Assembly (NCBI GenBank): GCA_035936835.1
Contig: DASYVT010000088.1
Coordinates: forward strand, 1-34,599
Source: Candidatus Methylomirabilota bacterium
Lineage (GTDB): Bacteria > Methylomirabilota > Methylomirabilia > Rokubacteriales > CSP1-6
Length of the DNA: 34,599 nucleotides
Reading direction: 5' to 3'
In this document: in pieces, positions 1 to 34,599 of the stretch
Numbering within the stretch: the stretch's first letter is position 1
Layout of the letters: each line of letters begins with the position of its first letter
Program-made: the position numbers and the translations under genes
The notes under the pieces: generated by a model
Databases searched by the model: none
The model's input: the letters and a program-made list of their open reading frames with translations, nothing else
Told to the model about the DNA's origin: nothing

Positions 1-116
1 AGGTTCAGGCCGAGCCCAAAGATCGCGAAGATCCAGATCTCGGTGGCGATAGCGTGCCGGACGAAGACCGGGAGCAGGACGACCGCGGCCAGGATGGCCA
101 GCCAGGCTTTGCTCAT
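1..116 (-). CDS. Branched-chain amino acid ABC transporter permease, LivM type (N-terminal fragment)
   Basis: The gene runs off the left edge; only about 38 N-terminal residues are present. They begin MSKAWLAILAAVVLLPVF and continue into a hydrophobic stretch ending IFAIFGLGLN, which matches the first membrane segment of LivM-type permeases, where a conserved FGLGLN/ALGLN motif follows. It lies directly downstream of a LivH-type permease on the same strand, 58 bp apart, which is the usual livK-livH-livM order. Function by family: one half of the inner-membrane channel of an importer for amino acids or other small organic acids or amides. The ATG at 114-116 is the first usable start. The rest of the protein and any ATPases lie outside the window. 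Confidence 0.75.
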   Translation of the reverse strand, partial: MSKAWLAILAAVVLLPVFVRHAIATEIWIFAIFGLGLN

Positions 117-174
117 CGGAGTAGCCGCGCGGCCGAAGACATCAGGCAGCGGTCAGACCTCTTCGCGCGAGCGC

Positions 175-1038
175 TCATCGGATACCGAATAGTCCCTGGG
201 GACGCACCAGGAGCACCGCTGCCATGACGGCGAAGATGACAGCCACCGAGGCTTCGGGCCAGACGAGCGCCACGAGGCTCTGGGCCACGCCGACGAGCAA
301 TCCCGCCACGATGGAGCCCAGCAGGTTGCCGAGCCCCGCCAGCGCGACGACGACGAAGGCGATGCCGAGCATGTCCACGCCCATCCAGGGGTTCAGGCCC
401 CGGATCGGCGCGGTCAGGGCGCCGGCGATCCCAGCCAGGACGCAGCCGAGCGCGAAGGCCGCGGTGAAGAGGCGGTGGATGTCGATGCCGAGGAGGGAGA
501 CCATCTCCTTGTCCTCGATGCCCGCGCGCATGATGGCGCCGTAGCGCGTCTTCTCGAGGAAGAGCCAGGCGCCGAGCACGAGGAGCGCGGCCGCGAGCAT
601 CACGAAGAGGCGGTACTTCGGGTAGAACGTGATGCCGAGGTTGACGCCGCCCCGCAGCAGAGGCGGCGGGAGCTGGCTCATGCCGACGGGGCTCCAGACG
701 ATGATGATGCCCTCCGTGATGATGAGCGAGAGCCCGAACGTGAGCAGGAGCTGATAGTCGTGGCCGGCTTTGTACAGCGGCCGGATCCCGCCGTACTCGA
801 TCAGCACGCCCAGGAGCCCGACTCCGAGTGGCGCGAGCACGAGGGCCAGCCAGAAGTTGCCGACGAGCTGAATCACCGTATAGAGGAGATACGCGCCGAG
901 GGCGAAGAGAGCGCCGTGGGCGAAGTTCGGGATGTTCAGCACGCCCGTGATGATGCTGAGCCCGATGCCCATCAGGGCATAGAGCATGCCCGTGGCGAGG
1001 CCGTTGAGGATCTGGCTGAAAAGAAGCGCTGTGCTCAC
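175..1038 (-). CDS. livH: Branched-chain amino acid ABC transporter permease, LivH type
   Basis: This 287-residue polytopic membrane protein has the length and hydrophobic pattern of LivH. The N-terminus contains LNGLATGMLYALMGIGLS and then LNIPNFAHGALFALGAY, the conserved LivH signature (N.AHG....GAY). A cytoplasmic loop near residues 180-200 (MRAGIEDKEMVSLLGID) corresponds to the coupling helix that contacts LivG/LivF. The C-terminus ends in the typical LLVRPQGLFG motif. It starts with GTG at 1036-1038, 57 bp after the binding-protein gene, and is followed by a LivM gene. By family it forms the channel with LivM. The substrate cannot be deduced: in these lineages such systems often carry compounds other than leucine, isoleucine and valine. 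Confidence 0.93.
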   Translation of the reverse strand: MSTALLFSQILNGLATGMLYALMGIGLSIITGVLNIPNFAHGALFALGAYLLYTVIQLVGNFWLALVLAPLGVGLLGVLIEYGGIRPLYKAGHDYQLLLTFGLSLIITEGIIIVWSPVGMSQLPPPLLRGGVNLGITFYPKYRLFVMLAAALLVLGAWLFLEKTRYGAIMRAGIEDKEMVSLLGIDIHRLFTAAFALGCVLAGIAGALTAPIRGLNPWMGVDMLGIAFVVVALAGLGNLLGSIVAGLLVGVAQSLVALVWPEASVAVIFAVMAAVLLVRPQGLFGIR

Positions 1039-1095
1039 GTTGCGGAGAGCCCCCGGCGGCGGTCGCGGAGCCGCCGCCGGGGACCCGGGCCAGTC

Positions 1096-2316
1096 CTAGA
1101 GAGAGCCGATATCTTTGCAGGCGGCGTATTCGGCCGGCAGCGGCGTCGAGCCCGTCGCGACGATGTCGGCGAAGTCCATGGGGTTCTTCATCGCGTCCTT
1201 CTTCTTGCAGCGCATGAAGAAGTACGGCCGCAGTGTCTGGTGGGTCTTCGCGTCCACGCGCATGCGCCCCACCAGGTCGTCCACCTCGAGGCCTTCGCAG
1301 GCCTTGATCACGTCCGGCACCTCGGTGGACTTGGCCTTGTCCATCGCGTGGAGCATCATCCGCGTCATGCCGTAGGCCGCCGCCGGCGCGTAGCCGGGAG
1401 GACCGCCGAACTTGGCCTGGTAGTTCTTCACGAACTCTTTCGCCACGGGCGTGTCGGCGGTGTAGTAGAAGTTCGAGCCGACCCACATGTTCTCGCGGAT
1501 CTCCGGATTGAGCTGCACCAGCTCCTCGACGCCGGAGGACCACGTCAGGATGAGCGGGACTTTCGGGGTCAGCCCGAAGTTGAAGATCTCGCGCGCGCCG
1601 GTGACGGCGTCGAGGCCGAAGTTGATCATGACCACCACGTCGGGCTTGTTGGCGGCCGCCTTGGTGACATAGTTGGAGAACTCGCGCTCGCCGAGCGGGT
1701 GCCGGTCGGCGCCGACGAACTCGATTCCGTGCCCCTTGCCCACTTCCTTGACGTACTTCTCCACCGACCAGCCGAAGGCGTAGTCGGCGACCAGGAGATG
1801 CCAGCGCTTGGCCTTGGGGTTGGCCTGCATGAAGGTGTCCACCACGGTCTTGGCGGCCGTGTAGGGGCTCGCCGCCCACTGGAAGGAGTAGCGGTGGCAG
1901 CGCGCGCCCGAGATGTCCTCGGTGCCGCCGCTGAAGTAGTGGAAGACCTTCTTGCGCTTGGCCACCTCCGACACGGCCAATGCGACGCCCGATGACCACG
2001 GGCCGATGATGTATTTTGCCCCATCGGAGTCGACGGCTTCCTCGGCGCGCCTCGTCGCGGAGCCGGCCTTGGTCTCGGAGTCTCGGGTGATGTACTTGAC
2101 GGACTTGCCCTGAACCTTCATCCCGCGCTCGTCGAGGGCCATCTTCATGCCGCGGTCGAGAACGGGACCCACGTCGGAGAAGGCGCCGGTGAAGGGCCAG
2201 AGGCCCAGCATGACGACCTCTTTCTGCTGGGCCCGGAGCACGGCCGGGAAGCCGAGCCCCGCCGTCGCGGCGGCACCGCCCAATTTCAGGACATCGCGTC
2301 GAGTGAGTTCGCTCAT
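1096..2316 (-). CDS. Tat-exported ABC transporter substrate-binding protein, LivK/Peripla_BP_6 type
   Basis: This 406-residue periplasmic binding protein is of the type I fold used by Liv importers. The N-terminus MSELTRRDVLKLGG carries a twin-arginine motif (R6, R7) followed by a hydrophobic stretch and an AQQ cleavage region, so export through Tat as a folded protein is likely. The mature part starts KEVVMLGLWPFTGAFSDVG, the usual first strand and ligand loop of the family. A GPWSSGVALAVSE segment near residues 105-117 is the second ligand-binding loop. The ATG at 2314-2316 has a GGAGG seven bases upstream. It is the first gene of a minus-strand livK-livH-livM operon and is transcribed divergently from the next importer. 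The ligand is unknown. Confidence 0.92.
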   Translation of the reverse strand: MSELTRRDVLKLGGAAATAGLGFPAVLRAQQKEVVMLGLWPFTGAFSDVGPVLDRGMKMALDERGMKVQGKSVKYITRDSETKAGSATRRAEEAVDSDGAKYIIGPWSSGVALAVSEVAKRKKVFHYFSGGTEDISGARCHRYSFQWAASPYTAAKTVVDTFMQANPKAKRWHLLVADYAFGWSVEKYVKEVGKGHGIEFVGADRHPLGEREFSNYVTKAAANKPDVVVMINFGLDAVTGAREIFNFGLTPKVPLILTWSSGVEELVQLNPEIRENMWVGSNFYYTADTPVAKEFVKNYQAKFGGPPGYAPAAAYGMTRMMLHAMDKAKSTEVPDVIKACEGLEVDDLVGRMRVDAKTHQTLRPYFFMRCKKKDAMKNPMDFADIVATGSTPLPAEYAACKDIGSL

Positions 2317-2373
2317 CGTGGGTCCTCCGCGCTGCTGTGGGTTCGAGTTGCTCCCTGTTCCTTCGGTGGTGGG

Positions 2374-2402
2374 AGAATCGGCCCAAGGCGGCTCCGTGTC
2401 AA
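2374..2402 (-). promoter_or_regulatory. Possible promoter of the livK-type gene (minus strand)
   Basis: On the minus strand a perfect -35 box TTGACA (2402 to 2397) is followed after 17 bases by GATTCT (2379 to 2374), which matches the -10 consensus at only three of six positions. It sits 58-86 bases upstream of the ATG at 2316 in the right orientation. The strong -35 and weak -10 make this tentative. Confidence 0.35.
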
Positions 2403-2411
2403 GTAGGTGCC

Positions 2412-2440
2412 TTGACAGCCCCGCAAGCCGGGTCTAGATT
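2412..2440 (+). promoter_or_regulatory. Sigma-70-type promoter for the AfuABC-like operon
   Basis: A perfect -35 hexamer TTGACA (2412-2417) is separated by exactly 17 bases from TAGATT (2435-2440), which matches four of six -10 positions. It lies 57 bases upstream of the ATG at 2497 and faces the plus-strand importer operon. Its -35 box is only 9 bases from a TTGACA on the opposite strand, so the two divergent importer operons probably start back to back. Confidence 0.6.
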
Positions 2441-2496
2441 CGCGGCAACTCGCAGCAACTGACGCCGGCTCCCACCGCGCCGATAGGGAGGTCTAC

Positions 2497-3525
2497 ATGT
2501 CACGTGCCCGCGCCGGGCTGTACCGGCTCGCCATCGCCGTCCTCACCGCCACCACGCTTACCTCGCCCGCCGTGGCCGCCGATACGCTCAACGCCTACTC
2601 GATCTGGCCGGAGAACTGGGCGCGGCCCATGCTCCAGGAGTTCGAGCAGGCGACGGGGATCAAGGTGAACTTCGTGCGCTTCTCTTCTGGTGAGGCGCTG
2701 GCCCGCGTCATCGCCGAGAAGGGCAACCCGCAGGTGGACGTGCTCTTCGGCGGCCCCGTCGAGACCTTCGCCGCCGGCATCAAGGAGGGCATCTTCGAGC
2801 CCTACAAGCCCCCTTCGTTCGGCTCCCTGCCCGCCCGCTTCAAGCAGGGGGAGGGCTACTGGGTCGCCATTGCCGACGACCCGCTCGTCTTCATGACGAA
2901 CGCAAAGTTCCTCAAGGAGGCGAGCCTCAAGCCGCCGGCGTCGTGGGAGGACCTGCTGAACCCCGCCTACAAGGGCATGCTCCAGATGGCGGACGCGCGC
3001 ACCTCGGGCACGGCGGTGACGCGCATCTTCTCCATCATCGAGGTCAACGGGCGGAACGAGGACAAAGCCTTCGACTACATGAAGAAGCTCCGGCGCAACG
3101 TGCAGGTCTACACGAAGAGCGGCGGCGGCGGGACGCTGCCGGTGGGCCTCGGCCAGGCGGGCGGCGGCATCTTCTTCATCGTGGACGCGCTCGACACCAA
3201 GGCCAAGGGGTACGACGTCGTCATCAGCTTCCCGCGCGAGGGCATCGGCACCTCGGCCGAGGCCATCGCGCTCCTCAAGGGCGCGAAGCACCCCGAGCTC
3301 GGCAAGAAGCTGATCGACTGGGCCACCAGCCCCGCCATGCAGAGCCTCTTCGCCAAGCACAAGATCAACTTCGTGCCGGCGAGCCCCGAGGTCAAGGTCG
3401 AGCCCTCCCTGGCGGAGGTGCTCAAGGGCGCCAAGATCTTCCCCATCGATGACGCCTACGCCGGCGCCAACCGCAAGCGCGTCGTGGACCGCTGGATCAG
3501 CGAGGTCCTGAACGCGAAGGAATGA
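2497..3525 (+). CDS. ABC transporter substrate-binding protein, AfuA/FbpA-like (type II fold)
   Basis: This 342-residue exported binding protein has a Sec signal peptide at residues 1-28 (hydrophobic core then SPAVAADT). The mature chain shows the family features: TLNAYSIWPENWARPMLQEFEQATGIKVNF, an SSGEALARVIAEKGNPQVDVLFGGPVETF ligand loop, and PPASWEDLLNPAYKGMLQMADAR across the hinge. An AGGGAGG ribosome site lies five bases before the ATG. The stop overlaps the start of the permease gene (ATGA), so it heads a complete import operon. Members of this class bind ferric iron, sugar phosphates, phosphonates or polyamines. I do not see the tandem tyrosines that hold iron in FbpA: the corresponding stretch reads GGIFFIVDALDTK. 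A phosphorylated or other organic ligand is therefore as likely as iron. Confidence 0.9.
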   Translation: MSRARAGLYRLAIAVLTATTLTSPAVAADTLNAYSIWPENWARPMLQEFEQATGIKVNFVRFSSGEALARVIAEKGNPQVDVLFGGPVETFAAGIKEGIFEPYKPPSFGSLPARFKQGEGYWVAIADDPLVFMTNAKFLKEASLKPPASWEDLLNPAYKGMLQMADARTSGTAVTRIFSIIEVNGRNEDKAFDYMKKLRRNVQVYTKSGGGGTLPVGLGQAGGGIFFIVDALDTKAKGYDVVISFPREGIGTSAEAIALLKGAKHPELGKKLIDWATSPAMQSLFAKHKINFVPASPEVKVEPSLAEVLKGAKIFPIDDAYAGANRKRVVDRWISEVLNAKE

Positions 3526-5199
3526 CGGCCGCCGTGAGGCGGCTCGGGCGCGACCCCGCTCTCCTGGTGACGGTCCTCGTTCTCTGGGCGCTGCTCGGGC
3601 TCTTCGTCCTCTTCCCCCTGGCGCGCCTCTCCTGGCTTGCCTTCTTCGAAGGCGGCCGCCTCTCGCTCGGCCACGTTTGGAGCGTGCTCGGCGACCCCAA
3701 CCACCGCCAGGCCTTCGCCAACAGCCTGCTGCTGGCGGCGCTGGTGGGCGTGGGCGGCACGGCGCTGGGCTTCCTCTTCGCCTACACCGCCGCGCGCGCG
3801 GGGCTCGGGCGCTGGTGGCTCGCGGCGCTCGACGCCGCCACGCTCCTGCCGCTCGTCTCACCGCCCTTCACGACGGCCATCGCCATGATCTTCTCCTTCG
3901 GGCCGCGCGGCCTCATCACCTATCACCTGCTCGGGATCAAGGGGGCGACCGCCTACGGGCTCCACACCACGCTCTTCGCGGAAACGCTGACCTACTTCCC
4001 CATCGCGTATCTCACGCTCCGGCCGATTCTCGCGGCGATTGACCCGAACGTGGAAGACATGGCGTTCTCCCTCGGGTCTTCGCGGTGGCGGGTTTTCAGG
4101 ACGGTGACGCTGCCGCTGGCGGTGCCGGGTTTCGCCAATGCGTTCCTTTTGCTTTTCGCCGCCTCGCTGGCGGATTTCGCTACGCCGCTGATCCTGGCGG
4201 GCAACAGCTTCCCCGTGCTGCCGACGCAGGCGTATCTCCAGATCACGGGGCTCTTCGACTTCAGGGGCGGCGCCGTGCTGTCCTTTGCGCTCCTCGTGCC
4301 GGCGGCGGCCGTGTATCTCCTCCAGCGCTACTGGGTCGGCCGCGGCGCCTACGTCACGGTCACGGGCAAGGCCGGGCCCGCGACGGTCATCAAGAGCGTG
4401 GCGCCGTGGGCGCGGCGGCTCCTGCTCGCGGCGTGCGCGGCGGTGGCCGTGGTCATCGGCTACTTCTACGCGCTCCTCTTCTACGCTTCCGTGGTCATGG
4501 CCTTCGGCGCCAACCACGCGCTCACGTGGCGGCACTACCACGTGATCTTCACGGAAGGGCTCAAGGCCATCCACGACACGCTCATCATCGCGGGCGTGGG
4601 CATGCCGCTGGGCGGACTCTTCGGCGTCCTCGTGGGGTACCTCGTCGCGCGGCGGCGCTTCCCCGGGCGGCGGGCCATGGAGTTGGTCTCGATGATCAAC
4701 TACGCCCTGCCCGGCACCATCGTCGGCATCGCGTACCTGATCGCGTTCAACAGCCCCCCGCTGGCGCTCACGGGCACGGCGCTCATCATCGTCGCCTGCT
4801 ACGTCTTCCGCTACAGCCCGACGGGCATCCGCGCGACGGTGGCGCTCCTCCAGCAGATCGATCCCAGCATCGAGGAGGCCTCGCAGGGGCTGGGGGCGCG
4901 CAGCGGCATGACCTTCAGGCGCGTCACCCTGCCGCTCATCCTGCCCGCCTTCTTCGCGGGGCTCGGCGTCGTCTTCATCCGCTCGATGACCGCGATCAGC
5001 GCGACCATCTTCCTGGTGTCCATCAACTGGACGCTCATCACCGTGCGCATCCTCGAGAACATGACGGAGCTCTCGCTCGGCCCCGCCGCGGCCTTCTCCG
5101 TGCTGGTCGTCGCCATCGTCTTCGTGGTGATGGCGGCAATCTCCTGGGCGCTCCGGCGGCTCCGGTCTGCGGGCAGTCTCCAGGTCACGAGCTTCCTCG

Positions 5200-5207
<8 letters not shown>
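3522..5207 (+). CDS. Fused two-domain ABC transporter permease, FbpB/AfuB type
   Basis: This 561-residue inner-membrane protein is built from two tandem BPD_transp_1 permease domains, each with about six membrane segments. Each half has an EAA coupling loop, visible as DPNVEDMAFSLGSSRWRVFR (about residue 170) and DPSIEEASQGLGARSGMTFR (about residue 445), both followed by a TLPL turn. This duplicated layout is typical of FbpB/AfuB proteins, which work as a single-chain channel. The ATG at 3522 overlaps the TGA of the binding-protein gene, and the 3' end overlaps the ATPase gene by 8 bp, so the three are translationally coupled. The importer is complete within this operon. Confidence 0.93.
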
Positions 5208-6290
<1,083 letters not shown>

Positions 6291-6294
<4 letters not shown>

Positions 6295-6758
6295 TCCTCA
6301 TCGCCCTCCTGGCGCTCCCGCTGCTGGCCCAGCTCTTGGCCCAAGCCGAAACCGTTCATGGCGGCGATTCGGTGTTTCTCTCTCCCGGCATCGGCATCGC
6401 CTGGGGCGTGCTCCGTGCGCCGACTGAGGAGGAGACCGTCGTCGTCACCCGCATCAGCAATCCGATGGCGCGCTACGCGTACCTCCGCGCGGAAGGCGTG
6501 AACCCCTTTACCGGGCGGCGCACCGCGGTCGTCGAGGGCGTGCCGCTCGGGGCGCGGGCCGACGTCAAGAGCCCCCGCGCGGGCTTCGCGGACTTTCCCC
6601 GCCGCGAGTTCCACCTCTTTGCTACCGAGGCTGAATGGCGCGCCCGGAAGCCCGCGCTCACCGTGTATTATCTCGGTGTGCCGGACACCACGCCCGAGTT
6701 CACGTCCCAGGCCGCGCTGGATGCTTACCTGGCAGGCACCCAGCCCCCGGCCCGCTGA
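6291..6758 (+). CDS. Secreted protein of unknown function
   Basis: This 155-residue protein is one I do not recognise. Residues 1-20 (MILIALLALPLLAQLLAQAE) form a short, very hydrophobic signal peptide with a plausible cleavage after AQA. The mature part is rich in beta-type segments, with a central stretch reading VVTRISNPMARYAYLRAEGVNP and a C-terminal LTVYYLGVPDTTPEF. No catalytic motif is visible. The GTG start overlaps the ATPase stop (GTGA), so it is co-translated with the importer and could be an accessory periplasmic protein of it. That link rests only on position. Confidence 0.7.
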
Positions 6759-6777
6759 AGCCATGGAGGCTCGCGTC

Positions 6778-7542
6778 ATGTCAGTCCGGGTCGAGCAGAA
6801 CGGGGCTGTGGGCATTGTCATCATCGACCGCCCCGAGAGAAAGAACGCCGTGGACGGGCACACCGCCCGCGCCCTGGCCGAGGCCTTTCGAGCGGTGGAG
6901 GCCGATCCCGCCACGCGCGCGGCCGTGCTCTGGGGAGCGGGCGGTACCTTCTGCGCGGGCGCCGATCTCAAGGTCCTCGGCAGCGAGGGCAGCCGGATCA
7001 AGCCGACGGGCGACGGCCCGATGGGCCCGACGCGCATGCTGCTCTCCAAGCCCGTCATCGCCGCGGTCTCCGGCTACGCCGTCGCGGGCGGCATCGAGCT
7101 GGCGCTCTGGTGCGATCTCCGCGTGATGGAGGAGACGGCGACCTTCGGCGTCTTCTGCCGGCGCTGGGGCGTGCCGCTCGTGGATGGCGGGACGATCAGG
7201 CTCGCGCGGCTGATCGGCATGAGCCGCGCGCTCGACCTGGTCCTGACCGGCAGACCGGTGGGAGCGGCCGAGGCCGAGCGCATCGGCCTTGCCAACCGCG
7301 TCGTGCCTGAGGGACAAGCGCGTGAGGCGGCCGAGGCGCTCGCGCAGGAGATCGCCGCTTTCCCGCCCAACTGCGTCATAAGTGACCGCCGCTCCGTCTA
7401 CGAAACCTTCGGGATGGACCTCGGAGCCGCCCTCGCGCGGGAGTTCGAGCTGGGCAAGGCCACCATCGACTCGGGAGAGAGCTTCGAAGGCGCAGCACGC
7501 TTCGCCGGTGGCGCGGGGCGTCACGGCGCCCCGGCGTCCTGA
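6778..7542 (+). CDS. Enoyl-CoA hydratase/isomerase (crotonase) family protein
   Basis: This 254-residue crotonase-fold protein binds a CoA thioester. The N-terminus VRVEQNGAVGIVIIDRPERKNAVD is the standard family opening. CAGADLKVLG (residues 59-68) supplies the first oxyanion-hole backbone amide and AVAGGIELALWCD (about 101-113) the second, with E107 at the position of the first catalytic glutamate (Glu144 of rat mitochondrial hydratase). The second glutamate (Glu164 in FGQPEI) is not present: the aligned segment reads FGVFCR. A simple hydratase activity is therefore doubtful, and an isomerase or other crotonase reaction is possible. The ATG at 6778 was chosen because GGAGG sits eight bases upstream; an ATG at 6763 is in frame but lacks a site. 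Confidence 0.88.
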   Translation: MSVRVEQNGAVGIVIIDRPERKNAVDGHTARALAEAFRAVEADPATRAAVLWGAGGTFCAGADLKVLGSEGSRIKPTGDGPMGPTRMLLSKPVIAAVSGYAVAGGIELALWCDLRVMEETATFGVFCRRWGVPLVDGGTIRLARLIGMSRALDLVLTGRPVGAAEAERIGLANRVVPEGQAREAAEALAQEIAAFPPNCVISDRRSVYETFGMDLGAALAREFELGKATIDSGESFEGAARFAGGAGRHGAPAS

Positions 7543-7556
7543 GAGGAGGCGCGAGC

Positions 7557-8237
7557 ATGCCACAACGGCTGCTTCGCTACCGGACGACGTCCTTCGTGGG
7601 TTTCGTCGGGATATTCCTGTTCGCCGTGATCGCGCTCGCGCGCCTGCCCGCGCTCGGCCCGGCCGAGACGCCGGTGCACGCCCTCGCCTGGATCGGGGTG
7701 GTGGCCGCGGCCATCATCATGGGCCGGGCCTGGTGGAGCATGGCCCCGGAAGTCTTCGGCGGCCGGATGCCTCTCTTCCCTTTCGTTCTCCTCGTCCTCT
7801 TCGTCGCCTGGGTGTGGATCTGGTTCGCGATCGTCCTCGTCAAATGCGAGGGCTCGCCCAAGACCTGCGGACCTTGGCGCCTGGCGCTCGACGTCGGAGC
7901 GTTCGCCATGTATGCGACCCTGGCCTGGGTCGTGTGGTGGCGCACGCGACGGTGGTTGGTCGCCGCGCTCGTGCTGCTCGGCAGCATCGGGGCGCGTTTG
8001 CCCATCCACGTCCCCGGCCTGCCGCCCTGGGTCCGGCCGCTCGGGATCATCGTGCTCTCGTGGGGGCTGATCCTTGCCCTGGTCGCGCTCTTCAGCTCGG
8101 CCGCGAAGGCCCGCGCGGAGCCCGGGTCGCATACCCTGTTCGCGGCGGGATGGTTCCGCGTCGTGCTCATCCTCGCGGCGCTCGGGACGCTCCTCATCCT
8201 GAGCGTGCCCTACCTGCTCAGCTGGCTCACCCCCTAA
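7557..8237 (+). CDS. Polytopic membrane protein of unknown function
   Basis: This 226-residue protein has about six hydrophobic segments, for example SFVGFVGIFLFAVIALARL, LAWIGVVAAAIIMGRAWW, FPFVLLVLFVAWVWIWFAIV, LGIIVLSWGLILALVALF and VVLILAALGTLLILSV. Between segments three and four is a short loop with two cysteines (KCEGSPKTCGPW, about residues 98-109), which could form a disulfide or bind metal. I do not recognise a family. A GAGGAGG ribosome site precedes the ATG by seven bases. It follows the crotonase gene by 14 bp and precedes the beta-helix gene by 17 bp, so the three are probably co-transcribed. Confidence 0.75.
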   Translation: MPQRLLRYRTTSFVGFVGIFLFAVIALARLPALGPAETPVHALAWIGVVAAAIIMGRAWWSMAPEVFGGRMPLFPFVLLVLFVAWVWIWFAIVLVKCEGSPKTCGPWRLALDVGAFAMYATLAWVVWWRTRRWLVAALVLLGSIGARLPIHVPGLPPWVRPLGIIVLSWGLILALVALFSSAAKARAEPGSHTLFAAGWFRVVLILAALGTLLILSVPYLLSWLTP

Positions 8238-8254
8238 GCCCGGGCGGAGGCTTC

Positions 8255-8881
8255 ATGCTCCTCGAACACGAAGGCCGGCGTCCAAGCATTCACGCGAGCG
8301 CCTACGTCGCCCCCAACGCGACGGTGTCGGGCGACGTGACGATCGGGCCGGAGTGCCGCATCCTCTTCGGTGCGGTGCTGACCGCCGAGGGCGGCCCCGT
8401 GATCCTGGGCTCGCGCTGCGTCGTGATGGAGCAGGCGGTCCTGCGCGGCACGAAGACCCATCCGCTCCGGCTCGGCGACCACGTCCTGGTCGGCCCCCAC
8501 GCGCATCTCTCGGGCTGCACCGTCGAGGACAATGTGTTCGTCGCCACCGGCGCCTCCGTCTTCAACGGCGCACGGATCGGCGCGCGGAGCACGGTCCGCA
8601 TCAACGGGGTCGTCCACATCAAGACAGTCCTCGCCCCCGACACCGTCGTGCCCATCGGCTGGGTTGCCGTGGGCGACCCGGCGCGGATCCTCCCGCCCAA
8701 CGCGCACGACGAGATCTGGGCCGTACAGGGGCCGCTGAACTTTTCGAAGACCGTCTTCGGACTCGATCCCGCGCCGGCCGGACAGAGCAACATGCCGGAG
8801 CGGATGCGCCGCTACGCGGCAGCCCTCGGCCGCCACCTTCACGATCGAATCCTCGATCGCCAAGGCTCCCCCGACTTCTAG
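8255..8881 (+). CDS. Left-handed beta-helix protein, gamma-carbonic-anhydrase/hexapeptide-repeat family
   Basis: This 208-residue protein is built mainly of hexapeptide repeats: YVAPNATVSGDVTIGPECRI at residues 17-36, then further turns up to GARIGARSTVRINGVV near 120. This is the trimeric LbH fold of gamma-class carbonic anhydrases and PaaY/YrdA-like proteins. At the positions of the three zinc histidines of the Methanosarcina Cam enzyme I read R64, P81 and S86 (segments AVLRG and VGPHAHLSGC). Nearby histidines (69, 82, 84) are shifted. Carbonic anhydrase activity is therefore uncertain. The C-terminal 60 residues are helical (MPERMRRYAAALGRHLHD). The ATG at 8255 has GCGGAGG four bases upstream. 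It is the last gene of the plus-strand run. Confidence 0.82.
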   Translation: MLLEHEGRRPSIHASAYVAPNATVSGDVTIGPECRILFGAVLTAEGGPVILGSRCVVMEQAVLRGTKTHPLRLGDHVLVGPHAHLSGCTVEDNVFVATGASVFNGARIGARSTVRINGVVHIKTVLAPDTVVPIGWVAVGDPARILPPNAHDEIWAVQGPLNFSKTVFGLDPAPAGQSNMPERMRRYAAALGRHLHDRILDRQGSPDF

Positions 8882-9642
8882 CGGGTGAGGAGGCGGCGGA
8901 ACCCTTCGAGCTCGGCGCGCGAGACCTCGGGGCGCCGACCCAGCTCGGCCAGCACCTCGTCGGCGCGGCGCTCGAGGTGCGTGGACAGGCGCGAGAACAC
9001 CTTGAGCACGTGCAGCCCTTCGCTCGTGGCCTTGGACTTCGCGATCGAGCCGGCGAACGTGGCGACCATCGCGCTGTCCAGCTGCGCGTAGACCTCCATG
9101 GAGGTGGCGAGCGCCGGCCGGCCGTTGAGACCCGGGCCGTCGGCGTAGCGGAGGAGGATCACGACTTGGCCGCGGATGTCGGGCAGTACGCTCTGCTCGT
9201 AGCGCCCGCGCGCGTAGACGACGCGCAGGCCGCCGTCGCCGTGGAACGGCGTGATGAGCCCCGTGACGCCCCACCCGTCGTCGAGGTTCAGGCCGTCGGC
9301 GGTACGCCAGATGCGGTAGCGCGCCAGCTTCAGCGCCCGCGTCACCTGCGTGGCGAACTCCGGGTGGTCGAGCAGGTAGTCGAAGACGTCGAGGCGCAGG
9401 GGGTACGGCTCGATCTCGACGCGCGCCGAAACCGTCGCCTTCGCCAGCACCTTTTCGATGCGCGCCAGCTCGGCGGGCGGCACGCCCGACGGAAGCGCGG
9501 GCGCGCCCTCCCCCCCGGCGCCGAGAGCGGGCCGGAGGAGAGCGCCCGCGAACAACAGGAGGGCGCAGGAGAGCGCGCGGGCCGGGCGCCTGGGCCTAGA
9601 AGGTGCCGAGAACGGGACCACCGCCTCCGGGCGCCTGCGCAT
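8878..9642 (-). CDS. Secreted protein of unknown function
   Basis: This 254-residue protein is one I do not recognise. The N-terminus is arginine-rich and followed by a hydrophobic stretch (LSCALLLFAGALLRPALGAGG), a likely Sec signal. The mature part includes LRLDVFDYLLDHPEFATQVTRALKLARYRIW and a beta-rich middle (RGQVVILLRYADG). ATG at 9642 was preferred over a TTG eight codons upstream because GGAG lies eight bases before it. The first 47 bp overlap the end of the upstream gene, so the two are probably translationally coupled. Its TAG stop and that of the convergent beta-helix gene share the four bases CTAG (8878-8881). Confidence 0.7.
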   Translation of the reverse strand: MRRRPEAVVPFSAPSRPRRPARALSCALLLFAGALLRPALGAGGEGAPALPSGVPPAELARIEKVLAKATVSARVEIEPYPLRLDVFDYLLDHPEFATQVTRALKLARYRIWRTADGLNLDDGWGVTGLITPFHGDGGLRVVYARGRYEQSVLPDIRGQVVILLRYADGPGLNGRPALATSMEVYAQLDSAMVATFAGSIAKSKATSEGLHVLKVFSRLSTHLERRADEVLAELGRRPEVSRAELEGFRRLLTR

Positions 9643-10357
9643 TGCTGTCGCTCCAGGTGATGACAACCTCGAAGGTGGTGGGCGTGGGCCCCTGCTCGAC
9701 GATGATGTAGACGAGGTTCGCCAACACCGCGTTGTTGTTCACGCCGACCACGGCGCCGATGCCGTGACGCAGGTTGAGGCTCTTGGCGACGTACTTGTCC
9801 CACACGTCGCCGCGCGACTCCTGGAAGGCCATGAGCGGGATCCCCAGCTGCATCACCGGGACCCGGGTCGTGCCGCACGCCGCCGTGTACGGCTGGTAGA
9901 GCGTCAGCGGCGTCGTGCCCTTGAGCACGACGTGGTTCACGGCCTGCGGGCTCTCCCGGCCGTTGGGCTTGACGATCCAGATGCTGCGCTCGCCTGGCCT
10001 GCCGTCCCAGCGGACTTCGTCCCAGTATGAGTTGACGCCGCCGCGGGCGATTTGGGCCCGGATGGCGACGCCACCCCAGGCGCGCGCGATGCTGTCGGGC
10101 ACGGCGTTGAGGGGGCGGTGGGTCACGTTCATTCCGCGGTCTCCGCTGCCCTGGTCCAGCAGCGCCGCGAGCCGCTGGAAGCCGGGCCCCGTGGCGCCGT
10201 CATCCAGCTCGCCCCGGCTGAGAAAGGACATCATCGCCTGGTCGAAGATGCTCGCGACCTTCAGCCGGTACTCCACGGCCCCTGCGGGCGTCTCCAGCGC
10301 AAGCACCGCGAGCAAGCACACGGCGACGACCGCCAACCTGCGTCCGAACGTGTCCAT
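9596..10357 (-). CDS. Secreted protein of unknown function
   Basis: This 253-residue protein has a clear Sec signal (MDTFGRRLAVVAVCLLAVLALETPAGAVEY, cleavage after about residue 27). The mature chain starts YRLKVASIFDQAMMSFLSRGEL and later contains repeated beta-type segments such as GVAIRAQIARGGVNSYWDEVRWDG and LANLVYIIVEQGPTPTTFEVVITW. No catalytic or binding motif is visible and no family is recognised. The ATG at 10357 has AGGAGG four bases upstream. It lies 86 bp after the CFA-synthase gene on the same strand, and its end overlaps the next secreted protein gene, so the pair probably act together in the envelope. Confidence 0.72.
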   Translation of the reverse strand: MDTFGRRLAVVAVCLLAVLALETPAGAVEYRLKVASIFDQAMMSFLSRGELDDGATGPGFQRLAALLDQGSGDRGMNVTHRPLNAVPDSIARAWGGVAIRAQIARGGVNSYWDEVRWDGRPGERSIWIVKPNGRESPQAVNHVVLKGTTPLTLYQPYTAACGTTRVPVMQLGIPLMAFQESRGDVWDKYVAKSLNLRHGIGAVVGVNNNAVLANLVYIIVEQGPTPTTFEVVITWSDSNAQAPGGGGPVLGTF

Positions 10358-10393
10358 CGAGCCTCCTGGCGAGAGATGTGCCACGCTCCAAGG

Positions 10394-10399
10394 ATTATC
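10394..10399 (-). promoter_or_regulatory. Possible extended -10 promoter for the secreted-protein pair
   Basis: On the minus strand TGGGATAAT (10402 to 10394) contains GATAAT, five of six matches to the -10 consensus, preceded by the TG of an extended -10. There is no good -35. It lies 37 bases upstream of the ATG at 10357 in the gap after the CFA-synthase gene. Confidence 0.35.
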
Positions 10400-10436
10400 C
10401 CACCCGGAGGCCGGGGGAGCGAGCGAATGCGGCGCG

Positions 10437-10453
10437 CCACGCCTCAGGCGTGG
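10437..10453 (-). other. Hairpin spanning the stop codon of the CFA synthase gene
   Basis: A 7-bp perfect inverted repeat, CCACGCC and GGCGTGG, flanks the three bases that form the TGA stop of the CFA catalytic gene. No run of T follows in the direction of transcription, so it is not a classical intrinsic terminator, though it could stabilise or pause the transcript end. Confidence 0.35.
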
Positions 10454-11337
10454 AGGTCTTCGCGAGTCGTGGGCGCGGCAGAGCCCACCCGGTCCCACTG
10501 CTTCCGCAGCAGGAACTGGTAGAGCCCGATCGAGCCGCTCTCGAAGGCCATCGACGAGCACGCGAGGTAGAGCAGCCAGGTCCGGTAGGTGCGCTCGCCC
10601 GCGATCGCGCGGGCTTCGTCGGCACGGGCCTGGAGGCGCTCGACCCACTGGCGGCAGGTGCGCGCGTAGTGCAGGCGCAGGTTCTCGACGTCGAGCACTT
10701 CCCAGCGGGCGCGCTCCATCTCGGTCATGGTCTCCGAAACGCCGGAGAGATCGCCGTTGGGGAAGACCTGCTCGTAGAGGAAGTCGGTGTGGCTGGTCTG
10801 CTTCCAGTGGAACTCGTGGTGGATGCCGTGATTGAGGTAGAGGCCGCCGTCGTTGAGCATCTCGCGGACGCGGTCGAAGAAAACCGGGTAGTTCGGGACC
10901 CCGACGTGCTCGATGACACCGATCGCCGCGATCTTGTCGTACCGGGCGCCCGCCGGCAGGTCGCGCAGATCCCGGTACTCGACGAGACAGCGCCCCTCGA
11001 GGCCTTCCCGCTTGATGCGGGCGGCGGCCCATTCGGCCTGGGCCCGCGAGAGCGTTACCCCGTGCGCTGTGACGCCGTAGTGCTCCGCCGCCCAGATGGA
11101 GAGGCCGCCCCAGCCGCAGCCGATGTCGAGGAGGGTCTCACCCGGCTTGAGGTGAAGCTTGCGGCAGACGAGGTCCACCTTGTCCCGCTGCGCCTCCTCG
11201 AGCTTGCCGTCCGGCTCGCGGTAGTAGGCGCAGGTGTAGAGCATGAGCGGGTCGAGGAAGAGGGTATAGAAATCGTTCGAGATGTCGTAGTGGTGCGCGA
11301 TGGCCTGGGCGTCCCGTGGCCGTGATCCCTGTGTCAT
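10444..11337 (-). CDS. Cyclopropane-fatty-acyl-phospholipid synthase-like methyltransferase (catalytic domain only)
   Basis: This 297-residue SAM-dependent methyltransferase of the CFA synthase family acts on unsaturated acyl chains of phospholipids. It starts directly at the catalytic module: HHYDISNDFYTLFLDP, then YTCAYY with C36 at the place of E. coli Cys139, SAM-binding LDIGCGWGG (70-78), VIEHVG with E143 (Glu239), NHGIHH with H170 (His266), and LHYARTCRQW with Y224 (Tyr317). It is about 85 residues shorter than E. coli Cfa because the N-terminal domain is absent; a separate gene at 12543-12890 appears to encode that domain. Its ATG overlaps the stop of the flavoprotein gene (ATGA). Cyclopropanation or methyl-branch formation are both possible. 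Confidence 0.9.
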   Translation of the reverse strand: MTQGSRPRDAQAIAHHYDISNDFYTLFLDPLMLYTCAYYREPDGKLEEAQRDKVDLVCRKLHLKPGETLLDIGCGWGGLSIWAAEHYGVTAHGVTLSRAQAEWAAARIKREGLEGRCLVEYRDLRDLPAGARYDKIAAIGVIEHVGVPNYPVFFDRVREMLNDGGLYLNHGIHHEFHWKQTSHTDFLYEQVFPNGDLSGVSETMTEMERARWEVLDVENLRLHYARTCRQWVERLQARADEARAIAGERTYRTWLLYLACSSMAFESGSIGLYQFLLRKQWDRVGSAAPTTREDLHA

Positions 11338-12491
11338 GATCCCGCCTCCTTCATGCCGAATATCCCGTCGAAGACGATGCGTCGCCTCGCCAGCCCCAGC
11401 CCGAGGATGATCCGAACCGCGAGTCGCGCCACGGCCTCCGGCAGCCGCTCCAGCTGGCGCTCCAGCCAGCCGGGCTCCCCGGGCCCGTACAGCGCGGCGA
11501 CCTGCTGCGCGTAGCTGTCGAGCGGGGTGCCGCCGTGGAGGAACCCCCGCGCCGCCTCCGCGGCGAGGATGCCGCTCCGGATGGCCGGGCCGATGCCCTC
11601 GCCCGAGAGATCACGGGCGAGCCCCGCCGCGTCTCCCACCAGCACGAAGCGCGCGCCCGACAGCCTGCGCGGCGCCCGGCGGCGCACGACGTAGGCGTGC
11701 CCCTTGAAGGGCTCTATGGGCATTGCATCCGGCAGCCTTCCGGAGGCGCGCAGCGCGGCCACCAGCGCTTCGCGCCTGCGCGGCAGGCTGCCGTCACCGC
11801 CCCCCGTGCAGCCGATGCCGATGTTGACGACGTCCCCCTTGGGAAAGTACCAGCCGTAGCCTCGAAGGTCGGGCTCGACGTAGAGCTCGGGCGCGCGCAT
11901 GAAAACTCCGAGGCGCTCCACCCACTCGGGCGGAAGCCGCGTCTCGCTCTCCTGGGCCACCACCACCTCCTCGCGCCCCGAGACCTCGCCCAGGGCCCGC
12001 GCGACGGGACAACGATGGCCGCCCGCGCCGATCACGAGCGGCGCCTCGAAGCGGCCGCGGTCGGTCAGGACGGTGACGCCGTCCGGGCCCTGCTCGACCT
12101 CGGTCACGCGAATGCCCCAGCGGACGTCGGCGCCGGCGGCGGCCGCGCGCTCGAGGAGGTAGAGGTCGAACTCGCGACGGATGATGCCGTAGCTGGCGGG
12201 CGTCCGCCAGCCCGTCTCGTGCCGCGCCCCCTCGAACTCGAGGACGCACGCGTCGAACGGCTGGATGGTCAGCGGGTACTTGTCGGGGTCGACCTCGAGG
12301 TCACGGAGCGCCTCGGGGGTCACCCACCCCGCGCAGATCTTCACCCGCGGGAACACCGCGGCGTCGAGCACGAGGGGACGCAGCCCCGCCTTCGCGAGCC
12401 GCCAGGCGGCCGTGCTGCCTCCCGGGCCGCCTCCGACGACGATGACATCGAAGGCGGACGCGCGGTGGCTCACGACTTCAACCCTTCCCAT
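11334..12491 (-). CDS. Geranylgeranyl-reductase-family FAD-dependent oxidoreductase
   Basis: This 385-residue flavoprotein has an N-terminal dinucleotide fold (VIVVGGGPGGSTAAWRLAKAG, residues 16-36), a second FAD motif FVLVGDAAGLARDLSGEGIG (about 285-304), the KICAGWVTPEAL segment and the YGWYFP motif (YxWxFP) that lines the lipid pocket of geranylgeranyl reductases. By family it reduces or rearranges double bonds in lipid chains. The neighbours are the two parts of a CFA synthase, so its substrate is probably a membrane acyl chain (inference). The ATG at 12491 lies inside a 13-bp tandem repeat. A GTG at 12473, eight bases after GGAAGGG supplied by the last repeat unit, is an equally good or better start and would give 379 residues. 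Confidence 0.87.
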   Translation of the reverse strand: MGRVEVVSHRASAFDVIVVGGGPGGSTAAWRLAKAGLRPLVLDAAVFPRVKICAGWVTPEALRDLEVDPDKYPLTIQPFDACVLEFEGARHETGWRTPASYGIIRREFDLYLLERAAAAGADVRWGIRVTEVEQGPDGVTVLTDRGRFEAPLVIGAGGHRCPVARALGEVSGREEVVVAQESETRLPPEWVERLGVFMRAPELYVEPDLRGYGWYFPKGDVVNIGIGCTGGGDGSLPRRREALVAALRASGRLPDAMPIEPFKGHAYVVRRRAPRRLSGARFVLVGDAAGLARDLSGEGIGPAIRSGILAAEAARGFLHGGTPLDSYAQQVAALYGPGEPGWLERQLERLPEAVARLAVRIILGLGLARRRIVFDGIFGMKEAGS

Positions 12492-12554
12492 CAGCCCTTC
12501 CCATCAGCCCTTCCCCTCAGCCCTTCCCCTCAGCCCTTCCCATCAGCCCTTCCA
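12482..12554. repeat. 13-bp tandem repeat at a gene junction (five full copies plus a partial sixth)
   Basis: Units of 13 bp, CCCTTCCCATCAG or CCCTTCCCCTCAG on the plus strand, repeat five times head to tail from 12482 to 12546. A degenerate sixth follows. Read on the minus strand each unit is CTGATGGGAAGGG or CTGAGGGGAAGGG, so a unit can carry a stop codon, an overlapping ATG and a Shine-Dalgarno-like GGAAGGG. The array contains the stop of the upstream gene (12543) and the start region of the flavoprotein gene. Confidence 0.9.
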
Positions 12555-12890
12555 CAGCGAGAGCAGAAGCCGGAGCTTCAGGAATAGCGGGACGCGGAGC
12601 TCCTCGACTTCGAACGCGACAGGCATGATCGCGAAGATATCGCCCTCGAAATCGACGGCGCTGTTCACGTAGGCGAGGGCGAAGTCGTAGGGCTTCGGGT
12701 GGAGGATCAGGTGCAGGAAGGTCTCCGCCGACTTGATGACCACGGCGCAGAGGGGCTTGTCGCCGGCAAGCCGTACCTCGCTACCGTCCCACAGCCTGAA
12801 GGTCACCGGCGCCTGGATGCGGCCGAAGACCTCCCGCAGGATGGCGGCCGCGCGAGCCGGGGTCGGGCTTGGGAGAAATCGCGCGATCAT
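12543..12890 (-). CDS. CFA-synthase N-terminal-like domain encoded as a separate small protein
   Basis: This 115-residue protein has the pattern of the N-terminal domain that precedes the catalytic module in full-length CFA-synthase-like methyltransferases: a short helix (ARAAAILREVFGRI), then VTFRLWDGSEVRLAG, then a beta segment and FALAYVNSAVDFEGDIFAIMPVAFEVEEL, where full-length enzymes have the aligned phrase for an acidic 'eAYv.G..D.eGDl' stretch. The catalytic domain is encoded 1.2 kb downstream in the same operon. The assignment is by my recognition of this pattern, not by an alignment. The ATG at 12890 has GGAGGG four bases upstream and a good promoter behind it. An upstream in-frame ATG at 12935 would lie in the promoter and is less likely. 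Confidence 0.75.
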   Translation of the reverse strand: MIARFLPSPTPARAAAILREVFGRIQAPVTFRLWDGSEVRLAGDKPLCAVVIKSAETFLHLILHPKPYDFALAYVNSAVDFEGDIFAIMPVAFEVEELRVPLFLKLRLLLSLWKG

Positions 12891-12906
12891 GGGTCCCTCC
12901 GGAGCC

Positions 12907-12935
12907 TTTCTAGCGGGGCGCGGAGCCGTTGTCAA
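12907..12935 (-). promoter_or_regulatory. Sigma-70-type promoter of the split CFA-synthase operon
   Basis: On the minus strand a perfect -35 TTGACA (12935 to 12930) is followed by a 17-base spacer and TAGAAA (12912 to 12907), four of six matches to the -10 consensus. It stands 16 bases before the ATG at 12890 and just after the end of livF, giving the lipid cluster its own promoter. Confidence 0.6.
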
Positions 12936-12967
12936 GCGGGACTCCGGCCACCACAGCCGGCTCCCGC
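12936..12967 (-). terminator. Hairpin after livF, possible terminator of the liv operon
   Basis: An imperfect inverted repeat follows the livF stop: outer arms GCGGGA/TCCCGC and inner arms CCGGC/GCCGG around a short loop. It lies between the end of livF (12972) and the -35 box of the next operon. There is no strong T-run, so termination is plausible but not certain. Confidence 0.4.
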
Positions 12968-12971
12968 CGCT

Positions 12972-13691
12972 TCAGCCGCGGATGGTCTTCATGACCTCCT
13001 GGTTGTCGAACGCGCGGGCCGGGGGGCCCTCGAAGATGATCTCGCCCCGGTCGATGGCGTAGAGCCTGTCGGCCACCCGGGACGCGGTCATCAGGTTCGA
13101 CTCCGCGATGAGCAGCGACACGCCCATGGCCTTGATCTGCGTCACGGCTTCGATGAACCGGGTCACCACCACGGGCGCCAGGCCCTCGAACGGCTCGTCC
13201 AGCAGCAGGATGGAAGGGCTGAGCGTCATCGCGCGAGCGATGGCGACCATCTTCTTCTGGCCGCCCGAGAGGAAGAGCCCGCGCCGCTGGGTGAACGCGC
13301 GCACCTCGGGGAACAGCGAGAGCACGCGCTCGTCGATGCCGCTGTCACCCGCGGTGGCCACGGCCTTGCCGGCCGAGCGGGCAAGCGACTGGCTGATCAC
13401 GAAGTTCTCGGCGACGGTCAGATCCGGGAAGATCCCGGAGTCCTCGGGAGAGTAACCAATCCCCGCGAGGGCGCGCGCGTAAGTGGGGAGCCGGGTGATG
13501 TCCTTCCCGTTGAACGTGACCGTGCCGCTGCGAATCGGTAGCAGACCCATGATGCTGTCGATGGTCGTGGTCTTGCCCGCGCCGTTGCGTCCCACCAGGA
13601 CCACCGACTCGGCGTCCCCGACCTTCAGCGACACGCCGTTGAGGACGTGGGCGGGGCCGCGAAAGGTGTTGATCCGCTCGATCTCAAGCAT
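12972..13691 (-). CDS. livF: Branched-chain amino acid ABC transporter ATP-binding protein LivF
   Basis: This 239-residue ATPase has the length of LivF. It begins MLEIERINTFRGPAHVLNGVSLKV. The Walker A is GRNGAGKTT (about residues 34-42), the signature FLSGGQKKMVAIARAM (about 139-154) and the Walker B ILLLDEPFEGLAP. The C-terminal part reads ADRLYAIDRGEIIFEG. It overlaps the livG gene by 8 bp and is the last gene of a minus-strand operon that carries livK, an extra binding-protein-like gene, livH, livM and livG. With LivG it forms the ATPase pair at the cytoplasmic face. Confidence 0.95.
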   Translation of the reverse strand: MLEIERINTFRGPAHVLNGVSLKVGDAESVVLVGRNGAGKTTTIDSIMGLLPIRSGTVTFNGKDITRLPTYARALAGIGYSPEDSGIFPDLTVAENFVISQSLARSAGKAVATAGDSGIDERVLSLFPEVRAFTQRRGLFLSGGQKKMVAIARAMTLSPSILLLDEPFEGLAPVVVTRFIEAVTQIKAMGVSLLIAESNLMTASRVADRLYAIDRGEIIFEGPPARAFDNQEVMKTIRG

Positions 13692-14439
13692 GGCGCTGGG
13701 TCCCCAGGAGATTGGCCGTGACCTGTTCGTTGTTCCGGATCTCGTCCGGGGTGCCGTCGGCCAGGATCGTGCCCTGGTGCATGGCGACGATCCTGGGGCA
13801 ATACTTGAAGACCACGTCCATGTCGTGCTCGACGATGACGGCCGTGATCCCCCCCGCCCGCACCACCTGCGTGATGATGTCCATGATCGGCGCCTTCTCC
13901 CGGGTGCTGACGCCGCTGGTGGGCTCGTCGAGGAAGAGGAGCTTGGGCTTGAGCGCGTAGGCGACGGCCACGTCCAGGAGCTTGCGCTCGCCCTGGCTGA
14001 GCCCGCCCGCCACCATTTCGGCCTTGCCCGCCAGCCCGAACTGCTGGAGCACGGCCACGGCCTCGTCCCGGACGGCCCGGTCCGCGTCCGATAGCGTGAA
14101 CAGCTTCCGGGTCTTGCCGTCCCGCGAGAAGATGGCCAGCGCCAGGTTGTCGAGCGTGGTCAGCTGGTCGAAGAGGTTGACGAGCTGGAAGCTCCGCGCG
14201 ATCCCCCGGGCGATCTTCTTGTGGATGGAGTCGCGCGTGATGTCGGCCCCCTGGAACACGATGGCGCCGGAGTCCACGGGGATGAGCCCGCTGATCAGGT
14301 TGATCAGGGTGGTCTTCCCCGCCCCGTTGGAGCCGATGAGGGCCAGCACCTCTCCCTCCGTCACGGTGAAGTCCACGTGATCCACGGCGTGCGTGTCGCC
14401 GAAGTACTTGGTGAGCTGGGTCGTCTTGAGCAGGCTCAC
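13684..14439 (-). CDS. livG: Branched-chain amino acid ABC transporter ATP-binding protein LivG
   Basis: This 251-residue ATPase starts at a GTG (14437-14439) that overlaps the TGA of livM (GTGA). It contains Walker A GSNGAGKTT (about residues 36-44), the LivG-type FQLVNLFDQLTTLDNLALA Q-loop region, signature LSQGERKLLDVAVA (a mild variant of LSGGQ), Walker B KLLFLDEPTSGVS and the switch histidine in VIVEHDMDVVF. The C-terminus has GTPDEIRNNEQV, which is typical of LivG and absent from LivF. It pairs with LivF below LivH and LivM. Confidence 0.95.
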   Translation of the reverse strand: MSLLKTTQLTKYFGDTHAVDHVDFTVTEGEVLALIGSNGAGKTTLINLISGLIPVDSGAIVFQGADITRDSIHKKIARGIARSFQLVNLFDQLTTLDNLALAIFSRDGKTRKLFTLSDADRAVRDEAVAVLQQFGLAGKAEMVAGGLSQGERKLLDVAVAYALKPKLLFLDEPTSGVSTREKAPIMDIITQVVRAGGITAVIVEHDMDVVFKYCPRIVAMHQGTILADGTPDEIRNNEQVTANLLGTQRHA

Positions 14440-15425
14440 GGCTCGGGCGTCCTCTTCCACTTCTGGGAGAGCTGCGCGACCATGCCCATGATGCCCGTCG
14501 GCAGCGCCAGCACGAGCGTCACCAGCACGACGCCCAGGAACAGCTGCCAGTACACGGTGTAGCCCACGGCGAAGGTCTTGAGGTAGTTGAAGACCACCGC
14601 GCCCACGATGGGTCCGGCGAAGGTCTTGAAGCCTCCCATCACGGTCATGAAGACGATCTCGCCCGAGAAGTTCCAGACCAGGATGTCGGGCGTCGTGAGA
14701 CCGTTGAGCGGCACCCAGAGCGCCCCGGCCAGCCCCGTGAACACCCCGGAGATCAGAAAGGCGACCCAGCGGTAGTGCCAGACCTGCACCCCGACGAACT
14801 CGGCCCGCGTCTCGTTGTCGCGGATGGCCTGGAGCGCCTTGCCGAACGGCGAGTGCACGATCACCCACATGACCGCCACCGAGGCCAGGAAGAACACGAG
14901 GACGTAGTAGTAGTACCGGTGCGCCAGGAAGGCCATCTTGTCCTGTCCCGCGCCGATGGACACGCCGAGCAGCCTGGGCGTGGGCACCCGCAGGCCATCG
15001 GTCCCGCCCGTCACCCAGAAGAACTTAAAGGCCAGGCTCCAGATCACCTGGGACAGGGCGAGCGTGAGGATGCCGAAGAAGATCCGCGTGTAGCGCACGC
15101 AGACCAGGCCGAAGATCGCGGCCACGAGGGCCGAGGCGAGGACGCCGGCCAAAAGCAGCAGCTCCATCGAGCCGATCTTCAGGTACTTGACGGCGAAGGC
15201 GGCGGCGTACGCGCCCACGCCAAAATAGGCCGAGTGCCCGAAGGAGAGGAGGCCCGTGTAGCCGAGCAAGAGGTTGAAGCCCAGCGCCGCGATGGCGAAG
15301 ACCAGGCCGTAGGACAGCAGCACGGTCTGATACGGCTCGACTACCCAAGGCAGGATCGCGAGCACGAGGATGATGGGCCCGACGGCAACGAGCTGGCGCC
15401 GGTTCGCCATGGGCACGGGGCTCAT
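14436..15425 (-). CDS. livM: Branched-chain amino acid ABC transporter permease LivM
   Basis: This 329-residue inner-membrane permease begins MSPVPMANRRQLVAVGPIILV. It carries the LivM hallmarks ALGFNLLLGYTGLLSFGHSAYFGVGAY (about residues 45-71), a coupling loop AIRDNETRAEFVGVQVWHYR (about 195-214), and VMGGFKTFAGPIVGAVVF near the C-terminus. The ATG at 15425 overlaps the livH stop (ATGA) and the stop overlaps the livG start, so the cistrons are coupled. The C-terminus continues past the last membrane segment with a basic tail (LSQKWKRTPEP). Confidence 0.95.
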   Translation of the reverse strand: MSPVPMANRRQLVAVGPIILVLAILPWVVEPYQTVLLSYGLVFAIAALGFNLLLGYTGLLSFGHSAYFGVGAYAAAFAVKYLKIGSMELLLLAGVLASALVAAIFGLVCVRYTRIFFGILTLALSQVIWSLAFKFFWVTGGTDGLRVPTPRLLGVSIGAGQDKMAFLAHRYYYYVLVFFLASVAVMWVIVHSPFGKALQAIRDNETRAEFVGVQVWHYRWVAFLISGVFTGLAGALWVPLNGLTTPDILVWNFSGEIVFMTVMGGFKTFAGPIVGAVVFNYLKTFAVGYTVYWQLFLGVVLVTLVLALPTGIMGMVAQLSQKWKRTPEP

Positions 15426-16300
15426 GCGCGCCCGAACAGCCCGGCGGGCCGGATGAGCAGCACCACGGCCGCCATGAGATAGAGCACCGCCAGCTCGACC
15501 TCCGGGAAGAAGGTGATGCCAAGCTCCCTGACCACGCCCACCATCAGCGCTCCGACCAGGGCGCCCTCGAGGCTCCCGAGGCCGCCGATGACCACGACGA
15601 CGAACGCCAGGATCAGCGCGTCCACGCCCATGCCGAGCACGGCGCCCTGCTGCGGCACGACGATGGCGCCGCCGAGACCCGCCATGAAGCAGCCCAGCGT
15701 GAAGGCCTGGACGTAGACGCGGTTGACGTTGACCCCCATGGCCTGCGCCATGCGCATGTTCTGCGAGGTCGCCCGCAAGACGATGCCGAACTGCGTGCGG
15801 TAGATGAAGGCCCAGAGACCCGCCGCCGCGAGGCCGCCGACGACGATGACGGCCAGGTTGTACGTCGGGTAGATGGACTCGCCGAAGTTGAGGCTCCCCA
15901 TGCCCTCGTAGAGCGAGCTGACGGACAGCGGGTACGGGCCCCAGATGAGCCGTATCAGGTCCTCGAGGATCGACAGCAGCCCGAACGTGATCAACAGCTG
16001 GTACTCCTCGGGGCGCTGGTAGAGCGGCCGGAGCAGGGTCGGCTCCAGCACCGCGCCCAGGGCGGCCGCCCCCAGGGGCCCGGCGAGCAGCACGAGGTAG
16101 AGGAGCGGCGTCGGCGTCGCGCCGCCCACGAGCAGCCCGACCGTCCAGGCCGCCACGAAGGCCCCGAAGGCGTAGAGGTTGCCGTGGGCCAGGTTGACGA
16201 TCCGCATGACGCCGTAGATGAGGCTGAGCCCGCCGGCGATGAGGAAGAGCACCGCCGCGTAGAGGAGCGAGTTGAGGATGTGGATCAGGAGCGTGTCCAT
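15422..16300 (-). CDS. livH: Branched-chain amino acid ABC transporter permease LivH
   Basis: This 292-residue permease has the LivH pattern: LNSLLYAAVLFLIAGGLSLIYGVMRIVNLAHGNLYAFGAF near the N-terminus, the coupling loop RATSQNMRMAQAMGVNVNRVY in the middle (about residue 178), and a LIRPAGLFGRA C-terminus. It begins 21 bp after the stop of the 775-residue binding-protein-like gene and overlaps livM. No strong ribosome site precedes the ATG at 16300. It is a different system from the LivH at 175-1038: the two proteins share family motifs but differ through most of their length. Confidence 0.94.
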   Translation of the reverse strand: MDTLLIHILNSLLYAAVLFLIAGGLSLIYGVMRIVNLAHGNLYAFGAFVAAWTVGLLVGGATPTPLLYLVLLAGPLGAAALGAVLEPTLLRPLYQRPEEYQLLITFGLLSILEDLIRLIWGPYPLSVSSLYEGMGSLNFGESIYPTYNLAVIVVGGLAAAGLWAFIYRTQFGIVLRATSQNMRMAQAMGVNVNRVYVQAFTLGCFMAGLGGAIVVPQQGAVLGMGVDALILAFVVVVIGGLGSLEGALVGALMVGVVRELGITFFPEVELAVLYLMAAVVLLIRPAGLFGRA

Positions 16301-16321
16301 CGCCCGATACCATGCCCCAAC

Positions 16322-18649
16322 TCAGGGGGCTGGTTCAACCCGAAACTGCGCCACCGCCACCTCGGCGTTGACCCAGTTGTCGCGCAGGGCCAGCGCCACC
16401 AGGGCGGTGTACGCGCCCGGCTTGAGCCGGCCCTTGAGATTGACCACGAGCCGGGCGCCGTCGCGGTCGCGCGAGAGGCCGGCGTCCGCCACCGCGCCGT
16501 CGGCGCCGACAATGACGTAGCGGCAGACCGGCACGTCCGCGAGGTCCTCCTCGGAGACCGGCTTGCCCAGCGGCTCCCTCACGACGCGGTATTCCCGCAG
16601 GAACCTCTCGACGCGCTCGATCTCGGGGACGACCTCCAGGCGATCGCCGCGGGCGGTGAGCCGGGCGACGAAAGCCCGGCTCGGGCGAGCGAAGCGATCG
16701 TAGGTGCCGACCCCTTTCGGGTTGGTGAAGTCGCGGAACGCCCCTAAGACTACCTCGCGCTCCGTCCACTTCTCGAGCGCGTAGGGCCCGTTGGTGACGA
16801 GGAAGTGGCCGCGCTTAGCGTAAAAGCCCTTGAGCGAGGCCCAGCGTGTCTGGGCTTCGTCCGCCGTGACGAGTCGCTTGAGCGCGGGCGGGATGTAGGC
16901 CTGGGCCGCGAACGTCTCCACCAGCGCGAAGAGCGCCTCCTTGGTCTTCGCATCCCGCGCCAGGTCGAGCCACGGCACGCCGCGCCGCTTCGCCTCGCCC
17001 GGTGAAAAGGCCGCGAGGCCCCGCTTGACGGCCTCGTCCATCAGCGCGAGCACGGGCCAGGGCAAGGCGCTCCATGGAGGTGCTAAGGCTGCCAGAGCTT
17101 CGTTGTCGAGGGCGCCGCCGTTGACGTAGACCTCGATGACCGGAACGATGTAGGTGAACGTGTTGTCGCTGAACTTCTTGACTTCGGCGTCCACCTTGAT
17201 CACGCGGAAGCCGACGAGGGCCTGGCGGAGCGGCGCCGTCGCGGTCTCCACGGCGAGGTCGGCGGCGGCCCGCCCGCCTGCCCGCGCGCCCCAGCGGTAC
17301 GCGAAGCTGTACGCATAGGCGGCGTCAGCGGGGGTCATGCGCGTGTTGTCGTGGAAGGCGGAGGCCACCAGACGGTATGTGATGCGGGCTCGAGCGCTCT
17401 TGCCCTTCCCCGCGTCACTGAAGAGCCCGGTGCCGGGCTCCGGAATCAGGGCGTCTTCCGGCAGCTCGATCTCGGACACGGTTGGGGAAGTGGGCGGCCG
17501 AGTCACCGTCACGGCGGTCACCCGGTTGGCCACCCATCCCGAGCCGTAGGGTTCCGGGATCAGGGCCGGATCGCCCACGGCCGCCCACAGCAGCCGCCCC
17601 GCCGGATCGAGGAAGCCCCCGATAGGATTCCACGCGGCGGCGGGCCGGCTCGCGATTCCCAATCTGAGCCAGCCGTTCCACGGGAAGTCCTTGAGCTTAA
17701 CGGTGCGGAGGAAGATGGCGGAGTTGAACCCGGTCTGCGAATCCCAGGCGATATTCTCCACGCCCTGGGAGAACTCCGCGTTGAAGTACTCGCGGCGGAC
17801 AGTGTAGCCCAAGACTACCCGGTCGCAGCCCGCCGCCAGTCGCGACACCAGCTGGCGCTCGAGCTCGATCCGCGCGGTGGGGCTGTCAAAGGCGCCGGAA
17901 GCGAGGCGACGGTAGAGCCCCTCCGCCGCCTGACGATCCGCGGCGTCGCTCACGGCGCCGGCTGCGAGCAGATAGGCGTGGAACCAGCCCTCCTTGAGCC
18001 ACGGCGGGCCGAGCCAGCCGTCCAGGTTCAGGCCGTGGGAAGCGAGCAGGCCTTCAACGTCGACTTCCTCGATCGTGGCGTCCCACTTGCCGCCTCTGGC
18101 CGGGGCCTTCACGAGCCGCTCGGCCAGTGGACCTTTGGCCTGGACCAGCGGCGCAGCGCCCGATGCGGCAGGTGCTGCAGCGTAGGCTTGCTTCGCTGAC
18201 TGGGCCAGATCGAAGTGCTCCAGGTAGTCCATGTCATAGGGCGTGACGGGGTACGGATGCGGGACGTAGAGGCCCGGCGCTTGGCCAAGGCTCTTGGCGA
18301 TCCGGCGAGCCGCTGCGCACCGGCTCTCGCGGTTCGCCGCTGCCTGCGAGCCCGGATTGAAGGTCATGACAACATAGCCGCCCAGCGACTCGACGGGCTT
18401 GAGGTCGGCGGGGGCGCGGCCGCCGACGAAGGGATCGGCACCGACATAGGCGTGGAGCCCCGCGCTCTTGAGCAAGGGCACCGCCGCGGCCGGCGGCAGG
18501 GTCTGGATGCGGATCTCCTGCGGGTAATAGGACGGATAGAAGGGCAACTCGTGACCGGCCCCGGAGGGAGCGGCCCAGAGCAGGCAGAAGACAAGCAGGA
18601 TGAGCGCACGCCCTCGATGCGCCCACCGACGGAACAGGGAACGCCTCAT
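16322..18649 (-). CDS. Large exported protein resembling a divergent family-5 solute-binding protein
   Basis: This 775-residue protein has a basic N-terminus and a signal peptide (RALILLVFCLLWAAPSGAGHE). The C-terminal half contains phrases typical of SBP_bac_5 peptide-binding proteins: MTPADAAYAYSFAYRWG, and GHFLVTNGPYALEKWTEREVVLGAF with a following NPKGVGTYDRF. The N-terminal 250 residues (YPSYYPQEIRIQTLPPAAAVPLL...) match nothing I know, and the last 100 look like an extra beta domain. It is larger than usual family-5 proteins (about 500-600 residues). It sits between livK and livH in one operon, where a binding protein of the other fold class already exists. The start has no Shine-Dalgarno and lies 12 bases after a strong hairpin. 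The role is unknown; the family call is tentative. Confidence 0.6.
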   Translation of the reverse strand: MRRSLFRRWAHRGRALILLVFCLLWAAPSGAGHELPFYPSYYPQEIRIQTLPPAAAVPLLKSAGLHAYVGADPFVGGRAPADLKPVESLGGYVVMTFNPGSQAAANRESRCAAARRIAKSLGQAPGLYVPHPYPVTPYDMDYLEHFDLAQSAKQAYAAAPAASGAAPLVQAKGPLAERLVKAPARGGKWDATIEEVDVEGLLASHGLNLDGWLGPPWLKEGWFHAYLLAAGAVSDAADRQAAEGLYRRLASGAFDSPTARIELERQLVSRLAAGCDRVVLGYTVRREYFNAEFSQGVENIAWDSQTGFNSAIFLRTVKLKDFPWNGWLRLGIASRPAAAWNPIGGFLDPAGRLLWAAVGDPALIPEPYGSGWVANRVTAVTVTRPPTSPTVSEIELPEDALIPEPGTGLFSDAGKGKSARARITYRLVASAFHDNTRMTPADAAYAYSFAYRWGARAGGRAAADLAVETATAPLRQALVGFRVIKVDAEVKKFSDNTFTYIVPVIEVYVNGGALDNEALAALAPPWSALPWPVLALMDEAVKRGLAAFSPGEAKRRGVPWLDLARDAKTKEALFALVETFAAQAYIPPALKRLVTADEAQTRWASLKGFYAKRGHFLVTNGPYALEKWTEREVVLGAFRDFTNPKGVGTYDRFARPSRAFVARLTARGDRLEVVPEIERVERFLREYRVVREPLGKPVSEEDLADVPVCRYVIVGADGAVADAGLSRDRDGARLVVNLKGRLKPGAYTALVALALRDNWVNAEVAVAQFRVEPAP

Positions 18650-18661
18650 GAACGTGAGAAA

Positions 18662-18694
18662 GGGGGAGGGGGGCAGGTCCTGCCCCCCTCCCCC
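18662..18694 (-). other. Strong G/C hairpin between livK and the next gene
   Basis: The two arms (18662-18677 and 18679-18694) are perfectly complementary over 16 bp, centred on T18678, so the folded form has a stem of about 15 bp and a three-base loop. It lies 19 bases downstream of the livK stop. No T-run follows, so it is more likely an mRNA-stabilising or attenuating structure than a full terminator. It ends 12 bases before the ATG of the following gene. Confidence 0.75.
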
Positions 18695-18713
18695 GAACCC
18701 GTGAGCCGAGACG

Positions 18714-20093
18714 CTAGACCTTGACCTGGGGCCAGGTCTTCTCGATCCAGGTATAGGTGCGAGTCTCCTCACCGCTCGGCGCCGGCCACCCCGGAGGCGC
18801 CGTGATGTTGCGGATGGGGATGGTGATGATCTTGGTCGGATCGAGGATCTGGAACGGATAGTCAGGCGAGTTGACGCTGAAGCCCGTCATGGCGTCCTTG
18901 TAGCCCTGGTGGTTGTCCGGGCGGATGTGGATGTAACCCGCCGGCCCGGAGATGGACGCCCCTTCCAGCTGGCTGATGAGGGCCTCGTCGTCGGGCCAGC
19001 CGCCCGTCAGCTTGTTGGCCTTCTCGACCGTCTGCTTCAGGAGCATGAGCGTCGTATAGGCGCCTTCGGACTGGAAGTTCGGGTACTCCTTCCACCGCTC
19101 GAAGTACTTCTTCACGAACGCCGTGTTGGCCGGCCAGCGGTCCTGCGGCGGATAGTTGAAGTAATAGTTGGAGTGGACGCCCGCGATGACGCCCTCCGGG
19201 TGGTCCTTGCCGATGGCGTGCGGCGCGACGCCGAAGGCGATCATGCTCGTGAACTTCATCTTCTTGAACAGGTCGTAGCGCAGCGCCTGCTTGTACATGG
19301 CCACATAGTCGCCGCCCCACACCGAGGAGACCAGCAGGTCAGGCTTGGCCGCGATGGCCTTGGTGATGTGGGAGGTGAAGTCCGTGGTGCCGAGCTTGGG
19401 CCAGCCCTCCGACACCACCTGGGTGCCGGGCATCATCTTCTTCATCACGATGTTGAAGTGCGCGAAGGCGTTGCGCCCGTAGGAGTAGTCGGGGTGGATG
19501 TGGGCGATCTTCCGCACCTTGGGCCAGGTCATGGCGGTCGCGACGGCCGCGGTCACGCCGTCGGCCGACTGCATGTTGGTGATGCGGAAGATGTGGTGCG
19601 GGTTCAGCACGGCCTTGTCGAAGAGGAAGTCCGTGCATCCGTCCACGAAGATCGTGAGCAGCTTGAGCTCCTCGGCCACTGGCCCGAGCGCCGGCGTGTT
19701 GCCGCTCGAGATGACCCCAGTGAAGAGGTCAATCTTCTCGGAGAGCTTCATCCGGCGCATTTCCTTCACGTTCGCGTCGGTGCCGGCCGCTTCGTCGGCC
19801 TTGAAGGTCTCGATCTTGCGCTTGCCCAAGAGACCGCCCTGGGCGTTGATCTCCTCAGCCGCCAGGATATGCCCCTTGTAGGAGGGCTCTCCGAGCACGG
19901 CGGCGGCGCCGGTGAAGAAGGTCATGTGGCCGACCTTGTACGGCGTGTCGGGGATGTTGCCCTTGGGCTGGGCTTCGGCGCGGCTGATGAGAGCCGGGCC
20001 GCCGACGAGCGGCACGGCGGCCGCGGTCGCCGCGGCGCCGACCGTCACGCCGAGAGAACTCAGGAAGTCACGACGGGAAACTTCTGGGGCCAT
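18714..20093 (-). CDS. livK: Tat-exported ABC transporter substrate-binding protein, LivK type
   Basis: This 459-residue binding protein is of the Peripla_BP_6 fold. MAPEVSRRDFLSSLG carries a twin-arginine motif (R7, R8) and a long Ala-rich hydrophobic stretch to about residue 44. The mature part begins NIPDTPYKVGHMTFFTGAAAVLGEPSYKGHILAAEEIN, followed by the family phrase GLLGKRKIETFKADE. A GVISSGNTPALGPVAEEL loop (about 145-162) contacts the ligand in relatives. The ATG at 20093 has AAGGAGGG seven bases upstream and a good promoter. It is the first gene of the livK, binding-protein-like, livHMGF operon. It is longer than E. coli LivK (369), like amide- or urea-type relatives, so the substrate is open. 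Confidence 0.92.
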   Translation of the reverse strand: MAPEVSRRDFLSSLGVTVGAAATAAAVPLVGGPALISRAEAQPKGNIPDTPYKVGHMTFFTGAAAVLGEPSYKGHILAAEEINAQGGLLGKRKIETFKADEAAGTDANVKEMRRMKLSEKIDLFTGVISSGNTPALGPVAEELKLLTIFVDGCTDFLFDKAVLNPHHIFRITNMQSADGVTAAVATAMTWPKVRKIAHIHPDYSYGRNAFAHFNIVMKKMMPGTQVVSEGWPKLGTTDFTSHITKAIAAKPDLLVSSVWGGDYVAMYKQALRYDLFKKMKFTSMIAFGVAPHAIGKDHPEGVIAGVHSNYYFNYPPQDRWPANTAFVKKYFERWKEYPNFQSEGAYTTLMLLKQTVEKANKLTGGWPDDEALISQLEGASISGPAGYIHIRPDNHQGYKDAMTGFSVNSPDYPFQILDPTKIITIPIRNITAPPGWPAPSGEETRTYTWIEKTWPQVKV

Positions 20094-20149
20094 AAGGCGT
20101 CCCTCCTTGATTGGGTGGACCGTGTCGAGGCCAGTGGTGGGGCAAGGAG

Positions 20150-20177
20150 ATATTAGCCGGGGCTCGGGGGAAGTCAA
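20150..20177 (-). promoter_or_regulatory. Sigma-70-type promoter of the livK operon
   Basis: On the minus strand TTGACT (20177 to 20172; five of six) and TAATAT (20155 to 20150; four of six) are 16 bases apart. The -10 box lies 56 bases upstream of the livK ATG at 20093, and no other gene intervenes. Confidence 0.55.
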
Positions 20178-20276
20178 GGAGTAAGCGCAGAGGGCGGCCT
20201 GTTCTCGGCGCGATGCGTCAGAGCCTCGCGTCCTCGAGCAAGAGCGCCTATAATCGTGCTCGAAGGCCATGCGGAC

Positions 20277-20927
20277 ATGAGCGCCATCACGCGATCGCTT
20301 CGCGGCATCGGGGCCGCCGTGAAATCACGGCCGTGGCTGTTCCTCGCGGTCGCTCTCGGCGTCTTCGCCCTCGACATCCTGGTCCCGCCCCTCGTCCTGA
20401 CCCTCGCTCGCAAGCCCGTCACCGCCTTCACCATCAACCCCTGGCTGCCCTCCCTGCCCGACTACCTCGCCTCCGGGCGCGGCTCGCTCGGGGAGCGCTT
20501 CACCAAGGCGTGGGGCCTGGCGCTCTTCTGGTTCTCCGCGGACAATTCGTTCGGGCTCGAATGGGGCTTCGCCGTCACGACGGCCGACCTCGCGCGCTTC
20601 GCCTTCATGTCCCTCCTCGTCGCGGCGTACTTCGCGCTCTGGATGGAGCGCCGCGCGGCTCTCCCCGTCGCTCCGTGGGGCCGCGGGGCCGGAGGATCAG
20701 GCGGCGTGCTGGGAGCGCTGGGCGGCATCTTCGGGCTCTCCACCGGCGGCTGCACCGTGATGGGCTGCGGCGCGCCGGTCCTTCCGGTGATCGGGCTCGC
20801 CTTCGCGGGCCTCAGCAGCACCACGATCAAGTGGATGTCCGACCTCTCAACGATCGGCACGGCGGCGGTGCTGATCGGTCTGGTATCAGCCGTCGGCTGG
20901 CTAGGCTACCGCACAGGCCGCCGATAA
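20277..20927 (+). CDS. Membrane protein of unknown function with a GGCTVMGCG motif
   Basis: This 216-residue protein has about five hydrophobic segments: WLFLAVALGVFALDILVPPLV near residue 25, a second around WGLALFWFS (residue 80), FAFMSLLVAAYFALWM, a Gly-rich GGVLGALGGIFGLSTGGCTVMGCGAPVLPVIGLAF stretch and GTAAVLIGLVSAVGWLGY. The Gly-rich stretch holds two cysteines five residues apart (C160 and C165) inside or at the edge of the membrane, which could bind metal or form a redox pair. No family is recognised. ATG at 20277 was chosen, with a weak GAAGG ten bases upstream; a GTG seven codons earlier is also in frame. It is divergent from livK. Confidence 0.72.
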   Translation: MSAITRSLRGIGAAVKSRPWLFLAVALGVFALDILVPPLVLTLARKPVTAFTINPWLPSLPDYLASGRGSLGERFTKAWGLALFWFSADNSFGLEWGFAVTTADLARFAFMSLLVAAYFALWMERRAALPVAPWGRGAGGSGGVLGALGGIFGLSTGGCTVMGCGAPVLPVIGLAFAGLSSTTIKWMSDLSTIGTAAVLIGLVSAVGWLGYRTGRR

Positions 20928-20945
20928 GGGCCCATCTGCTTCGTT

Positions 20946-21007
20946 GGCGCCCTCGGCCGCAGGCTCAACGTACAGGAGTACGCCTCGCCCGCGGCCCTTC
21001 GGGCGCC
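20946..21007. repeat. 62-bp imperfect palindrome downstream of the membrane protein gene
   Basis: Four complementary blocks pair in order: GGCGCCC with GGGCGCC, GGCCGC with GCGGCC, AGGC with GCCT, and GTAC with GTAC, around an AGGA loop, with short mismatched bulges between. It starts 18 bases after a stop codon. The layout suggests a REP-like repetitive palindrome or a transcript-end structure. No T-run follows. Only one copy is in this window. Confidence 0.65.
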
Positions 21008-21063
21008 GCCTCGCATCTGGACCCTTCTCGCCGGTCTCAAGTCGAGAGGTGTAGACTGCCGGG

Positions 21064-21870
21064 GTGCTGACCCGCGAGTTCGGGCCCACCGGTGTCAAGG
21101 TCAGCGTCATCGGCCAGGGCACCTGGCACATGGGCGAGGACCGGCGCCTCAAGAAGGGCGAGATTGCGGCGCTCCGGCTCGGCATCGAGCTGGGCCTGAC
21201 CCACATCGACACCGCTGAGATGTACGCAGACGGCCAAGCCGAGGAGATCGTCGCTGAAGCGGTGGCGGGGCAGCGCGACCGCGTCTTCATCGCCACCAAG
21301 GTCCTGCCCTCGAACGCGTCGTACAAGGGCACGCTCGACGCCTGCGAGCGCTCGCTCAAGCGCCTGCGTACCGACCACGTGGACCTCTACCTCTTGCACT
21401 GGTGGAGCGGGCAGCACCCCATCGAGGACACCATGCGCGCCTTGGTAGCCCTCTGCGCATCGGGCAAGACGCGCTTCGCCGGCGTGAGCAACTTCGACGT
21501 CGAGCAGATGCGGGCGGCCCAGGCGGCGCTCGGCAAGGTCCCCCTCGCCTGCAACCAGGTGCTGTACCACCTTCGCGACCGCGACATCGAGAAGGACGTC
21601 GTGCCGCACTGCGAGCGGGAGCGGATCGCCGTCGTGGGCTACACGCCGCTGGCGCGCGGCGGCTTCATGCGCGGGGCGGTCGCCGACGTCGCCAAGCGGC
21701 TCGGCAAGACACCGCGCCAGGTCGCGCTCAACTTCCTCACCCGCCGCCCGTCGCTCTTCGCCATCCCGAAGGCGACGAGCCCCGAACACGTCCGGGAGAA
21801 CGCGGGCGCGCTCGACTTCACGCTCACCCCTGAAGATCTCTCGGCCATCGATGCCGAGCACCGGAGATAG
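21064..21870 (+). CDS. Aldo/keto reductase
   Basis: This 268-residue NAD(P)H-dependent oxidoreductase has the AKR barrel fold. The catalytic tetrad is visible: D49 and Y54 in HIDTAEMYADGQAEE, K79 in IATKVLP and H112 in LYLLHWW. The GVSNFDVEQM phrase (about residue 140) and the coenzyme-binding region AIPKATSPEHVRENAGAL near 240 are canonical. The protein is a little shorter than the 280-330 usual for the family. It begins with GTG at 21064 and ends three bases before the molybdenum hydroxylase gene, so it is the first gene of a redox operon. The substrate, an aldehyde or ketone, is unknown. Confidence 0.9.
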   Translation: MLTREFGPTGVKVSVIGQGTWHMGEDRRLKKGEIAALRLGIELGLTHIDTAEMYADGQAEEIVAEAVAGQRDRVFIATKVLPSNASYKGTLDACERSLKRLRTDHVDLYLLHWWSGQHPIEDTMRALVALCASGKTRFAGVSNFDVEQMRAAQAALGKVPLACNQVLYHLRDRDIEKDVVPHCERERIAVVGYTPLARGGFMRGAVADVAKRLGKTPRQVALNFLTRRPSLFAIPKATSPEHVRENAGALDFTLTPEDLSAIDAEHRR

Positions 21871-21873
21871 ACC

Positions 21874-24159
21874 ATGCCCCCTGTGTCCAGCATCGGCCAG
21901 TCCCTTCGCCGCGTGGACGGCGGCGAGAAGGCGGCGGGCCTCACGCGCTTCGCCGCGGACCTCGTGCAGACGAACGCGTTGCACGCCCGCCTCGTGCTCT
22001 CGCATCACGCTCACGCGCGCATCCTTAAGGTGAACGCGCACGCCGCCAGGGCCCTGCCCGGCGTGGTCGGCGTCTTCACCGGGCGCGACCTGCCGCTCAC
22101 CAAGCAGGATCCGTCCGACCGCAACCGCTGCCCTCTGGCGCTCGACACCGTCCGCTTCGTGGGGCACCCCGTGGTCGCGGTCGTGGCCGAGAGCGAGGCC
22201 GTCGCCGAGGACGCGGCGGCGCTGGTCGAGATCGAGTACGAGATCCTGCCCGCCGCGGTCGACGCGCTCGAGGCCATGCGGCCCGACGCCCCGCTCGTGA
22301 GCGAGCTTGGCGGCCAGGACGATGACGCCGAGCTGGGCCAGCACGGCGCGGCCGGCGGCGGCGCGGCGCTCAAGGAAGCGCTCGGGTCCAACATCGCGAG
22401 CACCCAGCACTTCACGCGCGGCGACGTCGCCAAGGGCTTCGCCGAGGCGGACGTCGTGATCGAGCGCACCTACCGCACGAGCGTCGTCCACCAGGGCTAC
22501 CTCGAGCCGCGCGCGGCCGTGGCGCAGGTGGACGCGCTCGGCAACGTTACCGTGTGGACGACCACCCAAGCGCTCTTCTACACGCGCTCGGAAGTCGCCG
22601 AGGCCCTGGGCCTGCCCGAGCACCAGGTGCGCATCGTCGCGACGCCGATCGGCGGCGGCTTCGGCGGCAAGTTCGTCCTCCTCGAGCCGCTCGCCGCGGC
22701 GCTCGCGATCGCGCTCAGGCGATCCGTCTCGCTCGTGCTCTCGCGCACCGAGGAGTTCCTGACGACGACCCCCGCGCCCGCGAGCGTTTTCGAGCTCAAG
22801 ACCGGCATCGCCAAGGACGGCAGGCTGACCGCCCTTCAGGCGCGGGTCATCTTCGACGCCGGCGCCTATGCGGGCGCGCCGCTCGGTATCGCCTGTCTGA
22901 TGCTCGGCGGCTGCTACCGGCTGCCCCACATGGACATCCGCGGCTACGAGGTGCTGACCCACAAGACGGGCAACGGCGCCTACCGCGCTCCCGGCGCCGT
23001 CCAGGCGGCCTTCGCGCTGGAATCCCAGATGGACCTGATGGCCCGCGCGCTCGGCATGGACCCGCTCGACCTGAGACTCCTCAACGCGTCGTCCGAGGGC
23101 GATCTCATGGCCAACGGCAACAAGTGGCCGCGCATCGGTCTCCGCCCCTGCCTCGAGCGGCTCAAGGAGGAGCGCGGCCGCCGCAAGGCGTCCGCGGGAT
23201 CTAATCCGCGCTTGAAGCGTGGGGTCGGGGTCGCAATTGGCGGCTGGATGGGCGGCATCGAGCCGGCCAACGCGGTCTGCCGGCTCGAGCGCGACGGCAC
23301 GCTGTCCATCATCGTGGGCACGGTGGACATGAGCGGAACCAACACGGCCTTCGCCCAGATCGCCTCGGAGGCCTTTGGTCTTCCCACGGGACTCATCCGG
23401 GTGGTGAACGCCGACACCGAGGCCGCGCCCTACGCCGGCTCGAGCGGCGGGAGCAAGATCACCTACACTGTCGGCGCGGCCGTCGAGAAGGCAGCGCGCG
23501 ACGCGAGGCAGCAGCTCTTCGCCATCGCCGCGCGTCACCTCGAGGCGGCGGTGGAGGACCTCGAGCTGGTCGACCGGGCGATCCAGGTCCGGGGCGCGCC
23601 CGGCAAGGCCGTGCCGATCGCCGCGCTCGCCAAGGCGTCGATGCAGTTCGCGGGCAAGTACGAGCCCGTGTACGGGCGTGGCTCGACGGCGACCATCGCG
23701 CGCTCGCCCGCCTTCGCGGCGCATCTCGCCGAGGTCGAGGTGGATATGGAGACCGGTCACGTGCGAGTGCTCGACCAGGTCGTGGTCCAGGACGTAGGGC
23801 GCGCGATCAACCCCGCGGCCATCGAAGGCCAGATCCAGGGCGCCGCCGCCCAGGGGGTCGGGTGGGCCCTCCTCGAGCGGATGCCGTACGACGCGCACGG
23901 CCAGCTGCTCTCGGCAACGTTCATGGACTACGCCATGCCGGCGAGCGACACCGTCGCCGCGGTGCGCGCCGTGCTCGTGGAGGTGCCATCCGAGCTGGGC
24001 CCCTTCGGCGCGAAGGGAGTCGGCGAGCCGCCCGTGGTCGGCGCGCCCGCCGCCATCGCCAACGCGGTCATGGACGCGACAGGACACCGCTTCACCGAGC
24101 TGCCCATCACGAGCGAGGCCGTGAGCCGCGCGGTCTTAGGAGCCATCGTCCATTCGTAA
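21874..24159 (+). CDS. Xanthine dehydrogenase-family molybdopterin-binding (large) subunit
   Basis: This 761-residue molybdenum hydroxylase subunit oxidises a C-H bond at a Mo-cofactor site. The N-terminal a/b hammerhead domain runs to about residue 110 (SIGQSLRRVDGGEKAAGLTRFAADL). GGGFGGK (260-266) is the conserved cofactor loop. AYRAPG (369-374) aligns with the active-site loop that reads AYRCSFR in true CO dehydrogenase, so this is not a form I CoxL. The catalytic glutamate is E718 in GAKGVGE near the C-terminus. The usual partners, a 2Fe-2S subunit and a FAD subunit, are not in this operon. It lies between an aldo/keto reductase gene and an MFS gene that overlaps its stop. Confidence 0.93.
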   Translation: MPPVSSIGQSLRRVDGGEKAAGLTRFAADLVQTNALHARLVLSHHAHARILKVNAHAARALPGVVGVFTGRDLPLTKQDPSDRNRCPLALDTVRFVGHPVVAVVAESEAVAEDAAALVEIEYEILPAAVDALEAMRPDAPLVSELGGQDDDAELGQHGAAGGGAALKEALGSNIASTQHFTRGDVAKGFAEADVVIERTYRTSVVHQGYLEPRAAVAQVDALGNVTVWTTTQALFYTRSEVAEALGLPEHQVRIVATPIGGGFGGKFVLLEPLAAALAIALRRSVSLVLSRTEEFLTTTPAPASVFELKTGIAKDGRLTALQARVIFDAGAYAGAPLGIACLMLGGCYRLPHMDIRGYEVLTHKTGNGAYRAPGAVQAAFALESQMDLMARALGMDPLDLRLLNASSEGDLMANGNKWPRIGLRPCLERLKEERGRRKASAGSNPRLKRGVGVAIGGWMGGIEPANAVCRLERDGTLSIIVGTVDMSGTNTAFAQIASEAFGLPTGLIRVVNADTEAAPYAGSSGGSKITYTVGAAVEKAARDARQQLFAIAARHLEAAVEDLELVDRAIQVRGAPGKAVPIAALAKASMQFAGKYEPVYGRGSTATIARSPAFAAHLAEVEVDMETGHVRVLDQVVVQDVGRAINPAAIEGQIQGAAAQGVGWALLERMPYDAHGQLLSATFMDYAMPASDTVAAVRAVLVEVPSELGPFGAKGVGEPPVVGAPAAIANAVMDATGHRFTELPITSEAVSRAVLGAIVHS

Positions 24160-25291
24160 CATCATCCTGCTCGGGCTGACCTCGCTCCTGACCGACATCT
24201 CGAGCGAGATGGTCTACCCCCTCGTGCCCTTCTTCCTCACGGCGGCGCTCGGCGCGAGCCCGGCGATGCTGGGGCTCATCGAAGGCCTGGCCGAGAGCGT
24301 GGCGAGCGTCCTCAAGGTCTTCGCCGGGTTCATCTCGGACCGGATCGGGAAGCGCAAGGGACTGATCATCGCCGGCTACGGCGCGGCCGCCCTCGGCAAG
24401 CTGCTTCTCGCGCTGGCAGCGGGCTGGGGCATGGTGCTGACGGCGCGAGTCGTTGACCGGCTCGGCAAGGGCATACGAACGGCGCCGCGGGATGCCCTGA
24501 TCGCCGACAGCGCCCACGAGGACAAGCGCGGCCGCGCCTTCGGGCTCCACCGGACCCTCGACACCTGGGGCGCGGTGGCGGGCGTAGGCCTCGGCTACTG
24601 GTTCTTCACGCGCATGCCCGGCGAGTACGCGCGCGTCTTCCTGGTAGCGCTCCTCCCCGCGGTGCTGGGGGTGCTCGTGCTCCTAGCCGTCCGCGAGCCC
24701 AAGCACGGGAGGCTGCGTGTGGCCCCGCCTCGCCTCAGCTGGAACATGCTGCCGAGGCGGCTACAGCTCTTCCTCGTGATCACGCTCCTCTTCACCTTAG
24801 GCAACTCGTCCAACGCCTTCCTCCTGCTCCGGGCGCAGAGCCTCGGCTTCACGGCCGCGGCGGCGATTCTCCTCTACGGCGCCTACAACGCGAGCTACGC
24901 TCTGTCCTCCTATCCGGTCGGGCTGGTGTCTGACCGCATCGGCCGCAAGACTCTTCTCGTCGCGGGGTACAGCTTCTACGGAGTCGTCTACCTGGGGTTC
25001 GCCCTCCTCGACGCCGCGAGCCACGCGTGGATCACCTGGGCGCTCTTCGCACTCTACGGGCTTTACAGCGGATTCACCGATGGCGTCGAGAAGGCGCTGG
25101 TCTCCGACCTCGCGCCTCGCGAGCTGCGCGCGACGGCCATCGGGCTCCATGGGACCTTGGTGGGCATTGGACTCTTCCCGGCCTCCTTCATCGCGGGCCA
25201 GCTTTGGACATGGCTCGGCCCGGAATCCACCTTCTATTTCGGCAGCGGCATGGGCTTCCTCGCGTCCCTCGGCCTTCTGCTGGTGCTCTGA
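24152..25291 (+). CDS. MFS transporter, probably translated from an ATT start
   Basis: This major facilitator transporter has about 379 residues if translation starts at ATT 24152, giving IRNIILLGLTSLLTDISSEMVYP, the normal first helix of this MFS subgroup. The first in-frame ATG (24209) would remove most of that helix. AGGAG lies nine bases before the ATT and there is a stop just upstream, so ATT is the best-supported start, although CTG codons at 24167 and 24176 are in frame. Motif A appears as FISDRIGKRKG and is repeated in the second half as LVSDRIGRKT. Other phrases include LGKGIRTAPRDALIADS. It overlaps the molybdenum hydroxylase stop by 8 bp. An exporter role is likely by family. Confidence 0.88.
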   Translation: MRNIILLGLTSLLTDISSEMVYPLVPFFLTAALGASPAMLGLIEGLAESVASVLKVFAGFISDRIGKRKGLIIAGYGAAALGKLLLALAAGWGMVLTARVVDRLGKGIRTAPRDALIADSAHEDKRGRAFGLHRTLDTWGAVAGVGLGYWFFTRMPGEYARVFLVALLPAVLGVLVLLAVREPKHGRLRVAPPRLSWNMLPRRLQLFLVITLLFTLGNSSNAFLLLRAQSLGFTAAAAILLYGAYNASYALSSYPVGLVSDRIGRKTLLVAGYSFYGVVYLGFALLDAASHAWITWALFALYGLYSGFTDGVEKALVSDLAPRELRATAIGLHGTLVGIGLFPASFIAGQLWTWLGPESTFYFGSGMGFLASLGLLLVL

Positions 25292-25307
25292 GACGGGAGA
25301 ACACAGG

Positions 25308-26219
25308 ATGAGAGTCGGCATCTCGCTGACGAGCCACCACGACGTCACGGACCCGCGCGAAGGCGCGCGCTGGATGATCGAGCGGGCCCAGGCCGCGCGG
25401 CACGCGGGCCTCGACTCGCTCTTCCTTGGCGACCACCACGCCGTCCCCAAGCCCTATTACCAAAACGTGCCGATGCTCGGGCGGCTCCTCGCCGAGTGGG
25501 ACGAAAAGGCCGCGGGCTGCCTGTTCCTCCTGCCGCTCTGGAATCCCGTGCTAGTCGCCGAGCAGGTCGGCACGCTGGCCGCCATCGCGCACGGCCGCTT
25601 CATCTTCCAGTGCGGGCTCGGCGCCGACGAGGCGCAGTTTCTCGCGATGGGCGCCAACATCAAGCAGCGCCCCTCGGCCTTCGAAGAGTCCTTCGCCCTC
25701 GTGAAGAAGCTTCTCGCGGGCGAGACCATCTCATCGCAGGGACGCTTCGTCGTCGAGAACGCGCGGGTGACGCCGCGCCCCGCCGAGCCCGTCGAGTACT
25801 GGATCGGCGCCAGCGCGCGAGTCTCCATCGACCGCGCGGCGCGCATCGCCGACGGCTGGCTCGCCTCGCCCGGCCTCACCATCGACCAGGCCCGCGAGCA
25901 GGCGGCCTGGTACCTGGACGGCTGCGCCAGGTACGGGAAGAAGCCGGCGGCGGTGGCGATCAGGCGGGATATCTACGTCGGAGAGTCAGCGGCCGAGGCC
26001 GAGGCGACGGGCCAGGCCATGGTCAAGGCGGGGTATCGCGGCTTCGACCCGAAGGCGCTCTGCTGGGGCTCGGTGGAGCAGGTCGTGGAGAAGTTCCGCG
26101 CCCTCGAGCCGCTCGGTTACACCGACATCATCGTCCGCCACCTCACCGACGACCACCCCAAGGTCCTGGGCTCCCTCGCCCGCCTGGCCGACGTGCGCAA
26201 GGCGTTCCAGAACACCTAG
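25308..26219 (+). CDS. Luciferase-like (LLM class) flavin-dependent oxidoreductase
   Basis: This 303-residue TIM-barrel flavoprotein belongs to the bacterial luciferase-like monooxygenase group (FMN or F420 dependent). The N-terminus MRVGISLTSHHDVTDPREGARWMIERAQAARHAGLDSLFLGDHH is the family opening. FIFQCGLGADEAQFLAMG (about residues 98-115) and EYWIGASARVSIDRAARIADGWL (about 165-187) correspond to conserved cofactor-binding regions. A GGGAG site precedes the ATG by eight bases, and the gene follows the MFS gene by 16 bp, so it closes the four-gene redox operon. The substrate is unknown and the cofactor cannot be decided by eye. Confidence 0.9.
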   Translation: MRVGISLTSHHDVTDPREGARWMIERAQAARHAGLDSLFLGDHHAVPKPYYQNVPMLGRLLAEWDEKAAGCLFLLPLWNPVLVAEQVGTLAAIAHGRFIFQCGLGADEAQFLAMGANIKQRPSAFEESFALVKKLLAGETISSQGRFVVENARVTPRPAEPVEYWIGASARVSIDRAARIADGWLASPGLTIDQAREQAAWYLDGCARYGKKPAAVAIRRDIYVGESAAEAEATGQAMVKAGYRGFDPKALCWGSVEQVVEKFRALEPLGYTDIIVRHLTDDHPKVLGSLARLADVRKAFQNT

Positions 26220-26224
26220 CCTGG

Positions 26225-26809
26225 TCAGGGGCTGCGGGCGCCCCAGAGGCCGGCCGCGACGCGCGCCTCGTAGTAGTGGCCGTTGGGATGCAGGAGCGCC
26301 GTCTGGACGAGGACCCATGCGCGGCTCCTCCCACCGGCCCAAAACTCCGTGAGCCATTCGGCGCCGGGGGCGACGACGCCCTCGGTGAGGACGACGCTCC
26401 TGACGCGCTCCGCCGGAACGAGGGCCTCGAGGTCGCTGCCGCGCAGCGTCTCGATGACCTCGAGCGTCCGCGTCGTCACCGCATCCCAGTAGCCCTTGAG
26501 CGCTTGGAGGTCGATGCGCGCGCTCAGCTCGTCCACCTCGGCGTCCTTCATCCCCGTGCCGACGTCGCGTCGCGGCACGCCGAGGCTTTCGAGCCATCCC
26601 GCATCGAGAACCTGGGGCCGGTCGGCCAGGAAACGATTCAGCGCGACGTCCTCGATACGCGCCGCGTGCCAGAGAAGCCACGCGACGGTGTTGACGCCCG
26701 GATGGGGCCGCCCGCGCAGGTGCGGCTCGGGAAGCCGGGAAAACAGCCCGTCGATCAGGCTTCCGTGGAGGTCACCGTAGCGGAGCAGCAGGAAGCTGAT
26801 GGCGTCCAT
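26225..26809 (-). CDS. DinB-family (DinB_2-like) putative metal-dependent protein
   Basis: This 194-residue helical protein fits the DinB/YfiT four-helix-bundle superfamily. WLLWHAARIEDV supplies H48 on one helix, and HPNGH supplies H174 and H178, an HxxxH pair near the C-terminus; together these are the expected three metal ligands. Members act as thiol S-transferases or have unknown stress roles. The ATG at 26809 lies 5 bp after the stop of the peptide-binding-protein gene, so it is the last gene of that minus-strand operon, with no clear ribosome site of its own. It converges with the luciferase-like gene at a distance of 5 bp. Confidence 0.82.
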   Translation of the reverse strand: MDAISFLLLRYGDLHGSLIDGLFSRLPEPHLRGRPHPGVNTVAWLLWHAARIEDVALNRFLADRPQVLDAGWLESLGVPRRDVGTGMKDAEVDELSARIDLQALKGYWDAVTTRTLEVIETLRGSDLEALVPAERVRSVVLTEGVVAPGAEWLTEFWAGGRSRAWVLVQTALLHPNGHYYEARVAAGLWGARSP

Positions 26810-26814
26810 GCCGG

Positions 26815-28416
26815 CTACGGGCTGATCCACACCTTCATGAAGGTGTTGTTGTCGTAGGTGGTGAGCCCAGGCTTGTAGTTCTGCAGGCGCTTGTCCTTGA
26901 AGAACCAGCCCTCGACCCATGCCACGGCCACCGTGGCGGTGTCGCCACGCGTGAGGATGTAGCGCTGGAGCTCCCAGTAGGCCTGCCGGCGCTTGTCCTT
27001 GTTCGACTCTTTCAAGCCGCGCTCCGCCAGCTCGTCGATCTTCGGATCGGACATGCGGCCGTAGTTGCTCCCGCCCTCGGTCGTGTAGGCGATGTGGAAG
27101 ACGCCCGAGGGATCATTGACGTCCATGGCCCGGTCCTGGCTGGCGATGAGCGTGAAGTCGCCCTTGCCCCAGGCAGCGTAGCCCGCCGCGCTCTCGTGCG
27201 TCTTGAGCGTCCCGCGGATGCCGGCCTTGCGAAGCTGGGCGATGACGAGCTGAGCACGGTCGACGTAGTTGCCGACGGAGCGCACCGCGACCTCGATGTC
27301 CACGCCGTTCGGGTAGTGCTTCTCGACGAGCTTCTTGGCCTCGGCGATGTCTCCGTCCTTCGGCTGGCGGCAGCCCGGGATCTTGTTGACCTCCTCGAGC
27401 GGCAGGGCGAAGTCGCCGGACAGCTTCGGATCGAGGATGCCGCAGGGCACGCCCGCGCCTTCGAGAGCCTTGGCGACCATCTCCTGTCGGTCGATCGCCA
27501 GGTTGACCGCTCGCCTCAGGTCCGGGTTGTTGAAGGGCGGCTTCTGCGAGTTCAGGTAGATGAGAAAGATCGTGTTGATAGAGGCCTGGTAGATGTCCAC
27601 GTCCTGGCGGGCCCGGCCCAGCTCGTCGGCCTGCGTCTTGCGCATCGGCGGCCAGGCATCCCAGAGCATGATCTTGCCGGCTTTCGCGGCGGCGAGCTGG
27701 GTCGGCCCGCCGATGAGGATGAACTGCTTGACGCCGTCCACATACGGCAGGCCCGGGATGAAGTAATTCGGATTCTTCTCCCACTCGATCACGCTGCCGC
27801 GCTCGTACTTCTTGAACTTGAAGGGCCCCGTGCCGATCTGGGCTTCTGGTTGGTTGAGATCTCCGTATTTCGCGAGGATGTGTTTCGCGGCCACGCGACA
27901 CCAGGCCGAGGCCAGCGACGGCAGGAACGGCGCGGCCGGGAACTTGAGCCTGAACTGGACGGTATTCGCGTCGACCATCTCGACCGCGGCCACCATGGGC
28001 TTGAGCGAGGCCCCGCACTTCGGGCTCTGGAAGTCCTTGCTGAGGATGCGGTCGAAGGAGGCCTTGACGTCGGCCGCGCTGAAGGGCTGGCCGTCGTGCC
28101 ACGTAACGCCCTTTCGGAGGTAAAACGTGTACGTCTTCCCGTCGGGCGAGACCGTCCAGCGCTCGGCCAGGTCGCCGGCGATCTTGGCCGGATCATCGGG
28201 ATCATAGTGCAGGAGCCCGCTGTAGACGCCCGCCGTCGCCTGCTGGACGACCAGGGGAGACTCGGCGTGAACGTCGAGGCGGCCCGGATCGCCGTAGTCG
28301 AACCACGTGAGGATGCCGCCGGGACGCGGCTTGTCCTGCGCCTGCGCCGCGGGCGCGGCGAGCGCGGCGATCAGCGCGAGGGAAGCCAGGAGGCGGAGAG
28401 TCTTCGAGGTCGTCAT
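26815..28416 (-). CDS. ABC transporter substrate-binding protein, family 5 (DppA/OppA type)
   Basis: This 533-residue periplasmic protein has a Sec signal (MTTSKTLRLLASLALIAALAAPAAQAQDK). The mature chain shows standard SBP_bac_5 phrases: LAERWTVSPDGKTYTFYLRKGVTWHDGQPFSAADVKASFDRI (about residues 84-125), IGTGPFKFKKYERGSVIEWEKNPNY (about 196-220) and NPDLRRAVNLAIDRQEMV (about 297-314). AAAAGGAG stands eight bases before the ATG. It follows two DppB/DppC-like permease genes. Ligands in this family include peptides, nickel and glycosides, so a peptide is only the default guess. Confidence 0.94.
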   Translation of the reverse strand: MTTSKTLRLLASLALIAALAAPAAQAQDKPRPGGILTWFDYGDPGRLDVHAESPLVVQQATAGVYSGLLHYDPDDPAKIAGDLAERWTVSPDGKTYTFYLRKGVTWHDGQPFSAADVKASFDRILSKDFQSPKCGASLKPMVAAVEMVDANTVQFRLKFPAAPFLPSLASAWCRVAAKHILAKYGDLNQPEAQIGTGPFKFKKYERGSVIEWEKNPNYFIPGLPYVDGVKQFILIGGPTQLAAAKAGKIMLWDAWPPMRKTQADELGRARQDVDIYQASINTIFLIYLNSQKPPFNNPDLRRAVNLAIDRQEMVAKALEGAGVPCGILDPKLSGDFALPLEEVNKIPGCRQPKDGDIAEAKKLVEKHYPNGVDIEVAVRSVGNYVDRAQLVIAQLRKAGIRGTLKTHESAAGYAAWGKGDFTLIASQDRAMDVNDPSGVFHIAYTTEGGSNYGRMSDPKIDELAERGLKESNKDKRRQAYWELQRYILTRGDTATVAVAWVEGWFFKDKRLQNYKPGLTTYDNNTFMKVWISP

Positions 28417-28457
28417 TTATCGAACTCCTTTTGGGATCGGGCTCCTTTGCGTCGTTA

Positions 28458-29306
28458 CTAACCGAGGCCCCCGCGCAGTCGCGGGTCGGTGACATCGCGA
28501 ATCGAGTCTCCAAAGAGGTTCAGCCCGAACACGGCCAGGCTGATCGCCAGTCCGGGAAAGAATACCATCCAGGGCGCGGTCTCGAGCGCCTGGATTCCGG
28601 CCGTCATCATGCCGCCCCACGAGGGCTCGTCCGGCGGCGCTCCGGCTCCGATGAAGCTCAGGGAGGCTTCCACCACGATGGCGTAGGAGACATTGGTCGT
28701 GACGAGGACGATATAGCCGGCCATGCAGTTGGGGATGAGGTGCCGCGCGATGATGCGCCAGTTCGTGGCCCCGACCGCGCGCGCCGACTCCATGTACGGC
28801 GAGACGATGATGCCGAGGGCGATGGAACGGATGGTACGAGCCGCCGTGGGCGTCAGCAGGACGACGAGCGCGATGATGACGTTGTTCACCGACTGGCCGA
28901 GCGCCGCCATCAGCGCGAGCGCCAGGATGATGGGCGGCAGGGCCATCACGCTGTCCACGACGCGCTGGCTGCCCGTATCGGCGGCGCCGCCGAGGTAGGC
29001 GGTGACGGCGCCCCAGAGCGAGCCCGCCGTGATGCCGAAGACGACGGACACGAGCCCAACGTAGAGGGACAACCGCGCGCCCCAGATCACGCGGCTCAGC
29101 ACGTCGCGCCCGATCTGATCGGTGCCCATGGGAAATTGCGCGCTCGGCGGCAGGTACGGCGAGAAGCTCGCGTCCTTCGGGCCGTGCGGCGCCAGCCGTG
29201 GCGCCAGCACGGCGACCGCGATCAGCACGAGAACGATGAGCCCGCCGGCCGCGCCCAGCGGCTGGCGGCGGAGGAGGTGACCGAGCGCTGCCATCGCCTC
29301 ACGCAT
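28458..29306 (-). CDS. ABC transporter permease, DppC type
   Basis: This 282-residue inner-membrane protein has about six membrane segments. The N-terminal segment (LGAAGGLIVLVLIAVAVLAPRLAPHGP) and the following FPMGTDQIGRDVLSRVIWGARLSL phrase are conserved in DppC/OppC. The EAA coupling loop is SARAVGATNWRIIARHLIPN (about residues 175-194). It overlaps the dppB-type gene by 8 bp and is followed 41 bp later by the binding-protein gene. It forms the channel together with the DppB-type protein. Confidence 0.94.
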   Translation of the reverse strand: MREAMAALGHLLRRQPLGAAGGLIVLVLIAVAVLAPRLAPHGPKDASFSPYLPPSAQFPMGTDQIGRDVLSRVIWGARLSLYVGLVSVVFGITAGSLWGAVTAYLGGAADTGSQRVVDSVMALPPIILALALMAALGQSVNNVIIALVVLLTPTAARTIRSIALGIIVSPYMESARAVGATNWRIIARHLIPNCMAGYIVLVTTNVSYAIVVEASLSFIGAGAPPDEPSWGGMMTAGIQALETAPWMVFFPGLAISLAVFGLNLFGDSIRDVTDPRLRGGLG

Positions 29307-30261
29307 AGTGGATCCGTGGATCGAGCCAGACGTAGAGCAAATCCACCACGAGGTTCACGACCAGGAAGACCACGGCCATGACGAAGACCATGGCCTGGAC
29401 GGTCGGGTAGTCGCGCTGGCTCACGGCCTGGACGAGCGCCGTCCCCATCCCCGGCACGACAAAGATGATCTCCATGATGACGAGCCCGCCCAGAAGCCGG
29501 CCGCCCCACCAGCCGACGAAGGTCACCACGGGCAGGAGCGAGTTCCTGAGCGCGTGGCGGTAGACCACCGCGCGCTCCGACAGACCCTTGGCGCGCGCCG
29601 TGCGCACGTAGTCCTGTCGGATCACCTCGAGCATCTGCGAGCGCGTGAGCCGCGTGATGGGCGCGCTGATGTAGTACGCCTGCGCCAGCGCCGGCCAGAT
29701 CAGCTGCTTGAGGTTCTCCACCGGGTCCTCGGTGAAGGCCACGAACTCGAGCGGCGGGATCCAGTGGAAGACCCGGACGAGCCCGTACAGGATCAGCGCC
29801 CCCGTGACGAAGAGCGGCACGCTCAGGCCGCTCAGGCTCGCGATGCGCGCGAGGTAGTCGAGGGGGCCGTTCTGATGGACGGCGGAGACCACGCCGAGGG
29901 GGATGGCCCAGATCACCGCGATGGCGAGCGTGAGAATGGCCAGCTCCATGGAGCGCGGGAAGCGCTCGCGCAGGATGTCCCAGACCGGCCGGCGCTGCGC
30001 ATAGGACTTCCCGAAATCCCCGCGCACCGCTCCGCCCATCCACGAGAGATACTGGACCATCACCGGCTGGTTCAAGCCGAGCTCCTCGCGGATCTTCTGG
30101 ATCTGCTTCTGCTGGACGCCGCTCGTCTCGGAGCCCGCCTGGTACACGAGGATCTCGGCGATGTCCCCCGGGACCAGCCGCATCAGCACGAAGATCAGCA
30201 TGGACGCCCCGATCAGGGCGGGAATGAAGAGCAGGATCCGGCGGATGATGTACGTGCTCAT
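29299..30261 (-). CDS. ABC transporter permease, DppB type
   Basis: This 320-residue permease begins MSTYIIRRILLFIPALIGASMLIFVLMRLVPGD, the near-universal DppB/OppB opening. The EAA loop is YVRTARAKGLSERAVVYRHALRNSLLP (about residues 222-248). The C-terminus ends VDLLYVWLDPRIHYA, again typical. It is the first gene of a minus-strand dppB-dppC-dppA-dinB operon. No Shine-Dalgarno precedes the ATG, and a promoter-like sequence ends only 13 bases upstream. No DppD/DppF ATPase genes are present on either side. Confidence 0.94.
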   Translation of the reverse strand: MSTYIIRRILLFIPALIGASMLIFVLMRLVPGDIAEILVYQAGSETSGVQQKQIQKIREELGLNQPVMVQYLSWMGGAVRGDFGKSYAQRRPVWDILRERFPRSMELAILTLAIAVIWAIPLGVVSAVHQNGPLDYLARIASLSGLSVPLFVTGALILYGLVRVFHWIPPLEFVAFTEDPVENLKQLIWPALAQAYYISAPITRLTRSQMLEVIRQDYVRTARAKGLSERAVVYRHALRNSLLPVVTFVGWWGGRLLGGLVIMEIIFVVPGMGTALVQAVSQRDYPTVQAMVFVMAVVFLVVNLVVDLLYVWLDPRIHYA

Positions 30262-30274
30262 GCGGTGCGGCCGT

Positions 30275-30304
30275 ATGCTACGGGCGGCGCGTCAGCCGCG
30301 TCAA
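30275..30304 (-). promoter_or_regulatory. Possible promoter of the peptide importer operon, with a near-leaderless start
   Basis: On the minus strand TTGACG (30304 to 30299; five of six) and TAGCAT (30280 to 30275; four of six) are 18 bases apart. The -10 box ends 13 bases before the dppB ATG, which would leave a leader of only a few bases. That fits with the absence of a ribosome site. Confidence 0.35.
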
Positions 30305-30431
30305 GAGCCCCACGTGGCCGGGACAATCGGCTCTCACCGAAGTACATCGATGTCCCGTTCGCCGAGAAGCCTCGCAGATAGGGCGGCGGTAGGTAGTGAT
30401 GCTTTCCGGGCTCCAATATTCCGACTGTACC

Positions 30432-30501
30432 GCCGAACGTCACGAATGAGCCGCGCGACTTTCCAGCTCAGTGTCGCGTCGGCTCCATTCGTTGGTTAGG
30501 C
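30432..30501 (-). other. attC recombination site (downstream of the protease gene)
   Basis: Read on the minus strand the site starts GCCTAAC (consensus RYYYAAC) and ends GTTCGGC (consensus GTTRRRY, one mismatch), 70 bp in all. Between them the arms CGAATGGAGCCGACGCGAC and GTCGCGCGGCTCATTCG pair fully except for two extra bases, a G and an A, on one arm, the extrahelical bases that mark genuine attC sites. It begins 10 bp after the stop of the cassette gene, the usual position. Confidence 0.8.
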
Positions 30502-30511
30502 GTCGCGCCCT

Positions 30512-31339
30512 TCATTTGAGCAGCCCAGGGTTATTCCCAAGATATTCCCGGGCAAATCTGATCGAACGCGCATAACCGATTCCAGTGCTGATGTACTGGT
30601 CGAGGGTTTCAATGATGGCTCTCGTCGCCTGTAGGGGATCGACGCCCATTATCCGCACGGAGCCACTCGACGAAGTTTTGTCGATGTAAACGCGAAGCTC
30701 ACGTAGGCCTTGTGAAATGCCGCCCTCGCGCATGCTCACGATCCCGACCATGTGTCCTTCGCTGTTCAGAAGAGCACCACCGGAGTTACCCTTGTTGATC
30801 GACGCCTGAATAAAGATGAGGGACGACGAACCGTCAAAACCAGAAACCATGCCGTGATGGGTGACCATGCCAGGTGTCGCGAGAGGATAGCCCGAGAAAG
30901 TAACATCGTCGCCGACTGCCAAAACCTCCTTGTCGGATGCCAACTCAACCTTCGCGAAGTTCTTTGTCGGCTTGGTCTTGAGCTTCACAAAGGCGAAATC
31001 CTGAAGCAGCGGACTCGTATCGGCCTGGGTGGGCACGGATACAACGGTGCCGCTGATCGTTTCGCCAGACGGCAGAACCACCTGAAGGTCTGGATAGAGA
31101 GTCCAGTTGACTGTTGGACCCTGAGCCGACAACGCCGCCACGACGTGAAAGCATGTCAGAACGTGCTGGTCGCCAATGAAGGCACCGCTGCCCTTCGAAT
31201 TTCCCGACTGGCTCACAAGCATGACGCCAGAAGTCCGGGACAGCTCAAGAACGTTCATGCCTTGCGCCATGGGACCTCCGGCAGATGAGCATGCCACGAC
31301 ACCAAGAAGACTGGAAAGCAACACTCTCATGGTTTGCAC
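30512..31339 (-). CDS. Trypsin-like serine protease, probable lipoprotein, in an integron-type cassette
   Basis: This 275-residue protein has a signal peptide with a lipobox-like VVAC (C17). The chymotrypsin-fold catalytic triad is visible: H65 in LTCFHVVAAL, D114 in LLQDFAFVKL and S186 in INKGNSGGALL. The following GHMVGIV strand is typical of the S1C/HtrA group. There is no PDZ domain. The C-terminus is a short helical tail. The start is GTG at 31339, with GGAGG nine bases upstream; ATG at 31330 is also possible but lacks a site. The DNA is visibly AT-richer than the flanking chromosome. The gene lies between two attC-like sites, both in the same orientation, so it looks like a captured mobile cassette. 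Confidence 0.88.
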   Translation of the reverse strand: MQTMRVLLSSLLGVVACSSAGGPMAQGMNVLELSRTSGVMLVSQSGNSKGSGAFIGDQHVLTCFHVVAALSAQGPTVNWTLYPDLQVVLPSGETISGTVVSVPTQADTSPLLQDFAFVKLKTKPTKNFAKVELASDKEVLAVGDDVTFSGYPLATPGMVTHHGMVSGFDGSSSLIFIQASINKGNSGGALLNSEGHMVGIVSMREGGISQGLRELRVYIDKTSSSGSVRIMGVDPLQATRAIIETLDQYISTGIGYARSIRFAREYLGNNPGLLK

Positions 31340-31367
31340 AGGTTGGTGCCTCCACTGGATCGGCGAC

Positions 31368-31432
31368 GTCTAACGCAGAAGTAACCGGCCTGCGCAGCTT
31401 TTCGCGCAGGCCGGTTGACTGCCGAGTTGGGC
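31368..31432 (-). other. attC recombination site (between the two cassette genes)
   Basis: On the minus strand it starts GCCCAAC (RYYYAAC) and ends GTTAGAC (GTTRRRY), both perfect matches, over 65 bp. The inner arms AACCGGCCTGCGC and GCGCAGGCCGGTT pair perfectly over 13 bp. An outer GCAG/CTGC stem is separated from them by an unpaired spacer (TC against ACTT), the layout of an attC hairpin. It lies 30 bp downstream of the stop of the 204-residue cassette gene. Confidence 0.85.
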
Positions 31433-31462
31433 ATGGGTTGGCTGGAGATCAATTTCATTCCG

Positions 31463-32077
31463 CTACTTCCCCCCGATCACCAACACAAACTGAGCTTCAG
31501 GAAAGAAGTCCGGCTTTATTGGGCTAGTCCCGAACTGGACGCCAATGCCTGAGAGGATCTTTGATAGCTCAATGGCTGCTGGCGAAATATTTTTTGTGTC
31601 TCTCACTCCGATATGAACTCCAATGACGTCGGGTGTGAGGCCTGGGATTGGCAATGCCAAATCTGACGCACAACCAGCCGCCTTCAGCGCTTTGACAAAG
31701 TCAGTTGCATACACTTGAGCTTCGTGGTTGCTGTTTGCTGCCGTCACATGAACCATGGGGAGTGAGTGGCAGGATTTACGAGCCATGACTGTTAGCGCGG
31801 CACTTTGCTCAGAACTCAGGTGACGACCTTTTACGTTCTGTTCTATTTTTGAAAGTTTTTCGCGCGCTTCCTGTTGCTCACGTTGGGCCGCGTCCAGTTG
31901 CAGTTTCAGTTCGGCCTCACGCTCGAGTTGGACCTTGGAGGACAACTCACTAGCTCGGCGGTCAACGTAATAACGAATGCCAGTGGCTAACGGGACAAAT
32001 ATCGCGAAAATTATTGTAGCCCACAGCAAAGTGTGGGATAGCGACTTGAGGCTATCGATGCTGTTCCACATTTCCAT
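31463..32077 (-). CDS. Membrane-anchored coiled-coil protein of unknown function, in an integron-type cassette
   Basis: This 204-residue protein has one membrane helix (about residues 16-34, LLWATIIFAIFVPLATG), a charged coiled coil (about 42-82, rich in E, Q, K and R), and a C-terminal alpha/beta domain of about 115 residues that starts RHLSSEQSAALTVMA and ends FVLVIGGK. That C-terminal pattern (a helix after a 'Q..AL' start, an EA.VYA..F...L..AG unit, and a final VLVIG.K strand) recurs in uncharacterised anchored proteins that I recall, but I know no function. The sequence is AT-richer than its surroundings: 25 of 60 bases are G or C at 31561-31620, against 46 of 60 at 33541-33600. No clear ribosome site is seen before the ATG at 32077; ATG 32071 is an alternative. 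Confidence 0.75.
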   Translation of the reverse strand: MEMWNSIDSLKSLSHTLLWATIIFAIFVPLATGIRYYVDRRASELSSKVQLEREAELKLQLDAAQREQQEAREKLSKIEQNVKGRHLSSEQSAALTVMARKSCHSLPMVHVTAANSNHEAQVYATDFVKALKAAGCASDLALPIPGLTPDVIGVHIGVRDTKNISPAAIELSKILSGIGVQFGTSPIKPDFFPEAQFVLVIGGK

Positions 32078-32128
32078 AAATTTCTATCGATATCGGTTGC
32101 TGATCGGTGCGGAGACATAGCTGTGAAT

Positions 32129-32251
32129 GCCCAACTAGAATTCGGGTACGGGATAGGCTGATCCGCGTAATACCGCAACCCATGCGAGATCCTGCAGCCT
32201 ATCGGGATCCCAAGTGGCCGGCTGGCCCCCTTCCGAATCGGCAGGTTGAGC
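32129..32251 (-). other. Possible third attC (or attI-like) site upstream of the first cassette gene
   Basis: On the minus strand GCTCAAC (32251) and GTTGGGC (32135) match the two core consensus sequences. Between them TTCGG/CCGAA and GATAGGCTG/CAGCCTATC can pair. The arms are unequal in length (29 bases against 6 between the two stems), so the fold is poorer than in the other two sites. The position, just ahead of the first cassette gene, is where another site is expected. Confidence 0.35.
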
Positions 32252-32306
32252 CTGAGTGGGCCGGCCCTCCGCGGTAGGGATATGCCACCAGGCGCTGCAG
32301 TCTATC
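32192..32306. repeat. Short direct repeats between the cassette region and the synthetase gene
   Basis: CTGCAGCCTATC at 32192-32203 recurs as CTGCAGTCTATC at 32295-32306, with an inverted partial copy GATAGGCTG at 32152-32160. No gene is visible in 32078-32332. These repeats may mark the edge of the inserted segment. Confidence 0.45.
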
Positions 32307-32332
32307 CTGCGGAGTTCCTAGCTTACCATAGC

Positions 32333-34273
32333 CTAGCTCGCCTCGGCGATGGCCTTGATGCCGCCCGGGTTGTCCAGGGAGGAGAGATCGCCGGGATCCT
32401 TGCCGAGATGGGTGGCGCGGATCACGCGGCGCATGATCTTGGCGCTGCGGGTCTTGGGCAGCTCGGCGGCGAAGAGCACGCGCTCGGGCTTGAGCGCCTT
32501 GCCCATTTGCCTGGCGATAAGATCCGAGAGCTCAGCGCGGAGGGCTTCGCTGGGCTTCGCATCCGGGCGCAGCACCGCGAAGCACACCACAGCTTCGCCC
32601 TTGACCTTGTGCGGCACGCCGACCGCCGCGGCTTCGGCGACGGACGGATGGCTCACGAGCACCGACTCGACCTCCGCCGGGCCGACTCGTTTGCCCGCGA
32701 TCTTCAGCGTGTCGTCGGAGCGGCCCGTGACGAACCAGAAACCGTCCTCATCGATATAGGCCCAGTCGCCGTGCACCCAGACATTCGGCCAGCGCGACCA
32801 GTAGGTCTCGATGTAGCGGTCGGGGTCCTTCCAGAAGCCCGCCGTCATGCCGGGAAAGGGCCTGGTGATGACGAGCTCGCCCACCTGTCCGCGCACCGGC
32901 TTGCCGTCCTCGCCGAAGACGTCGGCGGCGATGCCCGGGCAGGGGCCGTTGAATGAGCAGGGCTTGATGGGCGCGATCGGGAAGGACGTCAGGATGCCGC
33001 CCGAGATCTCCGTGCCGCCGGAGTAGTTAATGATGGGCACCCTGCCGCCCCCGACGTGCTCGAAGACCCAGCGGTAGGGCTCGGGATTCCACGGCTCCCC
33101 CGTCGAGCCGAAGATGCGAAGCCGCGAGAGATCGTGGGCACGCGGCCACTCGGTGCCGTGAGGCATGAGCGCGCGCACCGCCGTCGGCGACAGGCCCATG
33201 ACCGTGACCTGGTGCCGCTCGGCGACCGCCCAGAGCCTGTCCGGCTTGGGATAGTCGGGCGTGCCTTCGAAGAGGACCAGCGTCGCGCCGTTGGTCAGCC
33301 CACCCAGGATGAGGATCGTGCCCATGACCCACCCCATGTCGGTGAGCCAGAAGAAGCGGTCATCGGCGCCGAGGTCGAAGAAGTAGGCCGCATCGTGGCC
33401 GATCTTCATCTGGAGCCCGCCCTGGGTCAGCACCACGCCCTTGGGCTTGCCCGTCGTCCCCGACGTGTAGGTGATGCAGCAGGGCCTGTCGGCGTCCACC
33501 GGCAGCGCCGGACACTCGGCCGACTCGTGCGCGAGCGCCTCGTGCCACCACACGTCGCGCCCCGGCGTCCACGGCACGTCGCGGCCGAGGCGCTTGAGCA
33601 CGAGCAGGTGCTTGACCGATGGCGACAGCGTCGCCGCCTCGTCGGCGACCTCCTTCATCTTGACCGTCTGGCCGCGGCGCGGGAAACCATCGGCGGTGAT
33701 CAGCACCTTGGCGTCGCAGTCCTGCAGGCGCGCCGCGACCGCCTGGGCGCCGTAGCCGGAGAACGAGGGCGAGTAGATGGCGCCGATCCGGCAGATGGCC
33801 ATGATCGCGATGGCCGCCTCGGCGGACATCGGAAGGAACAGCCCCACGGAATCCCCCGCCCCGACACCGAGCCGCGTGAGGACATTGGCCAGGCGGTTGA
33901 CGTCGCGCGACATCTCCCGGTAGGTCCACGTGCGGACCTCGCCGTCTTCCGCCTCCCAGACGATGGCGGCCTGCTCGCCGCGGCCGGCGTCCACGTGGCG
34001 GTCCACGCAGTTGTCGGAGAGATTCATGAGGCCGCCCTCGAACCAGCGCGGCCAGGCGATCCCGCGCGAGGTGTCGAGCACGCGGGTGTAGGGCTTCATC
34101 CAGCGGAAGCCCAAGTCCTTCGAGACGGCGTCCCAGTACCACTCTGGGTCGTCCACGCTCCGCCGCTGGAGCGCGTCCAGCGAGGCGAGCCCGTGGGCGC
34201 GCATGAACTTCGTCAGGCGCGCGCGCTCGATGACCTCGGGGGTTGGGCGCCAGATGATCTCGCTGTCAGTCAT
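32333..34273 (-). CDS. Acetyl-CoA synthetase-like AMP-forming acyl-CoA ligase
   Basis: This 646-residue enzyme of the ANL superfamily activates a carboxylic acid to its CoA thioester with ATP. An ACAS_N-type N-terminal region includes DDPEWYWDAVSKDLGFRW (residues 41-58). The phosphate loop is YTSGTTGKPKG (269-279). NYSGGTEISGG is the A5 motif, YWSRWPNVWVHGDWAYIDEDG the adenine and ribose binding region, and TGRSDDTLKIAGKRVGPAEVE the hinge. K612 in TRSAKIMRR is the catalytic lysine. The length matches acetyl-CoA synthetase, but residues that fix acyl size cannot be judged by eye; propionate, acetoacetate or another acid is possible. It is transcribed away from the TPP enzyme gene. Confidence 0.93.
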   Translation of the reverse strand: MTDSEIIWRPTPEVIERARLTKFMRAHGLASLDALQRRSVDDPEWYWDAVSKDLGFRWMKPYTRVLDTSRGIAWPRWFEGGLMNLSDNCVDRHVDAGRGEQAAIVWEAEDGEVRTWTYREMSRDVNRLANVLTRLGVGAGDSVGLFLPMSAEAAIAIMAICRIGAIYSPSFSGYGAQAVAARLQDCDAKVLITADGFPRRGQTVKMKEVADEAATLSPSVKHLLVLKRLGRDVPWTPGRDVWWHEALAHESAECPALPVDADRPCCITYTSGTTGKPKGVVLTQGGLQMKIGHDAAYFFDLGADDRFFWLTDMGWVMGTILILGGLTNGATLVLFEGTPDYPKPDRLWAVAERHQVTVMGLSPTAVRALMPHGTEWPRAHDLSRLRIFGSTGEPWNPEPYRWVFEHVGGGRVPIINYSGGTEISGGILTSFPIAPIKPCSFNGPCPGIAADVFGEDGKPVRGQVGELVITRPFPGMTAGFWKDPDRYIETYWSRWPNVWVHGDWAYIDEDGFWFVTGRSDDTLKIAGKRVGPAEVESVLVSHPSVAEAAAVGVPHKVKGEAVVCFAVLRPDAKPSEALRAELSDLIARQMGKALKPERVLFAAELPKTRSAKIMRRVIRATHLGKDPGDLSSLDNPGGIKAIAEAS

Positions 34274-34291
34274 TTGATCACCCTCACCCTG

Positions 34292-34314
34292 CCCTCTCCC
34301 TGGAAGGGAGAGGG
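34292..34314. repeat. REP-like palindrome between two divergent genes
   Basis: CCCTCTCCCT and AGGGAGAGGG are perfect 10-bp complements around a three-base GGA loop. They are preceded by CCCTCACCCTG. Palindromes of this CCCTC...GAGGG style are a common dispersed repeat in high-GC bacteria. This copy is in the upstream region of both the synthetase and the TPP enzyme gene. Confidence 0.7.
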
Positions 34315-34385
34315 ATTCGAGGGCGGCGACATGGTAGCATGTCCCGCGTTGTCACCTGGACCCCCCTATTTAAAGGAGAGCGCTC

Positions 34386-34599
34386 ATGAAGGCGGTCGCG
34401 GCTGTCGCGGAGATCCTGAAGCGCGAAGGCGTCAAGTTCCTCATCGGCTATCCCGTCAACCCCATCATCGAGGCCGCCGCCCAGGCCGACATCCGCACCA
34501 TCATCGTACGCCAGGAGCGCACGGGTCTGCACATGGCCGATGCCGTGAGCCGCGTCACCTCGGGGCAGAAGATCGGCGTCTTTACGATGCAGCACGGGC
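34386..34599 (+). CDS. Thiamine-pyrophosphate-dependent enzyme (N-terminal fragment)
   Basis: The gene runs off the right edge after about 71 residues. The visible part, starting MKAVAAVAEILKREGVKFL and including IIEAAAQADIRTIIVRQERTGLHMADAVSR, is the start of the TPP-binding N-terminal domain of the acetolactate synthase/benzoylformate decarboxylase group. The glutamate in VRQERTG is at the place of the catalytic glutamate that activates the thiazolium. AAAGGAG stands seven bases before the ATG. The enzyme class is clear but not the specific reaction. Confidence 0.88.
   Translation, partial: MKAVAAVAEILKREGVKFLIGYPVNPIIEAAAQADIRTIIVRQERTGLHMADAVSRVTSGQKIGVFTMQHG

What the first reader, a model, noticed from the sequence alone, without database searches (positions are those of the whole stretch)
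21064..26219. Four-gene redox operon with an orphan molybdenum hydroxylase large subunit
Aldo/keto reductase, molybdopterin subunit, MFS exporter and luciferase-like flavoenzyme are packed with gaps of 3, -8 and 16 bp. The iron-sulfur and FAD subunits that normally pass electrons from the Mo site are absent from this operon, so the enzyme must borrow partners or use another acceptor. The AYRAPG loop rules out a form I CO dehydrogenase. The set looks like a catabolic or detoxification route with export.
Basis: partly seen in the sequence, partly recalled or inferred. Interest (0 to 1): 0.68.

Follow-up and report, generated by a model that had tools for sequence, protein, structure and literature searches.

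The report
Lone molybdenum-enzyme subunit borrowing partners
A soil bacterium carries the catalytic part of a molybdenum enzyme without the two helper parts that normally carry its electrons away, and the same lone part recurs in many other bacteria, probably because several catalytic parts share one set of helpers made elsewhere in the genome.

Summary
Aldo/keto reductase, molybdenum-hydroxylase large subunit (L), MFS transporter and luciferase-like flavoenzyme are packed as described (MFS needs an ATT start), with no iron-sulfur (S) or FAD (M) gene on the contig. The genome (a Rokubacteriales assembly) has 17 L, 8 S and 5 M hits; every S and M adjoins an L, so none is free. The four-gene set is young: complete only here and in one congener (whose reductase has an internal deletion); two other congeneric loci lack the transporter. 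L is what lasts. It belongs to an old, mostly partnerless clade across several phyla. Two closed Chloroflexota genomes carry such orphans with every S paired elsewhere. Yet orphans track S genome-wide: in 131 Chloroflexota genomes, L and S occur in the same 105, and L outnumbers S in 59. In two genomes an S-L-M operon has lost L but kept S and M. Best reading: orphan L is an active catalytic subunit that docks on S/M made by another operon, a shared electron-transfer module. A self-sufficient L is not excluded. No biochemistry was done. I found no description of this in the papers I could search.

The parts
20256..20927 (+). membrane-protein-like ORF (223 aa, no Pfam or NCBIfam hit) upstream of the AKR; conserved upstream of AKR-L in the congeners seen
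   Evidence: no family; orthologue in G001, G002, G004 and L095
21064..21870 (+). aldo/keto reductase, 268 aa
   Evidence: PF00248 E 4.1e-62; kept in G002, L095, G004; internal in-frame deletion in G001
21874..24159 (+). molybdenum hydroxylase (xanthine oxidase family) large subunit, 761 aa, without S and M partner genes
   Evidence: PF01315, PF02738, PF20256; best solved relative 4-hydroxybenzoyl-CoA reductase alpha, 335 bits; dN/dS 0.10-0.19
22567..22569 (+). Gln232 in TTTQALF, the conserved molybdopterin-site glutamine position (role recalled)
   Evidence: alignments
22651..22671 (+). GGGFGGK loop, residues 260-266
22978..22995 (+). AYRAPG loop, residues 369-374 (form I CODH has AYRCSFR here)
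24025..24027 (+). Glu718 in GVGEPP, aligned with a conserved Glu of HcrA, QorL and CoxL (catalytic base, role recalled)
24138..24142 (+). AGGAG, Shine-Dalgarno-like, before the ATT start of the MFS
   Evidence: sequence
24152..25291 (+). MFS transporter; ATT start (the first ATG in frame is 24209)
   Evidence: PF07690 1.8e-42; only in G000 and G001
25308..26219 (+). luciferase-like (LLM) flavin oxidoreductase, 303 aa
   Evidence: PF00296 5e-37; nearest NCBIfam models F420-type but all below cut-off; follows L directly in G002 and L095

Best explanation
The window's large subunit is a working molybdenum-hydroxylase catalytic subunit that has lost its own S and M genes. It most likely assembles in trans with iron-sulfur (S) and flavin (M) subunits made by one of the complete S/M/L operons of the same genome. 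One electron-transfer module then serves several interchangeable catalytic subunits. Shown: no S or M in cis; no free S or M in the genome; purifying selection and intact motifs; an old and widespread orphan clade; genome-wide co-occurrence of L with S; S-M pairs kept after loss of their own L. Inferred: physical docking in trans, which operon donates, and the substrate. The AKR and LLM genes are genus-level companions that may act on the same compound, and the MFS is a late addition.
For: (1) Own genome: 17 L, 8 S, 5 M hits; all S and M adjoin an L, so orphans cannot have an unlinked private partner of the known kinds. (2) 131 Chloroflexota genomes: L and S occur in the same 105, neither in 26, never one alone; L outnumbers S in 59, all S-positive (Fisher p 1.5e-8, no correction for kinship). 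Rokubacteria and class: both in the same 27 of 38 relatives. (3) G084 and G088: CoxG-S-M with L missing between S and M. In G084 a 20-aa match to the C-terminal part of L remains in the gap (tblastn E 0.031). S and M have dN/dS 0.05-0.06 (G084 versus G063). Both genomes also hold orphan-type L. (4) Closed contigs G129 (5,258,541 bp) and G131 (4,890,986 bp): 4 L, 2 S, two L orphan in each, one from the window's clade. (5) Paired Bacillota members (L147, L132, L144, L165) lie inside the orphan clade (L147, L132, L144 again). (6) L dN/dS 0.10-0.19; motifs as in paired kin.
Against: No binding or activity data. The co-occurrence of L and S could reflect shared need for molybdopterin and XdhC-type maturation rather than docking, and S is mostly co-counted with its own L. 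Two assemblies have L but no S: G062 (2 L, 4.0 Mb) and G094 (1 L, 1.6 Mb). The time since L was lost in G084 and G088 is unknown, so the low dN/dS of S and M may predate the loss, and both are draft assemblies. In those genomes the S-M type belongs with the second (AYRGAGR) L group, not with the window's clade. The conservation comparison of orphan and paired L could not be tied to the S-binding face. AlphaFold with 9 rows gave a poor model (pLDDT 45).
Confidence: 0.5

Rival explanations
1. Self-sufficient L: the orphan works without [2Fe-2S] and FAD subunits, either handing electrons from the Mo site directly to a soluble acceptor or doing redox-neutral chemistry (transhydroxylation or hydration).
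For: Lone L is the common state over a deep clade (35 orphan, 25 contig-edge, 4 paired of 64 rows). Neighbours in Chloroflexota that were scanned are mostly housekeeping genes with no shared redox partner. No free S/M in the own genome or in two closed genomes. G062 and G094 show L without S.
Against: 0 of 131 Chloroflexota genomes and 0 of 38 Rokubacteria-class relatives have L without S. Paired members sit within the clade. G062 and G094 are assemblies of unknown completeness. The motifs show no orphan-specific change.
Confidence: 0.22
2. Local partners: the LLM flavoenzyme and/or AKR of this operon take the electrons.
For: Tight packing with L; LLM follows L in G000, G001, G002 and L095.
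Against: Orthologues in six other genera (G013, G036, G026, G038, G018, G005) and orphans in other phyla lack AKR and LLM neighbours where flanks were seen; G001 AKR carries a large internal deletion.
Confidence: 0.1
3. Degenerate or non-enzymatic paralogue drifting after loss of partners.
For: G034 holds only a 321-aa piece; some other L of the own genome without S/M nearby (L070, L071) lack the conserved Gln.
Against: Window L: dN/dS 0.10-0.19, intact Gln232, GGGFGGK, Glu718, full length in relatives.
Confidence: 0.06
4. Assembly artefact: S and M lie next to L in reality but fell at contig breaks.
For: Many loci are drafts; 25 of the 64 clade rows end near a contig edge.
Against: Window contig has 21 kb and 10 kb around L; two single-contig genomes show the same; S numbers are too low to pair all L.
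Confidence: 0.02

Closest known systems
4-hydroxybenzoyl-CoA reductase HcrABC (Thauera, PDB 1rm6)
   Same: Closest solved relative of L by sequence, aligned end to end, 335 bits; same three L domains
   Different: HcrA has dedicated S and M partners (recalled); TIGR03194 scores 473 against a cut-off of 994.55
CO dehydrogenase form I / form II CoxMSL
   Same: Same L family and, in sister clades, the same M-S-L operon plan
   Different: AYRAPG, not AYRCSFR or AYRGAGR; no S/M in cis
Two-subunit S-L molybdenum hydroxylases (isoquinoline oxidoreductase-like; name recalled)
   Same: Show that M can be dispensed with; three S-L pairs in the own genome (C143b, C47, C159)
   Different: They keep S next to L and form a separate branch (7 of 7 S-L rows); the window L has neither
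Shared electron-transfer modules, such as multiple Rieske oxygenases served by few ferredoxins (recalled; the SAR202 paper PMC6946804 reports many ring-hydroxylating alpha but few beta subunits and reads them as monomeric, passages seen)
   Same: Many catalytic subunits, few partner subunits
   Different: Different enzyme family; sharing for molybdenum hydroxylases is my inference

Membership tests
Xanthine oxidase family molybdenum hydroxylase, large subunit | Ald_Xan_dh_C + MoCoBD_1 + MoCoBD_2 in that order | tested here: met
   93, 257 and 233 bits, all above cut-off
Xanthine oxidase family molybdenum hydroxylase, large subunit | GGGFGGK-type loop, conserved Gln and catalytic Glu | tested here: met
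   G260-K266, Q232, E718
Xanthine oxidase family heterotrimer | S ([2Fe-2S]) and M (FAD) genes with L | tested here: not met
   none on contig C88; none seen beside orthologues
Form I CO dehydrogenase (CoxL) | AYRCSFR loop | tested here: not met
   AYRAPG; the motif does occur in L204 in the same alignment; TIGR02416 316 of 991.15 bits
Form II CoxL | AYXGAGR loop | tested here: not met
   AYRAPG; motif definition from the PMC11771112 passage
4-hydroxybenzoyl-CoA reductase alpha | TIGR03194 cut-off 994.55 bits | tested here: not met
   473 bits
Xanthine dehydrogenase XdhA | NF043082 cut-off 780 bits | tested here: not met
   459.8 bits
Catalytic subunit sharing S/M in trans | physical complex with S/M of another operon | not testable with these tools
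   only co-occurrence and L-less S-M pairs

The most novel reading that the evidence does not exclude
An ancient lineage of molybdenum hydroxylases works as a single catalytic subunit with no iron-sulfur or flavin subunit at all, passing electrons from the Mo site straight to another acceptor or doing redox-neutral chemistry.
Probability: 0.2. Interest if true: 0.85.

Novelty: new variant of a known kind. Interest (0 to 1): 0.6.

Why it matters
Molybdenum hydroxylases are taught as fixed S-M-L or S-L units, and genome surveys count coxL-like genes as if each were an enzyme. If many L share few S/M modules, activity predictions for Rokubacteria and Chloroflexota soils and springs change. A single S or M knock-out would also silence a whole set of oxidations. 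If instead the orphans are self-sufficient, the textbook electron path is not obligatory. Closed genomes and culturable bacteria (Chloroflexus, Solirubrobacter) make either case testable now.

Tried and rejected
Private unlinked S/M in the own genome: rejected, all 8 S and 5 M adjoin an L. Dedicated alternative redox partner beside orphans: Pfam scans of chosen neighbours gave ABC, housekeeping, nitroreductase, cupin, isochorismatase and others, nothing shared. A 97-100 aa gene upstream of Chloroflexota orphans looked like a possible ferredoxin; the Roseiflexus one is GatC and the two Thermomicrobiales ones scanned have no Pfam hit. The missing GQG motif as an orphan signature: rejected, paired sisters lack it too. 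Conservation contrast of orphan and paired L: 67 columns conserved in both, 15 lost in orphans, 8 lost in paired; the sets differ in size (28 and 10) and it was not interpretable. AlphaFold on 9 rows: pLDDT 45, not used, no fold search run.

Literature: searches and passages of PMC11771112, PMC5395668, PMC6946804, PMC10444878, PMC6784897; none of the passages seen describes partnerless L or shared S/M. PMC6784897 counts 1,889 coxL homologues in 466 genomes, and its main text has no occurrence of CoxS or CoxM. Most subscription papers are not in the library.

Full report
OBSERVATION. One search lists the ORFs and the junctions. AKR 21064-21870 is followed after 3 bp by L 21874-24159. The MFS overlaps L by 8 bp if it starts at ATT 24152, and LLM 25308-26219 follows after 16 bp. 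In G001 the codon at the MFS start position is ATC and similar residues precede the first ATG, so a non-ATG start is plausible. NCBIfam models of characterised L enzymes all fall far below their cut-offs. The best solved relative is HcrA, 335 bits over almost the whole length.

WHERE IT IS. The window is contig C88 of a 4.1-Mb, 236-contig genome (99.94% complete, 2.5% contamination). Orthologous loci in named records are Candidatus Rokubacteria / Rokuibacteriota / Methylomirabilota, and I take the genome to be Rokubacteriales by inference.

PARTNERS IN THE OWN GENOME. PF02738 finds 17 L, PF01799 8 S, PF00941 5 M. With gene calls on fetched stretches and profile searches, every S and every M adjoins an L: C86/C78 (split over a contig break), C97, C123, C198 and C143a are complete sets, and C143b, C47 and C159 are S-L pairs. 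L without S/M: C88 (the window), C113, C215, C162 and C99. C191, C114, C164 and C87 end at or near contig edges and are undecided.

RELATIVES. Of 60 relatives searched, nine carry close orthologues (66-97%): G001, G002, G004, G005, G013, G018, G026, G036, G038. No S or M was seen next to any. G001, G013 and G038 have at least 3 kb on both sides; G002 is split inside L but both flanks are seen; G018 has 2.4 and 8.7 kb; G004, G005, G026 and G036 run into contig ends. G034 has a 321-aa piece. A second group (46-48% identical) in G006, G009, G011, G016, G020, G022, G030 and G032 is a complete M-S-L operon in 8 of 8. With G012 (a partial hit) added to the second group and G034 to the first, the two groups share no genome (11 and 9 of 39, hypergeometric 0.03, kinship ignored).

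THE FOUR-GENE SET. It is complete only in the window and G001. In G002 and in record VAYJ01000047.1 (L095) L overlaps LLM by 4 bp and there is no MFS. Between G000 and G001, dS is 0.10 for L, 0.14 for LLM and 0.53 for the MFS, so the MFS has another history; the G001 AKR lacks an internal in-frame stretch. L dN/dS is 0.19 (G001), 0.10 (L095) and 0.11-0.14 (G002 halves). In the other genera L has other neighbours.

A WIDE ORPHAN CLADE. The genome-contig scan returned 80 loci. After removal of duplicate rows, 130 L were placed on a tree (FastTree). Orphan means no S/M profile hit within 4.5 kb and at least 3 kb held on both sides. The window lies in a 64-row clade (support 100): 35 orphan, 25 edge, 4 paired. 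Its sister sets are nearly all paired (16 rows: 15 SML, 1 edge; 10 rows: 9 SML, 1 M-L). A mixture-model tree of 43 chosen rows gives 29 rows (19 orphan, 7 edge, 3 paired; SH-aLRT 94) beside 10 paired rows (94). Record titles include Rokubacteria, Thermomicrobiales, Sphaerobacter, Roseiflexus, Chloroflexus, Solirubrobacter, Bacillota, Armatimonadetes, Deltaproteobacteria and Lentisphaeria. The paired ones are titled Bacillota: L147 (L-M-S) and L132/L144/L165 (M-S, then further genes, then L; in L132 the gene before L is XdhC). Support for the backbone is moderate, so one loss with regains and several losses cannot be told apart. A second orphan set (L190-L198, AYRGAGR loop) lies elsewhere on the tree.

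CLOSED GENOMES. G129 (one contig, 5,258,541 bp) and G131 (4,890,986 bp) have 4 L and 2 S each; both S are next to an L. Two L in each are orphan, one from the window's clade (86% to L141) and one from the second set.

CO-OCCURRENCE WITH S. Chloroflexota, 131 genomes: S and L in the same 105, neither in 26, L more numerous than S in 59. Fisher test of L excess against S presence: p 1.5e-8. Class of Chloroflexus, 46 genomes: 39 both, 6 neither, 1 L only (G094, 1.6 Mb); L excess in 30 of 39 S-positive and 1 of 7 S-negative (p 0.003). Rokubacteria and class: both in the same 27 of 38 relatives (the TALLY line); summed over 26 Rokubacteriales genomes, the own one included, 533 L and 221 S. Of 34 genomes chosen for orphan-type loci, 33 have S; the exception G062 has 2 L. 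Confounder: S-negative genomes may lack the whole molybdenum-cofactor path, and most S are counted with their own L. I counted L excess from the tables by eye.

L-LESS S-M PAIRS. In G084 and G088 the order CoxG-S-M remains (CoxG confirmed by Pfam for G084) where Roseiflexus has CoxG-S-L-M. S is 91% and 82-83% and M up to 87% and 68% identical to the Roseiflexus genes. The G084 gap (170 bp) matches the last part of L over 20 residues (E 0.031); the G088 gap (68 bp) has no match. dN/dS for S and M of G084 against G063 is 0.048 and 0.064. In G117 a 3-kb contig shows S-M without L between them, but it ends nearby. The first two were found among 15 S loci fetched from 10 genomes. They show that S and M can persist without their own L while orphan L are present. 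They do not show which L is served.

MECHANISM. Shown: intact L under selection, no cis partners, no free partners, co-occurrence with S at genome level. Inferred: docking on S/M of a complete operon, electrons Mo to 2Fe-2S to FAD as in the trimers. The substrate is unknown. Nearness to HcrA does not make it a reductase of aromatic CoA esters. The LLM and AKR may act on the same compound in this genus.

NOVELTY. The fold and the reaction class are known; a large, old set of partnerless L and a shared S/M module are, as far as searches show, not described in the held papers.

Noticed in passing
L182 7483-9771 and L184 7197-9381: CoxG-S-M operons that have lost the L gene; G084 keeps a 20-residue match to the C-terminal part of L in the gap
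   Followed up: partly
L190-L198: A second, separate set of orphan large subunits with AYRGAGR loop in Chloroflexus and Roseiflexus genomes
   Followed up: partly
window 24138-24209: MFS gene with ATT start (ATC at the same place in G001) after an AGGAG, overlapping the L stop
   Followed up: partly
window 20256-20927: Membrane-protein-like ORF with a GGCTVMGCGAP motif, no Pfam or NCBIfam hit, conserved upstream of AKR-L in the congeners seen
   Followed up: no
L070 and L071 (own-genome L of contigs C114 and C99): Own-genome L without S/M seen nearby (C114 lies close to a contig edge) in which the otherwise conserved TTQ glutamine is replaced; possibly degenerate or altered
   Followed up: no
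L095 (VAYJ01000047.1): Record titled Actinobacteria AC_55 is nearly identical in L to Rokuibacteriota AR4 (L096) and syntenic with the window; probably a mislabelled or mixed bin
   Followed up: no
L078 11476-12057: G001 aldo/keto reductase has a large internal in-frame deletion
   Followed up: partly
G006, G009, G011, G012, G016, G020, G022, G030, G032 versus the orthologue genomes: The 47% identical complete M-S-L operon and the orphan orthologue never occur in the same genome (0 shared, 9 and 11 of 39)
   Followed up: partly
window 26225-26920 (-): DinB-family gene resembling mycothiol transferase models, below the NCBIfam cut-off
   Followed up: no

Follow-up and report, generated by a model that had tools for sequence, protein, structure and literature searches.

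Clusters of attC sites lacking an integrase (CALINs) are usually taken as debris or as off-target insertions. The locus described here, in the genome of an uncultured bacterium of the Rokubacteria clade, raises the question whether such an array may instead be an integron that has lost its integrase gene, and whose cassettes may be served from elsewhere. The DNA studied, referred to as the window, is the whole of contig C88 (34,599 bp); the genome (G000) amounts to 4.1 Mb in 236 contigs and is rated 99.9% complete. A preliminary description of the window had pointed to two minus-strand genes, each followed by an attC-like site, and had labelled the region a CALIN. All features of the locus given below lie on the minus strand.

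The two cassettes and their attC sites

The first cassette consists of a gene for 204 aa (31463-32077) and a 65-nt attC (31368-31432), the second of a gene for 275 aa (30512-31339) and a 70-nt attC (30432-30501). The former site has R'' GCCCAAC and R' GTTAGAC, and starts 31 nt past the stop codon of its gene; the latter has R'' GCCTAAC and R' GTTCGGC, starts 11 nt past the stop codon, and features extrahelical bases at both bulge positions of the attC model. The traits by which attC sites are recognized, namely RYYYAAC and GTTRRRY ends, imperfect arms and extrahelical bases, are found in the C88 sites. The end motifs had been noticed before, and hold for both sites except at one base: GTTCGGC has one mismatch to GTTRRRY, a variant which also occurs at intI-adjacent sites.

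Reference attC sites were taken from arrays beside IntI genes in G000 and related genomes; 26 of the 28 used form 15-20 of the 20 base pairs in the model, fall into one of three registers and bulge at two constant positions. A covariance model of 15 attC from intI-adjacent arrays, none of them from the window, assigned 46.7 bits (E 5e-10) to 30432-30501 and 28.9 bits (E 2e-5) to 31368-31432, the latter scoring lower because its outer stem is irregular, while everything else in the window stayed below 13 bits. The check suggested in the preliminary description, performed with a model of our own instead of that of IntegronFinder, thus recovered both sites where they had been placed. Their orientation is also that of the cassette genes, as claimed, since the plus strand of either site scores just 11-13 bits. 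In an anchored-stem scan of the window the two sites scored 17.2 (30432-30501) and 16.8 (31368-31432), the next best candidate 9.4; no site of 16 or more was found in control sets of 250 kb of real non-integron DNA and 6 Mb of Markov-simulated DNA. Similar sites exist in other genomes, at 87% over 62 bp for 31368-31432 (G027:C36) and at 83% for 30432-30501 (G059:C94). Both C88 attC sites are real.

Low GC and open, compact genes are usual cassette traits, and both cargo genes fit: their GC content is 0.56 (275 aa) and 0.51 (204 aa), against 67-69% in the flanks, which agrees with the AT-richness initially reported. The 275-aa protein is a trypsin/HtrA-type serine protease (PF13365, 76 bits), similar to DegQ/DegP; its N-terminus is lipoprotein-like, with a VVAC lipobox-like motif, and the protein has an apparent H-D-S triad, motif and triad both being recognized by eye. 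The array of contig C123 contains another protease from this superfamily, distinct from the first and predicted to be secreted. The 204-aa protein, of no known family, has an N-terminal membrane helix, a coiled coil and a small C-terminal domain; no relative was found in genome_contigs, viral_contigs or the other 98 genomes searched, and an AlphaFold model from the single sequence (mean pLDDT 66) was set aside. Elsewhere, similar substrate-binding proteins, ending in PSLLLRADxxxE or alike, turn up repeatedly as cassettes, in no fewer than four arrays (L204:8052-9098, L202:7539-8549, L202:9973-11061, L199:6217-7272, L011:11194-12285); one of them matches a TrpX-type ABC model. An Rfam scan of the insert region gave no match, and consensus scans for promoters and terminators in the insert did not rise above shuffled sequence.

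The head of the array and the insertion site

Searching G000 with the insert returned one other match, C123:58610-58689 (78% over 80 bp, E 3.5e-10), which reaches up to the first cassette and is separated by about 150 bp from the full-length integron integrase gene before it. The DNA 3' of IntI, aligned for 18 loci, contains a common attI, which ends in CGAATTCTAGTT|RGGC or variants, and the C88 segment fits this alignment, upstream repeat included. The attI core was placed at 32129-32208 by similarity to intI-adjacent attI and by an attI HMM (12 attI from other genomes), which matches 32129-32203 (E 1.5e-5); its crossover box, GTTGGGC, occupies 32129-32135. The core is thus homologous to DNA lying between intI and the first cassette, with GTT at its end, as expected of an attI. 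Its best match is in G001:C96 (86% over 74 bp), and the stretch is also matched in some dozen further genomes within the family. The adjoining 32209-32332 aligns with intI-attI spacers (69% over 175 nt to G073:C131); this spacer remnant includes a second GGATAGACTGCAG-type repeat, contains no intI codons and borders directly on the upstream host gene, at its stop codon.

In the preliminary description, cassette-array DNA ran as far as 32251, an end that has to be revised. The segment 32129-32251 was considered as a third attC and rejected, having no match to the attC model and being homologous to attI; by this homology, it is attI plus part of the integrase-side spacer. Because attI heads the array, we read C88 as an integron minus its integrase, not as loose cassettes: on sequence grounds, it is an integrase-less integron, with attI and two cassettes between two host genes. 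The CALIN label is correct by the IntegronFinder rule (at least two attC, no intI nearby), the contig having no intI match, just as no integrase had been seen in the window; it is incomplete, in that an attI is present. IntegronFinder seeks attI only for class 1 integrons (PMC9024848). A complete integron would have intI adjoining attI and cassettes, and zero intI codons are left here; an attG-type array would start at a chromosomal G|T with no attI, and at C88 there is an attI and the insert overruns both cassette ends.

The upstream host gene is of the acyl-CoA synthetase type (32333-34273; 96% aa identity in G001), the downstream one encodes an ABC transporter permease (29299-30261; 93% DNA identity with G001:C122). 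Partial copies of the synthetase gene exist elsewhere, in G000 (L067:5150-5712 on C20; codons 1-92, 96%) and in G001 (L068:8778-9126 on C145; codons 529-645, 85%). A comparison with relatives had been proposed: in G001, of the same genus and 93% identical in DNA here, the insert is absent, and 20 bp separate the synthetase stop from the permease start. The insert measures about 2.05 kb, made up of spacer remnant, attI, two cassettes and, past the last attC, a 170-bp tail (30262-30431) absent from G001, although its last 17-20 bp or so match the G001 permease leader. The tail, which carries a 61-aa open frame, has no relative in any sequence set searched.

The flanking stop codon and the leader have both stayed intact, which makes insertion at C88 in this lineage the most straightforward reading of the alignment; loss in G001 is a possible alternative, only two genomes having this gene order. 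The array on C46 is, like that on C88, absent from the matching G001 locus. At the insert ends no IS or terminal inverted repeats were seen by eye, and short end repeats (the 5-bp GTAAG at both ends of C46, only TAG at C88) are too short to use; no common right end was found among the G000 arrays.

Integrases, attI sites and cassette turnover

The sole intact intI of G000 lies on C123 (57510-58454; 318 codons, full length), scores 460 bits (cut-off 265) and encodes, by eye, the usual tyrosine-recombinase residues. The closest named relative of the integrase is that of Candidatus Rokubacteria GWC2_70_16 (83% identity), which makes it very probable that the host belongs to this clade; the layout in the clade is intI, attI and cassettes, in one direction. 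The covariance model detected about 35 attC over 13 contigs of G000; the search of the remaining genome, also proposed beforehand, produced both an integrase and further sites. Arrays on C88, C123, C147, C224, C114, C162, C31 and C46 are headed by attI-like sites, and weaker attI matches head those on C141 and C212, for about ten attI-led arrays overall. Upstream of attI, intI remnants are retained on C141 (at least 160 codons, up to the contig end), C224 (58) and C147 (36); on C31, a remnant of about 20 codons has an E of 0.009 alone, but lies at the expected position and is aligned in G001 too. No intI codons precede attI on C88, C114, C162, C46 and C212. On C147, intI codon 282 is fused to DNA that matches what lies upstream of intI in G001:C156; going by this junction, intI loss there looks like an internal deletion.

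G001 similarly has one full-length intI (C156), along with attI loci retaining 212, 161, 92, 45, 18 or no intI codons. A second attI type is found at some G000 loci; its cognate full-length IntI is intact in G001, but no such gene turned up in G000. Copies of the 200-bp intI-attI spacer belonging to this second type, 92-96% identical, are scattered among several loci in two species, whether intI is present there or absent (L199:7297-7500, L204:7823-8025, L242:4681-4884, L241:4182-4399). Within the C162 array a reverse-oriented transposase-like gene (L202:8605-9801) separates a cassette gene from its attC. The IntI gene of G043 is split (L084:9654-11932), codons 1-31 and 29-315 being 1.3 kb apart, a layout that suggests insertion accompanied by a short duplication. 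An integron integrase of the same environmental type, 65% identical, comes from a contig (L103) labelled as a Klebsiella pneumoniae MAG, probably a mislabelled bin.

Loci shared between sister species bear on whether attI sites without a functional intI are still used. C114 and G001:C6 have 1,997 bp in common (94% identity); this similarity stops, to the base, at the attI crossover (GAGCGTT), beyond which the two differ, and neither species retains any intI residue there. C31 and G001:C152, each left with 18-20 intI codons, are alike over 4.4 kb (91%) up to 10 nt or less from the crossover; past it 2.0 and 3.3 kb differ, after which 4.8 kb are common again. Similarity also breaks at the attI crossover between C141 and C64, and within about 11 nt of it between C147 and C29, where it seemingly resumes, by eye, at the R' end of the last attC. 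Because the truncated state is common to both species, intI was lost before they split and the cassettes changed afterwards. This comparison suggests that cassettes at such attI sites are still exchanged, and an IntI acting in trans would be the simplest cause. Part of the differences could come from a longer ancestral array having lost different parts in the two species; deletion exactly at att sites would likewise require IntI in trans. Turnover was seen at sibling loci only, the C88 array being without a counterpart array in other genomes.

Interpretation and relation to known systems

That IntI recombines folded attC sites with crossover at G|TT is established for integrons. The best explanation of the locus, which we regard as probable, is an integrase-less integron at C88 whose attI is most likely served in trans. 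Considering the sibling loci and the similarity of the attI sites, the C123 IntI, as the sole intact one, would act in trans on the C88 attI, and may serve the other intI-less attI of G000 in the same way; incoming cassette circles would recombine through their folded single-stranded attC at the G|TT of attI. Against service by this one enzyme stands the second attI type at some of the sibling loci. Judging from direction and adjacency, transcription starting at the upstream host gene would probably run on into the cassettes.

Three other explanations were weighed. If the sites were hairpins formed by chance next to ordinary accessory genes of high AT content, the frequency of palindromes in GC-rich DNA could account for them, but the empty control sets, the E values obtained with the covariance model and the adjoining attI leave this a negligible likelihood. 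A CALIN could also arise when an IntI encoded elsewhere in the genome inserts single cassettes off target, in the attG manner, a route proposed for CALINs in general (PMC8618304) and for which G000 does have the intact enzyme. Cassette insertion would not, however, bring an attI and integrase-side spacer to the head of the array, and the 170 bp or so past the last attC also belong to the insert, so that this route appears very improbable.

More weight, though still as an unlikely case, is given to a dead relic, in which intI and attI function were lost and the C88 array is frozen and decaying. The lack of intI at C88, an attI just 78-86% like its nearest relatives and the reported stability of Xanthomonas arrays after integrase inactivation (PMC8618304) would agree with it; on the other hand, both cassette genes are open, both attC have kept their paired arms, and sister loci without intI swapped cassettes after the species split. 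Beyond the preferred reading of an integrase-less integron served in trans, a wider proposal is held tentatively, and we lean slightly against it: the Rokubacteria clade may possess a distributed integron, with scattered attI, mostly without intI yet kept, one or few integrases acting in trans, and recently inserted units at C88 and C46. If so, cassettes could be placed behind several host genes; and, had C88 and C46 been recently inserted into short intergenic gaps, the attI-led unit would itself be mobile without intI.

Several elements of this picture have already been described, namely CALINs, which a recent survey found about as common as complete integrons (PMC9024848), intI loss, trans capture from CALINs and attI downstream of intI (PMC9024848, PMC9668308, PMC8618304). 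The host clade is outside the list of integron-bearing phyla of a 2021 review (PMC8618304), and in the open-access literature we found no description of integrons in the Rokubacteria clade, or of any genome in which attI-led arrays without intI are numerous. What the present case contributes is an identifiable attI at the head of a CALIN-like array, and sibling loci at which intI was lost before the species split and cassettes then changed from the attI crossover on; with these two, service of orphan attI sites in trans becomes directly testable.

The closest likeness is to sedentary chromosomal integrons with attI downstream of intI, as described in archaea (PMC9668308), with which C88 shares attI, cassettes, attC, gene orientation and the layout of its clade; it differs in having no intI in cis and in sitting in a gap between host genes. 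Like the CALINs of the IntegronFinder classification (PMC9024848), C88 has at least two attC on a contig without intI; unlike them it has a recognizable attI, in a genome with many attI-led loci and turnover at sibling loci. The attG insertions of Loot et al. (2024), as cited in PMC12901181, occur outside integrons and likewise put cassettes into the chromosome at some distance from the integrase; C88 differs by its attI and by insert junctions which are not at an attC crossover. In the inactivated Xanthomonas integrons (summarised in PMC8618304) the integrase was similarly lost and the array kept; those arrays are reported as stable, whereas the sibling arrays of G000 changed after intI loss.
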